From Runella rosea (GTDB taxonomy: Bacteria; Bacteroidota; Bacteroidia; Cytophagales; Spirosomataceae): a stretch of DNA of 64,000 nt. Within the stretch, counting starts at the first letter, position 1. Every line of letters starts with the position of its first letter. The position numbers and the translations under genes are program-made. Shown here in pieces: positions 1 through 64,000 of this stretch. The DNA lies in NCBI RefSeq assembly GCF_003325355.1, contig NZ_CP030850.1:6461001-6525000 (forward strand), given 5' to 3'. The notes below the pieces were generated by a model. The model was given only the letters and a program-made list of their open reading frames with translations, was not told where the DNA came from and made no database searches.

Positions 1-554
1 GCACTTTCTTTAAAGACGGGAATCCCTTTTTGGACGCCTTGGTTAATAAAAAGCTCATTGACGAGGCGTTCAGAGGGGAATTTTCCCGAATGGCAAACGT
101 AAATATCCAATAAACCGTCGCCATTGATATCTACTACACTCACTCCCGTGCCCCAGGTACCGTTGCCAGTTATGCCGGCAGGAGCAGTAACATCCTCAAA
201 TTTCCAGTTTTTGCGATTGAGGTATAATTTATGAGGAACGGTATTGCCCGAAAAGAACAAATCGGGTAATCCGTCGTTGTCAAAATCTCCCACGCCTACG
301 CCGTTACCGTTGTAGAGGTATTCGTATTTGAAAATGTGCAAAGAATCGTCTTCCTTGATTTGATTGATGAACCTAACACCCGTTTGGTCTGGACTCAACA
401 GTTTGAAGAGAGGCTGGGCAGCGGCTGATATACTGGGGTGTTGTTTGTCCTTTTTACCGATGGTTACAAACTTTTCTTTGGGTGCCGTTGGCAGTAAAAT
501 CTGAAACAGCAATAAAGCGGAGAAACCCAAGGCGCTGTATAAAAGTCGATTCAT
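1..554 (-). CDS. FG-GAP/VCBS repeat protein (ASPIC/UnbV-like), N-terminal part
   Basis: The first 184 residues are present; the C-terminus lies beyond the window. A hydrophobic N-terminus (about residues 4-22) suggests export or anchoring. Two calcium-binding-type FG-GAP motifs are visible: GVGDFDNDGLPDLFFSGN near 87-104 and VDINGDGLLDIYVCHSG near 141-157. This order is typical of large Bacteroidota surface proteins of the ASPIC/UnbV (CRTAC1-like) type, which form beta-propellers; substrate and partner are unknown. The gene lies 33 nt downstream of the cytochrome/PHM-like gene on the same strand, so the two are probably co-transcribed. The family call is good; no function can be read from the sequence. 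Confidence 0.8.
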   Translation of the reverse strand, partial: MNRLLYSALGFSALLLFQILLPTAPKEKFVTIGKKDKQHPSISAAAQPLFKLLSPDQTGVRFINQIKEDDSLHIFKYEYLYNGNGVGVGDFDNDGLPDLFFSGNTVPHKLYLNRKNWKFEDVTAPAGITGNGTWGTGVSVVDINGDGLLDIYVCHSGKFPSERLVNELFINQGVQKGIPVFKES

Positions 555-587
555 ATCGGTCGTGTTTAATGAAAGAATCCAGCCAGT

Positions 588-1907
588 TTATTCCCAAGTT
601 TTTTTTTCGTCGTCGTCCAGATAAGGCACGTATACCAACAACAGCGTAAGCATTTCCTGATCGCTGCGCATATCGCCCGTCGATAAAATAAGTTTCGGGG
701 GGTTAAACGGATTGGCGGGGTTTTCGGCGGTATTGTCGTAAGTGCCGTCGATGTTGATGACTGAGCCGCGTCGCAGTACTACTGGCCGGCGATAACGATA
801 GAGTTCTTGCCACCTGAAATCCCACTTGGGGATGTGTACCAACGGGATGGTATCGCTGGGGGTGGTGGCGTAGGCTTTGAATTCAGCGCCGATTTGGTGC
901 ATGTGCGGCCATACATACAGCAATGAAATATCCTCGTTTCGGTTGGTCACTTGGAGATGGTGCGTTGATTTGTCATTGGCAAAAATCATCAGCGGAGGGT
1001 CGATGTCCTTCTGACCGATGCCGCCTGAACCCAAGCTGATTACTTTTACGGTGCGTTGGATGGGTTCAGATTTAAAAAAGAAGTTGACTCCGTCGATGCT
1101 TTCGGCGTCTTTGCCCGCAGGGCCAAAGTGAATCGTAAGCAAAATCACGCCTCGCTTGGGCATTCGCCAGCCAACGCCAGCTGGGTATGATTCGTACGAT
1201 GAGCCTGGTATCCAGCCGCCATAATATACCATTTGCTTTTTATACGGAAGCCATTGGTCGTAGTTATATTTCTCGTCGGTACCCAGATTGATTTGTGACA
1301 CCGTAGTATGAATGTCAATGCGTGGGTCTTCAACGGGGTGAACCGCGTAGTTGGCGTGATGAATGATTTTTTTATTGTTGGAAGTAAACTCTACCGCTTC
1401 CACGTTGGCTTCGGCAGGCAGTTCAAAAGGAATCTTGAATACCATAAAGCGCTCTTCGCCATCCCCTTTTTGGAGGTAAGATTGCGCCATCTTGAGTGTC
1501 AAATCAGGCTTGCGGTGGTAAGCGGTACCAGCATCGGTGCGCTCTAAGAGTTTAGTTTCTGCTTCAAGGTTGACTTTTCCTTTGGGCATACCGTCGTCAA
1601 TCCACGACCCAATGGTTTGGATTTGGGACTCGGTAAGTTGGCGTTTGTTGGTAAAATCGGTGTAGTGGTCGTTGGCGTACCAAGGCGGCATGTAGCCGTT
1701 GGTAGTCACTTTTTTGATGAAGTCGGAGCGTTTACTAATGTCATTGTAGGTAATGAGATTAAACGGAGCCGCTTCGCCAGGGCGGTGGCATCCAGCACAG
1801 TGTGCGTGGATAATAGGTTGTACGTCTTGGTAGAAGGTAAATTTTTGGGCAAAAGAAGTAATGCTGATAAGGCAGAAAAAAAATGCCTTACGATAGGATA
1901 CGTTCAT
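588..1907 (-). CDS. Exported cytochrome c / PHM-like copper monooxygenase-type protein
   Basis: A 439-residue protein from the ATG at 1907. That start gives a clean signal peptide ending SFAQ; the frame stays open upstream to 1961 but there it runs into a promoter. One haem c motif, CAGCH, is at residues 37-41. The C-terminal half resembles the copper type II ascorbate-dependent monooxygenase (peptidylglycine alpha-hydroxylating) fold: HHANYAVHP, LLTIHFGP and PHMHQIGAEF are the expected His-rich strands. Such haem c plus PHM-like proteins recur in Bacteroidota and related phyla and are probably periplasmic redox proteins, but no substrate is established. It is likely expressed together with the downstream FG-GAP gene. 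Confidence 0.8.
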   Translation of the reverse strand: MNVSYRKAFFFCLISITSFAQKFTFYQDVQPIIHAHCAGCHRPGEAAPFNLITYNDISKRSDFIKKVTTNGYMPPWYANDHYTDFTNKRQLTESQIQTIGSWIDDGMPKGKVNLEAETKLLERTDAGTAYHRKPDLTLKMAQSYLQKGDGEERFMVFKIPFELPAEANVEAVEFTSNNKKIIHHANYAVHPVEDPRIDIHTTVSQINLGTDEKYNYDQWLPYKKQMVYYGGWIPGSSYESYPAGVGWRMPKRGVILLTIHFGPAGKDAESIDGVNFFFKSEPIQRTVKVISLGSGGIGQKDIDPPLMIFANDKSTHHLQVTNRNEDISLLYVWPHMHQIGAEFKAYATTPSDTIPLVHIPKWDFRWQELYRYRRPVVLRRGSVINIDGTYDNTAENPANPFNPPKLILSTGDMRSDQEMLTLLLVYVPYLDDDEKKTWE

Positions 1908-1960
1908 TTTCGGTTTCCCCAATCGCATGGTAAAAGTGGTATTTGGTAGTATGAGATACA

Positions 1961-1968
1961 CAAAAGTA
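1961..1968 (-). promoter_or_regulatory. -7 element upstream of the cytochrome/PHM-like gene
   Basis: The minus strand reads TACTTTTG, an exact match to the Bacteroidota -7 consensus TAnnTTTG. No convincing -33 TTG is seen at 19-21 nt. Its position supports translation starting at 1907 or 1928 rather than at the far end of the open frame. Confidence 0.5.
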
Positions 1969-1985
1969 CGATAAATGAAAGAAAA

Positions 1986-2015
1986 AAATTCCGAGATAAA
2001 ACTATCTCGGAATTT
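1986..2015 (-). terminator. Intrinsic terminator of the susCD operon
   Basis: A perfect 13-bp inverted repeat (AAATTCCGAGATA, 4-nt loop) is followed on the minus strand by a T-rich tract. It sits 40 nt after the susD stop and separates that operon from the cytochrome gene. Confidence 0.85.
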
Positions 2016-2055
2016 AAATCAGTTTACCAAAGTTCAACTCTATTGAATTGCATTA

Positions 2056-3753
2056 TTATTGATCCCACCATACACGGCCGGTAGCATCCTGTGGGTCGCG
2101 GCCCCATCCTGTGATGGCAGCCATGGCGTCGTATGCACCTTTTTTGTTGGTATAGTTAGGGTCACTTGTGTTAATCAAACCAAGAGGGGCGCGGCGTGGA
2201 AGGCTCAACACAGCACCGTTTGAGCGCATATTGGGCAATGCCAAAACTGAAGTAGCGTTGGGGAAGCCCGTTCTTTTCCATACGGCCCATCCTTCATTTA
2301 CTTTGTTGAAGTAATTGATGTAGGCTTGGCTAGCAATTTGTTCCAGTGCTTTGGCAGGGGTGAAAGCTACTTCTGGCTTGGCCAGATAAGCGGCGATTTC
2401 GCCCGCTGTCAGTGCGGTGTAATTCTCGATTTTACTTCCTTTAGCTACCTCGTCAAACCACTGAATAGAAGCCGTAATCCCTGCTTCGTACCAATCTTTG
2501 GCCGACTCAGTCGTGATGGTAAGGGCCGCTAATTCGGCGCGCATAAAACAAAAGTCAGCGTACGTAATGACAGGGAGGTAAGAGTTACCGTCACCCACGC
2601 CGTTACCGCTGTTGAAGGCAGGCTGGAACAAACGTGGTTGAATGTTAGACAAAGTATCAACGGATACTTGCTGACCGTTAACCGTGATGGTTTTCGGGGT
2701 ATAAAACGCACGTCGATTGGTGGCGCTTTGAGCTTCGTCGGGGCTGGTAAAGCTACCTACATAACGACGGGCATTTTCGGTAGTACCCGCAGGCAATTGC
2801 TTAGCGGCAATCAACGCGTCAATATTGGCCTGTGTGTAGCGGTTTGGCGTAAAAAATGCGTCCAAACGCGGGTCTTTAGTGTTCCACATAAAGTCAACCA
2901 ACGGCTTGCCAGCTCTAAAGCCGTCTGGATTCCAGTTGCCACCACTTGTAAAATCAAAACGACCTATAAATACCCAACCGTCGGCGTTTGACGTCATCAA
3001 ATCAGCAGGCGTAGCCAGTACTTCCTGAGCAATGCTACGGGCTTTAGCGGCATCTCTTTTGACGAGGCGCGTTGCGATTTTCAAACGGAGCGCGTTGGCG
3101 GCTTTTACCCATTTGGCAGCGTTGCCACCGTAGTACTGGTCGTACGCAGGTGCACTTGTGTTGATTTGAACTACCGTTTGTACCGTTTTTAAAGTAGTAA
3201 CTGCTTCTTTCAAATCGGTATCCAACTTATTGAAAAGCTCCTGTTGCGTGTCATATTTTGGGGTAAGTGTACCGCCATAACGCGCTTGGAAAGCGTCAGA
3301 ATAAGGAATGCTACCGTAGATGTCGCTCACGTAAAATGCGTAGTAAGAACGCAACACGCGGGCCATCCGAATCATGTGTACATATTTCGGGCGCTCGCTT
3401 TCGGGCAAGCGGTCTACCAGCTTTTCCAAATCGTACAATACGTTGCCGACTCCGTTGTAGAAACGGCCGTAGCGCTGAGAGAAGTTATCTACGTTGCTCG
3501 TAAAGCCTAACTCGTTGCCGTTGGTACCTGTGTTGTATTGCATCCAAGGCATGATACGGCGATACGTATCGTAAAAAGCCTCAAAATCTTGAGAGTGCAA
3601 GCTGATGGTTGCATTGAGCAATTGGTTTTCCGGCGGTACGGTCGAAAGCGCATCCGGATCTTTGTTGATTTCCACGAAGTCTTGCTTTTCACAGGAAGTA
3701 GTGACAAATCCTGCAACGAGCAAACCAAGGATTGTTTTATTGGACCATTTCAT
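2056..3753 (-). CDS. SusD/RagB-family outer-membrane lipoprotein
   Basis: A 565-residue lipoprotein. The signal peptide ends in a lipobox-like TTSC with the lipidated Cys near residue 21. Length, the early NKDPDALSTVPPENQLLNA segment and TPR-like helices match the SusD-like_2 group (PF12771-type). SusD proteins cap the matching SusC barrel and capture nutrient, usually glycan, at the cell surface. The gene follows susC by 54 nt and ends at a terminator, so the pair forms a two-gene operon. No glycoside hydrolase is linked, so the substrate cannot be read. The divergent ROK regulator hints at a sugar, which is inference. Confidence 0.93.
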   Translation of the reverse strand: MKWSNKTILGLLVAGFVTTSCEKQDFVEINKDPDALSTVPPENQLLNATISLHSQDFEAFYDTYRRIMPWMQYNTGTNGNELGFTSNVDNFSQRYGRFYNGVGNVLYDLEKLVDRLPESERPKYVHMIRMARVLRSYYAFYVSDIYGSIPYSDAFQARYGGTLTPKYDTQQELFNKLDTDLKEAVTTLKTVQTVVQINTSAPAYDQYYGGNAAKWVKAANALRLKIATRLVKRDAAKARSIAQEVLATPADLMTSNADGWVFIGRFDFTSGGNWNPDGFRAGKPLVDFMWNTKDPRLDAFFTPNRYTQANIDALIAAKQLPAGTTENARRYVGSFTSPDEAQSATNRRAFYTPKTITVNGQQVSVDTLSNIQPRLFQPAFNSGNGVGDGNSYLPVITYADFCFMRAELAALTITTESAKDWYEAGITASIQWFDEVAKGSKIENYTALTAGEIAAYLAKPEVAFTPAKALEQIASQAYINYFNKVNEGWAVWKRTGFPNATSVLALPNMRSNGAVLSLPRRAPLGLINTSDPNYTNKKGAYDAMAAITGWGRDPQDATGRVWWDQ

Positions 3754-3807
3754 AATATTCTGTCTTTAATGAATGATTGTAAAAGTTCAGCAGTGAACAG
3801 CTGAAAA

Positions 3808-6800
3808 TTAAAAACCTGCGTTAAGGGTTACACCAATGTTACGTGAGAATGGTAAACCACCGTATTCGGCAAACTCACCCGGACGGTTCGATTTCAAACC
3901 TTCAGGGTTGATGCCATCGGGAGCAGTACGATACAGGTAGCCTAAGTTGCGACCCACTACGCTGAGGCGTAGGGTCTGAAACTTAATTTTGTTCACAAAC
4001 TTAGCTGGTACGTCGTAGCCTACAGAGATTTCACGCATCGACACCCAAGAGTTTTCAAAGGTTGAATACTCACGGATACCCGACGACCATTGGGTAAGGT
4101 TTTCGTAGTAGTTGCGAGCAGGAATTGGGGTAATGTAGCCTTTTTGTACTGCTTCTGCATAAGTCATACCGCCCAATTCGATGGTTTGACCATCTTTGGT
4201 TACTTTAAAACCATCCGCCATTACACCATCAGGAATAATACCGTCGTCGCGTCTTACTCCCTGTGCATCCGTAAATTCAACGCCGCCAAGCTCTTTGTTA
4301 CGTCCAGGTAGACTGCGGGCGAAGTTACCGCTTTGAGAACCGTACTGGTGCGTGGCCGAAGCCATCATGCCGCCGATTTTTGAATCGACTTGCAGGTTCA
4401 GGGTAAAGTTCTTGTAAGTAACGGTGTTGATGTTGCTCAACAATACTTTTTCCATGATGCTGCCGATTTCTTTTTCGCCTTGTCCATAAGCACCGCTGCG
4501 CATAAAGCCAAGGTAACCGCCAGAACCACCACTTACTGAACCAATCACACGTTGTCCGTTGCTAGGGTGAGCAACTGGGTTGCCAGAAGCATCTTTTCTC
4601 TGGTACGTAGCAAAAGCATAAGAAGTGACAATGGTACCGTAGTCTTTTCCAACGCGGGCCACCGAAGCCATATCGGCACCGAATGCCAAATCAAGCTGGT
4701 AAGAGCTGATTCCTTCGGTCAATTCAAGGATTTTGTTTCGGTTGCGGGTAATGTTCAAAGAAGTATTCCAACGCACATCATTTGATTTGATTGGCGTAGC
4801 TGTAATCATCAACTCAATCCCTTTGTTTTGGATTTTACCAGCATTGATAATTCGGCTACCAACCCCTGCTTCTGAAGTAACAGGAATGCTCAGGATTTCG
4901 TTGGTAGTGAGTTTGTTATAAACGGTAAAGTCGATACCAAGACGGTTGTTGAAGAAGCGGGCGTCAAAGCCAAGTTCCCACTCACGCGCCAAACGGTTAC
5001 GTAATGCGTAGTTGGGCAGGGTGTTGTCGCGGAAACCAGAGCGTTGAATGGTACCGCCTGGATAATTGTAAACTCCGCCAGGGCTATAGATACCTGTACG
5101 GTTGAGTGACCATGGGTCGGTATCGGCTCCGGTGTAGCCAAGGCTACCGCGAAGTTTACCGAAACTGAGCCAGCTAGGCAAGTTTTTGATGCTTTCGGTC
5201 ACGATGTAAGAAACCCCAACTGAAGGATAATAGTAAGAGAAATCTCCGCTACCATCGGCATAAGTCAGGGTAGAAGAAAAGTCCATACGATTGCTAAAGT
5301 TGAACGTCAAAAACTCTTTGTACGTCAAGTCACCGTATAAATAGACGGCGTCGGTACGTTTTTGGGCGATTAGCCCCGTAGCAACCTCAATGCGGTTACG
5401 AGCGTTGGCCAGTGAATAAATCTCAGGCAAACGCAAGCCACCATCAGTATAGGTGCGGTAGTTACGACCACCCAATAGGCGGTTGGTTTCTCCACCTGCC
5501 GAGATGTTAAATTGCAAATTGTTTCCAATGGTACGGTTAGCACTCAAGACCGCCTGTAAACGATACTGAGAGTCGTCTTGGGTACGCGTTTGATATAAGT
5601 CGTTGCCAGCAAAACGGGGACCATCACCACGGTTTTTGGTCTCTGCTTTAATCAATTGGTTCTGTACGTTTCCGCGTACCAAAAGGTTGAGCCACGGCGC
5701 GATATTGGCCGTAAGGTCGATATTAGTACGGAATACTTTCTCGTTCTGAAGTTCGTCTCTTTCAAACGTTTCCCAGAAGAAAGACGTAATGTTGTAAGGG
5801 TCGTTTACACCTTGACGGCGGCCACCTGCCACAGGGTCAATGTAGTTGTTTGCCCAATAATTAATATCGAAAGTACGCGGACGACCAAACACAAGACGGA
5901 ACACGGGGTTGAAGTTACCCCCCTGACGGGCAGGGTTTGTCAGGTTGTTGTCGGTGTAGTCTACTGTTGCATCCAACGTGAAGATTTTTCCGATTTTTTG
6001 GGTTGCTCTCAAGTTAAAGTTGTTACGCTGGAGTTCAGTACCTGAAGGCATAATGGTACTGTTGTTGAGGCGCGAGTAAGCCGCTCTGAAGGTGGTTGTT
6101 TCGGTACCGCCTTCAACGGCTACGTTATGGTTGGTATATCGACCAGTTTGGAAGAAATCAAGTGGGTTGTTAGCTACCCATGGCACCATCCGGCCGTCCA
6201 AGTCACGTACCATTTGGCCCTGTAAGCGTGGGCCGTATGAATAGCTCCATGCGCCACCTACGCGGTCTACTTCGTCTACACCGTCGGCTCCTTTAGTGAA
6301 AGTTGGGTTGATACCCGCCCCAAATTCGTTTTGTAAATCAAGGAAACGATATGCTTTTTCAAAAGAAGAAGTATGGTTGTAGGTTACGCCCAATCCCTTC
6401 TGTACACGTCCTTTTTTGGTTTGAATTACAATTACCCCGTTCAATGCTTCTGAGCCGTAAAGCGCACTTGCACCCGAGCCTTTCAGAACGGTCATCGACT
6501 CGATGTTATCAGAGTTGATGTTTTTCATGATGTTACCCATGTCCTGTGCAGCGCCCCAAGAGTCAGCCCCCGAAGTACCGGGACGAATCAACACGCCATC
6601 AATTACAAAAAGAGGTTGGGTATTGCCGCCCAAAGAGGCATTTCCGCGAATACGAATCCGGGAAGAAGACATCGGGCCGCCGGTGCCTTGGTCAATGTGC
6701 ACACCAGCCACTTTTCCTTGAAGCGAGTTAACAACGTTTGCGTTGTTGGTACGGATAAGGTCTTGCCCTTTTACTTCCTGCACCGCATAGGCCAGTTTAC

Positions 6801-7146
6801 GGGTTTCCTGTTTTACCCCAAATCCCGTCACAACTACTTCGCTTAAGGTTTTGGTATCTTCATCCAATACCACGGATAGGGCACTGCTGTTTCCAACGGA
6901 CACCTCTTTTTTTAGAAAACCTACATAAGAAAAAATCAACGTTGAGCTGGGGCCAATGTTGATTCGAAAGTTACCATACTGGTCAGTGATGGCGCCACTG
7001 CGAGAGCCTTTTTCAATAATGCTTACGCCTGGGATGGCTTCGCCCTTAGCATCGCGTACAGTACCCGTGAGGGTACGGTTGCTTTGCGCAAAGGCCGAAA
7101 TGCAGCCAAGCAAAAGCAACATGCACACAAGTAGCGGTTTTTTCAT
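3808..7146 (-). CDS. SusC/RagA-family TonB-linked outer-membrane protein
   Basis: 1112 residues, usual for SusC. In order: signal peptide ending AFAQ (1-21); carboxypeptidase-regulatory-like domain (about 25-95; LTGTVRDAKGEAIPGVSI); plug domain with SEVVVTGFGVKQ and PLFVIDGVLIRPG (about 100-245); then the 22-strand beta-barrel to the C-terminus. It takes up its ligand across the outer membrane using TonB energy, with the SusD partner downstream. A Bacteroidota promoter lies about 90 nt upstream, divergent from the ROK gene. A small dyad (TTCAGC/GCTGAA, 3786-3805) lies in the susC-susD gap. The substrate is unknown. Confidence 0.96.
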   Translation of the reverse strand: MKKPLLVCMLLLLGCISAFAQSNRTLTGTVRDAKGEAIPGVSIIEKGSRSGAITDQYGNFRINIGPSSTLIFSYVGFLKKEVSVGNSSALSVVLDEDTKTLSEVVVTGFGVKQETRKLAYAVQEVKGQDLIRTNNANVVNSLQGKVAGVHIDQGTGGPMSSSRIRIRGNASLGGNTQPLFVIDGVLIRPGTSGADSWGAAQDMGNIMKNINSDNIESMTVLKGSGASALYGSEALNGVIVIQTKKGRVQKGLGVTYNHTSSFEKAYRFLDLQNEFGAGINPTFTKGADGVDEVDRVGGAWSYSYGPRLQGQMVRDLDGRMVPWVANNPLDFFQTGRYTNHNVAVEGGTETTTFRAAYSRLNNSTIMPSGTELQRNNFNLRATQKIGKIFTLDATVDYTDNNLTNPARQGGNFNPVFRLVFGRPRTFDINYWANNYIDPVAGGRRQGVNDPYNITSFFWETFERDELQNEKVFRTNIDLTANIAPWLNLLVRGNVQNQLIKAETKNRGDGPRFAGNDLYQTRTQDDSQYRLQAVLSANRTIGNNLQFNISAGGETNRLLGGRNYRTYTDGGLRLPEIYSLANARNRIEVATGLIAQKRTDAVYLYGDLTYKEFLTFNFSNRMDFSSTLTYADGSGDFSYYYPSVGVSYIVTESIKNLPSWLSFGKLRGSLGYTGADTDPWSLNRTGIYSPGGVYNYPGGTIQRSGFRDNTLPNYALRNRLAREWELGFDARFFNNRLGIDFTVYNKLTTNEILSIPVTSEAGVGSRIINAGKIQNKGIELMITATPIKSNDVRWNTSLNITRNRNKILELTEGISSYQLDLAFGADMASVARVGKDYGTIVTSYAFATYQRKDASGNPVAHPSNGQRVIGSVSGGSGGYLGFMRSGAYGQGEKEIGSIMEKVLLSNINTVTYKNFTLNLQVDSKIGGMMASATHQYGSQSGNFARSLPGRNKELGGVEFTDAQGVRRDDGIIPDGVMADGFKVTKDGQTIELGGMTYAEAVQKGYITPIPARNYYENLTQWSSGIREYSTFENSWVSMREISVGYDVPAKFVNKIKFQTLRLSVVGRNLGYLYRTAPDGINPEGLKSNRPGEFAEYGGLPFSRNIGVTLNAGF

Positions 7147-7237
7147 AAATGATGGATTGTTAGTGATGATTAGTAAAAAAAATAATTTTTGGTTGTACTT
7201 GTTAAGAGTGAATGGAGGGATTTATAGAATTATTTTA

Positions 7238-7268
7238 CAATTATAAAGAGAAAGTTAATTTTAACAAA
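7238..7268 (-). promoter_or_regulatory. Promoter of the susCD operon
   Basis: On the minus strand TTTG (7268-7265) is followed after exactly 19 nt by TATAATTG (7245-7238). This differs by one base from the TTTG-N19-TAnnTTTG consensus of Bacteroidota. The region is very AT-rich, so chance matches are easier here. Confidence 0.6.
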
Positions 7269-7377
7269 TAAATTTAATAAAAATTATTTTTAATTTGTAT
7301 TAATTACTAAAAAAAATTAATATTACATTTATACTTTTAAGTACAGTATTTTAATCGCTGTTTTTCCTTAATGCTAT

Positions 7378-8604
7378 ATGTTTGATTCCACTACTTCGTC
7401 TGAGGTTGATATCCTGCCTAAAACTTCTGTCGTTGACTACAAAAAGAGCCAACATCGTCGTCGTATTCTTACTGAGTTATATCGCTCGGGTACTTGTTCC
7501 ATTGCTGAAATGGCGCGTGTCATTCACAGCAGCGTTCCTTCCGTGACCAGTATCGTGGAAGAAATGGTGGAAGAAAAATGGATCGTGCCCGTAGGGACGG
7601 GGGTGACAAAGCAGGGCCGTAAGCCCGTTTTGTTCAGTCTTAGCACGGAGCGTTTTTATTCTGTTGTGTTGGACGTAAATACGCATGATACCAAAATCCT
7701 GATTTTAAACCTTAAGAATGAGGTGATTATGCGTCGGGATTTTAACCTGCGTTTGGAAGATTCGCCCCAGTTTTTGAAGAGTCTTGTTGAGGCTACCGAG
7801 CAGGTTTTACGGGAGTCAAATATTCATTATGATGGTTTTATGGCCATGGGTGTTTCGGTCGCGGGATTGGTGGATGCGCGCAAAGGCTTCAACTTTACCT
7901 ACCGTAGCCTGAACCAAAATGAATCTTTTGGCGCTTTTTTGGAAAATTATTTCAAATTTCCGGTCTACGTTATTAATGACACCAAAGCAACAACGTTGGG
8001 TGAGCACCGTTTTGGACTTGCTCAGGGTAAAGACCACGTTCTGGCTATTTATATTGATTGGGGCGTAGGGTTAGGCGTTATTTTGAACGGAGAAGTTTTT
8101 CAGGGAGCGTCGGGATTTGCGGGCGAGCTTGGTCACATTCAGGTGGTGCCCAACGGTGAGTTGTGTCACTGCGGAAAAGTAGGATGTCTCGACACCATCA
8201 CATCGGCAGCGTCATTGATTCGACGAATAAAGAAAGGCTTGGCCGAAGGTAGAATTTCTCGGCTATCGGCGATTGAAGGCGAAAAAATAGATGCCGAAAC
8301 CATCATTGATGCCGCTTGGCAGGGAGACTCATTTGCCATTGACATCCTGCACGAAATCGGGATGGAACTTGGTAAAGGATTGTCTATCGCGATTCATTTG
8401 TTCAACCCCGAAATTATCATCGTGGACGGAATAGTGGCAAAAGCAGGTGCTTTTATCACCAATCCGATTGAGCAAGCCATCAATAAATATTGTTTGACGG
8501 ACTTCAGAAACAACCTAACCGTGGTTATATCTCAACTCGGTCAAGAAGCTAAATGGCTTGGAACTCAGGCCTATGTGGTTGAAAAAGTGATTGAAAGTAT
8601 CTAG
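7378..8604 (+). CDS. ROK-family transcriptional regulator
   Basis: 408 residues with a winged-helix DNA-binding domain at about 25-75 (RRRILTELYRSGTCSIAEMA), then a ROK/sugar-kinase-like domain from about 95. The ROK zinc motif is intact: GELGH at 249-253 and CHCGKVGC at 263-270; DWGVGLG and the phosphate-binding segments are also present. This is the NagC/Mlc architecture, in which a sugar or sugar phosphate releases the regulator from DNA. It is divergent from susC across a 231-nt AT-rich gap, so control of susCD is a reasonable inference. It ends inside the convergent mlaE stop: the palindrome CTAG at 8601-8604 supplies both stop codons. Confidence 0.93.
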   Translation: MFDSTTSSEVDILPKTSVVDYKKSQHRRRILTELYRSGTCSIAEMARVIHSSVPSVTSIVEEMVEEKWIVPVGTGVTKQGRKPVLFSLSTERFYSVVLDVNTHDTKILILNLKNEVIMRRDFNLRLEDSPQFLKSLVEATEQVLRESNIHYDGFMAMGVSVAGLVDARKGFNFTYRSLNQNESFGAFLENYFKFPVYVINDTKATTLGEHRFGLAQGKDHVLAIYIDWGVGLGVILNGEVFQGASGFAGELGHIQVVPNGELCHCGKVGCLDTITSAASLIRRIKKGLAEGRISRLSAIEGEKIDAETIIDAAWQGDSFAIDILHEIGMELGKGLSIAIHLFNPEIIIVDGIVAKAGAFITNPIEQAINKYCLTDFRNNLTVVISQLGQEAKWLGTQAYVVEKVIESI

Positions 8605-9341
8605 TCCAATAATAGCAATTGCGCTAACAAATAATCGGCAATCAATACGGCAATACAGCTGTTGGTAACGGCAGCTGTTGATGCTTGCCCTACTTCCAAG
8701 GCTCCTCCTCGGGTAAAGTACCCTTTAAATGAAGAAATAGAAGTAATCAGAAAGGCGAACACCACCGACTTGATGATGGCAAAGGGGATATTGAAGGGCC
8801 GAAAATCAGAACGAAGACCGATGATATAATCTTCAGGAGAAATAACATTAGTGGCGATTCCTGCCAGATATCCCCCAAAAATGGACAAGAAACCCGAGAG
8901 AATTACCAACATCGGGAAAGTAATGACCGAAGCAATGATTTTGGGCAGTACTAAATATGAAATAGAATTGATTCCCATCACTTCCAGCGCGTCGATTTGC
9001 TCAGTGATACGCATTGTACCTAGCCCTCCCGCAATGTGAGAACCTACTTTCCCCGACAAGACAACGCAGGTGATAGTGGGGGCAAATTCCAGAATACTGC
9101 TATCACGCACAATCAGCGAAATAATGTAGTTGGGAACAAAGGGACTGACGAGGTTGTCGGCGGTCTGAACGCAGGTCACGGCCCCCAAAAAAGTAGCAAC
9201 GATGGAAACGATAAAGACGGAATTGGTGCCGATTTCGATACATTCATCAAACACCAGTTTGACGTATACGCGAAACTTCTCGCGGTTGCTCAATAAACTT
9301 CCCAGAAAAATAAAATAATTCCCTAACGTTTTCATAGCCAT
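8601..9341 (-). CDS. MlaE-family ABC transporter permease
   Basis: A 246-residue polytopic membrane protein of the MlaE permease family, which moves phospholipids between the membranes with an MlaF ATPase and MCE-domain proteins. Family features are FLGAVTCVQ, the loop GKVGSHIAGGLGTMRITEQI and DALEVMGI. The frame is open to 9404, but that stretch is the pdhA terminator hairpin, so the start is taken at 9341 (MAMKTLG) or 9335 (MKTLG). No MlaF-type ATPase or MCE gene follows; the next gene is the convergent ROK regulator, so this is an orphan permease here. Confidence 0.9.
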   Translation of the reverse strand: MAMKTLGNYFIFLGSLLSNREKFRVYVKLVFDECIEIGTNSVFIVSIVATFLGAVTCVQTADNLVSPFVPNYIISLIVRDSSILEFAPTITCVVLSGKVGSHIAGGLGTMRITEQIDALEVMGINSISYLVLPKIIASVITFPMLVILSGFLSIFGGYLAGIATNVISPEDYIIGLRSDFRPFNIPFAIIKSVVFAFLITSISSFKGYFTRGGALEVGQASTAAVTNSCIAVLIADYLLAQLLLLD

Positions 9342-9354
9342 AAAAGTAGATAAA

Positions 9355-9409
9355 AAACGTTGGACTACAGATACTAGGGGTTTTACCCAGTATCTATAGT
9401 CCAACGTTT
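9355..9409 (-). terminator. Terminator after pdhA
   Basis: Long inverted repeat: arms AAACGTTGGACTA and TAGTCCAACGTTT continue inward through AGATACT with one mismatch and a GGG/CCC pair, giving a stem of over 20 bp. On the minus strand six T follow the stem. It starts 15 nt after the pdhA stop and ends just before the mlaE start. Confidence 0.85.
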
Positions 9410-9423
9410 ACTGTCACCGAAAA

Positions 9424-10443
9424 TTAATCCATAATAAAAGGATAGTCTTCCTGAACGTACACATCTTTGAAAATCTCGGATGCATCAGGCCAAGGAGACT
9501 CTTCCGAAAACTTCACGGCGTCTTCTACTTGCTGCTTGATTTTGGCATCAATAGCGGCCAATTCTTCTTCCGTAGCTATACCGTTAGTCAGGATTGTAGA
9601 CTTTACCATTTCGATAGGGTCGCGTTTTTTGTATTCTTCGACCTCCTCTTTGGTGCGGTATTTTTGCGGGTCAGACATGGAGTGACCACGGTAACGATAA
9701 GTTTTGAATTCAAGAAAGGTTGGACCCTGTCCGCTGCGGGCACGTTCTGCTGCGCGGCTAACGGCCTCATGTACGGCTTCTACGTCCATTCCATCGACTG
9801 GCTCCGAAGGCATATCGTAGGCTTCGCCAATGGTGTAAAGGTCGGTGACGTTGGAGGTCCGGTTGACCGACGTTCCCATGGCATATCCGTTATTTTCTAC
9901 GACAAAAATAACGGGCAGTTTCCACGTCATGGCCATGTTAAACGCCTCGTGCAAAGCACCTTGACGCACGGCTCCGTCGCCAAAAAGACAGATGCAAAGG
10001 TTGGTGGTTTTGTTGTATTTTTCGGCAAATGCAATTCCAGCTCCTAATGGGATTTGCGCGCCCACGATACCGTGTCCGCCCACGAAATTATGCTCTTTAT
10101 CAAAAATGTGCATTGAACCGCCTTTTCCTTTGGTCGTACCCGTCGCTTTTCCGAAAAGCTCGGCCATAATGGCGTTGGGGTCAGTGCCGAGTGCCAACGG
10201 AATACCGTGGTCACGGTACGCGGTGATCCATTTGTCATCTTTAGTCAATGCACTTACTCCGCCCGACGAACACGCCTCCTGACCAATGTACAGGTGACAA
10301 AAGCCGCGTATTTTTTGCTGACCGTAGAGTTGCCCTGCTTTTTCTTCAAACTTACGCTGAAGTTGCATTGACTCATACCAGTACATATATCGTTCTTTGG
10401 GATGGGTAATTTTTGCGGGTGTCGCTTTGGTTTTGGTTGCCAT
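9424..10443 (-). CDS. pdhA: Pyruvate dehydrogenase E1 component, alpha subunit
   Basis: 339 residues, the usual length for the alpha chain of a heterotetrameric E1. The thiamine-diphosphate motif starts at GDG (155-157) and ends at ENN (183-185). The family loop YRYRGHSMSDPQKYR is near 246-260. With a beta chain the enzyme decarboxylates pyruvate and passes the acetyl group to E2 lipoate. No pdhB or E2 gene is adjacent, which is common in this phylum. The gene has its own terminator. A branched-chain 2-oxoacid E1 alpha is the main alternative, but the sequence reads as the pyruvate type. Confidence 0.93.
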   Translation of the reverse strand: MATKTKATPAKITHPKERYMYWYESMQLQRKFEEKAGQLYGQQKIRGFCHLYIGQEACSSGGVSALTKDDKWITAYRDHGIPLALGTDPNAIMAELFGKATGTTKGKGGSMHIFDKEHNFVGGHGIVGAQIPLGAGIAFAEKYNKTTNLCICLFGDGAVRQGALHEAFNMAMTWKLPVIFVVENNGYAMGTSVNRTSNVTDLYTIGEAYDMPSEPVDGMDVEAVHEAVSRAAERARSGQGPTFLEFKTYRYRGHSMSDPQKYRTKEEVEEYKKRDPIEMVKSTILTNGIATEEELAAIDAKIKQQVEDAVKFSEESPWPDASEIFKDVYVQEDYPFIMD

Positions 10444-10500
10444 TTTTTATAAAAAATAAAGTTTATCGGTCAACTATGAACTGAGAACTGTTGACTATTT

Positions 10501-10508
10501 TATCTTTG
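10501..10508 (+). promoter_or_regulatory. -7 element of recF
   Basis: TATCTTTG is an exact TAnnTTTG match 29 nt before the recF ATG. No TTG lies at the ideal -33 distance. Just upstream is a small dyad, GTCAAC/GTTGAC (about 10469-10494). Confidence 0.5.
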
Positions 10509-10537
10509 CCCCGCGAAAATAAGCATAAAACCAATTA

Positions 10538-11632
10538 ATGCCACAGCTACACTTAGAAAAACTCCATTTGACGTACTTCAAGAATTATGAAGAGGGGCGT
10601 TTTGAGTTTAGTCCCGGGCTCAATTGTATCGTAGGGGAGAACGGAAGCGGTAAAACCAACCTGCTTGATGCCGTCTATTGGCTGGGGTTGACCAAGAGTG
10701 CATTTCAGGTACAGGATGCGTTTAGTATTCAGCACAACGCTGATTTTATGCTCATTGACGGCATTTTTAAGAAAGACGCCCGCGAAATACAAGTTACTTG
10801 TAGTCTGCAACGGGGTCAACGGAAAGTGTTGCTGTCGGATAAAAAACCGTACGAGCGCATTAGCGACCACATCGGGGAGTTTCCAGTTGTCTTGGTTGCG
10901 CCGAATGATACCGATTTAGTGCGGGAGGGAAGTGAAGAGCGGCGGCGTTTTTTTGACGGTGTGCTGTCGCAATTGGACCAATTGTATTTACAGGATTTAC
11001 TTCAATATAACAAACTGCTGGCGCAGCGAAACAGCCTCCTTAAGATTTTTTTTGAGCGTCATTACGTAGATGATTTATTATTGGATACGTACGATGAATC
11101 ACTTATTTCCCTCGCCAATCGAATTTTTGACCGTCGTCAGCGATTTTTGGTTGATTTTGAGCCTTTGGTACAGCGTTATTACGGTTTTTTGGGCGAAAGC
11201 CGGGAAATGGTGGCGGTGAAATACGAATCCGAAATGGAAGATTTGGCGTTTAGAGAGAACTTCCGGCGTCATCGTCAGCGGGATTTGCAAATGCAGCGTA
11301 CGTTCATGGGCGCTCATAAAGATGATTTTCGGTTTGAAATGGGGGAGGTTGCCCTGAAAAAATTTGGTTCGCAAGGGCAACAGAAGTCGTTTGTATTGGC
11401 GTTGAAATTAGCCCAGTTTGAACTGCTTTCGGTCGAGAAAGAAATGAAGCCGTTGCTGCTGTTGGATGACATCTTCGATAAGTTGGACGACCGCCGCATC
11501 CAAAAATTAATCCAGCTCATTGAAAATGAGTCATTCGGACAGGTGTTTTTGACGGATGCACGCCCTGAGCGAACGCGTGAACTGCTTAGAGGGGTGAAGG
11601 TGGACGTGAAATTTTTTGTAACTGATATTTAG
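10538..11632 (+). CDS. recF: DNA replication and repair protein RecF
   Basis: 364 residues, the standard RecF length. The Walker A motif GENGSGKT is at 33-40, the ABC-type signature region GSQGQQKSFVLALKLAQ near 286-302, and Walker B LLLLDDIFDKLD near 308-319. RecF is an SMC-like ATPase that loads RecA at gapped DNA with RecO and RecR. In many bacteria it sits with dnaA, dnaN and gyrB, but here it stands between pdhA and an exported protein, as is usual for Bacteroidota. The next gene starts 42 nt downstream, so read-through is possible. Confidence 0.96.
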   Translation: MPQLHLEKLHLTYFKNYEEGRFEFSPGLNCIVGENGSGKTNLLDAVYWLGLTKSAFQVQDAFSIQHNADFMLIDGIFKKDAREIQVTCSLQRGQRKVLLSDKKPYERISDHIGEFPVVLVAPNDTDLVREGSEERRRFFDGVLSQLDQLYLQDLLQYNKLLAQRNSLLKIFFERHYVDDLLLDTYDESLISLANRIFDRRQRFLVDFEPLVQRYYGFLGESREMVAVKYESEMEDLAFRENFRRHRQRDLQMQRTFMGAHKDDFRFEMGEVALKKFGSQGQQKSFVLALKLAQFELLSVEKEMKPLLLLDDIFDKLDDRRIQKLIQLIENESFGQVFLTDARPERTRELLRGVKVDVKFFVTDI

Positions 11633-11674
11633 AGCATAACCTGATTCTAAGCGGTAGCAATGAAACCAATCAAT

Positions 11675-12880
11675 ATGAAAAAGTATGTTGTATTTTTACT
11701 TCTGATGGCTGGTCTAGGAATGGTCTCTGGTGATTCCCTTGCCCAAACACTCCCTAAGAATCTTCTTATTTATTATGGGTACCCATCGCTTATCAACGGA
11801 GCGGCGGGCGACTTAATGGCGGCGAGCAATACTTTTATGCAATACCAATACGTAGTGCTAGGCGAGGGCTTGGAGCAATCAGGGCATGGAGACCATATCA
11901 ATACTAAGACCATCATCGCCAACATTAAAAGCAATGTAAAAGTATTTGGCTATATCTGGTTGGGAAGGCATATTGCTGGCAGGACTCCTTGGACCAATGC
12001 CGAGATACGTACCCATGTAGACCTCTGGAAAGCGATGGGCGTACAAGGCATTTTTTTAGATGACTACGGATACGCCCAAAATGTGACTCGTGCTAGGCAA
12101 GACAGTGCGGTGCGATATATTCATGCACAGGGTTTGAACGCTTTTGTCAACACGGGTGACATTGAGGAAGTGTTTGGCAGTACGATAAACCAGGTATATA
12201 ATCCGATTGGGATGGGATCCCCGGTGGATTATCGAGATTTTTACCTCTGGGAAAGTTACGTGGTTATCAATGGCCGTTTCTATGGTAAATACCTGACTTT
12301 TAGTGAATGGGAGTTCTGGCGTGTCAAATCAGAAAATCTACGAGCGTACCAAAATTCATTGGCGTTCAAAACGATGTCGATTACTACTCCCGATTTCAAC
12401 GGTACTTTCAACGCCAATCAATGGAACTTTACTTGGTATACGGCTTGGTTGCAGGGGCACGAGGCGACGGGTTGGGGGGAGGGGAATTATTCGGCAAGTG
12501 CGCCATCGGCCAATTTGGCTCCCTTCAGAGCGCGCCCTACGATAGCAAATCCTGGTACACAGTTTCTGACGGGGATTCAATCTACGGAAAATCAGTTTTT
12601 TAGATTGACTGATACGGGTAAGATATGGGCTGATACCACCTCCAAAACTGCGGGATTTATTCCGCCTGTTGTATGCCAGAGTACAGCTTCGGGTTTATGG
12701 AACAACGCCGCTATTTGGAGTTGTGGGCATGTGCCCTATCCTTATGATGATGTACTTATCAAAACACCACACATCATTGCGGTAACTCCTGCGCTGGGGA
12801 AGGTACAATGTCGAAAATTAGAGATTCAACGCGGGGCGGTATTTAATGGAATGGGGGTTTTTGAGGTTATAAATCGTTAA
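11675..12880 (+). CDS. Exported TIM-barrel protein, spherulin-4/GH114-like, with C-terminal strand module
   Basis: 401 residues from the ATG at 11675, which directly precedes a signal peptide (MKKYVVFLLLMAG, cut near SLAQ). Residues about 28-215 look like a TIM-barrel glycosidase of the spherulin-4/GH114 kind: LLIYYGYP, then VFGYIWLG, then GIFLDDYGYAQ with acidic residues at a likely strand end. A separate module begins near residue 336 (SGLWNNAAIWSCGHVPYPYDDVLI), the W-rich beta pattern common in Bacteroidota surface proteins. Activity and substrate are not evident. It lies 42 nt after recF and ends at a strong bidirectional terminator. Confidence 0.6.
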   Translation: MKKYVVFLLLMAGLGMVSGDSLAQTLPKNLLIYYGYPSLINGAAGDLMAASNTFMQYQYVVLGEGLEQSGHGDHINTKTIIANIKSNVKVFGYIWLGRHIAGRTPWTNAEIRTHVDLWKAMGVQGIFLDDYGYAQNVTRARQDSAVRYIHAQGLNAFVNTGDIEEVFGSTINQVYNPIGMGSPVDYRDFYLWESYVVINGRFYGKYLTFSEWEFWRVKSENLRAYQNSLAFKTMSITTPDFNGTFNANQWNFTWYTAWLQGHEATGWGEGNYSASAPSANLAPFRARPTIANPGTQFLTGIQSTENQFFRLTDTGKIWADTTSKTAGFIPPVVCQSTASGLWNNAAIWSCGHVPYPYDDVLIKTPHIIAVTPALGKVQCRKLEIQRGAVFNGMGVFEVINR

Positions 12881-12905
12881 TTATAAGCTACTTTGGTTTT
12901 ATTGT

Positions 12906-12962
12906 AAATTTTCAACACAGAAGGGGCTTCATTCATTGAGGCCCCTTCTGTGTTGAAAATTT
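12906..12962. terminator. Bidirectional terminator
   Basis: Perfect 22-bp inverted repeat (arms begin AAATTTTCAACACAG and end AAGGGGC, 13-nt loop). It serves the exported protein gene on the plus strand and the acyltransferase gene on the minus strand, whose stop codon (12961-12963) overlaps the right arm. Confidence 0.9.
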
Positions 12963-13593
12963 AGACCTTCTTAGCAGGATTTCCAAACACCCGACTTCCC
13001 GAAGGTACATTTTCCACTACAACCGAACCTGCACCTACACTGGCTCCTTTGCCGATTTTTACGCCCGAAATAACCGTAACTCCTGATCCGATAAAGGCAT
13101 CCTGGTCAATCACTACGCCACTTCCAATGATGCTTCCGGCGCCGATATTAACGTAGTCGCCCAAGATGGCGTCGTGCTCAATAACGACGCCAGTGTGCAA
13201 AATAGAATGGTGGCCGAGTACTACTTTGGAGCTGATGGCTACGCGGGCACCAATCAAATTTCCGTGGCCGATTAGGGCAAAAGTAGAGATGATGGCCGTA
13301 TCATGAATGGCATTGACGGGCATAATGCTGCGTCGTTCGTTGAGCATTTCGACGAGGTCGTGCCGTTCGGCACGCGCTTCGATAGCGACAAATGCCTCAC
13401 ACTTTTTGCCGATGAGTTTTAAAAATCCGTCGTCGTCGGTACTTCCCAAAACGGTGTATTCACCAATTTGGGTGTTGTGTAAATTAGGGTCATCGTCCAG
13501 TAAGCCATACACTACTACGTTATTGCGCTGAAAAATATCTAATGCAACTACTCCTAAACCTTTTGCCCCAAAAATCAATACTGGGTTTTCCAT
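12961..13593 (-). CDS. NeuD/PglD-family sugar O- or N-acyltransferase
   Basis: 210 residues. The N-terminal Rossmann-like PglD_N domain (PVLIFGAKGLGVVALDIF, residues 4-21) is followed by a left-handed beta-helix of hexapeptide repeats from about 90 to 200 (IGHGNLIGARVAI, LGDYVNIGAGSIIGS). The ending GSRVFGNPAKKV is typical. Such enzymes transfer acetyl groups from acetyl-CoA to sialic acid-like or UDP-amino sugars for surface glycans. Glycan-assembly genes are not adjacent, so the acceptor cannot be inferred. Confidence 0.85.
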   Translation of the reverse strand: MENPVLIFGAKGLGVVALDIFQRNNVVVYGLLDDDPNLHNTQIGEYTVLGSTDDDGFLKLIGKKCEAFVAIEARAERHDLVEMLNERRSIMPVNAIHDTAIISTFALIGHGNLIGARVAISSKVVLGHHSILHTGVVIEHDAILGDYVNIGAGSIIGSGVVIDQDAFIGSGVTVISGVKIGKGASVGAGSVVVENVPSGSRVFGNPAKKV

Positions 13594-13864
13594 GGATGTA
13601 TACGGTTTTGCTGATAAAATTTTGATTTATCTTTAATGACTATTTTGTTTTTAAAGTTCCTCTAAATGTACTGAACTACCAAATCGTCATGGATTATTAA
13701 TATGTAACCAATAATGTGATTGTGCTGAATATCAGTAGATTAGTAAATGATGTTTTGAGTAGATTATTCTTTATTACTCAAATGTTATTGCACACAAAAA
13801 AAAATATTAAAAAGGTAAATTGCTGATAATGAATAAGTAATGGATTAGTGCTTTTTTTGAGTAC

Positions 13865-14683
13865 ATGAAAAGCAAGATCCATTTTCGCACAATCGTCATT
13901 TCGGACCTGCACTTGGGTACGAAAGGCTCCAAAGCCAAAGAAGTCACTAATTTCCTAAAACAATATAAATGCCGAAAGTTGATTCTCAACGGCGATATCA
14001 TTGATGGATGGCAATTAAGAAAATACGGGGCTTGGAAGAAAAAACACACCGCATTTTTTAAGACAGTTCTGAAAATGATGGATGATTATGACACGAAGGT
14101 AATTTATCTGCGTGGTAATCACGACGATTTTTTAGACCGTATCAGGCCGCTTCGATTAGGGAAGCAGTTTCAGATTCGAAAAGATTATATTCTTAAATCG
14201 GGTACCAAGCGTTTCTACATCACCCACGGGGATGTTTTTGACAGCATCACTACTAATCTAAAATGGTTGGCTTACTTGGGCGATATGGGCTATACATTTC
14301 TGCTTTGGGTCAATAAACTCTATAATCATTATCGCTCGTGGCAGGGACTTCCTTATTACTCATTGTCGCAGGTAATTAAGCAACGGGTAAAGGCGGCGGT
14401 CAGTTATATTTCTGATTTTGAAGAAAAGCTAACCGAACTAGCCCGTTCACAGAATTGTGATGGAATCATCTGCGGACACATTCACCAACCTGCGATTCGC
14501 CAAATAGACGGATTGATTTACATGAATTCGGGGGATTGGGTGGAATCGTTGAGTGCTTTAGTGGAAGACCACGATGGAAACTGGAGTTTAATGTTTTACA
14601 ACGAACAGGAAGTGAAAAGCGCTTCGGAACCAACCATCTCGGAGTTTTTTGGTCGTAAAGAACGGCTGGCTAAAGTCAGTTAA
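13865..14683 (+). CDS. UDP-2,3-diacylglucosamine diphosphatase-like metallophosphoesterase
   Basis: 272 residues with all calcineurin-type metal motifs: SDLHLG (13-18), GDIIDGW, GNHDD, THGD and CGHIHQP. The long insert with hydrophobic LAYLGDMGYTFLLWVNKLY matches the LpxH-like (COG2908) branch that removes UMP from UDP-2,3-diacylglucosamine in lipid A synthesis at the inner membrane. Other members of this branch have unknown substrates, so the exact reaction is inferred. Its TAA at 14681-14683 abuts the stop of the convergent LysM gene with no gap. The 271-nt region upstream (13594-13864) is AT-rich and shows no gene or convincing promoter. Confidence 0.82.
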   Translation: MKSKIHFRTIVISDLHLGTKGSKAKEVTNFLKQYKCRKLILNGDIIDGWQLRKYGAWKKKHTAFFKTVLKMMDDYDTKVIYLRGNHDDFLDRIRPLRLGKQFQIRKDYILKSGTKRFYITHGDVFDSITTNLKWLAYLGDMGYTFLLWVNKLYNHYRSWQGLPYYSLSQVIKQRVKAAVSYISDFEEKLTELARSQNCDGIICGHIHQPAIRQIDGLIYMNSGDWVESLSALVEDHDGNWSLMFYNEQEVKSASEPTISEFFGRKERLAKVS

Positions 14684-15394
14684 CTATTTCTTTTCTGGAA
14701 ATGGAATAATGAGTTTTTCGCCCCGTTCGGTAAAGTTCTTAGTCTTCTTATTAGCAGCCATCAGTTGTTCTACCGTTACGCCATATTTCTCGGCTACGAC
14801 CCGCAAAATATCGCCAGGCCCAACCGTATGAACGGCCTGAACGCGAACCTTAATGCGCGTTACCCCTGATTTTACATCAGCACTTTCATCTTTTATGACT
14901 GGGTTGAGCCCTTTTAGGGTTCCGCTTTTTAGATTGTACCGATTGGCGATGCCGTAAAATGTCTCACCACTCTGAACGGTGTGCGTAATTTCCACTCCTC
15001 CAGGATCGACTGCGACAGGTTTAGGTTTTTCGGGGGCTTTTTCTTCGGGCTTTTTAGTTTCTTCCTCGTCGGCAGGGCGAGGGGTGGGAGTTACCGTTTC
15101 TTCTTCTTTGGGAGAATCGTTTGTTTTCTCTTCTGTTGTACTGCTGGTTGTTTCTTTTGAAGATTGAGGCACCGTCGACAACTGGTCGTTTTCGTTAGGT
15201 ATGGGCTGTAATTCCCGACCTGTGGTGTCCAATGGGGTATTAAGAAGTTGATCTACATCGGCAGCGTCGTCGGCAATATATTCATAACCAACGTACAATA
15301 ATCCGGCAATCATCAAAACCAAAACGCCTAATGAAAGATAAGGCAACTTTGATGATTCTTCAGGGCGACGATTTCTATTTTCGTTCTCTGACAT
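14684..15394 (-). CDS. Membrane-anchored double LysM protein
   Basis: 236 residues. A short cytoplasmic N-terminus, one transmembrane helix (about 19-41; YLSLGVLVLMIAGLLYVGY), a Thr/Pro/Glu/Lys-rich linker (about 60-125), then two LysM repeats starting ITHTVQSGETFYGIANRYN and VHTVGPGDILRVVAEKYG. LysM domains bind peptidoglycan, so the protein probably tethers the inner membrane to the wall or senses it. No catalytic domain is present. purE lies upstream on the same strand, 129 nt away. Its stop codon touches that of the LpxH-like gene. Confidence 0.85.
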   Translation of the reverse strand: MSENENRNRRPEESSKLPYLSLGVLVLMIAGLLYVGYEYIADDAADVDQLLNTPLDTTGRELQPIPNENDQLSTVPQSSKETTSSTTEEKTNDSPKEEETVTPTPRPADEEETKKPEEKAPEKPKPVAVDPGGVEITHTVQSGETFYGIANRYNLKSGTLKGLNPVIKDESADVKSGVTRIKVRVQAVHTVGPGDILRVVAEKYGVTVEQLMAANKKTKNFTERGEKLIIPFPEKK

Positions 15395-15523
15395 TTGATT
15401 TTGTGGTGTTTTAGTCGATTTCCAAAGTGTAAAGGTTGTACTTTATAGCCATAAAACCCCAGCTTGGTAAAATCTAATTCAAAATAGGTGAAAATTTTGT
15501 GCCTTACAATGATGCCCCTTATT

Positions 15524-16018
15524 TTATTTGATGGCGTTCATTTTTTGGGCTTCTAGGCTCATTTCGGCTACTTTTACTTTGAGGTCTTCTTTGTATTGCT
15601 CAAGTTTCGTACCAACTGTTGTATCTGACGTACCAATAATTTGCGCAGCTAAAATGCCAGCGTTCCGTGCCCCGTTGAGGGCCACGGTGGCAACTGGTAC
15701 ACCCGACGGCATTTGTAAAATCGAAAGAACAGAGTCCCATCCATCTATTGAGTTACTGCTTTTGACTGGGACGCCAATCACGGGCAGAGTAGTTAAGGAA
15801 GCAATCATCCCCGGCAAATGGGCGGCTCCGCCTGCCCCAGCGATGATTACTTTCAAACCCCGGAGGCGGGCATTTTTGCCATAATCAACCATTTTTTCGG
15901 GAGTACGATGGGCAGAAACGATGTCTATCTCAAAATCAATCCCAAACTCTTTTAAAATATCGATAGCTTCCTGCATTACTTTTAGATCTGAAATGCTACC
16001 CATTATTATTCCTACCAT
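15524..16018 (-). CDS. purE: N5-carboxyaminoimidazole ribonucleotide mutase (class I PurE)
   Basis: 164 residues, the standard class I length. Signature segments are GSISDLKVM near the N-terminus, SAHRTPEKM (CO2/ribotide site), GAGGAAHLPGM and LPVIGVPV. It interconverts N5-CAIR and CAIR in purine synthesis. Class I PurE needs PurK, which is not in the window, so the two are unlinked or the gene is read alone. The ATG at 16018 has an imperfect -7 (AACCTTTG) upstream. Confidence 0.95.
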   Translation of the reverse strand: MVGIIMGSISDLKVMQEAIDILKEFGIDFEIDIVSAHRTPEKMVDYGKNARLRGLKVIIAGAGGAAHLPGMIASLTTLPVIGVPVKSSNSIDGWDSVLSILQMPSGVPVATVALNGARNAGILAAQIIGTSDTTVGTKLEQYKEDLKVKVAEMSLEAQKMNAIK

Positions 16019-16135
16019 GTTATTTTCGTCGGTATTTTAGCTTATTATACAAAGGTTCGTTGACTTTATCAACTTTGACGTGTTAAATATGTATTGTTTT
16101 TACGTAAATTGCCGCACAAAAATAGTATTTTTCTA

Positions 16136-17047
16136 ATGACTAACGAATTAGAACAAGCGTTAATACAACTGACGACACCATTTTATGCTTTGCTAATTGG
16201 ATTAGAAGCTTTAGCGAGTCATTGGCAACACCGTCAGAATTATACTTGGCGTGATACGCTTACAAATTTTTTGTTGATGCTTTTTAACGGTGGAATTGAT
16301 TTGGCTTTCCGTGCCATTTACGTCGTTATTCTAGTTTGGTTTTATCAATATCACGTTACCGAAATTACCAACGTTTATGGATATTGGTTATTGCTGTTTT
16401 TGGCCGAAGATTTCCTTTTTTACGTATTGCACGTGGTAGACCATTATTGTCGTTTGTTTTGGGCCGTTCATGTTACCCATCATTCTTCTGAGTATTTTAA
16501 TCTCACTACTGGTTTTCGTTCTTCGGTATTCCAACCCTTGTATCGGTTTGTTTATTTTATTCCACTCGTCTTGCTAGGTTTTCGTCCTGCCGATATCATA
16601 TTGATGTATGCCATTACGCAAATATACGGCATTATTGTACATACCAATTATGTCGGAAAATTAGGCGTTTTGGAATATATTTTGGTTACGCCTTCTCATC
16701 ACCGGGTGCACCATGCCTCAAATGTTGAATATTTAGACAAGAACATGGGAATGTGCCTCATCATTTGGGATAGAATATTCGGGACTTTTCAGGAGGAAGA
16801 AGCAAGTATTTCTTTAAAATATGGATTGACTACGCCCCTTGCCCAACGGGGGATTGGTCACACTGTTTTTCATGAATGGAAAGCCATCTTTGAGGATTTG
16901 AAGCGTGATGTAGATTTGAAAACAAAGATTAAGTACGTGCTCAACCCACCAGGATGGTCGCATGATGGAAGCACTAAAACCAGTGATCAATTGCGAGAGA
17001 ATATTATTTCTATTGAGAAACCTACTGAAGAAAAATGCGCGTATTAA
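16136..17047 (+). CDS. Sterol desaturase / fatty-acid hydroxylase family membrane protein
   Basis: 303 residues from the ATG at 16136 (MTNELEQAL); an earlier in-frame ATG at 16094 adds an unlikely leader. The family's di-iron His clusters are intact: HVVDHYCRLFWAVHVTHH, an HTN motif, and PSHHRVHH, between several transmembrane helices. Relatives include sterol C5-desaturase and alkylglycerol monooxygenase; the lipid oxidised here is unknown. Its last 13 nt overlap the start of the next gene in another frame, which points to translational coupling with that membrane protein. Confidence 0.88.
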   Translation: MTNELEQALIQLTTPFYALLIGLEALASHWQHRQNYTWRDTLTNFLLMLFNGGIDLAFRAIYVVILVWFYQYHVTEITNVYGYWLLLFLAEDFLFYVLHVVDHYCRLFWAVHVTHHSSEYFNLTTGFRSSVFQPLYRFVYFIPLVLLGFRPADIILMYAITQIYGIIVHTNYVGKLGVLEYILVTPSHHRVHHASNVEYLDKNMGMCLIIWDRIFGTFQEEEASISLKYGLTTPLAQRGIGHTVFHEWKAIFEDLKRDVDLKTKIKYVLNPPGWSHDGSTKTSDQLRENIISIEKPTEEKCAY

Positions 17048-18741
17048 ACCTTGTAGTTGGGGTTTTATTGGTTTTGTTAGCTACAACCTTCTTTTGGTTT
17101 ATCTATAGTCTAGCGGTTAATATTCCCTATATTGACGATTACGCCTTTTTTGATTATACCCTACGGCTTATTGATGCCCCAAGTATCGGCGAATTTTGGA
17201 AAGTTTTATGGGCGCAGCATGGCGGCCATCGAATTGTTCTGACGAAGCTATCCTTTCTAATTCAATATCTTTTGACGGGAGAGATAAACTATCGTCAGAA
17301 AATTCTGATTGAAACCTTCTTCATTTGGTCTTTTTTTTGGTTGTTTTGGTATGTATTTCGTAAAAATTCGATCCCTTTTTTCTATTTACTTCCAGTAGGA
17401 TTTATTCTCTTTTCCCCCATCTATTATCAGGATATTTTTTGGAATATGACCGCTTGGCAACATGCTGGATCAACTTTATTAATCACCCTGTGTTTCTATT
17501 TTCTCTGTTTGAGTCGTCGGCATTCTTTTTTGATTGCGTTGCTGTTTGGGGTAATGGTGACCTTTAATAACGGAAATGGATGGCTGAGTTTATTTATTGG
17601 AGGGGGGCTACTACTGTTACAAAAGCGCAATAAAAGAGCCGTGATTTGGTTGATTTTTTGTGCAGTACTTTCGTTGGTTCATTTAACCGACAGCGCTCAG
17701 GAACTGCATGGAACATTCAGCGCCAAGTATTTTTTTCAGACTTTGTGTGTATTTTTAGGTAGTATTTTTTTCTTTGTGAGAGGTAATCAATCCGATAATT
17801 TTTATGGAGGGTTGGGGCTTTTAGGGGCTGGATTGTTGCTTATGATACTGCTCCTATCAGTATATTTAAAACTGGTACGCAATAATAAATTGGCGATAAC
17901 CATTTCGCATAAAATCACCTCTCATGCCATTAATCTGGCTATTTTAGGCCTTACTGCGTGTATGATTTTTACCGCAATCGGGGCGGGTTTATTACGTCAA
18001 TCCAAAGGTTTTGTGGTGTGGCCACATTACATGATTTATTCGGTGTTTACGGCATTGTGTATTTATGCATTGACCATTGTGTTGTTGCCGAATAAATACA
18101 GGATGATGGCTGGTGTTTCAGGGGTTTTGTTCTCTATGTTGATTGAAATTGGCGGAATACTTTTTGCTTTTCCTGATGCAGTCGTTTTCCGAAAACAATT
18201 GATTAGCGACGCGTTTAAATTAAAGAATGAAAAAGTTAATAAAAAACCTTTGACATACATAAATCCAATTTCGATTGGAAAAAGTAGATATTCCGAAATG
18301 GTAGCGCGAGGAATGTATCATCTTCCGCCAACACCACTGGATGAATTGTCAGCTCAGGTATTTGGAGAAATAATTGACACCTCACTGACCCCGAGTGTTG
18401 ATATGCTGCTCCAAATACAAACGGAAACAGGTAGCGGAAGAACGATAGGTTTGTCTAATCAAAAGTTGTTTGCTGGCGAGAGCCACTCGGTATATGTTTT
18501 ATTGAAAAATAAGGAAGAAGTTTACCTGATTGCGCCCAAACCGGGGTTACTGAGTAATAGGCGAACCTTACTAAGGTCGGGGAAGATTTATCAAGACGGT
18601 TTTTCAATTGATTTGTTTAGGACAAATTATACCTCAGGGAATTATCAATTAGGGCTTATTTTGCCAATTGATAAGGGCTTTAGGGTGGTATATACCTCCC
18701 AACAAATTACAATCAAGAACCCTGATCCGGGGAAAGATTAG
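17035..18741 (+). CDS. Polytopic membrane protein, GT-C-like, function unknown
   Basis: 568 residues with about ten predicted membrane segments over the first 390 residues and a soluble C-terminal region of about 180. An early IPYIDDYAFFDY and a following QHGGHRIVLTKL recall the acidic first loop and His/Arg motif of GT-C glycosyltransferases that use lipid-linked sugars; this is a pattern impression, not a family match. The start overlaps the sterol-desaturase-like gene by 13 nt, so both may act on one lipid. Its final 29 nt overlap the convergent LacI gene. Confidence 0.6.
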   Translation: MRVLNLVVGVLLVLLATTFFWFIYSLAVNIPYIDDYAFFDYTLRLIDAPSIGEFWKVLWAQHGGHRIVLTKLSFLIQYLLTGEINYRQKILIETFFIWSFFWLFWYVFRKNSIPFFYLLPVGFILFSPIYYQDIFWNMTAWQHAGSTLLITLCFYFLCLSRRHSFLIALLFGVMVTFNNGNGWLSLFIGGGLLLLQKRNKRAVIWLIFCAVLSLVHLTDSAQELHGTFSAKYFFQTLCVFLGSIFFFVRGNQSDNFYGGLGLLGAGLLLMILLLSVYLKLVRNNKLAITISHKITSHAINLAILGLTACMIFTAIGAGLLRQSKGFVVWPHYMIYSVFTALCIYALTIVLLPNKYRMMAGVSGVLFSMLIEIGGILFAFPDAVVFRKQLISDAFKLKNEKVNKKPLTYINPISIGKSRYSEMVARGMYHLPPTPLDELSAQVFGEIIDTSLTPSVDMLLQIQTETGSGRTIGLSNQKLFAGESHSVYVLLKNKEEVYLIAPKPGLLSNRRTLLRSGKIYQDGFSIDLFRTNYTSGNYQLGLILPIDKGFRVVYTSQQITIKNPDPGKD

Positions 18742-19771
18742 TTTTTAAGGTAGATTCTCGGACGATTAGTGAGGCCGATAAAACAATATTTTCAGTAAGC
18801 TGATTGGCTGAGGAATCCTTTAATTGACTTAAAAATATCCGGGAAGCTTCCGTTCCGATTTGTTTTCCGGGGCGTTTTACCGTGGTAAGCGTAGGGTGAA
18901 TGTACGCTGATATGGGTGAGTCATCGAACCCCACAATTGCAACTTGGTTGGGCACTTCGAGCCCATTTTCTCTCACTACATACATGGCCCCAATCGCAAC
19001 CTGATCATTCACCCCAAAAATCCCGTCGGGGGGCTGTGGCAGGGCCAAAAGGCGTTGGGTGGGAATAATGGCGCTTTCTACCCCAAAATTGGTCGTGACA
19101 ATCAACTCTTCATCTAAAGGAAATTGATATTTGGCAAGGCAATCAACGTAGCCTTTGTAGCGTTGCTCGGTCACGGCCAGACCATGCGGCCCTTTTAAAT
19201 GAGCAATCCGTTGGCATCCCATTTTAATTAGGTGTTCGGTGGCAGCGAAGGCCCCATAGTAATCGTCGATGGTAACCCGGCAAGCATCAAATCCTTCGTA
19301 TTCGCGGTCAATAAAAATGAGTGGGACTTTGCGTTGAATGATGCTTTCCAAATGTTCGTAGTGCCCTGAGTCATACGTTTCTTGCGATATTGAAAGGAAA
19401 ATACCTTCAACCCGGTTGGCTAACAGTTTTTCAACGTATTCTTTTTCAAGGAGATAGCTTTCGTTGCTTACACAGATATTCATCAAATACCCTAAAGGTT
19501 GCAGAATGGATTGCAAGCCTTCAATGATGGCGGTTTCGTGTTGATGATTGAGGGTGGGAACGATTACGCCCAAAGTTCCCGTTCGTTTGTTAAGAAGGCT
19601 AAGGGAAACCGAATTGCGTTGATAACCAACTTTTTGGGCATACTCCTGAAGATTTCGACGGGTATCTTCGTTGATTAAGGGATGATTGTTGAGCGCCCTT
19701 GATACGGTGGAGGGTGAGCATTTAAACTTGCGAGCAATGTCTTTAATCGTAACGGGGCGGTCGGCAGCCAT
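18713..19771 (-). CDS. LacI-family transcriptional regulator
   Basis: 352 residues. The LacI helix-turn-helix is at 7-30 (VTIKDIARKFKCSPSTVSRA), followed by a periplasmic-binding-protein-like effector domain with GTLGVIVPTL, DGIFGVNDQVAIGAM and VGFDDSPIS. These proteins bind operators as dimers and release on binding a sugar. The gene is downstream of the inositol-oxygenase gene on the same strand, separated by an 87-nt repeat-rich gap. It may control that gene, but other LacI members act on remote operons. It overlaps the convergent membrane-protein gene by 29 nt. Confidence 0.93.
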   Translation of the reverse strand: MAADRPVTIKDIARKFKCSPSTVSRALNNHPLINEDTRRNLQEYAQKVGYQRNSVSLSLLNKRTGTLGVIVPTLNHQHETAIIEGLQSILQPLGYLMNICVSNESYLLEKEYVEKLLANRVEGIFLSISQETYDSGHYEHLESIIQRKVPLIFIDREYEGFDACRVTIDDYYGAFAATEHLIKMGCQRIAHLKGPHGLAVTEQRYKGYVDCLAKYQFPLDEELIVTTNFGVESAIIPTQRLLALPQPPDGIFGVNDQVAIGAMYVVRENGLEVPNQVAIVGFDDSPISAYIHPTLTTVKRPGKQIGTEASRIFLSQLKDSSANQLTENIVLSASLIVRESTLKTNLSPDQGS

Positions 19772-19773
19772 AG

Positions 19774-19857
19774 TTTAGTTGGCAGTTTATAGTTGGCAGT
19801 TTGCAGAAAGGTATGAATTAATTCTTGCTTACTGTCAACTGCAAACTGCCGACTAAA
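19774..19857. repeat. Imperfect palindrome of short AGTTGGCAGTTT units
   Basis: Arms 19774-19799 and 19832-19857 match at 22 of 26 positions as an inverted repeat. The left arm itself holds two direct copies of AGTTGGCAGTTT. It fills the gap between the inositol-oxygenase stop and the lacI start and may act as terminator or as a dispersed intergenic repeat. Confidence 0.7.
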
Positions 19858-19858
19858 T

Positions 19859-20743
19859 TTAAAATTTAAGCGTTGCTGGTAAATATTTAGCGGCTAAATC
19901 TTCGTAATATGGACGAAGTTCTTTCCAGTTTGGAACCTTTGGTGACTTCGTGTATAAATCATAAGGATTGAAAACTTTTACCCACTTGAAATATTCGTGG
20001 TCATGCTCGTCCATCAAATGCGTGTAGGCATTTTCGCGGTGCTGTGCATAAAACGAGTGATAACGAATCATATACAACGCCGACTCGGGTAAATGATTTT
20101 TGGTCATTTGGTACAAATATTCATCGTGCCCCCACGACATGTGTACGTTGCGTAGGCCGCAATTGGGTTCATACACGCCGTATTTGGTGTTATAACGCTC
20201 ATCGTGTGCATCGGGGTTGGCGTCGAAAAACTCAGGGAAAACGATTTTGTCTGAATGCTTGCAACCTACCGGGAAAGTATCACCTACTACCGCCCATTGT
20301 GGTTCTCCAAACAGACAAAGCACTTTTCCCATGTCATGCAATAAACCCGTTAATACAAACCAATCAGGATGACCATCGGCTCGGATGGCTTCAGAGGTTT
20401 GGAGCAAGTGTTGAAGCTGATCAAGGTCAATGTCGGGGTCAGAATCATCGACCAACGTATTGAGAAAATCAAACGATTCCCACAAGGTCATTTCCTTTTT
20501 GTCAAACTTAAGGAAGTCGCTCTCTTTCTCCATCACAAAGTCATAGGTCTGATACTTGTGATTGAGGCGATAAAACTCCGTCACCGTGTCGCGGGCGGGA
20601 GTGTCATAATTGCGGAATTCTTCTTTGGCTTTGGCCTGTGCGATGCTGTCAGGGTCGGGATAACGAACTAAAAGATCGTCTTCCCACTCATCTAAACTTG
20701 CCAAAGGAGCTATCTCGGAATTGCTGAAAGTCGTTGCGTTCAT
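19859..20743 (-). CDS. myo-Inositol oxygenase
   Basis: 294 residues, close to the animal enzyme. The di-iron ligands line up: H112 (LQHLLQTSEAIR), H136/D137 (LLHDMGK), H206 (SWGHDEY), H229 (RYHSFY) and D262 (PYDLYTK). GEPQWAVVGDTFPVGC and the N-terminal FRNY motif are also conserved. It cleaves myo-inositol with O2 to D-glucuronate in the cytoplasm. The enzyme is best known from eukaryotes and patchy in bacteria. No glucuronate catabolic genes are adjacent; a LacI regulator follows. A promoter with an overlapping dyad lies just upstream. Confidence 0.93.
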   Translation of the reverse strand: MNATTFSNSEIAPLASLDEWEDDLLVRYPDPDSIAQAKAKEEFRNYDTPARDTVTEFYRLNHKYQTYDFVMEKESDFLKFDKKEMTLWESFDFLNTLVDDSDPDIDLDQLQHLLQTSEAIRADGHPDWFVLTGLLHDMGKVLCLFGEPQWAVVGDTFPVGCKHSDKIVFPEFFDANPDAHDERYNTKYGVYEPNCGLRNVHMSWGHDEYLYQMTKNHLPESALYMIRYHSFYAQHRENAYTHLMDEHDHEYFKWVKVFNPYDLYTKSPKVPNWKELRPYYEDLAAKYLPATLKF

Positions 20744-20763
20744 GAGTATATGAAAGGTATAAT

Positions 20764-20794
20764 TTGAGTTGTCGCTTATAACTCAACAAATATA
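20764..20794 (-). promoter_or_regulatory. -7 element and operator-like dyad of the inositol oxygenase gene
   Basis: The minus strand has TATATTTG (20794-20787), an exact TAnnTTTG match. Directly downstream lie perfect 7-bp arms TTGAGTT and AACTCAA (20764-20770 and 20780-20786) around a 9-nt spacer. That position, over the likely transcription start, suits a repressor site; the neighbouring LacI protein is a candidate, by inference only. Confidence 0.5.
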
Positions 20795-20928
20795 CATTAT
20801 TAAGTTTTTAAGAAATAAACCTTTTCTGCAAAAGATATATGCAAACGTTTGAAATAATTTAACCCCAAAAATTAGAGGAAAACCTTAGTTAGATTTGTCG
20901 CATCTGATGGTTATTTTCCATATCCATC

Positions 20929-20936
20929 TAGCTTTG
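20929..20936 (+). promoter_or_regulatory. -7 element of the methylmalonyl-CoA epimerase gene
   Basis: TAGCTTTG is an exact TAnnTTTG match, 18 nt before the ATG, which implies a very short leader. No clear TTG at -33. Confidence 0.45.
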
Positions 20937-20954
20937 TAAAAAAAAGATAAAATT

Positions 20955-21359
20955 ATGTTTGTTAACGTAGAACATCTCGGAATAGCGGTCAAAGATATTG
21001 CGGCTTCTGACGAATTATTTTCCAAACTTTTTAATACTGTGCCTTATAAACATGAGGCTGTGGAGTCTGAAGGAGTAACAACTTCTTTTTTTAAAATTAA
21101 CCAAACAAAAATTGAGCTACTCGAAGCGACTAATCCCGATAGTCCCATTGCAAAATTTATTGAAAAAAAAGGCGAAGGAATCCACCATGTTGCGTTTGAG
21201 GTAGACGATATTTTAGCTGAAATGCAACGGCTTGAAAAAGAGGGATTTGTGCTGTTAAATAAAACTCCAAAACAAGGCGCTGACAATAAATTGGTGTGTT
21301 TTCTGCATCCTAAAGGCACCAACGGAGTATTGATTGAACTTTGTCAGGAACAACCGTAG
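20955..21359 (+). CDS. mce: Methylmalonyl-CoA epimerase
   Basis: 134 residues of the vicinal-oxygen-chelate fold. Metal ligands expected of the family are visible: H7 (VEHLGIAVKD), H78 (GIHHVAFEV) and E129 (VLIELCQ). LLEATNPDSPIAKFI is typical. It interconverts (R)- and (S)-methylmalonyl-CoA between mutase and decarboxylase/carboxylase steps of propionate metabolism. The mutase genes are not in the window. Confidence 0.93.
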   Translation: MFVNVEHLGIAVKDIAASDELFSKLFNTVPYKHEAVESEGVTTSFFKINQTKIELLEATNPDSPIAKFIEKKGEGIHHVAFEVDDILAEMQRLEKEGFVLLNKTPKQGADNKLVCFLHPKGTNGVLIELCQEQP

Positions 21360-21448
21360 GGGTAGGGGGTATCTATGCCTAAAATCACAAGGGCAGAGGT
21401 AAACCCAGCCCCTACATGTTAATTTTCTTAACTTTTTTGACAGATTTT

Positions 21449-22126
21449 ATGCGTTTAAAACTACTTATTTTTTTGGTTATTGTGGTGGCCGAAATTGCTT
21501 CTGGCTATGCTGGTTTCTGGCAGGGCGTTTATTTATTTAAACCCCTTATCATGCTCTCACTCCTGTTTTGGACATTTGAATATCGGGCTTCATACCCTTG
21601 GCTATGGATAGGGATGTGGTTTGGTCTGGGTGGAGATGTGTTTTTAATGGTTCGTGGAAAAGACCTGTTTGTGGCGGGTTTAGGTTCTTTTTTGGTCATG
21701 CAGATTTTTTATATCCTTGCTTTTAGTAAGACATTGACCCCAACAGGAAAAGCGCAGCTACGTTCAACGTGGTGGTGGTTGACGTTACCGTTTGCACTAT
21801 ACGCGCTGGTTTTTTTGGTGATTTTACATCCTCCCTTAACGCAATCTGCTGATAAACAGGGGTTATGGATTCCAGTGGTGGCTTATTCAATTTGCCTTTG
21901 TACGATGGGGGCGGCAGCGGTACTTCGAAAAGGCTCTGTAAATTCAGCAAGCTACGCTTGGGTTTTGGTGGGGGCTGTTTTATTTATTGCGTCTGATTCT
22001 GGAATAGCGGTTAATAAGTTCCTACATCGTTTTGAGGGTTCAACGCTTTTTGTCATGACGACTTATAGCGCGGCTCAGTGGTTGATTGTGTGGGGAATCA
22101 TCAAAAAAGAAAGCCGCTTCCAATGA
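21449..22126 (+). CDS. YhhN-family membrane protein (lysoplasmalogenase-like)
   Basis: 225 residues from the ATG at 21449 (MRLKLLIFL); an in-frame ATG at 21416 is an alternative. About eight membrane helices cover the protein. Family landmarks are the early KPLIM, then GLGGDVFLM (conserved aspartate), LFVAGLGSF, and late FIASDSGIAVNKF. YhhN/TMEM86 proteins hydrolyse the vinyl-ether bond of lysoplasmalogens in animals; the bacterial role is less certain. The stop codon sits in the loop of the terminator hairpin. Confidence 0.82.
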   Translation: MRLKLLIFLVIVVAEIASGYAGFWQGVYLFKPLIMLSLLFWTFEYRASYPWLWIGMWFGLGGDVFLMVRGKDLFVAGLGSFLVMQIFYILAFSKTLTPTGKAQLRSTWWWLTLPFALYALVFLVILHPPLTQSADKQGLWIPVVAYSICLCTMGAAAVLRKGSVNSASYAWVLVGAVLFIASDSGIAVNKFLHRFEGSTLFVMTTYSAAQWLIVWGIIKKESRFQ

Positions 22127-22142
22127 AGGAAGCGGCTTTCTT
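22107..22142. terminator. Bidirectional terminator spanning a stop codon
   Basis: Perfect 15-bp arms AAGAAAGCCGCTTCC around a 6-nt loop, with A-rich sequence on the left. The TGA of the YhhN gene (22124-22126) is within the loop, and the hairpin ends 24 nt from the cold-shock gene's stop. Confidence 0.88.
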
Positions 22143-22166
22143 ACAGAATGATTTTTATGAATAAAA

Positions 22167-22358
22167 TTAGATAACTTTTACGTTAACTGCATTTAAGCCT
22201 TTTTTACCATTTTCGACATCATAAGACACGTTGTCATTTTCACGAATGTCTTCAGTAAGACCTGTTACGTGGACAAAAATGTCTTGGCTTCCATTTGATG
22301 GAGTTATAAAACCAAATCCTTTGGTATCATTGAAAAATTTTACTACGCCTTCTTGCAT
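22167..22358 (-). CDS. Cold-shock protein, CspA family
   Basis: 63 residues, a single cold-shock domain. RNP1 is KGFGFIT (13-19) and RNP2 is DIFVHVT (about 26-32), both with the expected aromatic residues. It is a single-stranded nucleic acid binder that acts as an RNA chaperone. A plausible but weak -7 (TACTTTTA) lies about 30 nt upstream on the minus strand. The gene stands alone, convergent with YhhN. Confidence 0.95.
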   Translation of the reverse strand: MQEGVVKFFNDTKGFGFITPSNGSQDIFVHVTGLTEDIRENDNVSYDVENGKKGLNAVNVKVI

Positions 22359-22475
22359 TATCTTTTCTTTAAAGTATTAGGCTATAAAAGTACGGTTAAT
22401 TATTTACATATCCTACAAATTATTTTTTATTCTTATTTGAAAGCATACTACCGTTCATGTTGTCTGCAAAAAAAT

Positions 22476-22483
22476 TATATTTG
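22476..22483 (+). promoter_or_regulatory. -7 element of the exported hydrolase gene
   Basis: TATATTTG is an exact TAnnTTTG match 37 nt before the ATG. A TTG lies 13 nt upstream, too close for a standard -33. Confidence 0.45.
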
Positions 22484-22520
22484 TTTCTATTTTAAAAAAT
22501 ATTAAAAACTATCCACTCGC

Positions 22521-24980
22521 ATGAAAAAAGCTCTTTACTTACTGATTTTTGGCGGTTTGTTTATCGTTCATTTTGGTTTTACGCAAACTGTAGTGCCTTT
22601 CAAAGAGGGACTCGCGGTTGGACCTTGCCACCAATACGGGAGAGAAGCCATCTATACTGACCAATTAACCTACCAATTGATTCGCAAAACTTTCCAGACA
22701 CCTGCTGAGGGGAAGGCCTTTTTGACTGATGAGCAAGGAAAAGAGCAGAAATGGCAACGTATCGCCACCGACACTTCGCATCGGTTTCGGCACAATGCTC
22801 TGACAAATGGGTATTTATACCTGACCTATACCTCACCCAAAGAAACTGTGGCGTTGTTGCACGTGGCAGGTCACGCTGGGCTGTATTTTAATGGGGTTCC
22901 TAGAGGTGGAGATGCAAATCGCTATGGGTATATGTATAGTCCCGTCAAACTGAAGAAAGGACTGAACGAGGTTTTGGTAAGAGTGGGGATGGGCGGACGC
23001 TTTCAGGGTGTTTCGGCAGAGTTGATTTTTTCCGAAAAGAATATTCAGTTAAGCACTCCAGATATAACCTTGCCTAATGTGGTGCTCTCAGAAAACAATG
23101 GACAACTTTTGGGAGGAATTGTGTTGTTTAATTTGACCGAAAAACCATTGGCAAATTTGAAAATTCGGGCTGTTATTCAGGGAAAAGAAATGATTTCTGA
23201 GGTTCCTGTGGTTTCGGCAATGAATTCCCGAAAAGTAGGTTTCAGAATGGATGCGAGTGCGGTCCAGCAAAAAGGCGATGTTGCCTGTGAACTTACCCTA
23301 CTACAAAACGGCAAAACCGTTGACCAAAGTACCATTAAATTGCAGGCGGTTGCGGCCCATGAACATTACAGCAATACCTTTATTAGCGGCATTGATGGAA
23401 GCGTTCAGTATTTCGGGGTGGCACCCCAAAAAGGTGGGCAAACGGATACCGCTGCGCTGTTTTTGTCGGTACACGGTGCGGGCGTTGAGGCAATTGGGCA
23501 AGCAAGAGCCTACAAACCAAAAGATTGGGGCACTTTGGTTGCGCCCACCAATCGCCGGCCACGGGGATTTAATTGGGAAGATTGGGGAAGAATTGATGCC
23601 TTGGAAGTGTTGGAGGTGGCGCAAAAGAAATTTAAACCGCATCCCCAAAAAATTTATCTGACGGGCCACTCGATGGGTGGGCATGGGTCGTGGTATTTGG
23701 GGGCAACGTATCCTGGAAAATGGGCGGGAGTTGCACCTTGTGCGGGGTATCCGACGCTGATGGGCTACGGCTCTGCCGATGGGAAGATTCCTGAAAATAG
23801 TACCAACCCAATGGAAAAAATGCTGCTTCGGGCCAGCAATCCCAGCAATGTAATGGCTTTGGCCTCAAATTATAAAGCCAGCGGCATTTATGTGTTGCAT
23901 GGAGATGCCGACCGTACCGTTTCGGTAGAATATGCGCGTACTATGCGTAAAGTATTGGGGGCTTTTCACAACGATTTTTCATATTATGAATATCCTAACG
24001 GCTCGCATTGGTACGGCGATCACAGCGTAGATTGGCCTGCGTTGTTTGACTTTTTTAAATGGCATCGCAGCAAAAATGCCGAAGAAAAGGATGTGATTGA
24101 TTTTACGACGGCCAATCCAGCCATTTCGGCCAATTATTTATGGGCGGGCATTGAGCAACAGGAAACTCCGCTCAATTACAGCCGGATTCAAGCCAAAAGA
24201 AATGTCAATGACAAAAGTGTCATCATTACCACCGACAATGCCCGTACCGTAATGATAATGCCGGGGGCGTTTGCCAAAGGTCAGACCTTCAAAGTAACAG
24301 TGGACGAAACAGTAGTATGCGCCGCCTGCGTTTTGGATGAGAAGCCACTGTATTTTACAAAAAAGGAAAAGTGGGAAGCGGCCGAAAAACCAGCATTGGC
24401 CCAACGAGGCTCGCACCGCAACGGTACATTTAAGGCCGCTTTTAATCACCGCATGGTGTTTGTGTATGGAACAACTGGGACCAAAGAGGAAAATGAATGG
24501 GCGTACAACAAAGCCCGTTATGACGCTGAAACTTGGTATTATCGCGGCAACGGTGCCGTTGATGTCATTCCTGACCGTGAGTTTACTCCTGCCGCTTACC
24601 CTGACCGTGGTGTGGTTTTATTCGGGAATGCCACCACAAACGGTGCTTGGTCTACTTTGTTGAGCCAAAGTCCGATTCAAATCCAGCGAGGAAGTATCAA
24701 AATAGGAGAGGAGCAAATCGCAGGCGATGATTTGGCGGCTTACTTTACCTATCCGCGTCCCGACAGCCCCGTTGCTTCGGTGGCGGTTGTGGCGGGTTCT
24801 GGTTTGGCAGGAATGCTGGCCACCGAGTCAAATCAATATTTTACAGGAGGGAGTGGTTTCCCTGACTACTTTATCTTCGGAGCGGATATGCTGAAAGAAG
24901 GCACCAAAGGCGTAAAACAAGCAGGCTTTTTTGATACAAATTGGCAAATTACCAAAGTGGATGCGGTAAAAGCGCAATAG
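22521..24980 (+). CDS. Exported alpha/beta-hydrolase with N-terminal beta domains
   Basis: 819 residues with a signal peptide ending GFTQ (about 22). Residues 60-270 look like beta-sandwich modules (LYFNGVPRGGDANRYGYMY). The catalytic domain follows: the nucleophile elbow GHSMGG has its Ser near residue 384, and a likely catalytic His is in NGSHWYGDHS near 495. The fold matches prolyl-oligopeptidase-like or PHB-depolymerase-like esterases of large Bacteroidota. A C-terminal domain of about 270 residues has no recognised function. The substrate is unknown; an ester or peptide outside the cell is likely. It is monocistronic, between its promoter and a strong terminator. Confidence 0.8.
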   Translation: MKKALYLLIFGGLFIVHFGFTQTVVPFKEGLAVGPCHQYGREAIYTDQLTYQLIRKTFQTPAEGKAFLTDEQGKEQKWQRIATDTSHRFRHNALTNGYLYLTYTSPKETVALLHVAGHAGLYFNGVPRGGDANRYGYMYSPVKLKKGLNEVLVRVGMGGRFQGVSAELIFSEKNIQLSTPDITLPNVVLSENNGQLLGGIVLFNLTEKPLANLKIRAVIQGKEMISEVPVVSAMNSRKVGFRMDASAVQQKGDVACELTLLQNGKTVDQSTIKLQAVAAHEHYSNTFISGIDGSVQYFGVAPQKGGQTDTAALFLSVHGAGVEAIGQARAYKPKDWGTLVAPTNRRPRGFNWEDWGRIDALEVLEVAQKKFKPHPQKIYLTGHSMGGHGSWYLGATYPGKWAGVAPCAGYPTLMGYGSADGKIPENSTNPMEKMLLRASNPSNVMALASNYKASGIYVLHGDADRTVSVEYARTMRKVLGAFHNDFSYYEYPNGSHWYGDHSVDWPALFDFFKWHRSKNAEEKDVIDFTTANPAISANYLWAGIEQQETPLNYSRIQAKRNVNDKSVIITTDNARTVMIMPGAFAKGQTFKVTVDETVVCAACVLDEKPLYFTKKEKWEAAEKPALAQRGSHRNGTFKAAFNHRMVFVYGTTGTKEENEWAYNKARYDAETWYYRGNGAVDVIPDREFTPAAYPDRGVVLFGNATTNGAWSTLLSQSPIQIQRGSIKIGEEQIAGDDLAAYFTYPRPDSPVASVAVVAGSGLAGMLATESNQYFTGGSGFPDYFIFGADMLKEGTKGVKQAGFFDTNWQITKVDAVKAQ

Positions 24981-25000
24981 TTTTGAATTGAATATACATT

Positions 25001-25034
25001 AAAAAGCCCTTTCATTTTATTGAAAGGGCTTTTT
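25001..25034. terminator. Bidirectional terminator
   Basis: Perfect 14-bp arms (AAAAAGCCCTTTCA) with a 6-nt loop; an A run on the left and a T run on the right let it end the hydrolase gene and the convergent copper operon. Confidence 0.92.
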
Positions 25035-25040
25035 TGATTT

Positions 25041-25394
25041 TTAGTGCGAATGTGCTTCGCTTGTTTTTTGGCAGCACTCTGGCAATTTGTCGTGGGCAGT
25101 TTGGCTGCATACCAAATTGTCGGCGTCGTAACCCGTTTCGGTAATCACTTTACGGATCTGTGCTTCGTCGGTTTTTTTGGGGTTGTATTTGACGGTTACC
25201 ACTTTATCTTCCAGATTTAAAACGGCCTCCGTAATGCCCTTACTGAGGGTTAAGTTTTTCTCAATGCGCTCTTTGCACATTTCACAAACGGCTGAGGTTT
25301 TGATTTTTACCTCTTTGTCTTTACCAGGTTTGTTGGCTACTGCGCCAAAAACGATTGTCAAAACTAACGAGAATACGAATGTTAACTGTTTCAT
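25041..25394 (-). CDS. Exported heavy-metal-associated (HMA) domain protein
   Basis: 117 residues. A signal peptide (about 1-20) precedes one ferredoxin-like HMA domain with the metal-binding CEMC at 37-40. The tail holds extra potential ligands (PECCQ and a final HSH). Such proteins carry Cu(I) in the periplasm. It is the last gene of the copper operon, 41 nt after the TonB receptor, and a partner role in copper transfer follows from that context. Confidence 0.88.
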   Translation of the reverse strand: MKQLTFVFSLVLTIVFGAVANKPGKDKEVKIKTSAVCEMCKERIEKNLTLSKGITEAVLNLEDKVVTVKYNPKKTDEAQIRKVITETGYDADNLVCSQTAHDKLPECCQKTSEAHSH

Positions 25395-25435
25395 TGCTTA
25401 ATTGATTTATGTGTAAATTTTAGTTAAAAATGTTC

Positions 25436-27691
25436 TTAATCCTTGATTTTTACCCTGATGCCAGCGTAAATCATGCGGCCAACCACGGGCCCCCAAGTTT
25501 GACCAGCATCAAAATATTTATTGAAGGGGTCCTCTGCGTGGATAATGGGGTTGGGTTGTTTGAAATTGGCCAAATTCTCCCCTCCCAGATAAACCTCAAA
25601 CTTTTTGAACGCTCGTGATGCCTGCGCATTTATATTCATAAACGATTGTGAATACAAAATCGGCATAGGCTTGCGGTCAATGGTTGCCTGCAATGATTGC
25701 ATCGGATCGGTGATGCGCGCTTGGCCATTCCACTGGACGGTCAAATCCAACTTCCATTTGTCGTACGGAAGATTGTACCCAATGTTGAACAATACCCGGT
25801 CGCGGGGTACCATCATGCGTTGTTGTAATACAGAATTTCCGAAAGGCTGTCCCATCGTTTGCCATACGTCAAACAAACGGTATGCCAATTTTACCTCTGT
25901 ACGTTTAGATAATAGGGTATTCAGCTCAATCTGAAAGCTGTTGGAGAAAGATTTGCCTTTTAAATTGTAAAAATACAAGTGCGAAGCCAACGGTGTGGCG
26001 TGGTCGGTGTCGACAATGAGTTGATTTTGAAAGTCGGTACGGTAATAGTCGAGCACCAAATCCCAGTGTTTATCAAACCAATGGAAGGTTTGGGTGAGGC
26101 TGAGGCCGTAGTTCCAAGTCACTTCGGGCTGAATTTTTTGTCCCCAAAAACGAACCGTACGTCCGCTTACTAAATATCCATAGTACTCAGCAAAAGCATT
26201 TGGCGTGCGTTGACCGCGTCCCCCCGACACCCGTAAGGTAGTGTTTTCCCAAGGCTGCCAGCGTAGGTGCAGGCGCGGCGTGGCAAAAGCACCAAACAAA
26301 TTGTGGTAATCGGCACGCAAACCAGCCACGAGCGTAAATTTATCCAAGTGGTTATAAGTATATTCGAAAAATGCACCTGGAACCGATTCCGTGCGCGTCA
26401 TGAGGCTGTCTTTGTAGGTCTCACGATAATCATCCAGCAAGTAATTGATGCCCGTTTTGAACTGGTGATTTGTATTGTTAATGATGGATTGATAAATCAA
26501 ATTTCCATAAAGGGTCCGTTGCCGACCGTCATAATTGACAAACCCAAAGTAAGAGTCCGTGTTATGCAGTGAGGCATTCAATACCAGTCCTAAGCCTTTG
26601 TAGGGTTTATCTTGGTACAATTTGGCGGTTTTAGAAAAAAGCTCAATTCGATTGGTCTTATTTCCGAAACCATAGAATTTGGCCGTTCCGCGATGTTCGT
26701 CGGGGCGGAACCCTGTCTGACCGCCTAAGCGGTCTTCATAGAGCGCTTTAACCCCAAATTGTGCCATCATTTTGTCGCTTTTGTATTGCCAGCGGTTGAT
26801 ACCGTTGAATTGGGTATAAAGTGGCAAATCCAGAAAGCCATCACCGTTGTTGTCGACACGATTTTGTAATGTACTGGCGTGGGTGAGAAAGCCCGTAGCC
26901 CATTTGTCGGATAATTTTCGATTGAGGTTCAGGTTAACTTCGCCGCGCCCTAAATGATTGACGTAGGTGTTGAAATACAGTTTCTCGCGCGCATCGGGTT
27001 TTACGAGTTCTACATTGATGGCACCCGTCATGCTTTCGTAGCCATTGACCACCGAGCCTGCCCCTTTGGCCACATCAATGGACTGAATCCAAGTGCCTGG
27101 AATATAACTCATCCCAAACGTAGACGCTAACCCACGAATGGTGGGTACGTTTTCGACGTTGGTTTGGACGTATTGCCCACCCAATCCTAAAAATTGAATT
27201 TGTTTGGCACCCGTCACGGCATCGCTGTAACTGACCGATACGGATGCGTTGGTTTCAAAACTTTCCGATAAATTACAACACGCTGCTTTGGCCAAGGCTT
27301 TGGTCGTGATGATTTCGGTTTGAATCGGGTTCATGCGGTCAATTTGGGAAGATGAACCGCGTATCACCACTTCGCTGAGTTGGCCTTCGGGCTTCATCAC
27401 AATCTCAAAATTACTTTCGGAAGTAACTTTTATCGTATCAGTTTTGAAGCCTATGTAGCTCAAAACCAATTTGTTTGATTTTGCAGCCCGGGCAATGTCG
27501 AATTTCCCAATGGTATCGGTAACAGTTGCCAGTGCAGTACCCGCCCAAAACACATTTACCCCTACCAAAGCCGATTTTTTACCTGCTTCACTTCGTTCAA
27601 ATACCGTTCCCGTTACGCGTTGGGCGTTTGTGAGATTGAATAGTGAATGATGAATAATGAGTATAAAAAGAATGAATATTTTTGTCTTCAT
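25436..27691 (-). CDS. TonB-dependent receptor of the copper cluster
   Basis: 751 residues. Signal peptide ending NAQ, a carboxypeptidase-like domain (VTGTVFERSE to about 110), a plug domain with LSEVVIRGSSSQIDRM and a Cys pair in KAACCNLSESFETN, and a 22-strand barrel. This subtype commonly sits beside metal genes in Bacteroidota, and its setting between a multicopper oxidase and an HMA protein points to copper or a copper chelate as the ligand. That is inference; the barrel sequence itself does not show it. It starts 29 nt after the oxidase stop. Confidence 0.9.
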   Translation of the reverse strand: MKTKIFILFILIIHHSLFNLTNAQRVTGTVFERSEAGKKSALVGVNVFWAGTALATVTDTIGKFDIARAAKSNKLVLSYIGFKTDTIKVTSESNFEIVMKPEGQLSEVVIRGSSSQIDRMNPIQTEIITTKALAKAACCNLSESFETNASVSVSYSDAVTGAKQIQFLGLGGQYVQTNVENVPTIRGLASTFGMSYIPGTWIQSIDVAKGAGSVVNGYESMTGAINVELVKPDAREKLYFNTYVNHLGRGEVNLNLNRKLSDKWATGFLTHASTLQNRVDNNGDGFLDLPLYTQFNGINRWQYKSDKMMAQFGVKALYEDRLGGQTGFRPDEHRGTAKFYGFGNKTNRIELFSKTAKLYQDKPYKGLGLVLNASLHNTDSYFGFVNYDGRQRTLYGNLIYQSIINNTNHQFKTGINYLLDDYRETYKDSLMTRTESVPGAFFEYTYNHLDKFTLVAGLRADYHNLFGAFATPRLHLRWQPWENTTLRVSGGRGQRTPNAFAEYYGYLVSGRTVRFWGQKIQPEVTWNYGLSLTQTFHWFDKHWDLVLDYYRTDFQNQLIVDTDHATPLASHLYFYNLKGKSFSNSFQIELNTLLSKRTEVKLAYRLFDVWQTMGQPFGNSVLQQRMMVPRDRVLFNIGYNLPYDKWKLDLTVQWNGQARITDPMQSLQATIDRKPMPILYSQSFMNINAQASRAFKKFEVYLGGENLANFKQPNPIIHAEDPFNKYFDAGQTWGPVVGRMIYAGIRVKIKD

Positions 27692-27720
27692 TTCAAAAAT
27701 TGTCTAGTATCAAAAACTAT

Positions 27721-29934
27721 TTAGTAATTAAGAGTGAAACCTGCTCCAAAGCCCATATCGCTGTCGTAATGGGTGGAGAATCCTACGTTCCTATTTATGA
27801 TATACCGAAATCCTGCCATGTATTCTTTGTCGGTGTTCCACATTAGACTCATTCTCAGGCGTTTACCGATGGGGATGTCTTTGCGCTCTAATTGAAAGCG
27901 AATGTTGCCATCGGTAAAGACTTCGGCCTGGGCAATGATAAGCATGGGTAACGTATAATTCATGCCAAGACTAAGCACTGCTCTGTTATCTTTGGTATTG
28001 CTTTGACCGAATATGTTTTTTTCTTGCCCATCTATTCCCAATTTTCTATACCGCCAATCAAAACCAATAAACGGCATCAACCATTGCATTTTACCGATGT
28101 ATCGGCCTATGTGAGTTTCGGTTTCGTAGCCGTGTTTGTCGTGGTAGCCCAAGCGCCACTCGGTGCCAATGCTCCAACGGGTATTTGAGTACATGGCCTC
28201 TCCATCGTTTCCGTTAGTTTCAAAGGCATTTTCAGCCATTAGATGAAACATCCTGTCGTCTGCGAATAGTTTTCGTTGTGCCAACTTAGGGTTGGGTATT
28301 TCGGGGTTCTTTGGGCTGTTTTCGTAACTGAAAACCCGCCCCATTCCTGCCATCATGTGGTAAAGTATGTGGCAATGAAAGAACCAATCTCCGCTTTCGG
28401 TGGCGGCAAATTCCAAGGTGTCGGTTTCCATGGGCATGATGTCAATGACATTTTTTAGGGGGGCGTACTCACCTTGTCCATTGAGCATCCTAAAATCGTG
28501 TCCGTGCAAGTGCATAGGGTGGCGCATCATAGAACCATTGTAAAGCACCATCCGAACCGTTTCGCCTTTTTTTATTAAAATCTTGTCGCTTTCAGAAACC
28601 ACTTTATTGTTTAAACTCCAAACGTAACGGTTCATATTGCCCGACAATTCAAAACGCAATTCTTTAATTGGAGCGTTCTTTGGTAAATTGGTTTTTATCG
28701 GTGATTTCAACATGGCATAATTCAGCGTAACAATCGCTGGTGATTCTGTCATGTTGTGATTATCTGCCCCCTTGTCTGGAGATGAAGTTCCCATAATTTC
28801 GGGATACATGACCATGTTCATATCCATCTGATTTAGACTCATGCTCATGCCCATGTCGTCCAAATCTCCGTTCATTTTCATCATACCGTTCATCATTTTC
28901 ATGCCTTCAAAATAGGCGAGCTTGGGCAATGGGCGGGCTTTTACTTTATTTCCTGAACCCAAAAACAAGGATGCAGATTTGGTACGGTCTTCTGAGGTTA
29001 CTAAAAATTCGTAGGAAGTGTTTTCGGCAGGAAGGGTAACAATGACGTCGTAAGTTTCGGAAACGGCGATGATTAATCTGTCCACCTCAACGGGTTCTAC
29101 ATCGTTGCCGTCGTTGGCCACAACGGTTATCTTTCCACCCGCATAGGTAAGCCAAAAATAAGTGGATGCTCCACCATTTGAGATTCTTAATCGAACTTTA
29201 TCTCCCCCTTTAAATTGCGTAAGCTGAGTTTCATTTTTTCCGTTGATGAGAAATTTATTGTAATAGACATCGCTCACGTCCATGGCGTTCATTCGCTTCC
29301 ATTCGTTGGTCACTTTTGTCTTCAAATAGCCTTGTTTGATGGCCTCTGCGTAGCTTTGAGTGGTACCTTTTTGAATCGCAAACCAATCCGTGGCGTTGTG
29401 TAACATTCGGTGTACGTTGGCAGGCTTCATGTCTGTCCACTCGCTCAGAATGATGGGAAGGGTCGGCAAATCATCAATGTTGTTCCTAAACGTTGAATCA
29501 TTCACTCGCTTTTCTAAAATCATAGACCCATACATGCCGATTTGCTCCTGTAATCCTGTATGGCTATGATACCAATGTGTGCCATTCTGAATAATAGGGA
29601 ATTTGTACAAATGTGTGGTATGAGGTTTGATGGGCATTTGGGTCAAGTTAGGCACCCCATCGTATTGATTAGGCAAAAACAAACCGTGCCAATGCAAAGA
29701 GGTTTCTTCGTTTAGCTCGTTATGCACATAAATCATGGCGGTGTCGCCTTCGGTAAAAGTCAGGGTGGGCATGGGTATTTGCCCATTGACGGCAATGGCT
29801 CTTTTGGATTTGTCCGAAAAATGCACAACGGTATCTTTTACAAACAGGTCATAACGGATGGTTTTCTGGGCGAAAGTTTCCGAGAAAACCAACAACGCTA
29901 TGATTAGCAGTCCTATTTTTTGAGAGATATTCAT
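27721..29934 (-). CDS. Multicopper oxidase with C-terminal CopB-like beta-strand domain
   Basis: 737 residues. Signal peptide ending TFAQ. Cupredoxin copper motifs are complete: HWHG (81-84), HWYHSH (120-125), HPMHLHGHD (472-480) and HCHILYHMMAGM (520-531). A methionine-rich insert lies at 343-381, as in CopA/CueO-type cuprous oxidases. From about 555 the protein gains about 180 residues of alternating aromatic strands (WRLGYHDKHGYETETHIGRY, final FGAGFTLNY), resembling the outer-membrane CopB barrel. So oxidase and barrel-like parts are joined in one chain. It probably oxidises Cu(I) in the periplasm or at the outer membrane. Confidence 0.92.
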   Translation of the reverse strand: MNISQKIGLLIIALLVFSETFAQKTIRYDLFVKDTVVHFSDKSKRAIAVNGQIPMPTLTFTEGDTAMIYVHNELNEETSLHWHGLFLPNQYDGVPNLTQMPIKPHTTHLYKFPIIQNGTHWYHSHTGLQEQIGMYGSMILEKRVNDSTFRNNIDDLPTLPIILSEWTDMKPANVHRMLHNATDWFAIQKGTTQSYAEAIKQGYLKTKVTNEWKRMNAMDVSDVYYNKFLINGKNETQLTQFKGGDKVRLRISNGGASTYFWLTYAGGKITVVANDGNDVEPVEVDRLIIAVSETYDVIVTLPAENTSYEFLVTSEDRTKSASLFLGSGNKVKARPLPKLAYFEGMKMMNGMMKMNGDLDDMGMSMSLNQMDMNMVMYPEIMGTSSPDKGADNHNMTESPAIVTLNYAMLKSPIKTNLPKNAPIKELRFELSGNMNRYVWSLNNKVVSESDKILIKKGETVRMVLYNGSMMRHPMHLHGHDFRMLNGQGEYAPLKNVIDIMPMETDTLEFAATESGDWFFHCHILYHMMAGMGRVFSYENSPKNPEIPNPKLAQRKLFADDRMFHLMAENAFETNGNDGEAMYSNTRWSIGTEWRLGYHDKHGYETETHIGRYIGKMQWLMPFIGFDWRYRKLGIDGQEKNIFGQSNTKDNRAVLSLGMNYTLPMLIIAQAEVFTDGNIRFQLERKDIPIGKRLRMSLMWNTDKEYMAGFRYIINRNVGFSTHYDSDMGFGAGFTLNY

Positions 29935-29990
29935 TGATTAAGCTCAGGAGCAACGCTAAAATTTGGGAGGATATGAATTTGCCTTGAAAA

Positions 29991-30521
29991 CTATTGCAAA
30001 GTTTCCGTCACTTTGCCACACGTTAGCATCATTTTGCCGTAGTAGGGATTTTTGATGGCCGAATTATCACTAAGCCAATACGCTTTTTTCATTGGGCAAT
30101 ACTGTTGATACACAGGCTTTTCGTTGATTTTTAATGCCTTTATAACCGCAAAGAGGTTATTGGATAAATCATTGAAATGGGTGCGTTGTTGTTCTGCATC
30201 TGGGGTTTTAGCAATAGCTTCCGCCTCAGATTTGATCTTTGACGCCAATGGCATGTACAAATTGTGTTGTTCTTTGGTCATTTTGGCCATATCAATTTGA
30301 GCAAATGCCTTCAAAAAATCGTTGGCTTTTTGCTGGGTGGCTTTGCCGTCGGTAGCTACCAAAGCGTCTTTCATTCCGTAATAATTGGCCAGTAAGGCGT
30401 TGATTTGGGCCTTTACATCGGTATTTGCCGGAGAGTAACTCAAAAGAATATTTGTCCGAGCATGGCTAATAATAAATAAGGAATGAAAAATAAGGAGGAA
30501 GAAAACAAATGCCTTTTTCAT
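29991..30521 (-). CDS. DUF3347-containing exported protein
   Basis: 176 residues with a signal peptide (about 1-22). The body is a helical DUF3347 domain (LLANYYGMKDALVATDG) ending with YCPMKKAYWLSD and NPYYGKMMLTCG, whose Cys and Met residues are plausible copper ligands. The domain often occurs with or in CusB-like efflux proteins. It is the first gene of the copper operon, directly behind the promoter and dyad, 56 nt before the multicopper oxidase. A periplasmic copper-binding role is inferred. Confidence 0.87.
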   Translation of the reverse strand: MKKAFVFFLLIFHSLFIISHARTNILLSYSPANTDVKAQINALLANYYGMKDALVATDGKATQQKANDFLKAFAQIDMAKMTKEQHNLYMPLASKIKSEAEAIAKTPDAEQQRTHFNDLSNNLFAVIKALKINEKPVYQQYCPMKKAYWLSDNSAIKNPYYGKMMLTCGKVTETLQ

Positions 30522-30551
30522 GTTTTATTTGTTTAGTTTAAAATTAATATG

Positions 30552-30599
30552 GTAAGGCCTAAACAGGCTTTACGTCGTTTTTATGGCGATACAAAGGTA
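30552..30599 (-). promoter_or_regulatory. Promoter and dyad of the copper operon
   Basis: The minus strand carries TACCTTTG (30599-30592), an exact -7 match. About 18 nt downstream is a dyad with arms GTAAGGCCT and AGGCTTTAC (30552-30560, 30565-30573), one mismatch. A related dyad precedes the AraC-type regulator gene, so this is a candidate operator. Confidence 0.5.
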
Positions 30600-30660
30600 G
30601 AAGGCCAATTTCAAGGTGCCGTTACACAATTATCTCAACGTTTTACATCATTTTGGAAAC

Positions 30661-31230
30661 TCAAACATGATCTAAAGACAGGCGATTTTTTGCCGAAGAC
30701 CGTTTGAATTGACTAGGTGTAAGGCCCGTTACTTTTTTAAATTGATTAGACAAATGTGCTACGCTACTATACTGTAATTCATCAGCAATTTGGCTTAGGC
30801 TGAGCTCATCATACATCAAAAGCTCCTTAACCCGCTCAATTTTTTGGCGAATGATATACTGCTCAATGGTACTGCCTTCGTGCACAGAAAACAACGTACT
30901 TAACCCGCTGTAATCACGGTTCAGTTTGTCAGACAAATAATCTGAAAAATTGCTTTTGGAATGCTCGGGTTGCAGATTGTGAATCAGTTCGATAACTGCA
31001 TTCTTGATTTTCTCTACCACGCGACTTTGTCTGTCGTCCAGCAATTCAAAACCGTGCTGTTTCAGTAAAATATCAAGTTCTTCTAATTGAGAAGGGTTTA
31101 AATTTTCGGCGATTTGGATTTCGCCCAATTCAGTACTCACTACTTGAGCGTCGACTTTTTTGAATGAATCTTCAACCACCATCTTGCAGCGGTCGCAGAC
31201 CATGTTTTTGATATGAAATAATACAGGCAT
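30661..31230 (-). CDS. AraC-family regulator with N-terminal HMA-like metal domain
   Basis: 189 residues. Residues 1-65 resemble a heavy-metal-associated domain: VLFHIKNMVCDRCKMVVE has the beta-strand then CxxC-helix arrangement with C12 and C15. Residues about 120-180 are an AraC DNA-binding domain (LSLSQIADELQYSSVAHLSN, KKVTGLTPSQFKR). The sensor therefore appears built from the same fold as copper chaperones, and it sits upstream of the copper operon on the same strand. Activation by Cu(I) is a strong inference but not shown. The dyad at 31269-31287 lies 39 nt before its start. Confidence 0.9.
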   Translation of the reverse strand: MPVLFHIKNMVCDRCKMVVEDSFKKVDAQVVSTELGEIQIAENLNPSQLEELDILLKQHGFELLDDRQSRVVEKIKNAVIELIHNLQPEHSKSNFSDYLSDKLNRDYSGLSTLFSVHEGSTIEQYIIRQKIERVKELLMYDELSLSQIADELQYSSVAHLSNQFKKVTGLTPSQFKRSSAKNRLSLDHV

Positions 31231-31268
31231 TGTTCAATCAGTTGGATTAGACATAAACACCAATAGCC

Positions 31269-31287
31269 CGTAAGGCGATTGCTTACG
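31269..31287 (-). promoter_or_regulatory. Operator-like dyad upstream of the metal regulator gene
   Basis: CGTAAGGCGATTGCTTACG, with perfect CGTAAG/CTTACG arms and GC inside. The half-site GTAAGGC also occurs in the copper-operon dyad. No T run follows, so it does not look like a terminator. Confidence 0.4.
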
Positions 31288-31308
31288 AGAACAAAAAGAT
31301 AGTTTATT

Positions 31309-31755
31309 CTAAATCAAAAAAGATTGGACGAACGAAAGCAGTGTACGTCCGTGAAATAGGGAGGAGAAGGAAGATAATGAAGCAGATGATTCGGGACTTG
31401 CAACAAAAAATGCAAGGATTGACTTAAACACTGCCACCAAAGCACCAATGACAGCATCGCTGATAATCTGCAAAAACTTGGCAACCCATTGGGTGACTGA
31501 CGACGACACATCTACGTTTTCGTAGCTTTGTTGGTCATCGCAACAATCTTGTTTTTGGAAAGAAGTTTGGTTAGAAACAGGGGATTTTGTGCTATTCTGT
31601 CCACAAGCAGCTACGCCTTCTTTTTGTAAAGCGGCCAGTTGGATTGATTTTCCCCGCATAAGGCAGTGATGCTCGACCACACCAAAGCCCATACTCGCGG
31701 TGAGTACAACGAAGGCCATGAATAAGGTGAGCGCTTTGCGGAGCAATGTTTTCAT
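31309..31755 (-). CDS. HYC_CC_PP-family exported protein
   Basis: 148 residues. A signal peptide or anchor (about 6-26) precedes HHC at 29-31 and a DCC motif at 70-72, the metal-ligand pattern that names the family. The C-terminal third is hydrophobic (FLQIISDAVIGALVAVFKSI). These small proteins usually accompany copper or other metal genes in Bacteroidota; the function is unknown. It is upstream of the regulator gene on the same strand, with a 78-nt gap, and may have its own promoter. A weak GTAA/TTAC dyad (31784-31803) lies before its start. Confidence 0.75.
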   Translation of the reverse strand: MKTLLRKALTLFMAFVVLTASMGFGVVEHHCLMRGKSIQLAALQKEGVAACGQNSTKSPVSNQTSFQKQDCCDDQQSYENVDVSSSVTQWVAKFLQIISDAVIGALVAVFKSILAFFVASPESSASLSSFSSLFHGRTLLSFVQSFLI

Positions 31756-31844
31756 TTGTTTCTAACAGATACTGAAAGACGAAGTAAAGATAATAAGTCT
31801 TACAGGTAATACCAAAACGTCGGAAAGAAGAATTTTGTTCAAAA

Positions 31845-31872
31845 AAAAAGCGGGACGTTTGCCCCGCTTTTT
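31845..31872 (-). terminator. Terminator after rplT
   Basis: Perfect 10-bp arms AAAAAGCGGG / CCCGCTTTTT with an 8-nt loop, followed on the minus strand by a T run. It starts 6 nt after the rplT stop. Confidence 0.9.
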
Positions 31873-31877
31873 GTGTA

Positions 31878-32222
31878 CTACTTTACTTTTTCGACTACTG
31901 CCTTGAATGCCTCAGGGTGATTCATTGCAAGATCAGCAAGTACTTTACGGTTCAGTTCGATACCAGCGGCGTGAACTTTACCCATCAAAGCAGAATAAGA
32001 TAATCCTTCTTGACGAGCAGCAGCGTTGATACGCTGAATCCACAACGCGCGGAAATTTCTTTTCTTGTGTTTACGACCAGTGTATGCATAAACAAGCCCT
32101 TTTTCAACGGCGTTTTTAGCAACGGTCCAAACGTTTTTACGACGGCCATAGTAACCTTTGGCCAGTTTTAAGATTTTTTTGCGGCGAGCCCGCGAAGCGA
32201 CGTGATTTACCGAACGTGGCAT
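31878..32222 (-). CDS. rplT: 50S ribosomal protein L20
   Basis: 114 residues from the ATG at 32222 ([16 protein letters not shown]), the conserved L20 start; a longer frame to 32267 is not used. [14 protein letters not shown] and the [14 protein letters not shown] segment are diagnostic. It binds 23S rRNA early in 50S assembly and often represses its own operon. The rpmI stop is 154 nt upstream; that gap holds two dyads (GTTGGT/ACCAAC and CGTTAAT/ATTAACG) that could be a leader structure. Confidence 0.97.
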
Positions 32223-32376
32223 AATTTTTAAACGTTTTTTGACGGTTGGTGGCCTCTGTTGAAGCACTTTTTAGACCAACAATCGGGTGAAACAATGAAC
32301 CTGTGCTTGCGCACTTTTTGTTAAAAGTTAGTCGTTAATTGTAAAAAAAAGTACGATTAACGTTCAAACAGTTAAC

Positions 32377-32571
32377 TCAAATCTTGAGCATCAATTTGAC
32401 ACGGTCAAGGTTTGTGTCATCAACCAGCGTAAAGCCAACCAAGTTGCGCTTACGTTTTGTTGATTTTTTAGTCAAAATGTGACTGTGGAAAGCGTGCTTA
32501 CGCTTGATTTTCCCGGTGCCGGTAAGCTTAAAACGCTTCTTAGCACTTGAGTGTGTTTTTACTTTAGGCAT
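32377..32571 (-). CDS. rpmI: 50S ribosomal protein L35
   Basis: 64 residues, rich in Lys, starting [20 protein letters not shown] as L35 does. It is a small structural protein of the 50S subunit. It is first in the rpmI-rplT pair and has its own promoter. infC, which normally precedes rpmI, is absent; the gene upstream is a DUF6702 protein. Confidence 0.97.
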
Positions 32572-32616
32572 GATACTGAATCGTTTAAGATACTAAAAAA
32601 GTAAAGTTTTGGGGCG

Positions 32617-32647
32617 CAAAGGTAGTGATTTGCTGCTATAAATACAA
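32617..32647 (-). promoter_or_regulatory. Promoter of rpmI-rplT
   Basis: On the minus strand TTG (32647-32645), 20 nt, then TACCTTTG (32624-32617): a full Bacteroidota promoter. The -7 ends 45 nt before the rpmI ATG. Confidence 0.7.
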
Positions 32648-32691
32648 CGAAGTATTTGATTTTAAGTGTCAACCTTGCAGATGCTGGGCCT

Positions 32692-33180
32692 TTAAATCCC
32701 TAAAGCCAGCGTAGTGTCGTCTTTTTTGAAGATATAAGACTTTTTCTGACCCTGATAATTGAGGTTTACCAAGTTGATTTGGTCATCAAAAAGGTCGTGC
32801 ATGATGGTATTCTGAAGCGAAAACCCCGTGACTGCTTCCTGATTGGGGATTTCAATGTATATCCATGTGGCATCGGCTTCTTGTTCTTTGCCAACGTAAG
32901 AATACGCCTTTTTCTGTTTCTGTGAACTAACCAACGCAAAATGCTTGCGGATGTATTTTTCTACCAACGGGTCATTTTTGTCGTTATTGACCACAACAAT
33001 CTTTTGTCCGTTATTGTCTTTCGCGAGGGCTTTTTCTAGGTCGTCCGTAAAGACTCGAATGCTTATTTCAAAGGCTTTTTCCTTGGCATTATAATCCATC
33101 CGAGTGATGCTGGTATGGAAATCGTGAAGGCGAAAAGAAAGTAAAAGAAAAAGTACTGAAAATGATATAGATTTAATCAC
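32692..33180 (-). CDS. DUF6702-family exported protein
   Basis: 162 residues from a GTG at 33180, which gives a compact signal sequence (IKSISFSVLFLLLSF). The frame remains open upstream, but those codons lie within a dispersed inverted repeat and run into rseP, so they are unlikely to be coding; an ATG at 33213 is the alternative. The domain opens with HDFHTSITRMDYNAKEKAFE and is predicted beta/alpha. The role is unknown. It is downstream of rseP on the same strand. Confidence 0.72.
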   Translation of the reverse strand: MIKSISFSVLFLLLSFRLHDFHTSITRMDYNAKEKAFEISIRVFTDDLEKALAKDNNGQKIVVVNNDKNDPLVEKYIRKHFALVSSQKQKKAYSYVGKEQEADATWIYIEIPNQEAVTGFSLQNTIMHDLFDDQINLVNLNYQGQKKSYIFKKDDTTLALGI

Positions 33181-33255
33181 GCAAAGGCGCAAAGCAGCAA
33201 AGTCATGATTCATTATAACTCCTAATGCATTGCTCTTTTGCATCTCTGCGTGATT
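33175..33255. repeat. Inverted repeat AATCACGCA...TGCGTGATT
   Basis: Arms 33175-33194 and 33236-33255 match at 16 of 20 positions. The motif (CACGCAAAGGCGCAAAG and its complement) looks like a dispersed intergenic element. It separates rseP from the DUF6702 gene. Confidence 0.6.
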
Positions 33256-33283
33256 TTTTAAATGGTGAGTTTTTTTCACTTTA

Positions 33284-34591
33284 CTATCTAAACAATTTGA
33301 ATATATCATTGCCAAAAGCAAATACCATCAGTGCCAGCAAAATGACCATCCCGACTTTTTGGGCACCTTCCAGAAAGCTGTCGGAAGGTTTGTGGCCAGT
33401 GACCATTTCATAAATTAACAAGACGGAGTGCCCACCATCCAAGGCTGGAATCGGCAGGATGTTCATAAAGGCCAAAACCATTGACAAAAGTCCAGTCAAG
33501 AACCAAAAACGGCTCCAGTCCCAAACACCGCCAAACATTTGCGCAATACCGATGGGGCCGCTGAGGGCTTTTGAAGGAGAAACTTCTCCGCGAAATATCT
33601 TACCGAAGCCGCGAATGTTATCCGTTACTACACTAAATGCCTTGCCCGTTCCTACCACCACCGATTCGCCAAAAGAATAATCAATATGGGTGATATTCAA
33701 GATTTGTTCGGGATAAAACCCAATTGTGCCTTCTGGAGAAACTTTGACCGATAAGGGCAGGGTTTGACCCCCACGGACCACCGAAAGCGTAACCGTTTGA
33801 CCTTTGGATTTATCCAAGGCATCCTGAATTTCGTGGTAAAAATTAATCGGTGTTTCGTTGAGTTTGACGATTTTATCGCCAGGCTTCAATCCACCTTTTT
33901 CGGCGGGCATCCCTGGAACCAGTTCGCGCACCGTAAAAGGAAAAATAGGGTCGATAAACTCCTTCGCATTTTTCTTGTCGCTGACCTTTTCAATGAAATC
34001 ATTGGGCACGTAAACGTCGACTCTTTCGCCGCCGCGTTCAACGGTATAATAACTGTTTGATTCTAGAAATACTTTGCGGACCTCCGAAAAGTCATCAAAC
34101 GATTTACCATTAATAGCCACGATTTTATCGCCCGTACGGAGGCCGATTTCCTGACCTAATTTATGCGCAACGATTCCGTATTTTACGTCTTTGGTCGCAA
34201 TATAATCGTGACCTTCATAGTACGTAATGGCTACAAAAATAATGATACCCGTAATGACATTGACAATAATACCACCGAGCATCACAATAAGGCGTTGCCA
34301 GGCGGGCTTGGCACGAAACTCCCAAGGCTCGGGTTCGGCCGATAAATTTTTGGTATCCAACGATTCATCGACCATGCCTGAAATCTTCACAAATCCACCC
34401 AATGGTATCGCTCCTACGCCGTATTCTGTTTCACCGCGTTTAATTGACCATATTTTAGGGGGAAATCCAATGAAATATTTTTCGACCCGCATTCCAAATA
34501 TCTTGGCAGTGATAAGGTGCCCCCATTCGTGTAATCCAACTAAAATTGACAGTCCTAAAATCAACTGCCCGACCATTACTAAAATTTCCAT
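33284..34591 (-). CDS. rseP: Site-2 membrane metalloprotease RseP
   Basis: 435 residues. The zinc motif HEWGH is at 21-25 in the first membrane helix, the second metal site is in IPALDGGH near 385, and PDZ regions lie between (VAHKLGQEIGLRTGDKIVAI near 125; GMPAEKGGLKPGDKIVKL near 237). It cuts transmembrane anti-sigma factors and signal-peptide remnants in the inner membrane. Elsewhere it often directly follows dxr; here two Uma2-type genes are between them. Confidence 0.95.
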   Translation of the reverse strand: MEILVMVGQLILGLSILVGLHEWGHLITAKIFGMRVEKYFIGFPPKIWSIKRGETEYGVGAIPLGGFVKISGMVDESLDTKNLSAEPEPWEFRAKPAWQRLIVMLGGIIVNVITGIIIFVAITYYEGHDYIATKDVKYGIVAHKLGQEIGLRTGDKIVAINGKSFDDFSEVRKVFLESNSYYTVERGGERVDVYVPNDFIEKVSDKKNAKEFIDPIFPFTVRELVPGMPAEKGGLKPGDKIVKLNETPINFYHEIQDALDKSKGQTVTLSVVRGGQTLPLSVKVSPEGTIGFYPEQILNITHIDYSFGESVVVGTGKAFSVVTDNIRGFGKIFRGEVSPSKALSGPIGIAQMFGGVWDWSRFWFLTGLLSMVLAFMNILPIPALDGGHSVLLIYEMVTGHKPSDSFLEGAQKVGMVILLALMVFAFGNDIFKLFR

Positions 34592-34660
34592 TCTGTGCTT
34601 TTATGAGTTTGTTTAATTTTTTTTATTGGGCAACGTCGGTTTTTTTTTAACGCCGTTTTT

Positions 34661-35251
34661 TTATCCTATGTCTTCAAATACGGTTCTCAAATCAATCGCT
34701 AATCCTTCTAACACATCACCGCCGTTGATAATTCCAAACGGTTGTTTGTCAGGATTGGTATTCTGAGGAGTAAAAATCATGTAGGCTTGCTCATTGGAAT
34801 CTATTAACCAACCCAAGCGACAGCCGTTGGCAATCCATTCCCGCATCTTATTTTCGTGTTCATTATAGGTATCTGATTCCGAAATAACTTCTACGACAAA
34901 ATCGGGGCAAATTGGCGCAAATTTTTTGCGTAACTCATGCGGTACCTGTTCCCAGCGTTCGCGACGAATCCACGCTACATCGGGAGATCTAATCGAACTG
35001 TCGGGTAAGGTAAAGCCAGTAGAAGAGGGGAATACAATACCATTGTTTTTCTTTCTATTCCAAAGCTTTATTTCAACAAAGATTTCGCCATCGTTATAGC
35101 CGCCGATACTTCCAGTTGGTGACATAAAAATAATATGACCGTACTTGTCTCGCTCAAAGTTCATTCCATTAGGGCGATTGGCTTCGCAAAATGCGAAAAA
35201 CTCATCGTCGTTCATGGTATCCATGGTGGGTATGTTTAAGACTTGAGGCAT
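34661..35251 (-). CDS. Uma2-family (DUF820) protein, copy 2
   Basis: 196 residues from the ATG at 35251 (MPQVLNIPTMDTMNDDEFFA); the frame's upstream extension overlaps the preceding gene and is not used. Restriction-endonuclease-like fold: SPDVAWIRRERWEQVP, then the PD-(D/E)xK-type core CPDFVVEVISESD. The ending GCRLGWLIDSNEQAYMIF is a family hallmark. Uma2 proteins are abundant in cyanobacteria and some Bacteroidota; the nuclease role is predicted, not shown. It follows copy 1 with a 4-nt gap. Confidence 0.87.
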   Translation of the reverse strand: MPQVLNIPTMDTMNDDEFFAFCEANRPNGMNFERDKYGHIIFMSPTGSIGGYNDGEIFVEIKLWNRKKNNGIVFPSSTGFTLPDSSIRSPDVAWIRRERWEQVPHELRKKFAPICPDFVVEVISESDTYNEHENKMREWIANGCRLGWLIDSNEQAYMIFTPQNTNPDKQPFGIINGGDVLEGLAIDLRTVFEDIG

Positions 35252-35255
35252 TATT

Positions 35256-35831
35256 TTATTGAATCCATTTAAGATCAAAGACAAAATTAGGCAGAACCTC
35301 TTCACCATGGAGGACAAACTCGAACGTCTCTACCGTTTCAATGTCTTTATCTAGACGATAAATGTACGTTTTCTCTTCTAAACGGTCGATGAGCCATCCC
35401 AGACGGCATCCGTTAGCAAGGTATTCCTTCATTTTCTCCTGTAAATATTTCAGAGAATCAGTTTTGGAGCGAACTTCCACCACAAAATCGGGGCAAAGCG
35501 GCGCAAATTTTTCTTTCTGTTCCGTCGTGAGCTTTTCCCATCGTTCTTTTTTTATCCAAGCCGCATCTGGTGAACGAACGGCGTCATTTGGCATCAGAAA
35601 TCCAGTTGATGAATCAAAGCAATAGCCAAGATTTGATTGTTTATTCCAAAAATAAAGTTCACCCAAAATGGTAGAAGTGGTATTTCCGGTGGAAGAGCCT
35701 GTTGGTGACATAAAAATAATGTTGCGCTCACTGTCGCGTTCAAAGTCAAGGGTATCGTTCAACTGACAAAAAGTAAAAAACTCCTCGTCTGTCATTAAAT
35801 CCCCCATTTTTATCAGCACCGGTGTTTGCAT
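35256..35831 (-). CDS. Uma2-family (DUF820) protein, copy 1
   Basis: 191 residues. The same core as its neighbour: SPDAAWIKKERWEKL, CPDFVVEVRSKTDS and GCRLGWLIDRLEEKTYIY. The two are clear paralogues from tandem duplication but have diverged throughout. The predicted PD-(D/E)xK fold suggests DNA cleavage or binding; no methyltransferase or antitoxin is visible. It starts 6 nt after the dxr stop, so it is read with dxr. Confidence 0.87.
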   Translation of the reverse strand: MQTPVLIKMGDLMTDEEFFTFCQLNDTLDFERDSERNIIFMSPTGSSTGNTTSTILGELYFWNKQSNLGYCFDSSTGFLMPNDAVRSPDAAWIKKERWEKLTTEQKEKFAPLCPDFVVEVRSKTDSLKYLQEKMKEYLANGCRLGWLIDRLEEKTYIYRLDKDIETVETFEFVLHGEEVLPNFVFDLKWIQ

Positions 35832-35837
35832 AATCTC

Positions 35838-37007
35838 CTAAATATGAATGTTGACCCAATTTTCGGCTACTTTTCGGGTTTCGGCGTCGGTTTCGATGTA
35901 ATCATCGAGCGTTGGCTGTTGTATAAACGTCATGCGTTGCATACAAGTTTCGATAAGGTCCGACATTTCCAGAAATCCAATCTCGTCGCGAAGGAAAGCT
36001 GCTACGGCTATTTCATTGGCGGCGTTGACGATGCAGGCCATATTTCCGCCCCGCTCGATGGCGTCAAAAGCGAATTGCAAATTACGAAAAGTTTTCAAAT
36101 CGGGTTGTTCAAACGTCAGCGCGGGATAATTGGCGAAGTTGAACCGAGGAAAATCAGCGGGCAGGCGGTGCGGATACGTGAGCGCAAATTGAATCGGCAA
36201 GCGCATATCGGGTAGGCCCATTTGGGCTTTGATGCTGCCGTCCTCAAACTGCACCATGGAATGAATGATGCTTTGCGGATGCACCACTACCTCAATTTGT
36301 GAAACATCTAATCCAAATAGCCATTTGGCTTCAATCACCTCTAGCCCTTTGTTCATCAGCGAGGCAGAGTCGATGGTGATTTTAGCCCCCATACTCCAAT
36401 TGGGATGTTTTAGGGCTTGTGCTTTGGTCACGTGCAGTAGCTCATCGCGGGTTTTTCCACGAAATGGTCCCCCTGAGGCAGTCAAGAAAATCTTTTCGAT
36501 GGGGTTATGAAATTCACCCACAAGGCACTGAAAAATCGCTGAATGCTCGGAGTCCACGGGATAAATACTGACGCCTTTCTTTTGGGCTAGGGCCGTCACC
36601 AATTCGCCCGCTACGACCAAGGTCTCTTTGTTGGCGAGGGCAATTTGTTTGCCCGCTTCAATGGCTTTGACGGTCGGAATCAGTCCTGAATACCCCACCA
36701 TTGAAGTCAAAACGGTATCAATGGTGTCCATTTGAACCACATCTGCGATAGCTTTCGAACCCGCGTAGACTTTGATACCTAGCGGGTCGAGGGCGTCGAA
36801 AACCTTGTCATATAAATCTTCGTTGGCAATGACGACCACATTGGGGCGAAACTCTCCCGCTTGCTGAATCAGTAATTCAGCGTTGTTTTGGGCGGTGAGA
36901 ATCTCAACGCAGAAGGCGTCAGGATTGGCGGCTATTACGTCGAGGGCTTGGGTTCCGATGGAACCCGTTGAGCCGAGAATGGCTAAATGTTTTTGAGGGA
37001 ACTTCAT
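35838..37007 (-). CDS. dxr: 1-deoxy-D-xylulose 5-phosphate reductoisomerase
   Basis: 389 residues, the usual length. NADPH site GSTGSIGTQALDVI (about 11-24), metal and substrate residues in PVDSEHSAIFQ and ASGGPFRG, flexible loop HPNWSMGAKITIDSAS. It makes MEP in the non-mevalonate isoprenoid route. First gene of a run dxr-uma2-uma2-rseP on the minus strand. Confidence 0.97.
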   Translation of the reverse strand: MKFPQKHLAILGSTGSIGTQALDVIAANPDAFCVEILTAQNNAELLIQQAGEFRPNVVVIANEDLYDKVFDALDPLGIKVYAGSKAIADVVQMDTIDTVLTSMVGYSGLIPTVKAIEAGKQIALANKETLVVAGELVTALAQKKGVSIYPVDSEHSAIFQCLVGEFHNPIEKIFLTASGGPFRGKTRDELLHVTKAQALKHPNWSMGAKITIDSASLMNKGLEVIEAKWLFGLDVSQIEVVVHPQSIIHSMVQFEDGSIKAQMGLPDMRLPIQFALTYPHRLPADFPRFNFANYPALTFEQPDLKTFRNLQFAFDAIERGGNMACIVNAANEIAVAAFLRDEIGFLEMSDLIETCMQRMTFIQQPTLDDYIETDAETRKVAENWVNIHI

Positions 37008-37029
37008 GCAGTAAGCAGATAATCGTGAG

Positions 37030-37037
37030 CAAAATTA
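37030..37037 (-). promoter_or_regulatory. -7 element of dxr
   Basis: TAATTTTG on the minus strand matches TAnnTTTG, 22 nt before the dxr ATG. No TTG at the -33 position. Confidence 0.4.
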
Positions 37038-37185
37038 CACATTCTTCTCGCTTTTAAGTGCTGATGCCGAAAGTCAGTATAAATTTTGCGTTCGTGGTGG
37101 TTTGTGTACATTTTTAAACCACCACAAACGCAATAGGTTTTACAAGTGAATGTAAAAAAAGTAAAGAGAAGGATTGTCAGAACTT

Positions 37186-38415
37186 TTATTTTAGGAATTG
37201 CGCTACTATTTTATCAAAATCATTCACGTAATAAATGTTTTCTACTTGGGGTTTACCGCGCTTAATGCGCCCAAAAAAGAGCGTTTTGCCATCGGGAGAA
37301 AGGGAAGGTGCAAATTCGGCGAGGGGCGTATTAATGTCAGGCCCGAGGTTTTGGGGAATGCTCCATTGACCATTTTGTTGAAAGGATATATACAAATCGC
37401 TGTCGCCCAAACCTCCCTCCGTATCGGATAAAAAAATCAGGTATTTCTCGTCGGGAGAAATGAAAGGGTTGGATTCTCCCTTCTGGGAATTGATGATACT
37501 CCCCAAATTTTCAGGTTTTTGATAAACGCCGTTCTTAAACACCGAACGCCAGATGTCGGTTCCTCCCAATCCACCCAGTCTAAGAGAGGTAAAATATAAG
37601 TTACCATTGGCCGCCAATGTAGCATAAAAATCGCTGGAATCGGAGTTGACAACCGTTCCCAAGGAAAAAGGCTCGGACCAACCCTGACTCTGTTTGCGGA
37701 TTCCCCAAATATTAAAATCAAGGTTTTTGTCGGAGGTGGTCGTTGGTCGGTTGGAATTAAAAATCAATACGTTGCCGCTTGGTGAAAAAGCAGGGTCAAT
37801 GTCTTTGTATTTACCCGAAAAAGAGGCTTTTTGCGGTATTGTCCATTGGCCGTTCTTTTTTTGCGTTTCAAACAAATGCAACGAATCACGCCCACCGTAG
37901 GATTTGACAAAATAGGCCTGCTGCTCACCCGGGGCAAGTGCAAAGCCAAACACGTCGTTGGTTGAAATGGTATCCTTTGCAAGCAAAGGGGCTTTATCAA
38001 GACGATAAAAAATCTTACTTACGACTTTCCATTGACCATCTGTTTTAAGCAGATTAAAGAAATCAATAAATTGAAACGTTGGATAATCAAGTTCGAGTTT
38101 AGCGTGGGCCGCCGTACCGATAATGTCAAGATAAACGATTCGGGTTTGGCGATTTGACTTTACGCCAGCGTTGCGGCGCACACTGTCTAGGTACTGCGCT
38201 ATGGGTACATCCCGAAAAGTACCCGTCTTTTTGTCAACAAATTTCATGGTGGCTGTGGGATGAAAAACGGCCATCATTTTGACCGTATCGCCGTAGGTGC
38301 CTCCGTCCATGTAGTTCCTAAGAGTTTCTTCGGCCAATTGTCGGTCTGTTTTTTGGGCGTAAATCGACAAGAAGGAAAAGAATAAAGTAATCAATAGTAA
38401 AAGGGGCGTTTTCAT
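37186..38415 (-). CDS. Exported NTF2-like plus PD40 beta-propeller protein
   Basis: 409 residues from the ATG at 38415 (MKTPLLLLITLF), which directly opens a signal peptide; the earlier ATG at 38442 is less likely. Residues about 22-140 resemble a SnoaL/lumazine-binding NTF2-like domain (ETLRNYMDGGTYGDTVKMMA). The rest holds WD40-like PD40 repeats: DIDPAFSPSGNVLIFNSNRP, SNPFISPDEKYLIFLSD, FAPSLSPDGKTLFFGR. No catalytic residues are evident, so a binding or scaffold role is likely. The combination is uncommon. Divergent from the RGAE gene across 155 nt. Confidence 0.78.
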   Translation of the reverse strand: MKTPLLLLITLFFSFLSIYAQKTDRQLAEETLRNYMDGGTYGDTVKMMAVFHPTATMKFVDKKTGTFRDVPIAQYLDSVRRNAGVKSNRQTRIVYLDIIGTAAHAKLELDYPTFQFIDFFNLLKTDGQWKVVSKIFYRLDKAPLLAKDTISTNDVFGFALAPGEQQAYFVKSYGGRDSLHLFETQKKNGQWTIPQKASFSGKYKDIDPAFSPSGNVLIFNSNRPTTTSDKNLDFNIWGIRKQSQGWSEPFSLGTVVNSDSSDFYATLAANGNLYFTSLRLGGLGGTDIWRSVFKNGVYQKPENLGSIINSQKGESNPFISPDEKYLIFLSDTEGGLGDSDLYISFQQNGQWSIPQNLGPDINTPLAEFAPSLSPDGKTLFFGRIKRGKPQVENIYYVNDFDKIVAQFLK

Positions 38416-38570
38416 GGGCTTTATAAATAAATGAGAACCCAAAATTCTAGCAAATTGGTGCTAAAGGCTATTTTTTTCGACGGTTACCCGCTTTTTTTCG
38501 ACCGTTTTGGGGCAGGGAAGTACGGGAGTGTTTAGACAATATTTTAACAAAAACTTGTACCAAAAATACC

Positions 38571-39353
38571 ATGAAAACTATCTACTCTTTGTTTGCGTCT
38601 ATTCTCCTTTTCTGGGGAATCATCGCCGCCGTGTCTCCCAAACCTACCCTGTACATTATTGGCGACTCGACCGTTAAAAATGGTTCTGGCAAAGGGCAAG
38701 ATAACATGTGGGGATGGGGAAGTTTTCTCCATGAACATTTTGACACGACCCGGATACACCTCGAAAATCACGCCATTGGAGGGCGTAGTAGTCGTACTTT
38801 TATCACAGAAGGGCGTTGGGATAAAATTCTGACCAACCTAAAGCCTGGTGATTTTGTAATCATGCAGTTTGGCCACAATGACAACAGCGCCATCAACGAC
38901 TCAACCCGCGCCCGAGGAACCATCAAGGGATTGGGAGAAGAAACTGAAGAAATTGATAATATTTTGACCAAAAAGCACGAGATTGTGCATAGCTATGGTT
39001 GGTATATGCGCAAGTACGTGGCCGAAACCAAAGCCAAAGGAGCGATTCCAATTATCTGTTCGCCCGTACCGCGCAACAGTTGGAGAGAAGGCAAAATAGC
39101 CACTTCAGAAGCGGGGCATCGTCAATGGGCCGAAGCCGTTGCCGTCTCCGGCGGGGCGTTTTACATTGATTTGTTTGGCTTGATTGTGCCCCAATATGAA
39201 GCCTTGGGAGAGGAGAAAGTCAAGACTGAATTCTTTACCCTCAAAGACAATACCCATACCAATGAAGCAGGGGCGAAACTAAACACCGCCTCAGTGGTAA
39301 AAGGGTTGAAATCTCTGAAAAAATGTTCTCTGAAACAGTATTTGAAAAAATAA
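38571..39353 (+). CDS. Rhamnogalacturonan acetylesterase-like SGNH hydrolase
   Basis: 260 residues with a signal peptide (about 1-22). SGNH blocks are complete: GDST with nucleophile S33, Gly near 70 (AIGGRSSR), GHND at 101-104 and the D226/H229 pair in DNTHTNEAG. This is the rhamnogalacturonan acetylesterase group, which removes acetyl groups from pectin RG-I. The GH95 gene starts 39 nt downstream, so both are likely one operon for plant cell-wall side chains. A xylan or other glycan esterase is possible. Confidence 0.88.
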   Translation: MKTIYSLFASILLFWGIIAAVSPKPTLYIIGDSTVKNGSGKGQDNMWGWGSFLHEHFDTTRIHLENHAIGGRSSRTFITEGRWDKILTNLKPGDFVIMQFGHNDNSAINDSTRARGTIKGLGEETEEIDNILTKKHEIVHSYGWYMRKYVAETKAKGAIPIICSPVPRNSWREGKIATSEAGHRQWAEAVAVSGGAFYIDLFGLIVPQYEALGEEKVKTEFFTLKDNTHTNEAGAKLNTASVVKGLKSLKKCSLKQYLKK

Positions 39354-39391
39354 TGCTGCTGTTTTTAACTGATTTTTTAATCACAATCTGC

Positions 39392-41899
39392 ATGAAAAAA
39401 AGCTTTTTCCCGCTTGTCTTATGTCTTTTACCGCTATGCAACGTCTTTGCTCAAGCCCCCATTCATTATAAACAACCCGCCCGTAACTGGAACGAGGCGT
39501 TACCGGTAGGAAACGGTCGATTGGGTGTTATGACGTTTGGTCGGGTCAATGAAGAACTGCTGCAGCTGAACGAAGAAACGCTCTGGTCGGGCGGCCCCGT
39601 GGAGAAAAATCCCAATCCTGATGCCATTAAACATTTGCCAGCGGTGCGGGAAGCACTGAAGCGGGAGGAGTACGAAACGGCTTCCAAAGAATTGCAAAAG
39701 ATTCAGGGCCTTTATACGGAAGCCTATCAGCCCTTGGGTGATTTGCTCATAAAACAGCCTTTTGACGCGCAACCCAGTGCTTATTTTCGTGATTTGGACC
39801 TACAAAATGCCACGGCACACACGCAGTTTACGATTGAGGGCGTTACCTACATCCGCGAGTTATTTGTATCAGCACCCGATCAAGTGATTGTGCTTCGTCT
39901 AACGGCTTCGCAAAAAGGAAAATTAAATTTTTCGGCTTCTACCAAAAGCCCACATCCGTTGCTTAAACAAATAACGGGAAAAAATGAACTCAGTATGCGC
40001 GGAAAAGCGCCCGCTCATGCTGATCCTAATTATGTGAATTATAATGCCAAACCTGTGTATTATGAAGACCCGTCGGGATGCAAAGGAATGCGGTTTGATT
40101 GGCGCATCAAGGTGCAAACCACCGACGGGAAAGTGACGGCCGATACATCGGGAATCAGCATCAGTAACGCCACAGAAGCTATTTTGCTCATTACTGCCGC
40201 TACCAGTTTCAATGGCTTCGACAAATGTCCCGATAGCCAAGGACGAGATGAGAAAGCGTTGGTGGAATCGTATCTGAAAAAAGCGTCAGCCAAATCAATT
40301 GACTTGATTCGGAAAGCGCATATCGCCGATTATCAGAAGTATTTTAATCGGGTAAAACTAACACTCGGACAATCGGGCGAAGCGGCATTTCTGCCGATGG
40401 ATTCGCGGTTGGTTCGCTACGCGCAAATGGGTAATGACCCGCAATTGGAGGCGTTGTATTTTGATTTTGGTCGGTATTTGTTGATTTCGAGTTCACGGCC
40501 TGGCGGCATTCCTGCCAACTTACAAGGAATTTGGAATCCCATGACACGTCCGCCGTGGAGCAGTAATTACACCACCAACATCAATGCACAAATGAACTAT
40601 TGGCCCGCCGAAGCCGCCAATCTTTCGGAGTTGCATACCACCTTTACCGATTGGATGGCTGGCGCTGCCGCAACGGGACGCGAAACGGCCAAGAATTTTT
40701 ACGGTATGAGTGGCTGGACAGTTCACCACAATTCCGACATTTGGGGGGCATCCAATCCCGTGGGCGATAAAGGCAAAGGCAGTCCGTCGTGGGCCAACTG
40801 GGCCATGGGCGGCGCTTGGTTGAGTCAGCATTTGTGGGAGCATTATGTGTATTCGGGCAACGAATCCTACTTAAAAAACTACGCCTATTCGCTTATGCGT
40901 GATGCCGCACAGTTTTGTTTGGACTGGTTGGTCAAAGATGCCAATGGTAAATGGATTACGTCGCCCTCTACCTCGCCAGAAAACGTTTTTATTACTGACA
41001 AAGGCGTAAAACAATCCGTTTCGGTGGCCACTACGATGGACATGGCTTTGGTCTACGATGTGTTTACGAACGTTATTCACGCAGCCGAACACCTCAAAGT
41101 TGACGCAGAGTTACGCAAGACTTTGGAAGAAAGACTACAAAACCTGTTTCCATTGCAGATTGGTAAAAAAGGAAATTTGCAGGAATGGTACAAAGATTGG
41201 GAGGATCAGGAACCGGAACACCGTCATGTTTCGCACCTGTTTGCACTGCACCCTGGGCGTTATATTTCTCCCCTGCGGACGCCTAAGTTTACAGATGCCG
41301 CCCGCAAAACCCTTGAGTTGCGCGGGGATGGCGGTACGGGTTGGAGCAAATCTTGGAAAATCAACTTTTGGGCACGACTCCACGACGGCAACCACGCCTA
41401 CAAACTTTTACGTGAATTGCTCAAAGTGACGGGCGTAGAAGGTACTGACTATGCCAAAGGGGGCGGCACGTATCTCAATTTATTTTGCGCACACCCGCCG
41501 TTTCAGATTGACGGGAATTTTGGGGGTACATCAGGCATCGCAGAAATGTTGCTTCAAAGCCAGGATGGGTTAATTAATTTGCTGCCTGCCTTGCCCGACG
41601 CATGGGCCACGGGTGAAGTAAAAGGCCTGAAAGCGCGGGGTGGTTTTGAACTTGACATGGTGTGGAAAGACGGAAAAATCACGCGTTTAATCGTTAAATC
41701 AGCATTGGGCGGCAATTGTCGATTGAAACTGCCCAATGCGCTGACGAATGCCAAACTTCAGCCAGCCAAGGGCAAAAACCCTAATTCGTTTTATGCCGTG
41801 TTTGAAAATAAATACCAAACCACTACCCCCGAAGGAAGCGGATTTGTGTACGATTTGACAACAGAGAAGAATAAGATTTACATCTTGGGCGTAAATTAG
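39392..41899 (+). CDS. Glycoside hydrolase family 95 (alpha-L-fucosidase type)
   Basis: 835 residues from the ATG at 39392, which opens a signal peptide ending VFAQ; the longer frame would start within the preceding gene. GH95 landmarks: LPVGNGRLGVMTFG and LNEETLWSGGP in the N-terminal beta domain, NINAQMNYWPAEAANL in the (alpha/alpha)6 barrel with the family's catalytic Asn region, and DGNFGGTSGIAEMLLQS near the C-terminus. GH95 inverting enzymes act on fucose or L-galactose linked alpha-1,2, for example in xyloglucan. With the RGAE it suggests pectin/xyloglucan use. Confidence 0.94.
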   Translation: MKKSFFPLVLCLLPLCNVFAQAPIHYKQPARNWNEALPVGNGRLGVMTFGRVNEELLQLNEETLWSGGPVEKNPNPDAIKHLPAVREALKREEYETASKELQKIQGLYTEAYQPLGDLLIKQPFDAQPSAYFRDLDLQNATAHTQFTIEGVTYIRELFVSAPDQVIVLRLTASQKGKLNFSASTKSPHPLLKQITGKNELSMRGKAPAHADPNYVNYNAKPVYYEDPSGCKGMRFDWRIKVQTTDGKVTADTSGISISNATEAILLITAATSFNGFDKCPDSQGRDEKALVESYLKKASAKSIDLIRKAHIADYQKYFNRVKLTLGQSGEAAFLPMDSRLVRYAQMGNDPQLEALYFDFGRYLLISSSRPGGIPANLQGIWNPMTRPPWSSNYTTNINAQMNYWPAEAANLSELHTTFTDWMAGAAATGRETAKNFYGMSGWTVHHNSDIWGASNPVGDKGKGSPSWANWAMGGAWLSQHLWEHYVYSGNESYLKNYAYSLMRDAAQFCLDWLVKDANGKWITSPSTSPENVFITDKGVKQSVSVATTMDMALVYDVFTNVIHAAEHLKVDAELRKTLEERLQNLFPLQIGKKGNLQEWYKDWEDQEPEHRHVSHLFALHPGRYISPLRTPKFTDAARKTLELRGDGGTGWSKSWKINFWARLHDGNHAYKLLRELLKVTGVEGTDYAKGGGTYLNLFCAHPPFQIDGNFGGTSGIAEMLLQSQDGLINLLPALPDAWATGEVKGLKARGGFELDMVWKDGKITRLIVKSALGGNCRLKLPNALTNAKLQPAKGKNPNSFYAVFENKYQTTTPEGSGFVYDLTTEKNKIYILGVN

Positions 41900-41920
41900 A
41901 AGTTCAACTTCCGTATATTG

Positions 41921-41951
41921 ACGTCGCCGAGGTTTTGAATCTCGGCGACGT
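41921..41951 (+). terminator. Terminator after the GH95 gene
   Basis: Perfect 11-bp arms ACGTCGCCGAG / CTCGGCGACGT, 9-nt loop, then TTTCTTTTTA on the plus strand. It starts 22 nt after the stop. Confidence 0.92.
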
Positions 41952-41970
41952 TTCTTTTTACTGATTTACC

Positions 41971-42993
41971 ATGCGCAAACCCAATTTTACTTTTATTCAG
42001 GCTTTGCTTTGGCTGACGCTGTACCTGTTTTTGGTGTTTTACGGCGTTCAGAAAGTAGAAGATTGGGCTTCAGGAATCACGAGCGCAACGATTTACGTGG
42101 GCTTTTATCTCATGGCGGTTTACATACAAAGTCATTGGCTTTTTCCGCGATATTTTAAAAAAAATGACTACGGATTTTATCTGGTACTTTCCATCGGTGT
42201 GCTTTTGGGGATAGTTATACTTCGTATGTACGTGGAGTATGAAGCGTTGTTTTTACGTTTGCGACATCACCGTTTTTACGATTTCACCTTTCAACATTTC
42301 GCGTTTGTCTTTATCACCCAGCTCCTTGCTTCGCTTTTTGGGGTAATGCTACGCGTAGCGTTTGATTATGTAGCCTTATTACAACGTCAAGAACAGTTGC
42401 GTAGTCAGCAGATAGTGAGTGAGTTGAATTTGTTAAAAGCGCAGGTGCAACCGCATTTTTTGTTCAATACACTCAATAATATTTATGCGTTGGCCGTGGC
42501 CAAATCGGACCAAACACCAGCCGTGGTTGCTAAACTTTCAGACATCATGCGGTACTTTGTGGACGAAGCGCCTAGAGACCTTGTACCGCTGCAAAATGAA
42601 CTTACTTTTCTGCAAAATTACGTTGAGCTAGAACAAATTCGACTTCGTTTTCCCGTCAATATTTCGTTCGAAATCACCCCCCCGAATCCGCAGATACTCG
42701 TGCCGCCGATGTTATTGATTCCGTTTGTTGAAAATGTTTTTAAACACGGAGTGGATAAAACTACCCCCAATAATGAAGCCGTAATTATTGTGGCTGTTAC
42801 GCCTGAAAAACTGTATTTTCAGGTAAAAAACACGGTTTTTGAAGATTCAAAAGGCCGTTGGCGGGGACTGGAAAATTTACAGAAGCGTTTAAATTTGTTA
42901 TTTCCAGAGGGCTATGAACTGCGTACTGAAAGAGAAAATGGCTATTTTGTGGCGTCTTTGAGTTTTTCAATCACAACAGTAAGTACACCTTAA
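41971..42993 (+). CDS. LytS/AlgZ-type sensor histidine kinase
   Basis: 340 residues. Four membrane helices cover about 8-135, with almost no extracytoplasmic sensor domain. The His_kinase (PF06580-type) domain follows a short coiled coil: phosphoacceptor H162 in KAQVQPHFLFNTLNNIYAL, and the ATP-binding PPMLLIPFVENVFKHGVD. It is expected to phosphorylate the LytTR regulator two genes downstream. A DoxX gene lies between kinase and regulator, an unusual order. Confidence 0.93.
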   Translation: MRKPNFTFIQALLWLTLYLFLVFYGVQKVEDWASGITSATIYVGFYLMAVYIQSHWLFPRYFKKNDYGFYLVLSIGVLLGIVILRMYVEYEALFLRLRHHRFYDFTFQHFAFVFITQLLASLFGVMLRVAFDYVALLQRQEQLRSQQIVSELNLLKAQVQPHFLFNTLNNIYALAVAKSDQTPAVVAKLSDIMRYFVDEAPRDLVPLQNELTFLQNYVELEQIRLRFPVNISFEITPPNPQILVPPMLLIPFVENVFKHGVDKTTPNNEAVIIVAVTPEKLYFQVKNTVFEDSKGRWRGLENLQKRLNLLFPEGYELRTERENGYFVASLSFSITTVSTP

Positions 42994-43040
42994 ACCGTGC
43001 ATTTACCGTTTCTATTGTTCCACTTAAAAATTATCCGGCT

Positions 43041-43460
43041 ATGTTTGATTTCTTTAAACCAAATTCAAAAGTTGCCTACACGGATTGGGGTGTTTTGGTA
43101 TTGAGGGTGTGTGTTCCGTTGTTGCTGCTTACGCACGGATACGACAAGTTGTTGAGTTTTTTGAACGGTGCCTCTGGTTTTCCCGACCCACTGCACGTGG
43201 GTGCGCAGTTTTCGCACGCCTTGGCGGTGGTGGGAGAAGTAATTGCACCGATTTTGGTCATGCTTGGGCTATGGACCCGGGTGGCCTGTTTGATTGAAAT
43301 TATCCATTTTTTAGTGGTGGCCTTTATGATGCATGCAGGCGAGCCGCTGAGTGAGAAAGAACACGCGCTTCTGTTCCTGATTCCTTACATAACGATTTTG
43401 TTGATAGGTGCAGGAAAATATTCGCTGGATAAATCTTTGTACCAAAAAAGAAGATTCTGA
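43041..43460 (+). CDS. DoxX-family membrane protein
   Basis: 139 residues with four membrane helices; DoxX landmarks are VLRVCVPLLLLTHGYDKLLSF at the N-terminus and GEVIAPILVMLGLWTRVA in the middle. The family includes quinone-linked oxidoreductase subunits and many uncharacterised proteins. It is sandwiched in a kinase-DoxX-regulator operon, 47 nt after the kinase, with the regulator's GTG one base after its stop. It may be the redox or membrane input for the signalling pair, which is inference. Confidence 0.88.
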   Translation: MFDFFKPNSKVAYTDWGVLVLRVCVPLLLLTHGYDKLLSFLNGASGFPDPLHVGAQFSHALAVVGEVIAPILVMLGLWTRVACLIEIIHFLVVAFMMHAGEPLSEKEHALLFLIPYITILLIGAGKYSLDKSLYQKRRF

Positions 43461-43461
43461 C

Positions 43462-44154
43462 GTGTCTATTTCTTGTTTAATCGTGGATGATGAGCCGTTG
43501 GCGGTACAATTGTTGGAAAGTCACGTGGCGCAGGTTCCGTTTCTTTCGTTGGCGGGTTGTGCCTACCATGCAATAGAAGCTTTGACTTTTCTTGAAAAAC
43601 AACCCGTCGATTTGATTTTTTTAGACATTAATCTTCCTCATTTATCGGGAATGCAATTGAAAGAATTGCTGCCAATTGACCAAAAAGTGATTTTTACAAC
43701 CGCATATTCAGATTTTGCGGTGGAGAGTTACGACAAAAATGCCGTTGATTACCTGCTTAAACCCGTTACGTATGAACGATTTTTAAAAGCGGTTTTGAAG
43801 GTAAAAAAGGTTGAGCCTACTTCCAAAGTAAATATTCATCTGGATTCTATTTTTGTTAAATCAGGCAAAGACTTTATCAGAGTAAGGCTAAACGATATTT
43901 TGTACATCGAAGGCCTGAAAGACTATGTCGTAGTGGTGACTTCCACTGAGCGCATTATTACGTATAAGCGGCTGAAAGACTTGGAACAATCGTTGCCGAA
44001 TCAGTTCAGTCGGGTTCATTTGTCATACATTGTCAATCACGAAAAGATTTACAAAGTGGTTGATAATCAAATTGTAATAGGGGGCGCTCAAATTCCTTTA
44101 AGTGAAAAATACCGTGAAGGTTTTTTGCAAAAAGTGTATAAAGAATTGCTTTGA
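43462..44154 (+). CDS. LytTR-family response regulator
   Basis: 230 residues from the GTG at 43462, one base after the doxX stop; the longer frame begins inside doxX. Receiver domain: acidic pair D9/D10 in LIVDDEP, phosphoacceptor D55 in LIFLDINLPH, K100 in LLKPV. The LytTR DNA-binding domain covers about 125-230 (FVKSGKDFIRVRLNDILYIE, FSRVHLSYIVN). It pairs with the LytS-type kinase upstream. LytTR regulators bind pairs of direct repeats; their targets here are not identifiable. Confidence 0.93.
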   Translation: MSISCLIVDDEPLAVQLLESHVAQVPFLSLAGCAYHAIEALTFLEKQPVDLIFLDINLPHLSGMQLKELLPIDQKVIFTTAYSDFAVESYDKNAVDYLLKPVTYERFLKAVLKVKKVEPTSKVNIHLDSIFVKSGKDFIRVRLNDILYIEGLKDYVVVVTSTERIITYKRLKDLEQSLPNQFSRVHLSYIVNHEKIYKVVDNQIVIGGAQIPLSEKYREGFLQKVYKELL

Positions 44155-44156
44155 TA

Positions 44157-44208
44157 GTTAGACTTTTCAAGTGTACGGATCGCAGAGAATACACTTGAAA
44201 AGTCTAAC
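44157..44208. terminator. Hairpin between convergent genes
   Basis: Perfect 19-bp arms beginning GTTAGACTTTTCAAGTGTA with a 14-nt loop. It begins 2 nt after the regulator stop and ends 3 nt before the folP stop. No T run follows, so termination would rest on the stem alone; it may also be a dispersed palindrome. Confidence 0.7.
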
Positions 44209-44211
44209 TGC

Positions 44212-45048
44212 CTACCATTTTCCGTGAAGCAAACCCACCAATTTTACCGCTTCAACCGCTTCTTTTACATCGTGTACGCGTAAAATACTTGCACCGTTGA
44301 GCAGCGCCACGGTATTCAAAACGGTTGTTCCATTGAGCGATTGGTCGGGCGTAATATTAAGTTTTCGCCAAATCATAGACTTGCGCGAAACCCCCGCCAG
44401 AATGGGCACATTGAGCGCTTGGAACGATCTTAGTTCGTTCAATAAGACGTAGTTTTGGTCGGCGTTTTTGGCAAACCCAAATCCCATATCAGCCACAATA
44501 TCTTTGACCCCCAACTGTTGAAGTTGATAAATTTTCGCCTGTAGTTCCTGCAACACATCCGTCACCAAATCCTCGTATTGATTGAGATCTTTCATGGTTT
44601 GGGGCGTGCCGCGACTGTGCATCAGGATGTACGGAACGTTGAGGGCCGCCACCGTTTCAAACATCTGTGGGTCAAGGTTCCCACCCGCGATGTCGTTGAT
44701 GATATGCGCGCCCGCTTCTACTGCTTGTCGCGCTACCGACGCCCGAAAGGTATCAATGGAAAGGATGGCATTGGGGAAGTGTTTGCAAAGCATTTCTACC
44801 ACGGGCAAAATGCGTTTACGTTCTTCTTGCTCACTAACGGCATCGGCACCTGGTCGGGTGGAGTGTCCACCCAAATCAAGTATCGAAGCCCCTTCCGAAA
44901 GCATACGTTCCGCTTTCTTATAAGCTTCGTCGAGCTGGTTAACTCGACTTTCTGAATAAAATGAATCAGGGGTAATATTCATGATTCCCATGACTTGCGG
45001 CGTTGACAAGTCCAGTAATTTACCACCGATGTTCAGCGTTTTTTTCAT
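44212..45048 (-). CDS. folP: Dihydropteroate synthase
   Basis: 278 residues. Signature motifs: VMGIMNITPDSFY (about 19-31), DLGGHSTRPGA (pterin site), SIDTFRASVA and AHIINDIAGG, then ILAGVSRKSMI. It joins p-aminobenzoate to dihydropterin pyrophosphate in folate synthesis and is the target of sulphonamides. Monocistronic, divergent from the DUF1599 gene. Confidence 0.97.
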   Translation of the reverse strand: MKKTLNIGGKLLDLSTPQVMGIMNITPDSFYSESRVNQLDEAYKKAERMLSEGASILDLGGHSTRPGADAVSEQEERKRILPVVEMLCKHFPNAILSIDTFRASVARQAVEAGAHIINDIAGGNLDPQMFETVAALNVPYILMHSRGTPQTMKDLNQYEDLVTDVLQELQAKIYQLQQLGVKDIVADMGFGFAKNADQNYVLLNELRSFQALNVPILAGVSRKSMIWRKLNITPDQSLNGTTVLNTVALLNGASILRVHDVKEAVEAVKLVGLLHGKW

Positions 45049-45180
45049 AATTTAGCGGCGAAAAAGTCACGAATTGTCATTTGTAGTCCACGGAAAGTCA
45101 TGAAATTGATGAAAAACAATAAATGACGGATACACCACACATGACCTTTTTTTGACGTGAATCTAATGACTATGAATGAC
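45049..45180. promoter_or_regulatory. GTCAT/ATGAC repeat cluster between folP and the DUF1599 gene
   Basis: Six copies of GTCAT or its complement ATGAC occur at 45076, 45097, 45123, 45141, 45166 and 45176, the last two inside the first codons of the plus-strand gene. The copies are inverted on the two sides. This may be a shared operator or chance. Confidence 0.25.
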
Positions 45181-45723
45181 CAAAGTAAAACCGAGCGCGA
45201 ATATCGGAGTGTAATGACTCGTTGCAAAGATATTTTCACTAAAAAAAACCAAGACTACGGCCCTTCGTGGAGAATTTTGCGATTGCCGTCTATTACGGAC
45301 CAAATTTTTATCAAAGCGCAGCGCATCCGGACGTTGCAGGAAAATGGCTTTTCGAAAGTAGACGAAGGGGAAGTTCCAGAATTTATCGGAATCATTAATT
45401 ATTGCGTTATGGCCCTGATTCAGATTCAGTTAGGGGATAACAAAAGGACGGATTTTACGGCCGCCGAACTGACTGAACTGTACGATGCTCAGATGAATGA
45501 GGTCTATGAATTGCTATTTAACAAAAATCATGATTACGGCGAAGCTTGGCGCGATATGCGCGTGAGCAGTATGACGGATATTGTTTTAATGAAACTGTTC
45601 AGAATCAAGCAGATAGAAGATAATGAAGGTGTAACCATCATCTCTGAAGGTGTAAAGTCAGGGTATCAGGATATTATCAATTATTCGGTTTTTTGCCTTA
45701 TAAAACTAGGCTTGGCAGTTTAA
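45157..45723 (+). CDS. DUF1599 protein with internal duplication
   Basis: 188 residues; starts at 45157, 45166 or 45172 are all possible. Two DUF1599 units repeat: FTKKNQDYGPSWRILRLPSI (about 28-47) and LFNKNHDYGEAWRDMRVSSM (about 120-139), each followed by a helix of the form D(I/Q)xxxKxxRI. The domain has been linked with nucleotide-modification genes in phages by comparative genomics, but its bacterial role is unknown. Widespread single copies in Bacteroidota suggest a conserved house function. Divergent from folP. Confidence 0.87.
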   Translation: MNLMTMNDQSKTEREYRSVMTRCKDIFTKKNQDYGPSWRILRLPSITDQIFIKAQRIRTLQENGFSKVDEGEVPEFIGIINYCVMALIQIQLGDNKRTDFTAAELTELYDAQMNEVYELLFNKNHDYGEAWRDMRVSSMTDIVLMKLFRIKQIEDNEGVTIISEGVKSGYQDIINYSVFCLIKLGLAV

Positions 45724-46095
45724 GACTAACTAGGGTTCTTTTCTGGCCTGATTTTTGAAATTTGTGCAACTCAACAAAAGGAGCCTCTTATGAAGCGTAA
45801 AATAACCATTTGAACGAACCTTATGAGGCGATGCTTCAACGGGGGGCTACAGTAAACACCTGATGAGTGCTTTGTGCGGTTCTTTGAAGAAAGAGCCAAA
45901 TTTAGGGCATTTATGGGGATAGAAAAATCGCTCAAAAGGGAAATTGTTATTCGCAAAGTATCATGGATTTAGAAAACAACGAATTTTTGTTGTTCACGGT
46001 ATAGTGATAGCCCAAAGACCTCAGGATTTGGGAGATGTGATTATGATTGATGATTTTTTAAAATTTCAAAAGATAAATAACGAACCCACTCATTA
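45724..46095 (+). other. 372-nt intergenic stretch with gene-like fragments, no intact gene
   Basis: No complete gene is supported. In two plus-strand frames there are codon-like stretches without start codons: one near 45859-45965 (TPDECFVRFFEERAKF, then SLKREIVIRK) and one near 45962-46095 (YHGFRKQRIFVVHG, then QRPQDLGDV) that ends just before the next gene. Joined by one shift, these might be a decayed gene; the second fragment faintly recalls the start of App1-type (DUF2183) phosphatases. It could equally be random sequence. Confidence 0.3.
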
Positions 46096-47184
46096 ATGAA
46101 AATAGTAGCCCACATTGTTCGCTTCCTGGTTGGGGGCATTTTTATTTTCTCGGGATTGGTCAAACTCAATGACCCGGCTGGTACTCAAATCAAACTTGAA
46201 GAATATTTTGAAGTTTTTGCCGCCGATTTTCCCGCGATGCACGATTTTTGGATGTCTTTGGTGCCTTATGCGTTGTATTTTTCAGTGTTGATGTGCGCCG
46301 CTGAGGTGATTTTGGGCGTGGCGCTTCTCGTGTCGTGGCGGCTCAAACTGGTGAATTGGATTCTCTTAGCGCTGATTATTTTCTTTACGTTTTTGACGTT
46401 CTATTCCGCTTATTACAACAAAGTGACCGATTGTGGCTGTTTCGGTGATTTCCTTAAACTCAAACCTTGGACTTCTTTTACGAAAGATATTATCCTGTTG
46501 GTGCTGATTTTGTTCCTCATTTGGCAACGAAAAGTTTTCCGAAATCTTTTGACTGGCTCGTTGGTGGGCTTTTCGGCCATTTTTTCATTGGCTTTGGCCA
46601 TTTATGCTATTCGCTACCTGCCGCCTTTTGATTTTTTGCCCTACAAAATCGGTAACAACATTCCGCAATTGATGCAGCCTTCGGAGCCGTTGCGCTACAA
46701 ATACATCATGGAAAAAGACGGTAAATCTGAAGAGTTTGAGAAGTTTCCGACCGATACCACCTATAAGTACAAAGAAATGGTGCTTATCAACGAAAATGCC
46801 AAGCCGAAGATTACGGATTATAAAGTCTGGAACAATGAGGGCGATTTTACGCAAGAAACCTTCAAAGGGAAAAAGCTCATCATTATCATTAAAAACGGCC
46901 CAGACCTCAACGGCGCTAGTTTGGCTAAGATTCGTTCTTTGGTGAATTCACTGAAAGGCAGCGATATTGAATCATTGATTTTAACCTCTAACAGCGACGC
47001 AGAAATTCAGGAAATCCGTAAAGCTTACGCGCTGGATGTTCCTTATTTCTTTGCCGATGGCACCGTTTTAAAAACCATTTCGCGCTCCAATCCGGGCGTG
47101 TGGCTGCTCGACAACGGTACCGTTAAAGGAAAATGGCACTATAATAATACGCCTGATAAAGAAGGGGTTGTCGGTAAATTGTAA
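46096..47184 (+). CDS. BT_3928-like DoxX/MauE membrane protein with thioredoxin-like tail
   Basis: 362 residues. Four DoxX/MauE helices (residues 6-190) with the conserved KVTDCGCFGDFLKLKPW loop, then a soluble C-terminal domain (about 215-362) resembling a thioredoxin fold without a CxxC centre. Members are near-universal in Bacteroidota and probably serve disulphide or quinone redox chemistry in the envelope; this is inferred from MauE. aroK follows across a hairpin. Confidence 0.85.
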   Translation: MKIVAHIVRFLVGGIFIFSGLVKLNDPAGTQIKLEEYFEVFAADFPAMHDFWMSLVPYALYFSVLMCAAEVILGVALLVSWRLKLVNWILLALIIFFTFLTFYSAYYNKVTDCGCFGDFLKLKPWTSFTKDIILLVLILFLIWQRKVFRNLLTGSLVGFSAIFSLALAIYAIRYLPPFDFLPYKIGNNIPQLMQPSEPLRYKYIMEKDGKSEEFEKFPTDTTYKYKEMVLINENAKPKITDYKVWNNEGDFTQETFKGKKLIIIIKNGPDLNGASLAKIRSLVNSLKGSDIESLILTSNSDAEIQEIRKAYALDVPYFFADGTVLKTISRSNPGVWLLDNGTVKGKWHYNNTPDKEGVVGKL

Positions 47185-47195
47185 TATCAGTGTTC

Positions 47196-47238
47196 AGGAG
47201 TGAGGAGTGAGAAGATTTTCTTCTGACTCCTCACTCCT
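47196..47238. terminator. Hairpin of GAGTGAG units
   Basis: Arms of 18 nt match at 17 positions (left AGGAGTGAGGAGTGAGAA), loop 7 nt. Both arms are built of short repeats (GGAGTGA), like the palindrome near lacI. It starts 12 nt after the stop of the BT_3928-like gene. Confidence 0.65.
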
Positions 47239-47252
47239 CACTTCTCGCTTCT

Positions 47253-47768
47253 ATGAAAAACATATTCTTAGTAGGCCTTCCTTCGTCGGGGAAAACGACG
47301 CTTGGCAAACAGTTGGCTCGGCATATTCGGTACCGTTTTGTGGATACAGACGTGCTCATTGTCAAAGAACAAGGCATGAGCATTAATGATATTTTTGCCC
47401 AAAAAGGAGAGCCTTATTTCCGGGAGGCCGAAGCTCGAATTCTGCGGGCGATTCGTCCCGATTCCAAATTGATTGTGGCAACGGGCGGAGGAATTCCTTA
47501 TTTTCATGACAACATGGCGTACATCAAAGAAAACGGTATCAGCGTATTTCTGGATGTGTCGCCCGAGGAAATTGTAGCTCGTATTCAACGGCATTCATCC
47601 AACGACCGGCCTACCTACCGTAAACACGATACGCAACTTTTGCAGAACCTTCAACAAAAATACCATGACCGTTTACCTTTTTATTCGCAGGCCGATTTTA
47701 CGTTGAAGGGAGAAAATCTTCATATCAAACAACTAATCGAGGTTTTGCAGGAAGTCGTAATGGAATAA
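47253..47768 (+). CDS. aroK: Shikimate kinase
   Basis: 171 residues. P-loop GLPSSGKT (8-15), FVDTDVLI with the shikimate-binding acidic residues, the GGGIPYF Walker-B-like segment and DRPTYRK lid. It phosphorylates shikimate for aromatic amino-acid synthesis. It stands alone, with no other aro genes close by. Confidence 0.95.
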   Translation: MKNIFLVGLPSSGKTTLGKQLARHIRYRFVDTDVLIVKEQGMSINDIFAQKGEPYFREAEARILRAIRPDSKLIVATGGGIPYFHDNMAYIKENGISVFLDVSPEEIVARIQRHSSNDRPTYRKHDTQLLQNLQQKYHDRLPFYSQADFTLKGENLHIKQLIEVLQEVVME

Positions 47769-47815
47769 TAACGCTCATTTTTAGCTCGTTTTGTACAGAC
47801 ACAAATACACATTAT

Positions 47816-47846
47816 TTGTATAATCTTTTAAAGGGTCGTTTCTTTG
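47816..47846 (+). promoter_or_regulatory. Promoter of the methyltransferase/membrane-protein run
   Basis: TTG (47816-47818), 20 nt, then TTTCTTTG (47839-47846), one base from the -7 consensus. The ATG is 34 nt downstream. Confidence 0.5.
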
Positions 47847-47879
47847 CCCTACTAACTATTAAACGCTTTTAAAACCCGA

Positions 47880-48524
47880 ATGAATTACGAGAGAATTTAC
47901 CAATACCGCTTTAAGCAAGTAGCTCACGAAAAGAAGAAAGTGATTTGGAATATAATCGCTGACTATTTTTATCATAAACTAGGAAAGCCACAACGCATTT
48001 TGGACTCGGCGGGTGGGATGTGTGAGTTTATCAATGCGGTTCCTTCCCCCGAAAAATGGACGGTAGACATAGTTGATGCCATTAAAAATTACGCGGCTCC
48101 AGAGGTAAACCTTATCATTGGCGATATTCTGAAAGTGGATTTGCCCGAAAATTATTTTGACGCGGTATTTATTTCAAATTTTCTGGAACACCTTCACAGC
48201 CAGGAGGAAGTGGCGTTTTTTTTAGAAAGGATGTATAAATCACTCAAACCAGGAGGTAAAATCGGGATTATCGGGCCTAATTTTAAATATTGTTATAAGC
48301 AATATTTTGATTTTGCAGACCACACCGTTGTTCTTTCAGAATTGGGAGTGGAGGAACATCTGTACGGAGCTGGATTCAAAATCAGTGAATCACATGCGCG
48401 GTTTTTACCTTTGTCGTTTAGGGGAGGCTTACCTGTTCATCCATTGCTTGTGAAACTCTACCTGTCGATGCCCTTTACATGGTGGGTTTTGGGGAAACAA
48501 TTTTTGATAGTGGGCGAGAAATAG
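47880..48524 (+). CDS. Class I SAM-dependent methyltransferase
   Basis: 214 residues. SAM-fold landmarks: RILDSAGGMCEFINAV (motif I, degenerate), VDIVDAIKN, then YFDAVFISNFLEHLHS and LKPGGKIGIIGPNF. The first glycine loop is weakened (SAGGMCEF). A C-terminal hydrophobic PFTWWVLGKQFLIV segment suggests membrane association. The next gene starts 7 nt downstream. It probably methylates a lipid-linked or glycan intermediate handled by its membrane-protein neighbours, which is inference from order only. Confidence 0.85.
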   Translation: MNYERIYQYRFKQVAHEKKKVIWNIIADYFYHKLGKPQRILDSAGGMCEFINAVPSPEKWTVDIVDAIKNYAAPEVNLIIGDILKVDLPENYFDAVFISNFLEHLHSQEEVAFFLERMYKSLKPGGKIGIIGPNFKYCYKQYFDFADHTVVLSELGVEEHLYGAGFKISESHARFLPLSFRGGLPVHPLLVKLYLSMPFTWWVLGKQFLIVGEK

Positions 48525-48531
48525 AGGCGAT

Positions 48532-49782
48532 ATGTCAACACTTACGGTATTTTATATAAAGTTAGTATTGATTGCGTTTTCGTCTGTGGCTATTTGGTTA
48601 GGCGCTCGTTCGGATTCTTTTTGGCAACAAATTCAAGAAAAGCAGCAAGAAAATCGCCTTCTGGGCTTTGGGCTTATTTTGTTCAGATTGTTGCCCTTCA
48701 TTTTGGTGTATGTAGTAATGAATTATTCACCGCGCGGCGATGTGCCTTTTTTCTGGGGCAAAGCCACCGTGGCGTACCAAGGCGGCTTGGTCTATCGAGA
48801 TTTTGCTTCTTACCACGCTCCGCTGTTTTCGTACATTATTACCCTACCTATTTTGCTTTGGTATACTCCCAAAGCCATTGTGTTGTTGATGGTGATGATC
48901 GAAGCCGCCATTATTTGGGGTACCTATCGCACTTACAAGTCATTGCAAACCAATGCGTTTAAGTCAATAATGCTGTATGTGGTGCTCTCTGCGCCCGCAG
49001 TAATGGTGTTGTTGGGTGGACAGGAAGATATTTGGTTGTGGGGAATTGCGGTTTGGATGTTGTATTACTTTTTACGGACCAAAGACGACGGATTAGGGCT
49101 TGGACTTCGCTTTTCGGCGGGATTGATTGTTATTAAAGCTACTGCTGGTTTTTGGTTATTTCCATTATGGTTTTTGCTGAAAAAACGCTGGTCTTTCCTA
49201 TTGGGGATGATTCTGGTCGGTGTTCCATCGTTGGTTATTCTGTATTTATTGATGGGGATGGATTTTTTGATGCCCCTACAAATGACCACCAACTTGTTGA
49301 CACCCAACCTATTTACGGTAGTTAGGCCACTCATCACCGCGCTGCTAGGAAACGCGCCCGACCTGCCCACTTTTAGTTGGATTGGGATGGTGATTACGCT
49401 TTCTTCGGCAGTTTGGATGTTGTACTTTGCTCGGCATAAGCCATTGAAGCAGACTTTGCCTTTGGCATTTTTAGCGACCTACATTGCCATGACTATTTTC
49501 CAGCTCAGTTCTCCTGGGTATTACGTATTTACGTATATGCTTCCTTTGGTGATGGAGTTGGTAAATTGGAAAAAAAGCCGAGATGTGGTCATTTTGTTGC
49601 TTTTCAACGCGTTGCTTGTGGTGCAGCCTTTCCTCTTTACGCATTTGAATAGCCCAACCTACGACGACATAACCGTGTTAGGTGAGCCTTTATTCCTGTT
49701 GGAGTATACATTACAACTTTTAAATGTGGCCTGTTATGGATGGTATTTTCTGAAAGTATATCAAAAGGCGCGCTTCGCTTGA
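48532..49782 (+). CDS. Polytopic membrane protein, copy 1 of a tandem pair
   Basis: 416 residues with about ten membrane helices. Landmarks shared with the next gene: RLLPFILVYVVMNYSPRGD, then AYQGGLVYRDFASYHAPLF (an Asp- and His-containing extracytoplasmic loop) and GGQEDIWLW. The loop layout recalls GT-C or GT87-like mannosyltransferases using polyprenyl-phosphate sugars, but no motif proves it. Start is 7 nt after the methyltransferase stop, so the genes are co-transcribed. Confidence 0.7.
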   Translation: MSTLTVFYIKLVLIAFSSVAIWLGARSDSFWQQIQEKQQENRLLGFGLILFRLLPFILVYVVMNYSPRGDVPFFWGKATVAYQGGLVYRDFASYHAPLFSYIITLPILLWYTPKAIVLLMVMIEAAIIWGTYRTYKSLQTNAFKSIMLYVVLSAPAVMVLLGGQEDIWLWGIAVWMLYYFLRTKDDGLGLGLRFSAGLIVIKATAGFWLFPLWFLLKKRWSFLLGMILVGVPSLVILYLLMGMDFLMPLQMTTNLLTPNLFTVVRPLITALLGNAPDLPTFSWIGMVITLSSAVWMLYFARHKPLKQTLPLAFLATYIAMTIFQLSSPGYYVFTYMLPLVMELVNWKKSRDVVILLLFNALLVVQPFLFTHLNSPTYDDITVLGEPLFLLEYTLQLLNVACYGWYFLKVYQKARFA

Positions 49783-49846
49783 GGAGGTTGATTTAGGGTT
49801 TTTGACCCAATCATAAATTTAAAATCGTAAATCAAACATTTAATTA

Positions 49847-51097
49847 ATGCTCGTTATTGTTGCAAAAACCATTGTATCGCTGATTTGTATAAGTCTGGTG
49901 GGTATTTTACTTGCCTATCGGACCGCAATAGAACAGTGGATTGCGCGTCAAAATGAGCGATTATTGCTCGGTGGCGTTTGGGTGGCTACCCGGCTAGTAC
50001 CCTTTATCGTCATCTTCGTTATCATTGGTTTTACGCCATTTTCAGACCTTGATGGTTTTTATAATCAGGCTAGGGAAGCGGTACAACTCAAGATGGTTTA
50101 CCGCGATTTTTATTGTATGTATTCCCCCTTCTTTCCATACGTAAACGCGTTGGCATTGGGGTTTTGGATGGATAAAAAAGCGATTATTTTCATCATGATT
50201 CTTATCGAAGGTGGCGCATTGTGGACCACCAATCGGTATTATCGAGCACTGTTGCCAAGTAGTGAGCGAATTTTTAAAAGCCTGATTTACTTATTATTAC
50301 CTGGGTCGTTGGTGTTCTGTGTGTTTGGTGGGCAGGAAGATGAGTGGATGTGGTTTTTGCTCATAAGTGCATATTTGGTATGGCAACGTACCAAGCGTGT
50401 GGAATGGTTTGGGGTAGGACTTGTGGTTGGTTTTATGTTTACCAAAGCGGTTTTTATATTGGTTGGCCCAGCATTGTTGTTCTTGGTTCCTAAGCCTGTC
50501 AAATGGATTGTAGCGGCTGTGGTGGCGGGGGTTTTATGCTTAGGGGCTTTGTATTATTTTACCGAATTTCTGTGGTTGGAGCAACCCTTGCACGAAGCCG
50601 CTACCCTTCGCGCACCCAATTGGCTTTCAATTCTTAATCCGCTTACGTTTGGGATGCTCCATGCGGGGGCCAAAGGTTGGAATTGGTTAGGCTTATTGAC
50701 TACAGTGGGCGTGGGTGTCGGCTTAGCGTATCGCCTGCAAAAAGTGGATTTCGTTCGGGCTTTTTCGGCGGTTTTTGTGGTGGTATACGGCACCATGATG
50801 GTTGTGCAGCAAAGTGCTTACAGCAGCTATATATTTATATTCCTTCTGCCGCTTACGTTTGTCTGGGTTGATTTTAGTAATCGAAAAGAAATTGTTATGT
50901 TTCTGTTATTCAATGTGTTATCGGTTGTCCACCCTTCTTTGTGGTGGCGGCTCAAAAGTCCTTACTATTCTTCTCCTGCCGCTATTTTTGCCCAACCTAT
51001 GTATATTTTGGACTACATCTTGCAAGTAGGGGTTGTGATTTGCACAATCTACTTTCTACGGATGGTGTGGAAAAAATCCCTTCTTCTGACCAGTTAA
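49847..51097 (+). CDS. Polytopic membrane protein, copy 2 of a tandem pair
   Basis: 416 residues, exactly the length of its neighbour and co-linear with it: RLVPFIVIFVIIGFTPFSD, then QLKMVYRDFYCMYSPFFPY and GGQEDEWMW align with the corresponding segments. Divergence is high outside these. Conserved YRDF and GGQED are the best candidates for active-site residues. Same proposed GT-C-like class. Its stop codon lies inside the hairpin that ends the convergent dapF gene. Confidence 0.7.
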   Translation: MLVIVAKTIVSLICISLVGILLAYRTAIEQWIARQNERLLLGGVWVATRLVPFIVIFVIIGFTPFSDLDGFYNQAREAVQLKMVYRDFYCMYSPFFPYVNALALGFWMDKKAIIFIMILIEGGALWTTNRYYRALLPSSERIFKSLIYLLLPGSLVFCVFGGQEDEWMWFLLISAYLVWQRTKRVEWFGVGLVVGFMFTKAVFILVGPALLFLVPKPVKWIVAAVVAGVLCLGALYYFTEFLWLEQPLHEAATLRAPNWLSILNPLTFGMLHAGAKGWNWLGLLTTVGVGVGLAYRLQKVDFVRAFSAVFVVVYGTMMVVQQSAYSSYIFIFLLPLTFVWVDFSNRKEIVMFLLFNVLSVVHPSLWWRLKSPYYSSPAAIFAQPMYILDYILQVGVVICTIYFLRMVWKKSLLLTS

Positions 51098-51116
51098 TCT
51101 TAACTCAGAAGAAGGG
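51078..51116 (-). terminator. Terminator after dapF, overlapping a convergent stop
   Basis: Perfect 12-bp arms CCCTTCTTCTGA / TCAGAAGAAGGG with a 15-nt loop. On the minus strand a run of T (complement of 51071-51076) follows. The TAA of the plus-strand membrane protein is in the loop. Confidence 0.8.
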
Positions 51117-51123
51117 GCAAGGT

Positions 51124-51912
51124 CTATAAATCATCTACTTTGAACACGCCCTCAAACACTTTGATGGCGGGACCAATGAGGTAAATATTATCAAATTTTC
51201 CTGGAGCTTGGGCCACAAAAGAGACCCGAAGGTTTCCGCCCCGTGTCTTGACGTTGATGGGTGATTCCATCTGTAACCGGTCATGGGCCGACAGCGCGCA
51301 GGCCGTCACGCCAGTGCCGCAGGAGTAGGTTTCGTCTTCGACGCCGCGCTCGTAAGTGCGAACGTATAGTGAATCCTCGTTGAGTACTTCCACAAAATTG
51401 ACGTTAGTGCCGCCAAGAGGACCATAGACATCGCCATAACGGATTTTTTTGCCTTCATTGAAGACTTCGGCGGTTTCGATATCTTCTACGTAGGTTACCA
51501 AGTGTGGAGAGCCCGTGTTCATGAAATCATCGTTGCCGTCGTGTCGAATGCCCGATACATCAATCATGTTGAGGAATATTTCTTCTTCACATGCTACTGC
51601 TTTGTGCTCACCGTCTACGGCAATAAACGTGGTGTTTTCCTCAAACAGACCTAAATCCTGGGCAAAACGAACGGTACAACGACCGCCGTTGCCGCACATA
51701 CTGCCTTCGCCCCCGTCGGCGTTGAAATATACCATCCGAAAATCATAGTTTTCGGCATTTCGTAATAAGATAAGTCCATCGGCTCCGATGCCAAAACGGC
51801 GGTGGCACAAAAAGGCAATCAGGTTTTTATCGACAGGAAACTGTTCGGCGCGATCATCAATCATGATGAAGTCATTGCCGGTACCTTGGTATTTTGAAAA
51901 TGAAATCGTCAT
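51124..51912 (-). CDS. dapF: Diaminopimelate epimerase
   Basis: 262 residues. The two catalytic cysteines are present: MCGNGGRC (first, about residue 73) and SCGTGVTAC (second, about 198). N-terminal KYQGTGNDFIMIDD is typical. It turns LL- into meso-diaminopimelate for peptidoglycan and lysine. It is downstream of rplS but separated by a terminator. Confidence 0.96.
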   Translation of the reverse strand: MTISFSKYQGTGNDFIMIDDRAEQFPVDKNLIAFLCHRRFGIGADGLILLRNAENYDFRMVYFNADGGEGSMCGNGGRCTVRFAQDLGLFEENTTFIAVDGEHKAVACEEEIFLNMIDVSGIRHDGNDDFMNTGSPHLVTYVEDIETAEVFNEGKKIRYGDVYGPLGGTNVNFVEVLNEDSLYVRTYERGVEDETYSCGTGVTACALSAHDRLQMESPINVKTRGGNLRVSFVAQAPGKFDNIYLIGPAIKVFEGVFKVDDL

Positions 51913-51940
51913 TGTGGGTCTTGGGGGTTAAATTAGGTAT

Positions 51941-51971
51941 AAAAAAAGCCGCCTCTAAAGACAGCTTTTTA
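51941..51971 (-). terminator. Terminator after rplS
   Basis: On the minus strand AAAAAGC and GCTTTTTTT arms extend inward by five pairs including G-U wobbles around a TTAG loop. It starts 21 nt after the rplS stop. Confidence 0.75.
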
Positions 51972-51992
51972 TGACCACTCTGTGAAAGGAAA

Positions 51993-52349
51993 TTATTTCT
52001 TCTCCTTAACACGAGCGGCTTTTCCTTGCTTACCACGAAGATAGAACAAACGTGCACGACGTACTTTACCGCGACGAATTACTTCGATTTTGTCAACGCT
52101 TGGTGACAAAATAGGAATGATACGCTCAACACCTACACCGTTTGAAATTTTACGAACTGTAAACGTTTCGCCGTTTCCGCCGTTGTTACGACGTTGGATA
52201 ACGGTTCCGGTAAATACCTGAATACGTTCCTTGGCACCTTCAATAATTTTAAGGTGAACGCTGATAGTATCTCCAGCACCGAATGCAGGATGGCTGTCGC
52301 GTCTTCCAGCGAATTCAGCATCTACCAGTTTGATTAACTCATTAGTCAT
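51993..52349 (-). CDS. rplS: 50S ribosomal protein L19
   Basis: 118 residues from the ATG at 52349 ([15 protein letters not shown]), the conserved L19 start. [20 protein letters not shown], then [20 protein letters not shown] and [15 protein letters not shown] are diagnostic. It sits at the 30S-50S interface. trmD and rpsP are not adjacent. A full promoter lies about 85 nt upstream. Confidence 0.96.
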
Positions 52350-52433
52350 TGTTTTAGTAAAATTGTAGCTTTTTCCAGCGGACGGCTTATCGGCCTTCAT
52401 TCAAAAAAGCGAGTTTATCAGAAAAATTGCCCG

Positions 52434-52464
52434 CAAAAGTACTGTTTTCTGCGGATAAATGCAA
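52434..52464 (-). promoter_or_regulatory. Promoter of rplS
   Basis: Minus strand TTG (52464-52462), 20 nt, then TACTTTTG (52441-52434): a full Bacteroidota promoter. Confidence 0.7.
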
Positions 52465-52567
52465 TTGAATTGCGGGAGTTTTTAGCTTTAGTGAATGTTT
52501 TTTTTCCTGAATTGTTATCCTACAAACGCAGGAGGCACTTTTTAGGCTAGATAATCGACCACTTGTG

Positions 52568-52575
52568 TATCTTTG
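52568..52575 (+). promoter_or_regulatory. -7 element of metF
   Basis: TATCTTTG, exact TAnnTTTG, 21 nt before the metF ATG. The 196-nt gap to rplS has no sign of a SAM or cobalamin riboswitch. Confidence 0.5.
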
Positions 52576-52596
52576 CTTTCCAAATGAACAGCACGC

Positions 52597-53556
52597 ATGA
52601 CCAAAATTACCGACTACATTCAGCAGGCCAACGGAAAAACTTTGTTTTCACTGGAAGTTATTCCACCACTTAAAGGGAGCAGTATCAAGGAGTTATTGGC
52701 CAATATTGAGCCATTAATGGATTTTAAACCTCCATTTATTGATGTTACGTACCACCGGGAAGAGTACATCGAACAGATGCTTCCTGACGGAACCGTCAAA
52801 CACATTGTAACGCGCAAACGTCCCGGAACTTTGGGGATTTGCAGTTCAATCATGCACAAATTTGGCGTGGATGCGGTTCCTCACGTACTGTGTGGGGGAT
52901 TTACGCGGGAAGAAACCGAAGATTTTTTGATGGATTTACACTATTTGGGCATTGATAATGTGTTGGTTTTGCGCGGTGATCCCGCCAAGCCTTACAAGAC
53001 CTTTAAACCCAAAACAAACGGCCACGAATACGCGAGTCAATTGGTGGAGCAAGTGGCCAACATGAACAAAGGCCAATACCTGCACGAAGGCGTAGAAGCA
53101 TTAGCACCAACGGATTTTTGCATTGGGGTGGCGGCGTATCCTGAAAAACACTTTGAAGCCGTTGATTTCGATGTTGATTTTGAGTATTTAAAACAAAAAA
53201 TTGCGCTGGGAGCGGATTATATTGTGACGCAGATGTTTTTTGATAACAGCAAGTACTTTGAGTTTGTGAAGCGCTGCCGAGAAGCGGGCATTACGGTTCC
53301 GATTATTCCGGGTTTAAAGCCGCTTTCAACCAAAAAACAACTGAGTGTGTTGCCGCGTATTTTTTATCTACACATGCCCGACGATTTTGTCAAAGCAGTC
53401 GAAGCTTGCGAAAATGACGTGCAGGCCAAACAAATAGGAATTGAATGGTGTACGCAGCAATGCAAAGAATTGATGGCGTTTGGTGTGCCCGTACTGCACT
53501 TTTATACGATGGGCAAGTCTGAAAATATTTACAAAATAGCGTCTCAGTTGTATTAA
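52597..53556 (+). CDS. metF: 5,10-methylenetetrahydrofolate reductase
   Basis: 319 residues. SLEVIPPLKGSSI (FAD barrel start), FIDVTYHREEY, NVLVLRGDPAKP, DYIVTQMFFDN and HFYTMGKSENIYKI are family segments. It makes 5-methyl-THF for methionine synthesis. The N-terminal motif reads SLEVIPP where many enzymes read SFEFFPP, usual for this phylum. Monocistronic with its own terminator. Confidence 0.95.
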   Translation: MTKITDYIQQANGKTLFSLEVIPPLKGSSIKELLANIEPLMDFKPPFIDVTYHREEYIEQMLPDGTVKHIVTRKRPGTLGICSSIMHKFGVDAVPHVLCGGFTREETEDFLMDLHYLGIDNVLVLRGDPAKPYKTFKPKTNGHEYASQLVEQVANMNKGQYLHEGVEALAPTDFCIGVAAYPEKHFEAVDFDVDFEYLKQKIALGADYIVTQMFFDNSKYFEFVKRCREAGITVPIIPGLKPLSTKKQLSVLPRIFYLHMPDDFVKAVEACENDVQAKQIGIEWCTQQCKELMAFGVPVLHFYTMGKSENIYKIASQLY

Positions 53557-53570
53557 TCTGAACGTATAGA

Positions 53571-53607
53571 AACGAAAAAAGCCGCTCACTGAGCGGCTTT
53601 TTTCGTT
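53571..53607. terminator. Bidirectional terminator
   Basis: Near-perfect palindrome: arms AACGAAAAAAGCCGCTC and its complement with a 3-nt loop, flanked by A and T runs. Serves metF and the convergent small gene. Confidence 0.95.
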
Positions 53608-53621
53608 TTGAAGGTAGTTGA

Positions 53622-53948
53622 TTACTTATCGCCAGTACGACGAATCTCAACTTTTACTTCTGTCTTTGGGGCAACTACGGTGTCAGTTGTTTGTTTGGCA
53701 ATCACCGTTTTTTCATCAATGCTGATTTTGGTTTCTACGACTGTATCCATTGTTGGGAGTAGAGAAATCAGGCGCTGATCGTTGAGTGAAAAAACGGGGG
53801 CCGTTGGTGTATACGTATCTTGCGTTGGCAAAGAAGCCAACAATTCTACAATCTGATTTTGTGTGCGGAGGCTCTTTCCATCTTGAGCTACGGCAATATG
53901 TCCAAGTGATAAAACACTTAAAGCGGCGGTGATGATGAACGTTTTCAT
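53622..53948 (-). CDS. Small exported protein of unknown function
   Basis: 108 residues with a clear signal peptide (MKTFIITAALSVLSLGHIAVAQ, cut near 22). The mature part is short, Thr- and Val-rich, with no Cys and no recognised domain; TVVETKISIDEKTVIAKQ suggests beta strands. It ends at the metF terminator. Possibly lineage-specific. Confidence 0.65.
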   Translation of the reverse strand: MKTFIITAALSVLSLGHIAVAQDGKSLRTQNQIVELLASLPTQDTYTPTAPVFSLNDQRLISLLPTMDTVVETKISIDEKTVIAKQTTDTVVAPKTEVKVEIRRTGDK

Positions 53949-54393
53949 AATGGGTACTTTGTTTTAATTTAACGATTTAGCATTTGCTATTGGCTGTTAT
54001 TCCTTTTTTGACACTGCAAAGGTGCAGGGTTGCTGCGACTTCGGAAAGTGAAATTGGATGAGTGGATATTTTTTAGTGATGAATGGTATATGATTTGCCA
54101 TCAAACCAAAATATATTCTGTTTTTATTTGTTAAATAGCGTATTGAATGTAAAAAGTTATATATAAAATACGTTTTGTTATATATTATACAAAATTATAT
54201 TTTGTTTATATTTTGTTGAAATAGAGTAATTCTACACTCTAATTTCCTGTTTTCTTACCAATAACGTTTAAGGTATTTTATTGTACTATTTTTATTGCTT
54301 TTTGTGAAAATCATTGTTATTGAGATACTTATTGTTATTTTCACAGTCATAAGTGCTGTTATTCTATTCTTCCCTTTTTAACCTCTTATCTCT
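53949..54393. other. 445-nt AT-rich intergenic region
   Basis: No gene is supported. From about 54100 to 54240 the sequence is almost all A and T. It has a dyad TTTTGT/ACAAAA (54173-54194) and three nearby TTTTGT copies (54173, 54210 region, 54221 region). This is the only upstream space for the divergent small exported gene and the OmpA operon, so promoters must lie here, but none can be named with confidence. Confidence 0.5.
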
Positions 54394-55287
54394 ATGGCTT
54401 CAAGTGTCAAAACGCTTGCGTGGATTTTGCTCATTGGCTGGATGGGCGGGTCTACTTACTGGCATGTTTGTAAAATCAAATTGTTATGTGACGGTCCTCC
54501 CGAAGTAAGTACCGCTGCGCCCGCTGGTTATTCTATCCCTGCCCTCAGTATAGTGGATGGAAACAATCTTAGTTTATCATCGGCGATGAATTTTGGCTTT
54601 AAAAAGTCAATGCCCGAGCCTAATTATGTCAATGTTAAAAAAGAATTGGACTCATTGGCGGCTTACCTTAAAGCAAATTCTGGTCGAAAACTGACAATTA
54701 CGGGGCTTTATTCTTCTATTGAACAAAACACCACTTCCTTCCCTGATTTGGGATTGGCGCGCGCGGATGCCCTGAAACAGTATTTGGTACAGGCGGGAGT
54801 GCCCGGAAGTCAGTTGGTGACGGCAAGTAAATTGATTGACTTAACATTCAGCGCCGACGATTCTACGCACGGGATGGAGTTTGGGTTTGACAGCTTGATG
54901 ATTCCGAAAACAGAAGAGGCGCTTGCCGCGGCGGAGAAATACGAAAATGTATTCAAAACCATGGATTTGTACTTCAAAACCGCCAAAGCTGATTATATCA
55001 AAACGCCCGAGAATGAGAAGTTTATCGAAGAGGCAATCAAATACCTAGCGGCTAATAAGGATAAAAAGCTTGCCTTAACGGGCCACACTGACAACGATGG
55101 TACGGATGAAACAAACCTGAAGCTTTCTAAAAACCGGGCAGGCAGTGTGAAGGCATTATTAATGAAGAGAGGAATCCCAGAAGCCCAGTTGGTGACTGAT
55201 GCAAAAGGCGAGTCGCAACCAAAAGCCTCCAACGATACTCCTGAGGGCCGTAAAGCCAACCGTCGGGTAAGTATTATTGTACAATAA
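54394..55287 (+). CDS. OmpA-family protein with two OmpA-like units
   Basis: 297 residues. One N-terminal hydrophobic segment (about 7-18) serves as signal or anchor. The C-terminal OmpA domain is complete (about 190-297): LALTGHTDNDGTDETNLKLS, then NRAGSVKALL and GRKANRRVSI, which bind peptidoglycan. A second, degenerate unit at about 62-150 (KLTITGLYSSIE, LGLARADALKQYLVQAGV) points to internal duplication. It heads a three-gene group with two anchored helix-hairpin-helix proteins. Confidence 0.87.
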   Translation: MASSVKTLAWILLIGWMGGSTYWHVCKIKLLCDGPPEVSTAAPAGYSIPALSIVDGNNLSLSSAMNFGFKKSMPEPNYVNVKKELDSLAAYLKANSGRKLTITGLYSSIEQNTTSFPDLGLARADALKQYLVQAGVPGSQLVTASKLIDLTFSADDSTHGMEFGFDSLMIPKTEEALAAAEKYENVFKTMDLYFKTAKADYIKTPENEKFIEEAIKYLAANKDKKLALTGHTDNDGTDETNLKLSKNRAGSVKALLMKRGIPEAQLVTDAKGESQPKASNDTPEGRKANRRVSIIVQ

Positions 55288-55320
55288 ATTTGTCAATTCG
55301 GTAAAACTCCTATTTATATT

Positions 55321-55842
55321 ATGTACTCACATTTTAATCCGTTTGCCTCGGGAGATGCCTGGTGGCAACACCTATTGATGCTGGTGATAGCAGCTATATT
55401 AGGCTATATCATTGGCTATATTTCGGCAAAAAGTAAGGCCGATAGTTTACGAGCGGAATTGCAGGCGCTCGAAATCGATATTGATGAATGTCAACAAAGC
55501 AAAAAAGAAGTAATCGCGGTTACTCCGCCCGTCGCAAAGGCCGCTGCTGTTGTAGCTCCGCTTCCCACGCCCGCTGTTGTCACTACGCCCGATGATTTGA
55601 AAGTAGTGGAAGGGATTGGACCGAAAATTGAGAAACTGCTTAATCAGGAGGGGATTTTAACGTTTGCTCAGTTGGCCGAAGCCTCACCCGAGCGGATCAA
55701 AGAAATATTGGTGGCTGCTGGCACCCGTTATGTAATGCATAACCCTGCTACGTGGCCTGAGCAATCGGCACTAGCCCGCGACGGCCAATGGGACGCGCTG
55801 AAAACATGGCAGGATGAGCTCAACAAGGGCCGTACACATTAA
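55321..55842 (+). CDS. Membrane-anchored helix-hairpin-helix protein, copy 1
   Basis: 173 residues. One membrane helix (about 16-38; LLMLVIAAILGYIIGYI), a short coiled coil (42-62), a Pro/Ala/Val linker, then a C-terminal domain from 95: DDLKVVEGIGPKIEKLLNQE and GILTFAQLAEASPERIKEIL. The GIGPK loop is a helix-hairpin-helix as in predicted flap-endonuclease-like proteins (COG3743 type). The ending TWPEQSALARDGQWDALKTW is shared with copy 2. Whether it binds DNA is unknown; context with OmpA suggests an envelope role. Confidence 0.82.
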   Translation: MYSHFNPFASGDAWWQHLLMLVIAAILGYIIGYISAKSKADSLRAELQALEIDIDECQQSKKEVIAVTPPVAKAAAVVAPLPTPAVVTTPDDLKVVEGIGPKIEKLLNQEGILTFAQLAEASPERIKEILVAAGTRYVMHNPATWPEQSALARDGQWDALKTWQDELNKGRTH

Positions 55843-55872
55843 TGGTTTTACCCTCAAATTAGATTAATCACC

Positions 55873-56406
55873 ATGATTATACTACAAGCTACTCCCATAA
55901 GTCAGAACTTTTGGATTGCAGGATTTGAAGCCCTCGCCCTGTTGGCCTTGGCGGCTTATATTGGCTGGTGGATAGCCCGCCGTACTTTTGCGGTAGAACT
56001 GGCTAGTCTAGAAGCCGACGTTCATACGCGTCACAAAGAGCTCAATGATTGCCACAAGAGTAAGTTGGCAGTCTCAACGCCTGCTCCAGGCCGAATCCCA
56101 GAGCCTGTTCAACCAGAAAGCCTTAGAGTTGTGCCCGTAATTCCGAGTGAACCCGACGATTTAGAAATTATTGAGGGCATTGGACCCAAAATTGCTGAAC
56201 TTCTTAATCAACAAGGGATTTTGACGTTTGCGCAGTTGGCCGAAACGCCCGCTGAATCTATCAAGGGAATTTTGAATGCGGCTGGTCCGCGTTTTCAGAT
56301 TCATGACCCTACTACTTGGCCAGAACAAGCTTCTTTGGCCCGTGATGGCAAATGGGATGAGCTGAAAAAATGGCAGGATGAGCTGAATAAAGGCAGGTTG
56401 GATTGA
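55873..56406 (+). CDS. Membrane-anchored helix-hairpin-helix protein, copy 2
   Basis: 177 residues, same plan as copy 1: membrane helix about 17-36 (ALALLALAAYIGWWIA), coiled coil, linker and C-terminal domain DDLEIIEGIGPKIAELLNQQ. By eye, over the last 80 residues about two thirds of positions are identical to copy 1, while the N-termini share only layout. The tandem duplication kept the C-terminal domain under constraint. It starts 30 nt after copy 1 and ends at a strong terminator. Confidence 0.82.
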   Translation: MIILQATPISQNFWIAGFEALALLALAAYIGWWIARRTFAVELASLEADVHTRHKELNDCHKSKLAVSTPAPGRIPEPVQPESLRVVPVIPSEPDDLEIIEGIGPKIAELLNQQGILTFAQLAETPAESIKGILNAAGPRFQIHDPTTWPEQASLARDGKWDELKKWQDELNKGRLD

Positions 56407-56420
56407 GTACAGTACATTTA

Positions 56421-56459
56421 TCAAACAAAAAGCCCCGATTTTCGGGGCTTTTTGTTTGA
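56421..56459. terminator. Bidirectional terminator
   Basis: Perfect 18-bp arms (TCAAACAAAAAGCCCCGA) with a 3-nt loop, flanked by A and T tracts, between the HhH operon and the convergent enolase-superfamily gene. Confidence 0.95.
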
Positions 56460-56473
56460 GGTATAGTCAGGGC

Positions 56474-57748
56474 TTATTCAAAGAAAGGAACCCCTTTTGG
56501 AGCGTATTTACGCATACCTTCTTCATTGATTTCCACGCCGACACCCGGTTTTTCGGAAAGCGGAATATACCCATCTTTCACCATCGGCCCGTCAAACGTT
56601 ACGATTTCTTTGAACATCGGTTCTTCGTGGAAATAAATCTGCCACTCCAAAATCAAAAAATTAGGCACCGAAGCGCATACGTGGCTCGAAGCCATAGCTC
56701 CTAAATACGAAGCCACCATGTGGGGTGCAAACGGCACGTAATATAAGTTGGCGAGGTTGGCAATGCGCTGGCCTTCGCCCAGCCCGCCAGCTTTTTGGAG
56801 ATCGGGCATTACCACGTCTACCGCCCCCAATTCCAACAGTTTCCGGAAGCCGTGCGCCAAATAGTGGTTTTCACCCGCACAGATGGGCGTTTGGGTAGAG
56901 TCCCGGACGGTCTTATAGGCTTCGGGGTTTTCGGCGGGAAACGGTTCTTCCAAAAACAATAATTTTAACGGTTCCATCATCTTAGCTACGCGCTTGCCAG
57001 TGGTGGTATCATAGCGACCGTGCATGTCTACACAAATGTCGATTTTTGGCCCAACGGCTTCCCGCACGGCGGCAATTTGGTTATACATCCGTTCCAATTC
57101 CCCATTGCTTGCGGTCCAGTTGTAAGCGTCGTACTTGTTGGGGTCATTGCGCTCGTCAATGTCGTATTTTACGGCGGTAAATCCCATTTTTACGGCGGCT
57201 TTGGCGCTTTCGGCAAAGGCGGCAGGGCCTGTTTGGGTGGTTCTGTACGCACCGGTATCGCAATAAACGCGGATTTTGTCCCGAAATTTTCCTCCCAATA
57301 ACTGATACACGGGCATTCCGAGCGCTTTGCCGGCCAAATCCCACAGGGCAGACTCAACCGCCGACAAAACCGCAATGTACATCCCCGCCTGCGCTCCTTC
57401 AAAAAAACCAGCGCGGCGCACATCTTCAAACAAGCGGTGTACATTGAGCGGATTTTTCCCCTTGATACGCTCGCCCATCATTTTGACCAGATGGTACGTG
57501 CCGGGCGTTGCATCAACACCTTCACCGCAACCGTGAATACCCTGATTGGTATAAATTTTAACAAATAAACTGTGCCCGTTGCGGATAAAACCGCATTTAA
57601 TATCGGTGATTTTTAAATCAGAAGGGGCTGAAGATTGGGGTGTGCGGTGGAGCGCAGTTTCAAGTCCTTGGCCATAACTGCTGAGGGTTGAAAGGCCCAG
57701 AGCGGTGGTAATGGCACTTTTGGTTAAAAAGTCGCGGCGGGAGGTCAT
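56474..57748 (-). CDS. Tat-exported enolase-superfamily (mandelate racemase type) enzyme
   Basis: 424 residues. The N-terminus TSRRDFL plus a hydrophobic stretch is a Tat signal. Catalytic parts: K194 region (AVKYD), metal ligands D241 (VDMHG), E267 or E268 (FLEEPF) and E293 (AGENHY), then the D316/H343 region (MPDLQKAGG, APHMVASY). This is the MR subgroup of sugar-acid dehydratases and epimerases; the substrate is undetermined. Export of such an enzyme is unusual. The upstream RraA-like gene is also exported and 44 nt away, suggesting a periplasmic sugar-acid route. Confidence 0.88.
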   Translation of the reverse strand: MTSRRDFLTKSAITTALGLSTLSSYGQGLETALHRTPQSSAPSDLKITDIKCGFIRNGHSLFVKIYTNQGIHGCGEGVDATPGTYHLVKMMGERIKGKNPLNVHRLFEDVRRAGFFEGAQAGMYIAVLSAVESALWDLAGKALGMPVYQLLGGKFRDKIRVYCDTGAYRTTQTGPAAFAESAKAAVKMGFTAVKYDIDERNDPNKYDAYNWTASNGELERMYNQIAAVREAVGPKIDICVDMHGRYDTTTGKRVAKMMEPLKLLFLEEPFPAENPEAYKTVRDSTQTPICAGENHYLAHGFRKLLELGAVDVVMPDLQKAGGLGEGQRIANLANLYYVPFAPHMVASYLGAMASSHVCASVPNFLILEWQIYFHEEPMFKEIVTFDGPMVKDGYIPLSEKPGVGVEINEEGMRKYAPKGVPFFE

Positions 57749-57792
57749 TGGATTGTTGAAAGGTTAAAAATGGAAGGAAAAGGGTTAACAAT

Positions 57793-58737
57793 TTACCAAG
57801 TGCGATTTTTCAAATATTCCTGAATTTGTTCTTTCGGTACTGGAAGCTCGTTGATGTGTGAATTGAGCCATTTCGAAAAATCTTTTTCAATCTCGTCCGA
57901 CCAGCGATTGTCGATTTGTCCTGCCGTGTATTTTTGCTCGCGGAGCCGTTCATGGCCAAACATATCGCGCAAACGCACGATTTCTGAAGTAGTTACCACC
58001 TTTTCGGCCAAATGTGGTGGAATAAATGTAACGGCCCCGTCGCGCCCCAGCACGACGTCGCCGGGCATGACCATTACCTTGCCAATGCGCGTAGGGTGAT
58101 TAATGCCCACCAAGGTAGTATTCAGTTCACCATCAGGATTGTTGAGGTGGTGTGAAGGGTGATAAGTGCGGAAAAAAGAAGTAAAACCGCCGATTTCTTT
58201 CAGCCCCGCAATGTCGCGAATGGCACCTTCGTACACAATGCCGTTGCCTGATTTGGCGTAGATGGAATTTCCTAAATTATCGCCGATGGTAGGGCCATTT
58301 TCGTGCGCTCCGAATTGGTCCACTACGTACACATCGCCTTTGACGAGCAGGTCAATCGGCCATGAATTCTGGGACTTGATGCGCCCGTCTTTTTCGTGTC
58401 CTTTTTTATCAATCACGCGGTGAACGTCTGGCCGACCGGGCATAAACGTTGCGGTCAAGGCCCGTCCAACCAACACGCTGTCGGGGTTGATGCATTGCCA
58501 CCCCTCAGCGTACTGAAATTTATAGTTGGCTCCTTTCATCACCGCCCATGCTTCTTCATGCGTGACGAGCCTCATGCGTTTGAGGAGCGCATCGGAAACT
58601 TTGGGGCGACCGTCGGCAAAGCGTTCTCCCTTCCATTCGGGGGTTAGAAAAAGGAGCTCTTCTTTGGAAATTTGTTGGGCAAATAGGGGTAAGGTGAGTC
58701 CCCCCCATAGAATAGCGGAGAAAAAGAGAGTTTTCAC
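57793..58737 (-). CDS. Exported RraA-family protein (aldolase-like)
   Basis: 314 residues with a signal peptide (about 1-20, cut after LFAQ). The RraA core: GDNLGNSIYAKSGNGIVYEG and GAIRDIAGL with the Gly-rich site and conserved Arg-Asp, then VMPGDVVLGRDGAVTFIPP. Enzymes of this fold include HMG/CHA aldolases and oxaloacetate decarboxylases; the RNase-E inhibitor RraA itself is cytoplasmic and much shorter. Secretion and a long N-terminal extension argue for an aldolase-type role on exogenous acids, coupled with the enolase-superfamily gene. Confidence 0.87.
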   Translation of the reverse strand: MKTLFFSAILWGGLTLPLFAQQISKEELLFLTPEWKGERFADGRPKVSDALLKRMRLVTHEEAWAVMKGANYKFQYAEGWQCINPDSVLVGRALTATFMPGRPDVHRVIDKKGHEKDGRIKSQNSWPIDLLVKGDVYVVDQFGAHENGPTIGDNLGNSIYAKSGNGIVYEGAIRDIAGLKEIGGFTSFFRTYHPSHHLNNPDGELNTTLVGINHPTRIGKVMVMPGDVVLGRDGAVTFIPPHLAEKVVTTSEIVRLRDMFGHERLREQKYTAGQIDNRWSDEIEKDFSKWLNSHINELPVPKEQIQEYLKNRTW

Positions 58738-58849
58738 AAGATACTAAGTTGAGGATTAAAGGTTTTACTTTAAAAGCCGATATTCTCCTAAACTTACTTT
58801 TGCGCTATTTTTTCTATTAATACTTCTGTTTTATGGATTAAAATTAACC

Positions 58850-59959
58850 CTATTTCGCCGAAGGTTTTATCCCATAACTGCGCAATTCGTCGCGTATTTT
58901 TTTTACCCAACTTGCCTGCATTCCTTGGTTGATTCCGTGGTTGGTTTCGTCATCGTATTGCTGCTGAAGCTGCGTATGAAGCCGAAAATATTCCAGATAT
59001 TGGTATTGAATCTCACTACTGAAGTCCTCGACAGAAAACGTCATGGTTTGTACTTTTCGCTTAAAGCGCTCTGCGGTGACGCGAGTTACGTCAAAATGAA
59101 GCTGTTCGTGGTCGAGAACGTAGTCGTTTTTAGAATCGGGCCGAACCCATGAGATGGTTTTGTCAATCCAAACTTTCGTCCGAACTCGTAGCTCTACGGT
59201 GCGATTTTTGACGGAGGAACGAGCCTCAAATCCGAAACTCGTAAATACCTGTGCTGCCCACCGATTAAACACACTGGGAGCACCCTGAAAATCCAACCAT
59301 GTAAGCGGCCGATTGGGGTTATAATACACCAGTGAGTCGGCTTTGGCGGGCGCTATAAGGCTATCATCTTCGATAATAACGGTGACACTTTTCGCAAAAA
59401 TATCGGAGACATTCACGCTTTGGGCGTACCATTTACTAAACCCCTTCAATTCATTTTCCAACAACCGCCTGATTTGGGGCTCAATGATATCTTCTGGCGG
59501 AACCCCGCTGCGGGTGTAGGTCGTGGTGGCATTGCCGCCAGTAAGAAAGACTCGTTTACCATCACGGTACGTTTCAAAGCTCAGATTCATTTTGATTTTC
59601 CCAGTCACTTTGGCGGGAGGGAGTAGGGTTTCTCTTACATGTAATTCTTTGATCACAAGGATAATAGGGGTTAGGGAGTCGGTGTTGGCGGGGTTGAAAT
59701 GCCGTCGCAACAACTTGTCGATGGAGGGAGCTACCCCTCCCTGGAGGACGGCGGTTAGGGGCTGTGGCTTACTCCAAACCGTTCCAATATTGGTAGTGAT
59801 GGGGCGGCTGTCAATGACTTCGACGATAAAAAAACCTTTGGGCTGTACGTTGAGCCGTTCGGATTTTAGGGTGATGGTTTGGGTCTGCGAGAAACACGGC
59901 GTTGGGAGGGTAGATTGCACGATAAAAAACAACAAAACCCATGCGAGACTACGCTGCAT
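58850..59959 (-). CDS. Exported DUF922 putative zinc protease
   Basis: 369 residues from the ATG at 59959 (MQRSLAWVLLFF), which opens a signal peptide; upstream in-frame ATGs at 59989 and 60031 are less likely. The C-terminal half matches DUF922: RPLTWLDFQGAP, then KVWIDKTISWVRPDS and the metal motif HEQLH at about 284-288 in VLDHEQLHFDVTR. This HExxH pattern predicts a zinc metallopeptidase of unknown target. The N-terminal half is a separate beta domain. Divergent from the dCMP deaminase gene. Confidence 0.8.
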   Translation of the reverse strand: MQRSLAWVLLFFIVQSTLPTPCFSQTQTITLKSERLNVQPKGFFIVEVIDSRPITTNIGTVWSKPQPLTAVLQGGVAPSIDKLLRRHFNPANTDSLTPIILVIKELHVRETLLPPAKVTGKIKMNLSFETYRDGKRVFLTGGNATTTYTRSGVPPEDIIEPQIRRLLENELKGFSKWYAQSVNVSDIFAKSVTVIIEDDSLIAPAKADSLVYYNPNRPLTWLDFQGAPSVFNRWAAQVFTSFGFEARSSVKNRTVELRVRTKVWIDKTISWVRPDSKNDYVLDHEQLHFDVTRVTAERFKRKVQTMTFSVEDFSSEIQYQYLEYFRLHTQLQQQYDDETNHGINQGMQASWVKKIRDELRSYGIKPSAK

Positions 59960-60030
59960 ACCTTTCTTATTTGTTACTTTGTCTTTCATTACGTACGAAT
60001 TACAACGAATACACGGCACTTTTAAACTCA

Positions 60031-60537
60031 ATGTTCAAGAAAATGCGTCCTGCTTTTGACGATATATTTATGGAATTGGCCCAAAATCTGGCGCGGCGAT
60101 CGCATTGCATCAAAGCGCAGGTAGGGTCTGTCCTCACCAAAGATACGCGGATTATTTCAATCGGTTATAATGGCCCGCCGTCGGGAACCCACAATTGTGA
60201 TGAAGAATTTCCTGGCGTCGGTTGTCCCCGAGACTCTAAAGGAAGTTGTTCTTTGGCCTTACATGCGGAGCAAAACGCCATTTTGTACGCCGTTAAAAAT
60301 GGCGCAAATCTGGAAGGAACCACTCTCTATGTAACACTTTCGCCTTGCATAGCCTGTGCCCGGGTAATTTTTACGATGAAAATCAAACGGGTTATTTATC
60401 TAAATTCTTATGCCGAATACAAAGGCATCGGTATTGATGAAGGGGTAGAATTTTTGCGCAAGTTTGGGGTGGAAGTAGATCGGTACATTCCGAAAGAGAA
60501 TGTTGAAAGCCAATTGTCTATTGACCATCTAAAATAA
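60031..60537 (+). CDS. dCMP deaminase family protein
   Basis: 168 residues from the ATG at 60031 (MFKKMRPAF); upstream codons in frame overlap the divergent gene. Zinc motifs: HAEQNAIL and SPCIACA (PCxxC). The insert THNCDEEFPGVGCPRDSKGS with extra Cys residues marks the dCMP deaminase/ComEB group. It deaminates dCMP to dUMP for thymidylate supply. acpH-like gene follows after 66 nt. Confidence 0.92.
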   Translation: MFKKMRPAFDDIFMELAQNLARRSHCIKAQVGSVLTKDTRIISIGYNGPPSGTHNCDEEFPGVGCPRDSKGSCSLALHAEQNAILYAVKNGANLEGTTLYVTLSPCIACARVIFTMKIKRVIYLNSYAEYKGIGIDEGVEFLRKFGVEVDRYIPKENVESQLSIDHLK

Positions 60538-60603
60538 CACTTTCTGCACTTTTTCTGACAAAACGACAAAACCCAATCGGTCATTCGTAATCGAACCTCG
60601 CCA

Positions 60604-61200
60604 ATGAACTACCTCGCCCATTTTTATTTGTCTTTTGAGCAGGAACCATTAATCATTGGCAATTTGCTGGGCGATTTTGCCCGTGGCCGCCTTGACCACC
60701 CGCGCAATGACCGATACAACGCCTCCATCAAGCAAGGCATTTTGTTGCATCGTCATATTGATTCATTTACTGATTCGCATCCGTCGGGCCATACCTGTCG
60801 TCAGGCATTGCCTGACTATTTTGGCAAATATAAAGGTGTGATTACGGATATGTATTTTGATTATTTTCTGGCAAAACACTTTGCGGATTATCATCATTTG
60901 CCCCTAAAACACTTTACGATGTACGTGTACGGGGTGTTGGAAAAGCACCGTTCGGTTTTGCCGCAAGAAGCTTTCGGGTTGGTAGATTCGATGATTAAGT
61001 ACGATTGGTTGTATAATTATCAGTTTCTGGAAGGTATGAATCGGTCGTTTGGTGGAATGTCGCGACGTTATCCGTTTTTGGCGGGGATTGAGCGGGCAGG
61101 AGCAGAGCTGTTTGAAAATGAAGCCCTCTATGAGCCATATTTTCGGGCATTTTTCCCTGATTTAATCAGCAGTTGCAAGGATTTTCTTTCGTACGATTAG
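60604..61200 (+). CDS. AcpH-like acyl-carrier-protein phosphodiesterase (DUF479)
   Basis: 198 residues. The start MNYLAHFYLSF, GNLLGDFARG, and LLHRHIDSFTDSHP with conserved His/Asp are family features (HD-like all-helical). AcpH removes phosphopantetheine from holo-ACP; many DUF479 members are untested. It is followed 26 nt later by the MOSC gene. Confidence 0.87.
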   Translation: MNYLAHFYLSFEQEPLIIGNLLGDFARGRLDHPRNDRYNASIKQGILLHRHIDSFTDSHPSGHTCRQALPDYFGKYKGVITDMYFDYFLAKHFADYHHLPLKHFTMYVYGVLEKHRSVLPQEAFGLVDSMIKYDWLYNYQFLEGMNRSFGGMSRRYPFLAGIERAGAELFENEALYEPYFRAFFPDLISSCKDFLSYD

Positions 61201-61226
61201 AGGTAATTTATCTAACTACTTGAACC

Positions 61227-61736
61227 ATGTTTAATGAACCTACTCCTTTAAAAGAACTGATGAGCCACTTTCCGCAGGCGGGAGAGGTGATTTGGATTGG
61301 ACTACGTACGGCTACGCGACAAGAGATTAAAATTGTGGAAGAAACCTACGCCCGTATTGGTACAGGCTTAGAAGGCGACCGCTACAAAGGTACTGCCGAT
61401 AGCAAACGTCAGGTGACGCTGATACAAGCCGAACATTTGGCGGCGGTAGGGTCGTATCTGGGGCGGGGAATCATTGATCCCGTATTGACACGACGCAATA
61501 TCGTAGTGCAAGGAATCAACCTATTGGCACTCAAAGACCATCGCATCCAGATTGGAGACGCTGTACTTGAGATGACTGGACTGTGCCATCCGTGCAGCCG
61601 CATGGAAGAAGTTTTGGGGCCTGGAGGCTACAACGCCATGCGCGGACACGGCGGTATCACTGCGCGCGTGGTGCAAGAAGGGGCTATTCGGTTAGGGGAT
61701 ACCGTGACGGTTTTAAAAACGGAGCAGAAGATTTAA
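61227..61736 (+). CDS. MOSC-domain protein
   Basis: 169 residues, a single MOSC domain. GDRYKGTADSKRQVTLIQAE, RRNIVVQGINLLAL and the conserved cysteine in GLCHPCSRMEE are typical. MOSC proteins bind molybdenum cofactor or carry sulfur; the donor and acceptor are not evident. Probably co-transcribed with the acpH-like gene. Confidence 0.9.
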   Translation: MFNEPTPLKELMSHFPQAGEVIWIGLRTATRQEIKIVEETYARIGTGLEGDRYKGTADSKRQVTLIQAEHLAAVGSYLGRGIIDPVLTRRNIVVQGINLLALKDHRIQIGDAVLEMTGLCHPCSRMEEVLGPGGYNAMRGHGGITARVVQEGAIRLGDTVTVLKTEQKI

Positions 61737-61821
61737 TGCTAACTTCCTGATAACTTTTCAATTACTTACGTTCTCTGTTTTTTCTGTTTGAATTCAGACA
61801 TTGACTTGCTAACTTGCGGCC

Positions 61822-63633
61822 ATGGCAGACAATTTTGTAGTATCGGCTCGGAAATATCGCCCCGTTACGTTTGATACGGTGGTCGGACAGTCGCACATTA
61901 CCACTACCCTCAAAAATGCAATTCGTACCAATCACCTTGCACAGGCTTTTTTGTTTTGTGGCCCGCGTGGGGTGGGAAAAACGACCAATGCGCGTATTTT
62001 AGCCAAAACCATTAATTGTCAGAGTCTTACGGAGGATGTTGAGCCCTGCGGTGTGTGTGAATCTTGCGTGGCGTTTCAAAACAATGCCTCTTTTAACGTG
62101 CATGAATTGGATGCCGCTTCCAACAACTCCGTCGATGATATTCGAAATCTGATTGATCAGGTACGGTATCCGCCCCAAACGGGTAAGTACAAAATCTACA
62201 TCATTGACGAGGTTCATATGCTGTCTTCGGCGGCGTTCAATGCGTTTTTGAAGACGCTCGAAGAGCCACCGAGCTATGCCATCTTTATTCTAGCAACCAC
62301 GGAAAAACACAAGATTTTACCGACGATTTTGTCGCGTTGTCAAATTTTCGATTTTAACAGGATTCAACCGCGCGACATCGCCGACCATATTGAGCAAATT
62401 GCAAAGAAAGAAGGCATCAAAACCGAGCGCGAAGCCCTCGAACTCATTGCCCAAAAAGCCGACGGTGGACTGCGCGATGCGCTTTCGATGTTTGACCTTA
62501 ATGTGACTTTTTCGACCGACAATACGGTGCGTTATAAAGAGGTTCTCGAAAATCTTCACATTCTTGACTACGATTATTATTTCCGATTGACGGATGCACT
62601 TTTGACGGGAAACCTCTCGGAAACACTTTTGACATTTAACGAAGTTCTGAAAAAAGGTTTTGACGGACACTTGTTTGTGATTGGAATGTTAGAGCATTTT
62701 CGTAACCTGTTGGTATCAAAAGATGCTGCCACGGTACAGTTGCTCGAAGTGTCAGAAACCGCCAAGAACAAATACCTGGACCAATCAACGCGGGCGTCGC
62801 TTTCCTTCTTATTATCGGCTTTGAGCATTGGCGGTCAGTGCGATATAAACTACAAAGCGTCGAAGCAGCAACGGCTGCACGTAGAGCTGTGCCTCATGAA
62901 AATGGCCAAGCTTACCGAGGTGCTGGATTTGGAAGCCCTCGCGGCCGACGAAAAAAAAAAGCCTAACGTAGGGGCAGGTCCGGGCGGCGTACCGCTTGCG
63001 TCTGCTCAAAAAGGTAATAACGGTTCTTCGCCAAACGCGCTGGCAAATCCTGTAAATAGAACAGATGCCAATCCCGCATCCTCCTCGTCGTTGCCCACAA
63101 CGGCCGAGCCTACCATTACCTATCAAAATGCGCCTAATGGAAAAGGATTGCCGCTGGGAAAACTGCGCTCAACGGTCAATTTAAGTACATCCATTACCGA
63201 TACTCCCGCACCTACGCAGGTTTCCAAACCTGTCGAAGTAGCATTAGATGCCTTGCCAGAAAAAGACCTTCCCGTGACGATGGAGGCGCTGAAAGAAGTT
63301 TGGGCTGAATTTTCCCGAATGCGGGAACAAAACGGCGGTGCGGTGAGTGAGCAGATCATGCTTAACCGTGATTTTATCTTTGAGAATATGACCATTGAGT
63401 TGGTATTAGACAACCTGCATCAGGAAACCCTGCTCAATGAAATCAAACCGACCTTATTGGGTTATCTTCGTCGAAAGCTCCAAAACCGTCAGATTCAGCT
63501 TTCTCACCAAATTGCGCAAAGTGATGGAAAGCGCAACCCTTACACACCGCAGGAGAAATTCAACGTGCTCGCCGAGCGCAATCCCGCCCTCTTTGACTTG
63601 CAGCGGCTGCTAGGGTTGGAGGTTGATTTTTAG
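61822..63633 (+). CDS. dnaX: DNA polymerase III subunit gamma/tau
   Basis: 603 residues (tau). P-loop GPRGVGKT (47-54), zinc cysteines C66, C76, C79 and C82, Walker B DEVH (129-132), the SRC arginine-finger motif near 172, and a collar domain to about 370. A disordered Ser/Pro/Asn linker (380-490) leads to a C-terminal domain. At codons 377-380 lies a run of ten A; a one-base slip in either direction meets a stop at once, so a shorter gamma of about 381 residues is likely made too. Confidence 0.96.
   Translation: MADNFVVSARKYRPVTFDTVVGQSHITTTLKNAIRTNHLAQAFLFCGPRGVGKTTNARILAKTINCQSLTEDVEPCGVCESCVAFQNNASFNVHELDAASNNSVDDIRNLIDQVRYPPQTGKYKIYIIDEVHMLSSAAFNAFLKTLEEPPSYAIFILATTEKHKILPTILSRCQIFDFNRIQPRDIADHIEQIAKKEGIKTEREALELIAQKADGGLRDALSMFDLNVTFSTDNTVRYKEVLENLHILDYDYYFRLTDALLTGNLSETLLTFNEVLKKGFDGHLFVIGMLEHFRNLLVSKDAATVQLLEVSETAKNKYLDQSTRASLSFLLSALSIGGQCDINYKASKQQRLHVELCLMKMAKLTEVLDLEALAADEKKKPNVGAGPGGVPLASAQKGNNGSSPNALANPVNRTDANPASSSSLPTTAEPTITYQNAPNGKGLPLGKLRSTVNLSTSITDTPAPTQVSKPVEVALDALPEKDLPVTMEALKEVWAEFSRMREQNGGAVSEQIMLNRDFIFENMTIELVLDNLHQETLLNEIKPTLLGYLRRKLQNRQIQLSHQIAQSDGKRNPYTPQEKFNVLAERNPALFDLQRLLGLEVDF
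62950..62971 (+). promoter_or_regulatory. Candidate slippage site in dnaX (A10 run)
   Basis: Ten A (62951-62960) then GCCTAACGTAG. The zero frame reads GAA AAA AAA AAG CCT. In the -1 frame TAA (62964-62966) follows after GCC; in the +1 frame TAG lies at 62969-62971. The site contains A AAA AAG, the E. coli dnaX slippery heptamer, and is as long as runs known for transcriptional slippage in Thermus dnaX. A short GCGG/CCGC stem lies at 62984-62995. Confidence 0.7.
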
Positions 63634-63795
63634 GGAATCGTAGCAAATCTTTTTTGGTTTTTTAGGTGATATTTACCTGAAATTGAAAATAGTTATCAAA
63701 CGGTAAAAAACCTCTCTTGAGGCCTCTTATGCCCATTTTTTAGCTTTTTTTTGCCTTCGAACGGCCCCATGAAATTAGAAGAATAAGGCACTTTT

Positions 63796-63833
63796 TAATA
63801 ATTTTTTGTCAATCCGAGATGAAAAAATTATTA
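63796..63833. repeat. Perfect 12-bp inverted repeat in the gap after dnaX
   Basis: Arms TAATAATTTTTT (63796-63807) and AAAAAATTATTA (63822-63833), 14-nt spacer. It could end transcription in both directions or be an AT-rich regulatory dyad. The remaining gap (63634-63884) shows nothing else. Confidence 0.55.
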
Positions 63834-63884
63834 TTGAAAATAATACAACTATGCCTTAATTCCGCTCATTTCACTCCCTTACAA

Positions 63885-64000
63885 ATGTTTAAATACTTCT
63901 TTTTCAGCATTAGCTGTTTGTTTACTGCTTCTTTGTTCGCTCAAGAAAAAAAAGCTGTTTTTGGGGAAATCCCTCTGGATGATGTCACTATGAAAGCATA
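63885..64000 (+). CDS. Exported protein, N-terminal fragment
   Basis: 38 residues are present before the window ends. A signal peptide (MFKYFFFSISCLFTASLFAQ, cut after Q20) leads into VFGEIPLDDVTMKA. That last segment resembles the start of DUF3857/transglutaminase-like exported proteins of Bacteroidota, but the fragment is too short to be sure. Confidence 0.6.
   Translation, partial: MFKYFFFSISCLFTASLFAQEKKAVFGEIPLDDVTMKA

Follow-up and report, generated by a model that had tools for sequence, protein, structure and literature searches.

The dnaX gene of Runella rosea carries, just behind the part that encodes the clamp-loader collar, a run of ten adenines (A10) that we consider, with a probability of roughly three in four, to be a site of programmed slippage, where RNA polymerase would produce mRNAs of varying A number, so that the one gene would yield both the full-length tau protein and a short gamma form. 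The window analyzed is a stretch of 64,000 nucleotides of contig NZ_CP030850.1, and all coordinates refer to it. The following features, all on the + strand, are the ones on which the argument turns.

61822..63633, + strand: dnaX, encoding the clamp-loader tau subunit of 603 residues in one open reading frame (match to NF011531; Pfam AAA+ and collar domains)
62951..62960, + strand: A10 run, the proposed programmed slippage site (read from the sequence; kept in relatives)
62964..62966, + strand: TAA, stop of the −1 frame, reached by RNA with one extra A or by a ribosomal −1 shift, giving a predicted gamma of 381 residues (sequence; stop proximity compared with controls)
62969..62971, + strand: TAG, stop of the +1 frame, reached by RNA with one A fewer or two A more, giving a predicted gamma of 382 or 383 residues (sequence; stop proximity compared with controls)
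63259..63633, + strand: tau-specific C-terminal domain (last 125 residues plus stop), whose frame varies among relatives (matched in frame 0, −1, or +1 by an HMM built from single-ORF tails)

In the mechanism that we propose, RNA polymerase would slip at the A10 run and release dnaX mRNAs with mixed A counts. Those with ten A, or with ten plus or minus a multiple of three, would be translated into the 603-residue tau, and the remaining RNAs would stop at 62964–62966 or 62969–62971 and give a gamma of 381–383 residues that ends just past the collar. From comparison of the sequences we infer that such slippage takes place, mostly during transcription, and that the cell makes and benefits from both proteins.

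The identity of the gene is clear from its NF011531 score of 854.6 bits (cut-off 685), and the match to the Pfam collar domain PF12169 stops at residue 371. Codons 377–380 (62950–62961) read GAA AAA AAA AAG, followed by GCC TAA in the −1 frame and CTA ACG TAG in the +1 frame, and re-reading of the sequence bears out a preliminary description that had placed the A10 at these codons with a TAA in −1 and a TAG in +1. With one A gained, the product is predicted to end in E-K-K-K-A before TAA (381 residues); with one A lost it would end in E-K-K-S-L-T before TAG (382 residues), and two gained would give 383 residues, so that the predicted gamma ends about 10 residues beyond the PF12169 match. No zero-frame stop lies just behind the run in the window gene, which is a single ORF for 603 residues and hence not of the two-ORF type described below. 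Upstream on the same strand (59941–61736) are genes for a cytidine/deoxycytidylate deaminase-like protein (PF00383), an ACP phosphodiesterase (PF04336), and a MOSC-domain protein (PF03473).

Within its own genome of 7.16 Mb the run stands out by position. There are 19 runs of at least ten A (22 ten-A windows minus 3 extra that derive from A11 runs), and the one in dnaX is the only run among them with more than 100 codons of sense ORF on each side (376 and 227). The other 18 are at the start or near the end of a gene or outside long sense ORFs, except that L005 is a T run inside an opposite-strand ORF, 115 codons into its 445. Counted over the whole genome, windows of eight, nine, and ten A number 1724, 257, and 22, from which subtraction gives 1467 runs of at least eight, 235 of at least nine, and 19 of at least ten, a steep drop at ten. 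A likely start codon precedes three of the 19 runs (L007, L330, and perhaps L001). Of the 239 in-frame positions past residue 355 of the window protein, just 3 have the two shifted stops as near as they are at the A10. Nevertheless, the run in this gene alone is little proof, because synonymous sampling that fixes the amino acids and follows the codon usage of the gene gives a run of at least nine A in the region with a probability of 0.445; for the same reason, the balance of AAA and AAG in the window gene by itself was set aside as too weak an argument, and the case depends on the relatives.

We therefore compared dnaX across 297 genomes, made up of order-level and class-level samples and 80 named contigs and weighted to close relatives of the window organism, of which 293 remained after removal of four duplicates (identical over ∼800 nt); the loci are the better-scoring matches, a subset of all matches. 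With run length taken as the longest stretch of A no more than 100 codons from residue 355, a run of 9–13 A follows the collar in 250 of the 293 distinct genes. Ten is by far the commonest length (209 genes), followed by nine (23), eleven (16), twelve (1), and thirteen (1), and the longest run is shorter in 43. All 13 genomes examined from the genus, the present one included, have the A10 with identical codons, and at least nine A are found in 143 of 161 genomes examined from the order. The replacement of AAA by AAG in relatives, which the preliminary description had named as an observation that would count against slippage, did not occur. Among 182 single-ORF genes, 144 have at least nine A where synonymous sampling with each gene's own usage predicts 59.6, and the 209 exact A10 runs are spread over codon phases 0, 1, and 2 (24, 87, and 98 genes), which indicates that the DNA run is conserved rather than one peptide. 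In an additional 20 genomes at least nine A were present in 14 (8 of 8 from the class and 6 of the 12 from elsewhere in the phylum). According to the record names, carriers include Dyadobacter, Hymenobacter, Rufibacter, Pedobacter, Mucilaginibacter, Chitinophaga, Terrimonas, Aequorivita, and Aquimarina, a partial list; Dyadobacter belongs to the same family as the window organism. All eight contigs titled Bacteroidaceae, Bacteroides, Prevotellaceae, or Prevotella lack the run and have at most 3–5 A.

The shifted frames are closed much sooner than in other parts of the same linkers. In the 144 single-ORF genes with a run, the median distance to the stop is 1 codon in the −1 frame and 3 codons in the +1 frame, compared with 12 and 13 codons at 12,574 control positions. 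Both stops fall within 2 codons in 51 of the 144 (35%, versus 1.4% of controls) and within 4 codons in 96 (67%, versus 5.2%), and the earlier suggestion that the nearby stops reflect selection for a short product holds up on this evidence. The same holds for genes in which the tau frame lies elsewhere. In 95 genes with tau in the −1 frame, a set that still counts one doubtful case (N261), this frame is open for a median of 199 codons past the run, and the zero and third frames have both reached a stop within 4 codons in 73 of the genes and within 9 codons in 90; for the eight +1 genes, both other frames are without exception closed within 4 codons. The two closed frames thus end quickly whatever the arrangement, and the gamma ORF of the split genes has a median length of 379 codons from the aligned start. 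The comparison with relatives backs the existence of a short form besides the 603-residue tau, as the preliminary description had supposed, and gamma itself remains a predicted product.

The frame of the tau domain, assigned with an HMM built from the C-terminal 125 residues of the single-ORF genes, is 0 in 144, −1 in 94, and +1 in 8 of 246 scored genes with a run, numbers in which the two-ORF counts from outside the order are inflated by 13 of one set of 20 regions that were picked for a short open frame, the order-level regions having been taken in list order irrespective of frame. Four of the 250 genes were left out of these counts, namely G180, which has a stop just before the run, N261, whose zero frame is open, and two without a scorable tau domain. 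In 102 of the 246 genes, then, tau cannot be made without a shift, and 94 of these 102 are of the −1 type. On a FastTree phylogeny built from the N-terminal protein only, parsimony requires 38 changes of arrangement, compared with 81.8 on average and no fewer than 73 in 200 label shuffles. For the codon phase and for the presence of the run, the numbers of changes are 32 and 19. More than one arrangement occurs inside 16 disjoint clades (support of at least 90) and inside 13 of the 19 families that have two or more genomes. Family f69 has all three, and in family f57 the three are seen behind a common gatgcgg as A10-tgag (frame 0), A11-tga (+1), and A10-ga-tgag (−1). Some close relatives differ by one A: G161 (A10, frame 0) and G210 (A11, +1) share 99.7% identity as far as the collar end, and G374 (A10, frame 0) and G394 (A9, −1) have matching flanks; in a third pair (G067 with A10, G134 with A9) the flank has also changed further.

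Given that every register and every codon phase is served and the length is held at ten, slippage of RNA polymerase is the best explanation that we can offer, and two readings that dispense with it altogether fare poorly. The run could merely result from a lysine-rich linker in a genome rich in AAA, with tau as the only product and the nearby stops due to chance, and the synonymous null of 0.445 for the window gene speaks for this. We regard this as very improbable, as it does not account for exactly ten A across three codon phases, for the excess of close stops over controls, or for the 102 genes that make no tau at all unless shifted. Slightly less credible still is the view that the registers are assembly errors or the result of replication slippage in the DNA (phase variation) rather than programmed slippage in RNA. 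Homopolymers are indeed error-prone, A9, A10, and A11 occur among near relatives, and register cases known from a single genome, such as G210, may be assembly errors. However, the arrangements are inherited in clades, as the 38 changes against at least 73 in shuffled data attest, and whole families are of the −1 type (13 of 13 in f18 and 12 of 12 in f19); assembly error cannot explain clades of this kind. Moreover, the zero frame of the split genes is closed within a few codons, as predicted by selection for a short product.

The more serious alternative, although we still judge it unlikely, is that gamma is made by ribosomal −1 frameshifting on the A_AAA_AAG at the 3′ end of the run, helped by the extra A residues and stimulated by a hairpin downstream.

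62972..63007, + strand: possible hairpin, separated from the run by 11 nt, a candidate stimulator of ribosomal shifting whose meaning is uncertain (minimum free energy −20.9, z −2.06)

The window run does end in an A_AAA_AAG that is in frame and has a −1 stop at the second codon after it, the arrangement of the E. coli-type heptamer, and the only tRNA-Lys seen has the anticodon UUU (30 of 41 tRNA matches were examined as loci); a CUU tRNA-Lys was not seen in these 30 loci, the other 11 matches lying outside them and 3 of the 11 appearing as neighbors. With heptamer and tRNA as in E. coli, ribosomes could slip too, and they may have a share in the slippage of this organism. Among the shifted arrangements the −1 register also predominates strongly (94 of the 102 split genes), and the +1 register, found in just 8 of 246 genes, is to this extent a counterpoint to the transcriptional reading. 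On the other hand, seven A and a G would be enough for the ribosome, yet ten are conserved, and none of GGAG, GAGG, or AGGA is present at −18 to −6 of the window run, which thus lacks a Shine-Dalgarno (SD)-like stimulator. Among the 250 genes with a run, an SD-like motif lies 6–18 nt before the run in 22, close to the background of 6%, but measured from the last seven A it is found in 68, above background. The hairpin is also predicted in G002, G003, and G012 (z −0.90, −2.27, and −3.00) and thus in 4 of 13 genomes of the genus, and it is altered or missing in the other nine. Two of the genus genomes (G001 and G004) have a different fold behind the run (z −3.62 and −2.38), so that z is below −2 in 5 of the 13, the window included, with two unrelated hairpins. 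A conserved RNA structure as a general stimulator found no support, the mean z behind the run being −0.57 in 145 single-ORF genes (G180 is taken in here, as it is in the SD-motif counts), −0.23 in 95 −1 genes, and −1.34 in eight +1 genes, compared with −0.30 in 145 control stretches. Finally, the +1 register is unreadable by a −1 ribosomal shift and a pool of RNAs with mixed A counts serves all registers, which counts for slippage in transcription. The relatives, as far as their sequences tell, favor transcriptional over ribosomal slippage, a choice between two routes that the preliminary description did not make.

Genes that lack the run offer what resemble true cassettes of the E. coli type. 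In 9 of the 43 genes without at least nine A, an SD-like motif precedes a slippery heptamer near the collar. Eight of these have a −1 stop within 3 codons (G013, G017, G021, G024, G143, G159, G179, and G203), and the ninth, G202, is inverted: the stop is in its zero frame and tau lies in −1, so that its tau would need a ribosomal shift. In two further genes, G040 and N291, heptamer and stop are present but the SD-like motif is absent; it is likewise absent from G030, where the −1 stop comes five codons after an A_AAA_AAG. Strong folds lie behind the heptamer in G143 (z −6.25), G021 (−3.79), and G202 (−2.58), and the other six range from −0.76 to 1.32. Seven of the cassettes correspond to examined loci (L026 = G013, L027 = G017, L037 = G024, L046 = G021, L087 = G143, L112 = G159, and L125 = G202), and the heptamers of these seven are A_AAA_AAG, G_GGA_AAG, or A_AAA_AAA. 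The SD-like motif is present in 9 of 11 cassette genes versus 22 of 250 genes with a run, a difference for which Fisher's test gives 7e-8, a value that is too small since the nine cassette genes represent four groups of relatives; the cassette set was, moreover, defined post hoc, after inspection of the data. We read the loss of the run in the nine genes as an exchange of transcriptional slippage for a putative ribosomal one.

In E. coli, gamma is made from dnaX by a ribosomal −1 frameshift at A_AAA_AAG. The window gene is similar in its in-frame A_AAA_AAG, in the −1 stop two codons on, and in a predicted gamma that ends behind the collar, and it differs in the missing SD-like motif upstream, in a hairpin confined to 4 of 13 genus genomes, and in three A beyond need. 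The parallel for the reading favored here is Thermus thermophilus, for which two sources describe transcriptional slippage on A9 in a gene with one tau ORF and stops nearby in both other frames, gamma being expected from RNAs with the wrong A count (PMC5009743, PMC1088944). The window gene likewise has tau in one ORF, a sense-strand run of at least nine A, and close stops in both other frames; unlike that described for Thermus, it has ten A rather than nine, a run just behind the collar, and relatives in three registers, and slippage, demonstrated in Thermus, is here deduced from sequence. Antonov et al. 2013 reported two-ORF dnaX genes, 17 in number and nine of them with ten A, for which transcription slippage was proposed, a non-conserved direction of the shift being taken as its sign, and chelatase cassettes in E. 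coli are given as shifting 63, 40, and 10% with 11, 9, and 7 A (PMC3711429). The window gene shares the long A run with these genes, but they need a −1 shift for tau, whereas the window gene makes tau in frame and would make gamma via the shift. Slippage in Thermus and the 17 two-ORF genes are thus already known. The +1 register, the flips of register, and the swap to ribosomal cassettes were not found in the portion of Antonov et al. consulted (PMC3711429; its supplementary species list lies outside this comparison), and we found no report of three registers or of swaps to ribosomal cassettes in the literature searched.

Taken more broadly, the registers lead us to lean, with somewhat better than even confidence, to a model of register-neutral slippage. 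Polymerase would supply all three frames, the DNA frame behind the run would drift freely, and there would be no fixed frame past the collar across the phylum; selection would act solely to keep ten A and two closed frames, and a ribosomal cassette like that of E. coli could take the place of the device. The importance of the short gamma form was disputed even for E. coli, according to the part of a review that we consulted (PMC5009743). If many lineages keep a two-form device, shift its frame repeatedly, and have a ribosomal cassette in place of a lost run, then the production of both forms would itself be under selection. The pairs of close relatives that are one A apart make the register idea directly testable, and two-ORF dnaX genes may be mis-annotated as broken or truncated.

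Two minor observations may be added. Two genomes of one genus outside the class (L384 = G609 and L385 = G668) both have A10 in dnaX; in one of the pair the zero frame is closed after 5 codons and the −1 frame is open, in the other the zero frame is open, and the tau HMM gives no score in either. Glutamate in the two codons before the run (62944–62949 in the window, and their counterparts in relatives) over-uses GAG with respect to each gene's own usage, with 65 of 100 observed against 35.7 expected at codon −2 and 31 of 59 against 21.1 at −1; at −3 the figures are 9 of 27 and 10.1. An SD-like motif found no support as the cause, since the preference holds regardless of whether the next codon starts with G, and it is alike in single-ORF and −1 genes.
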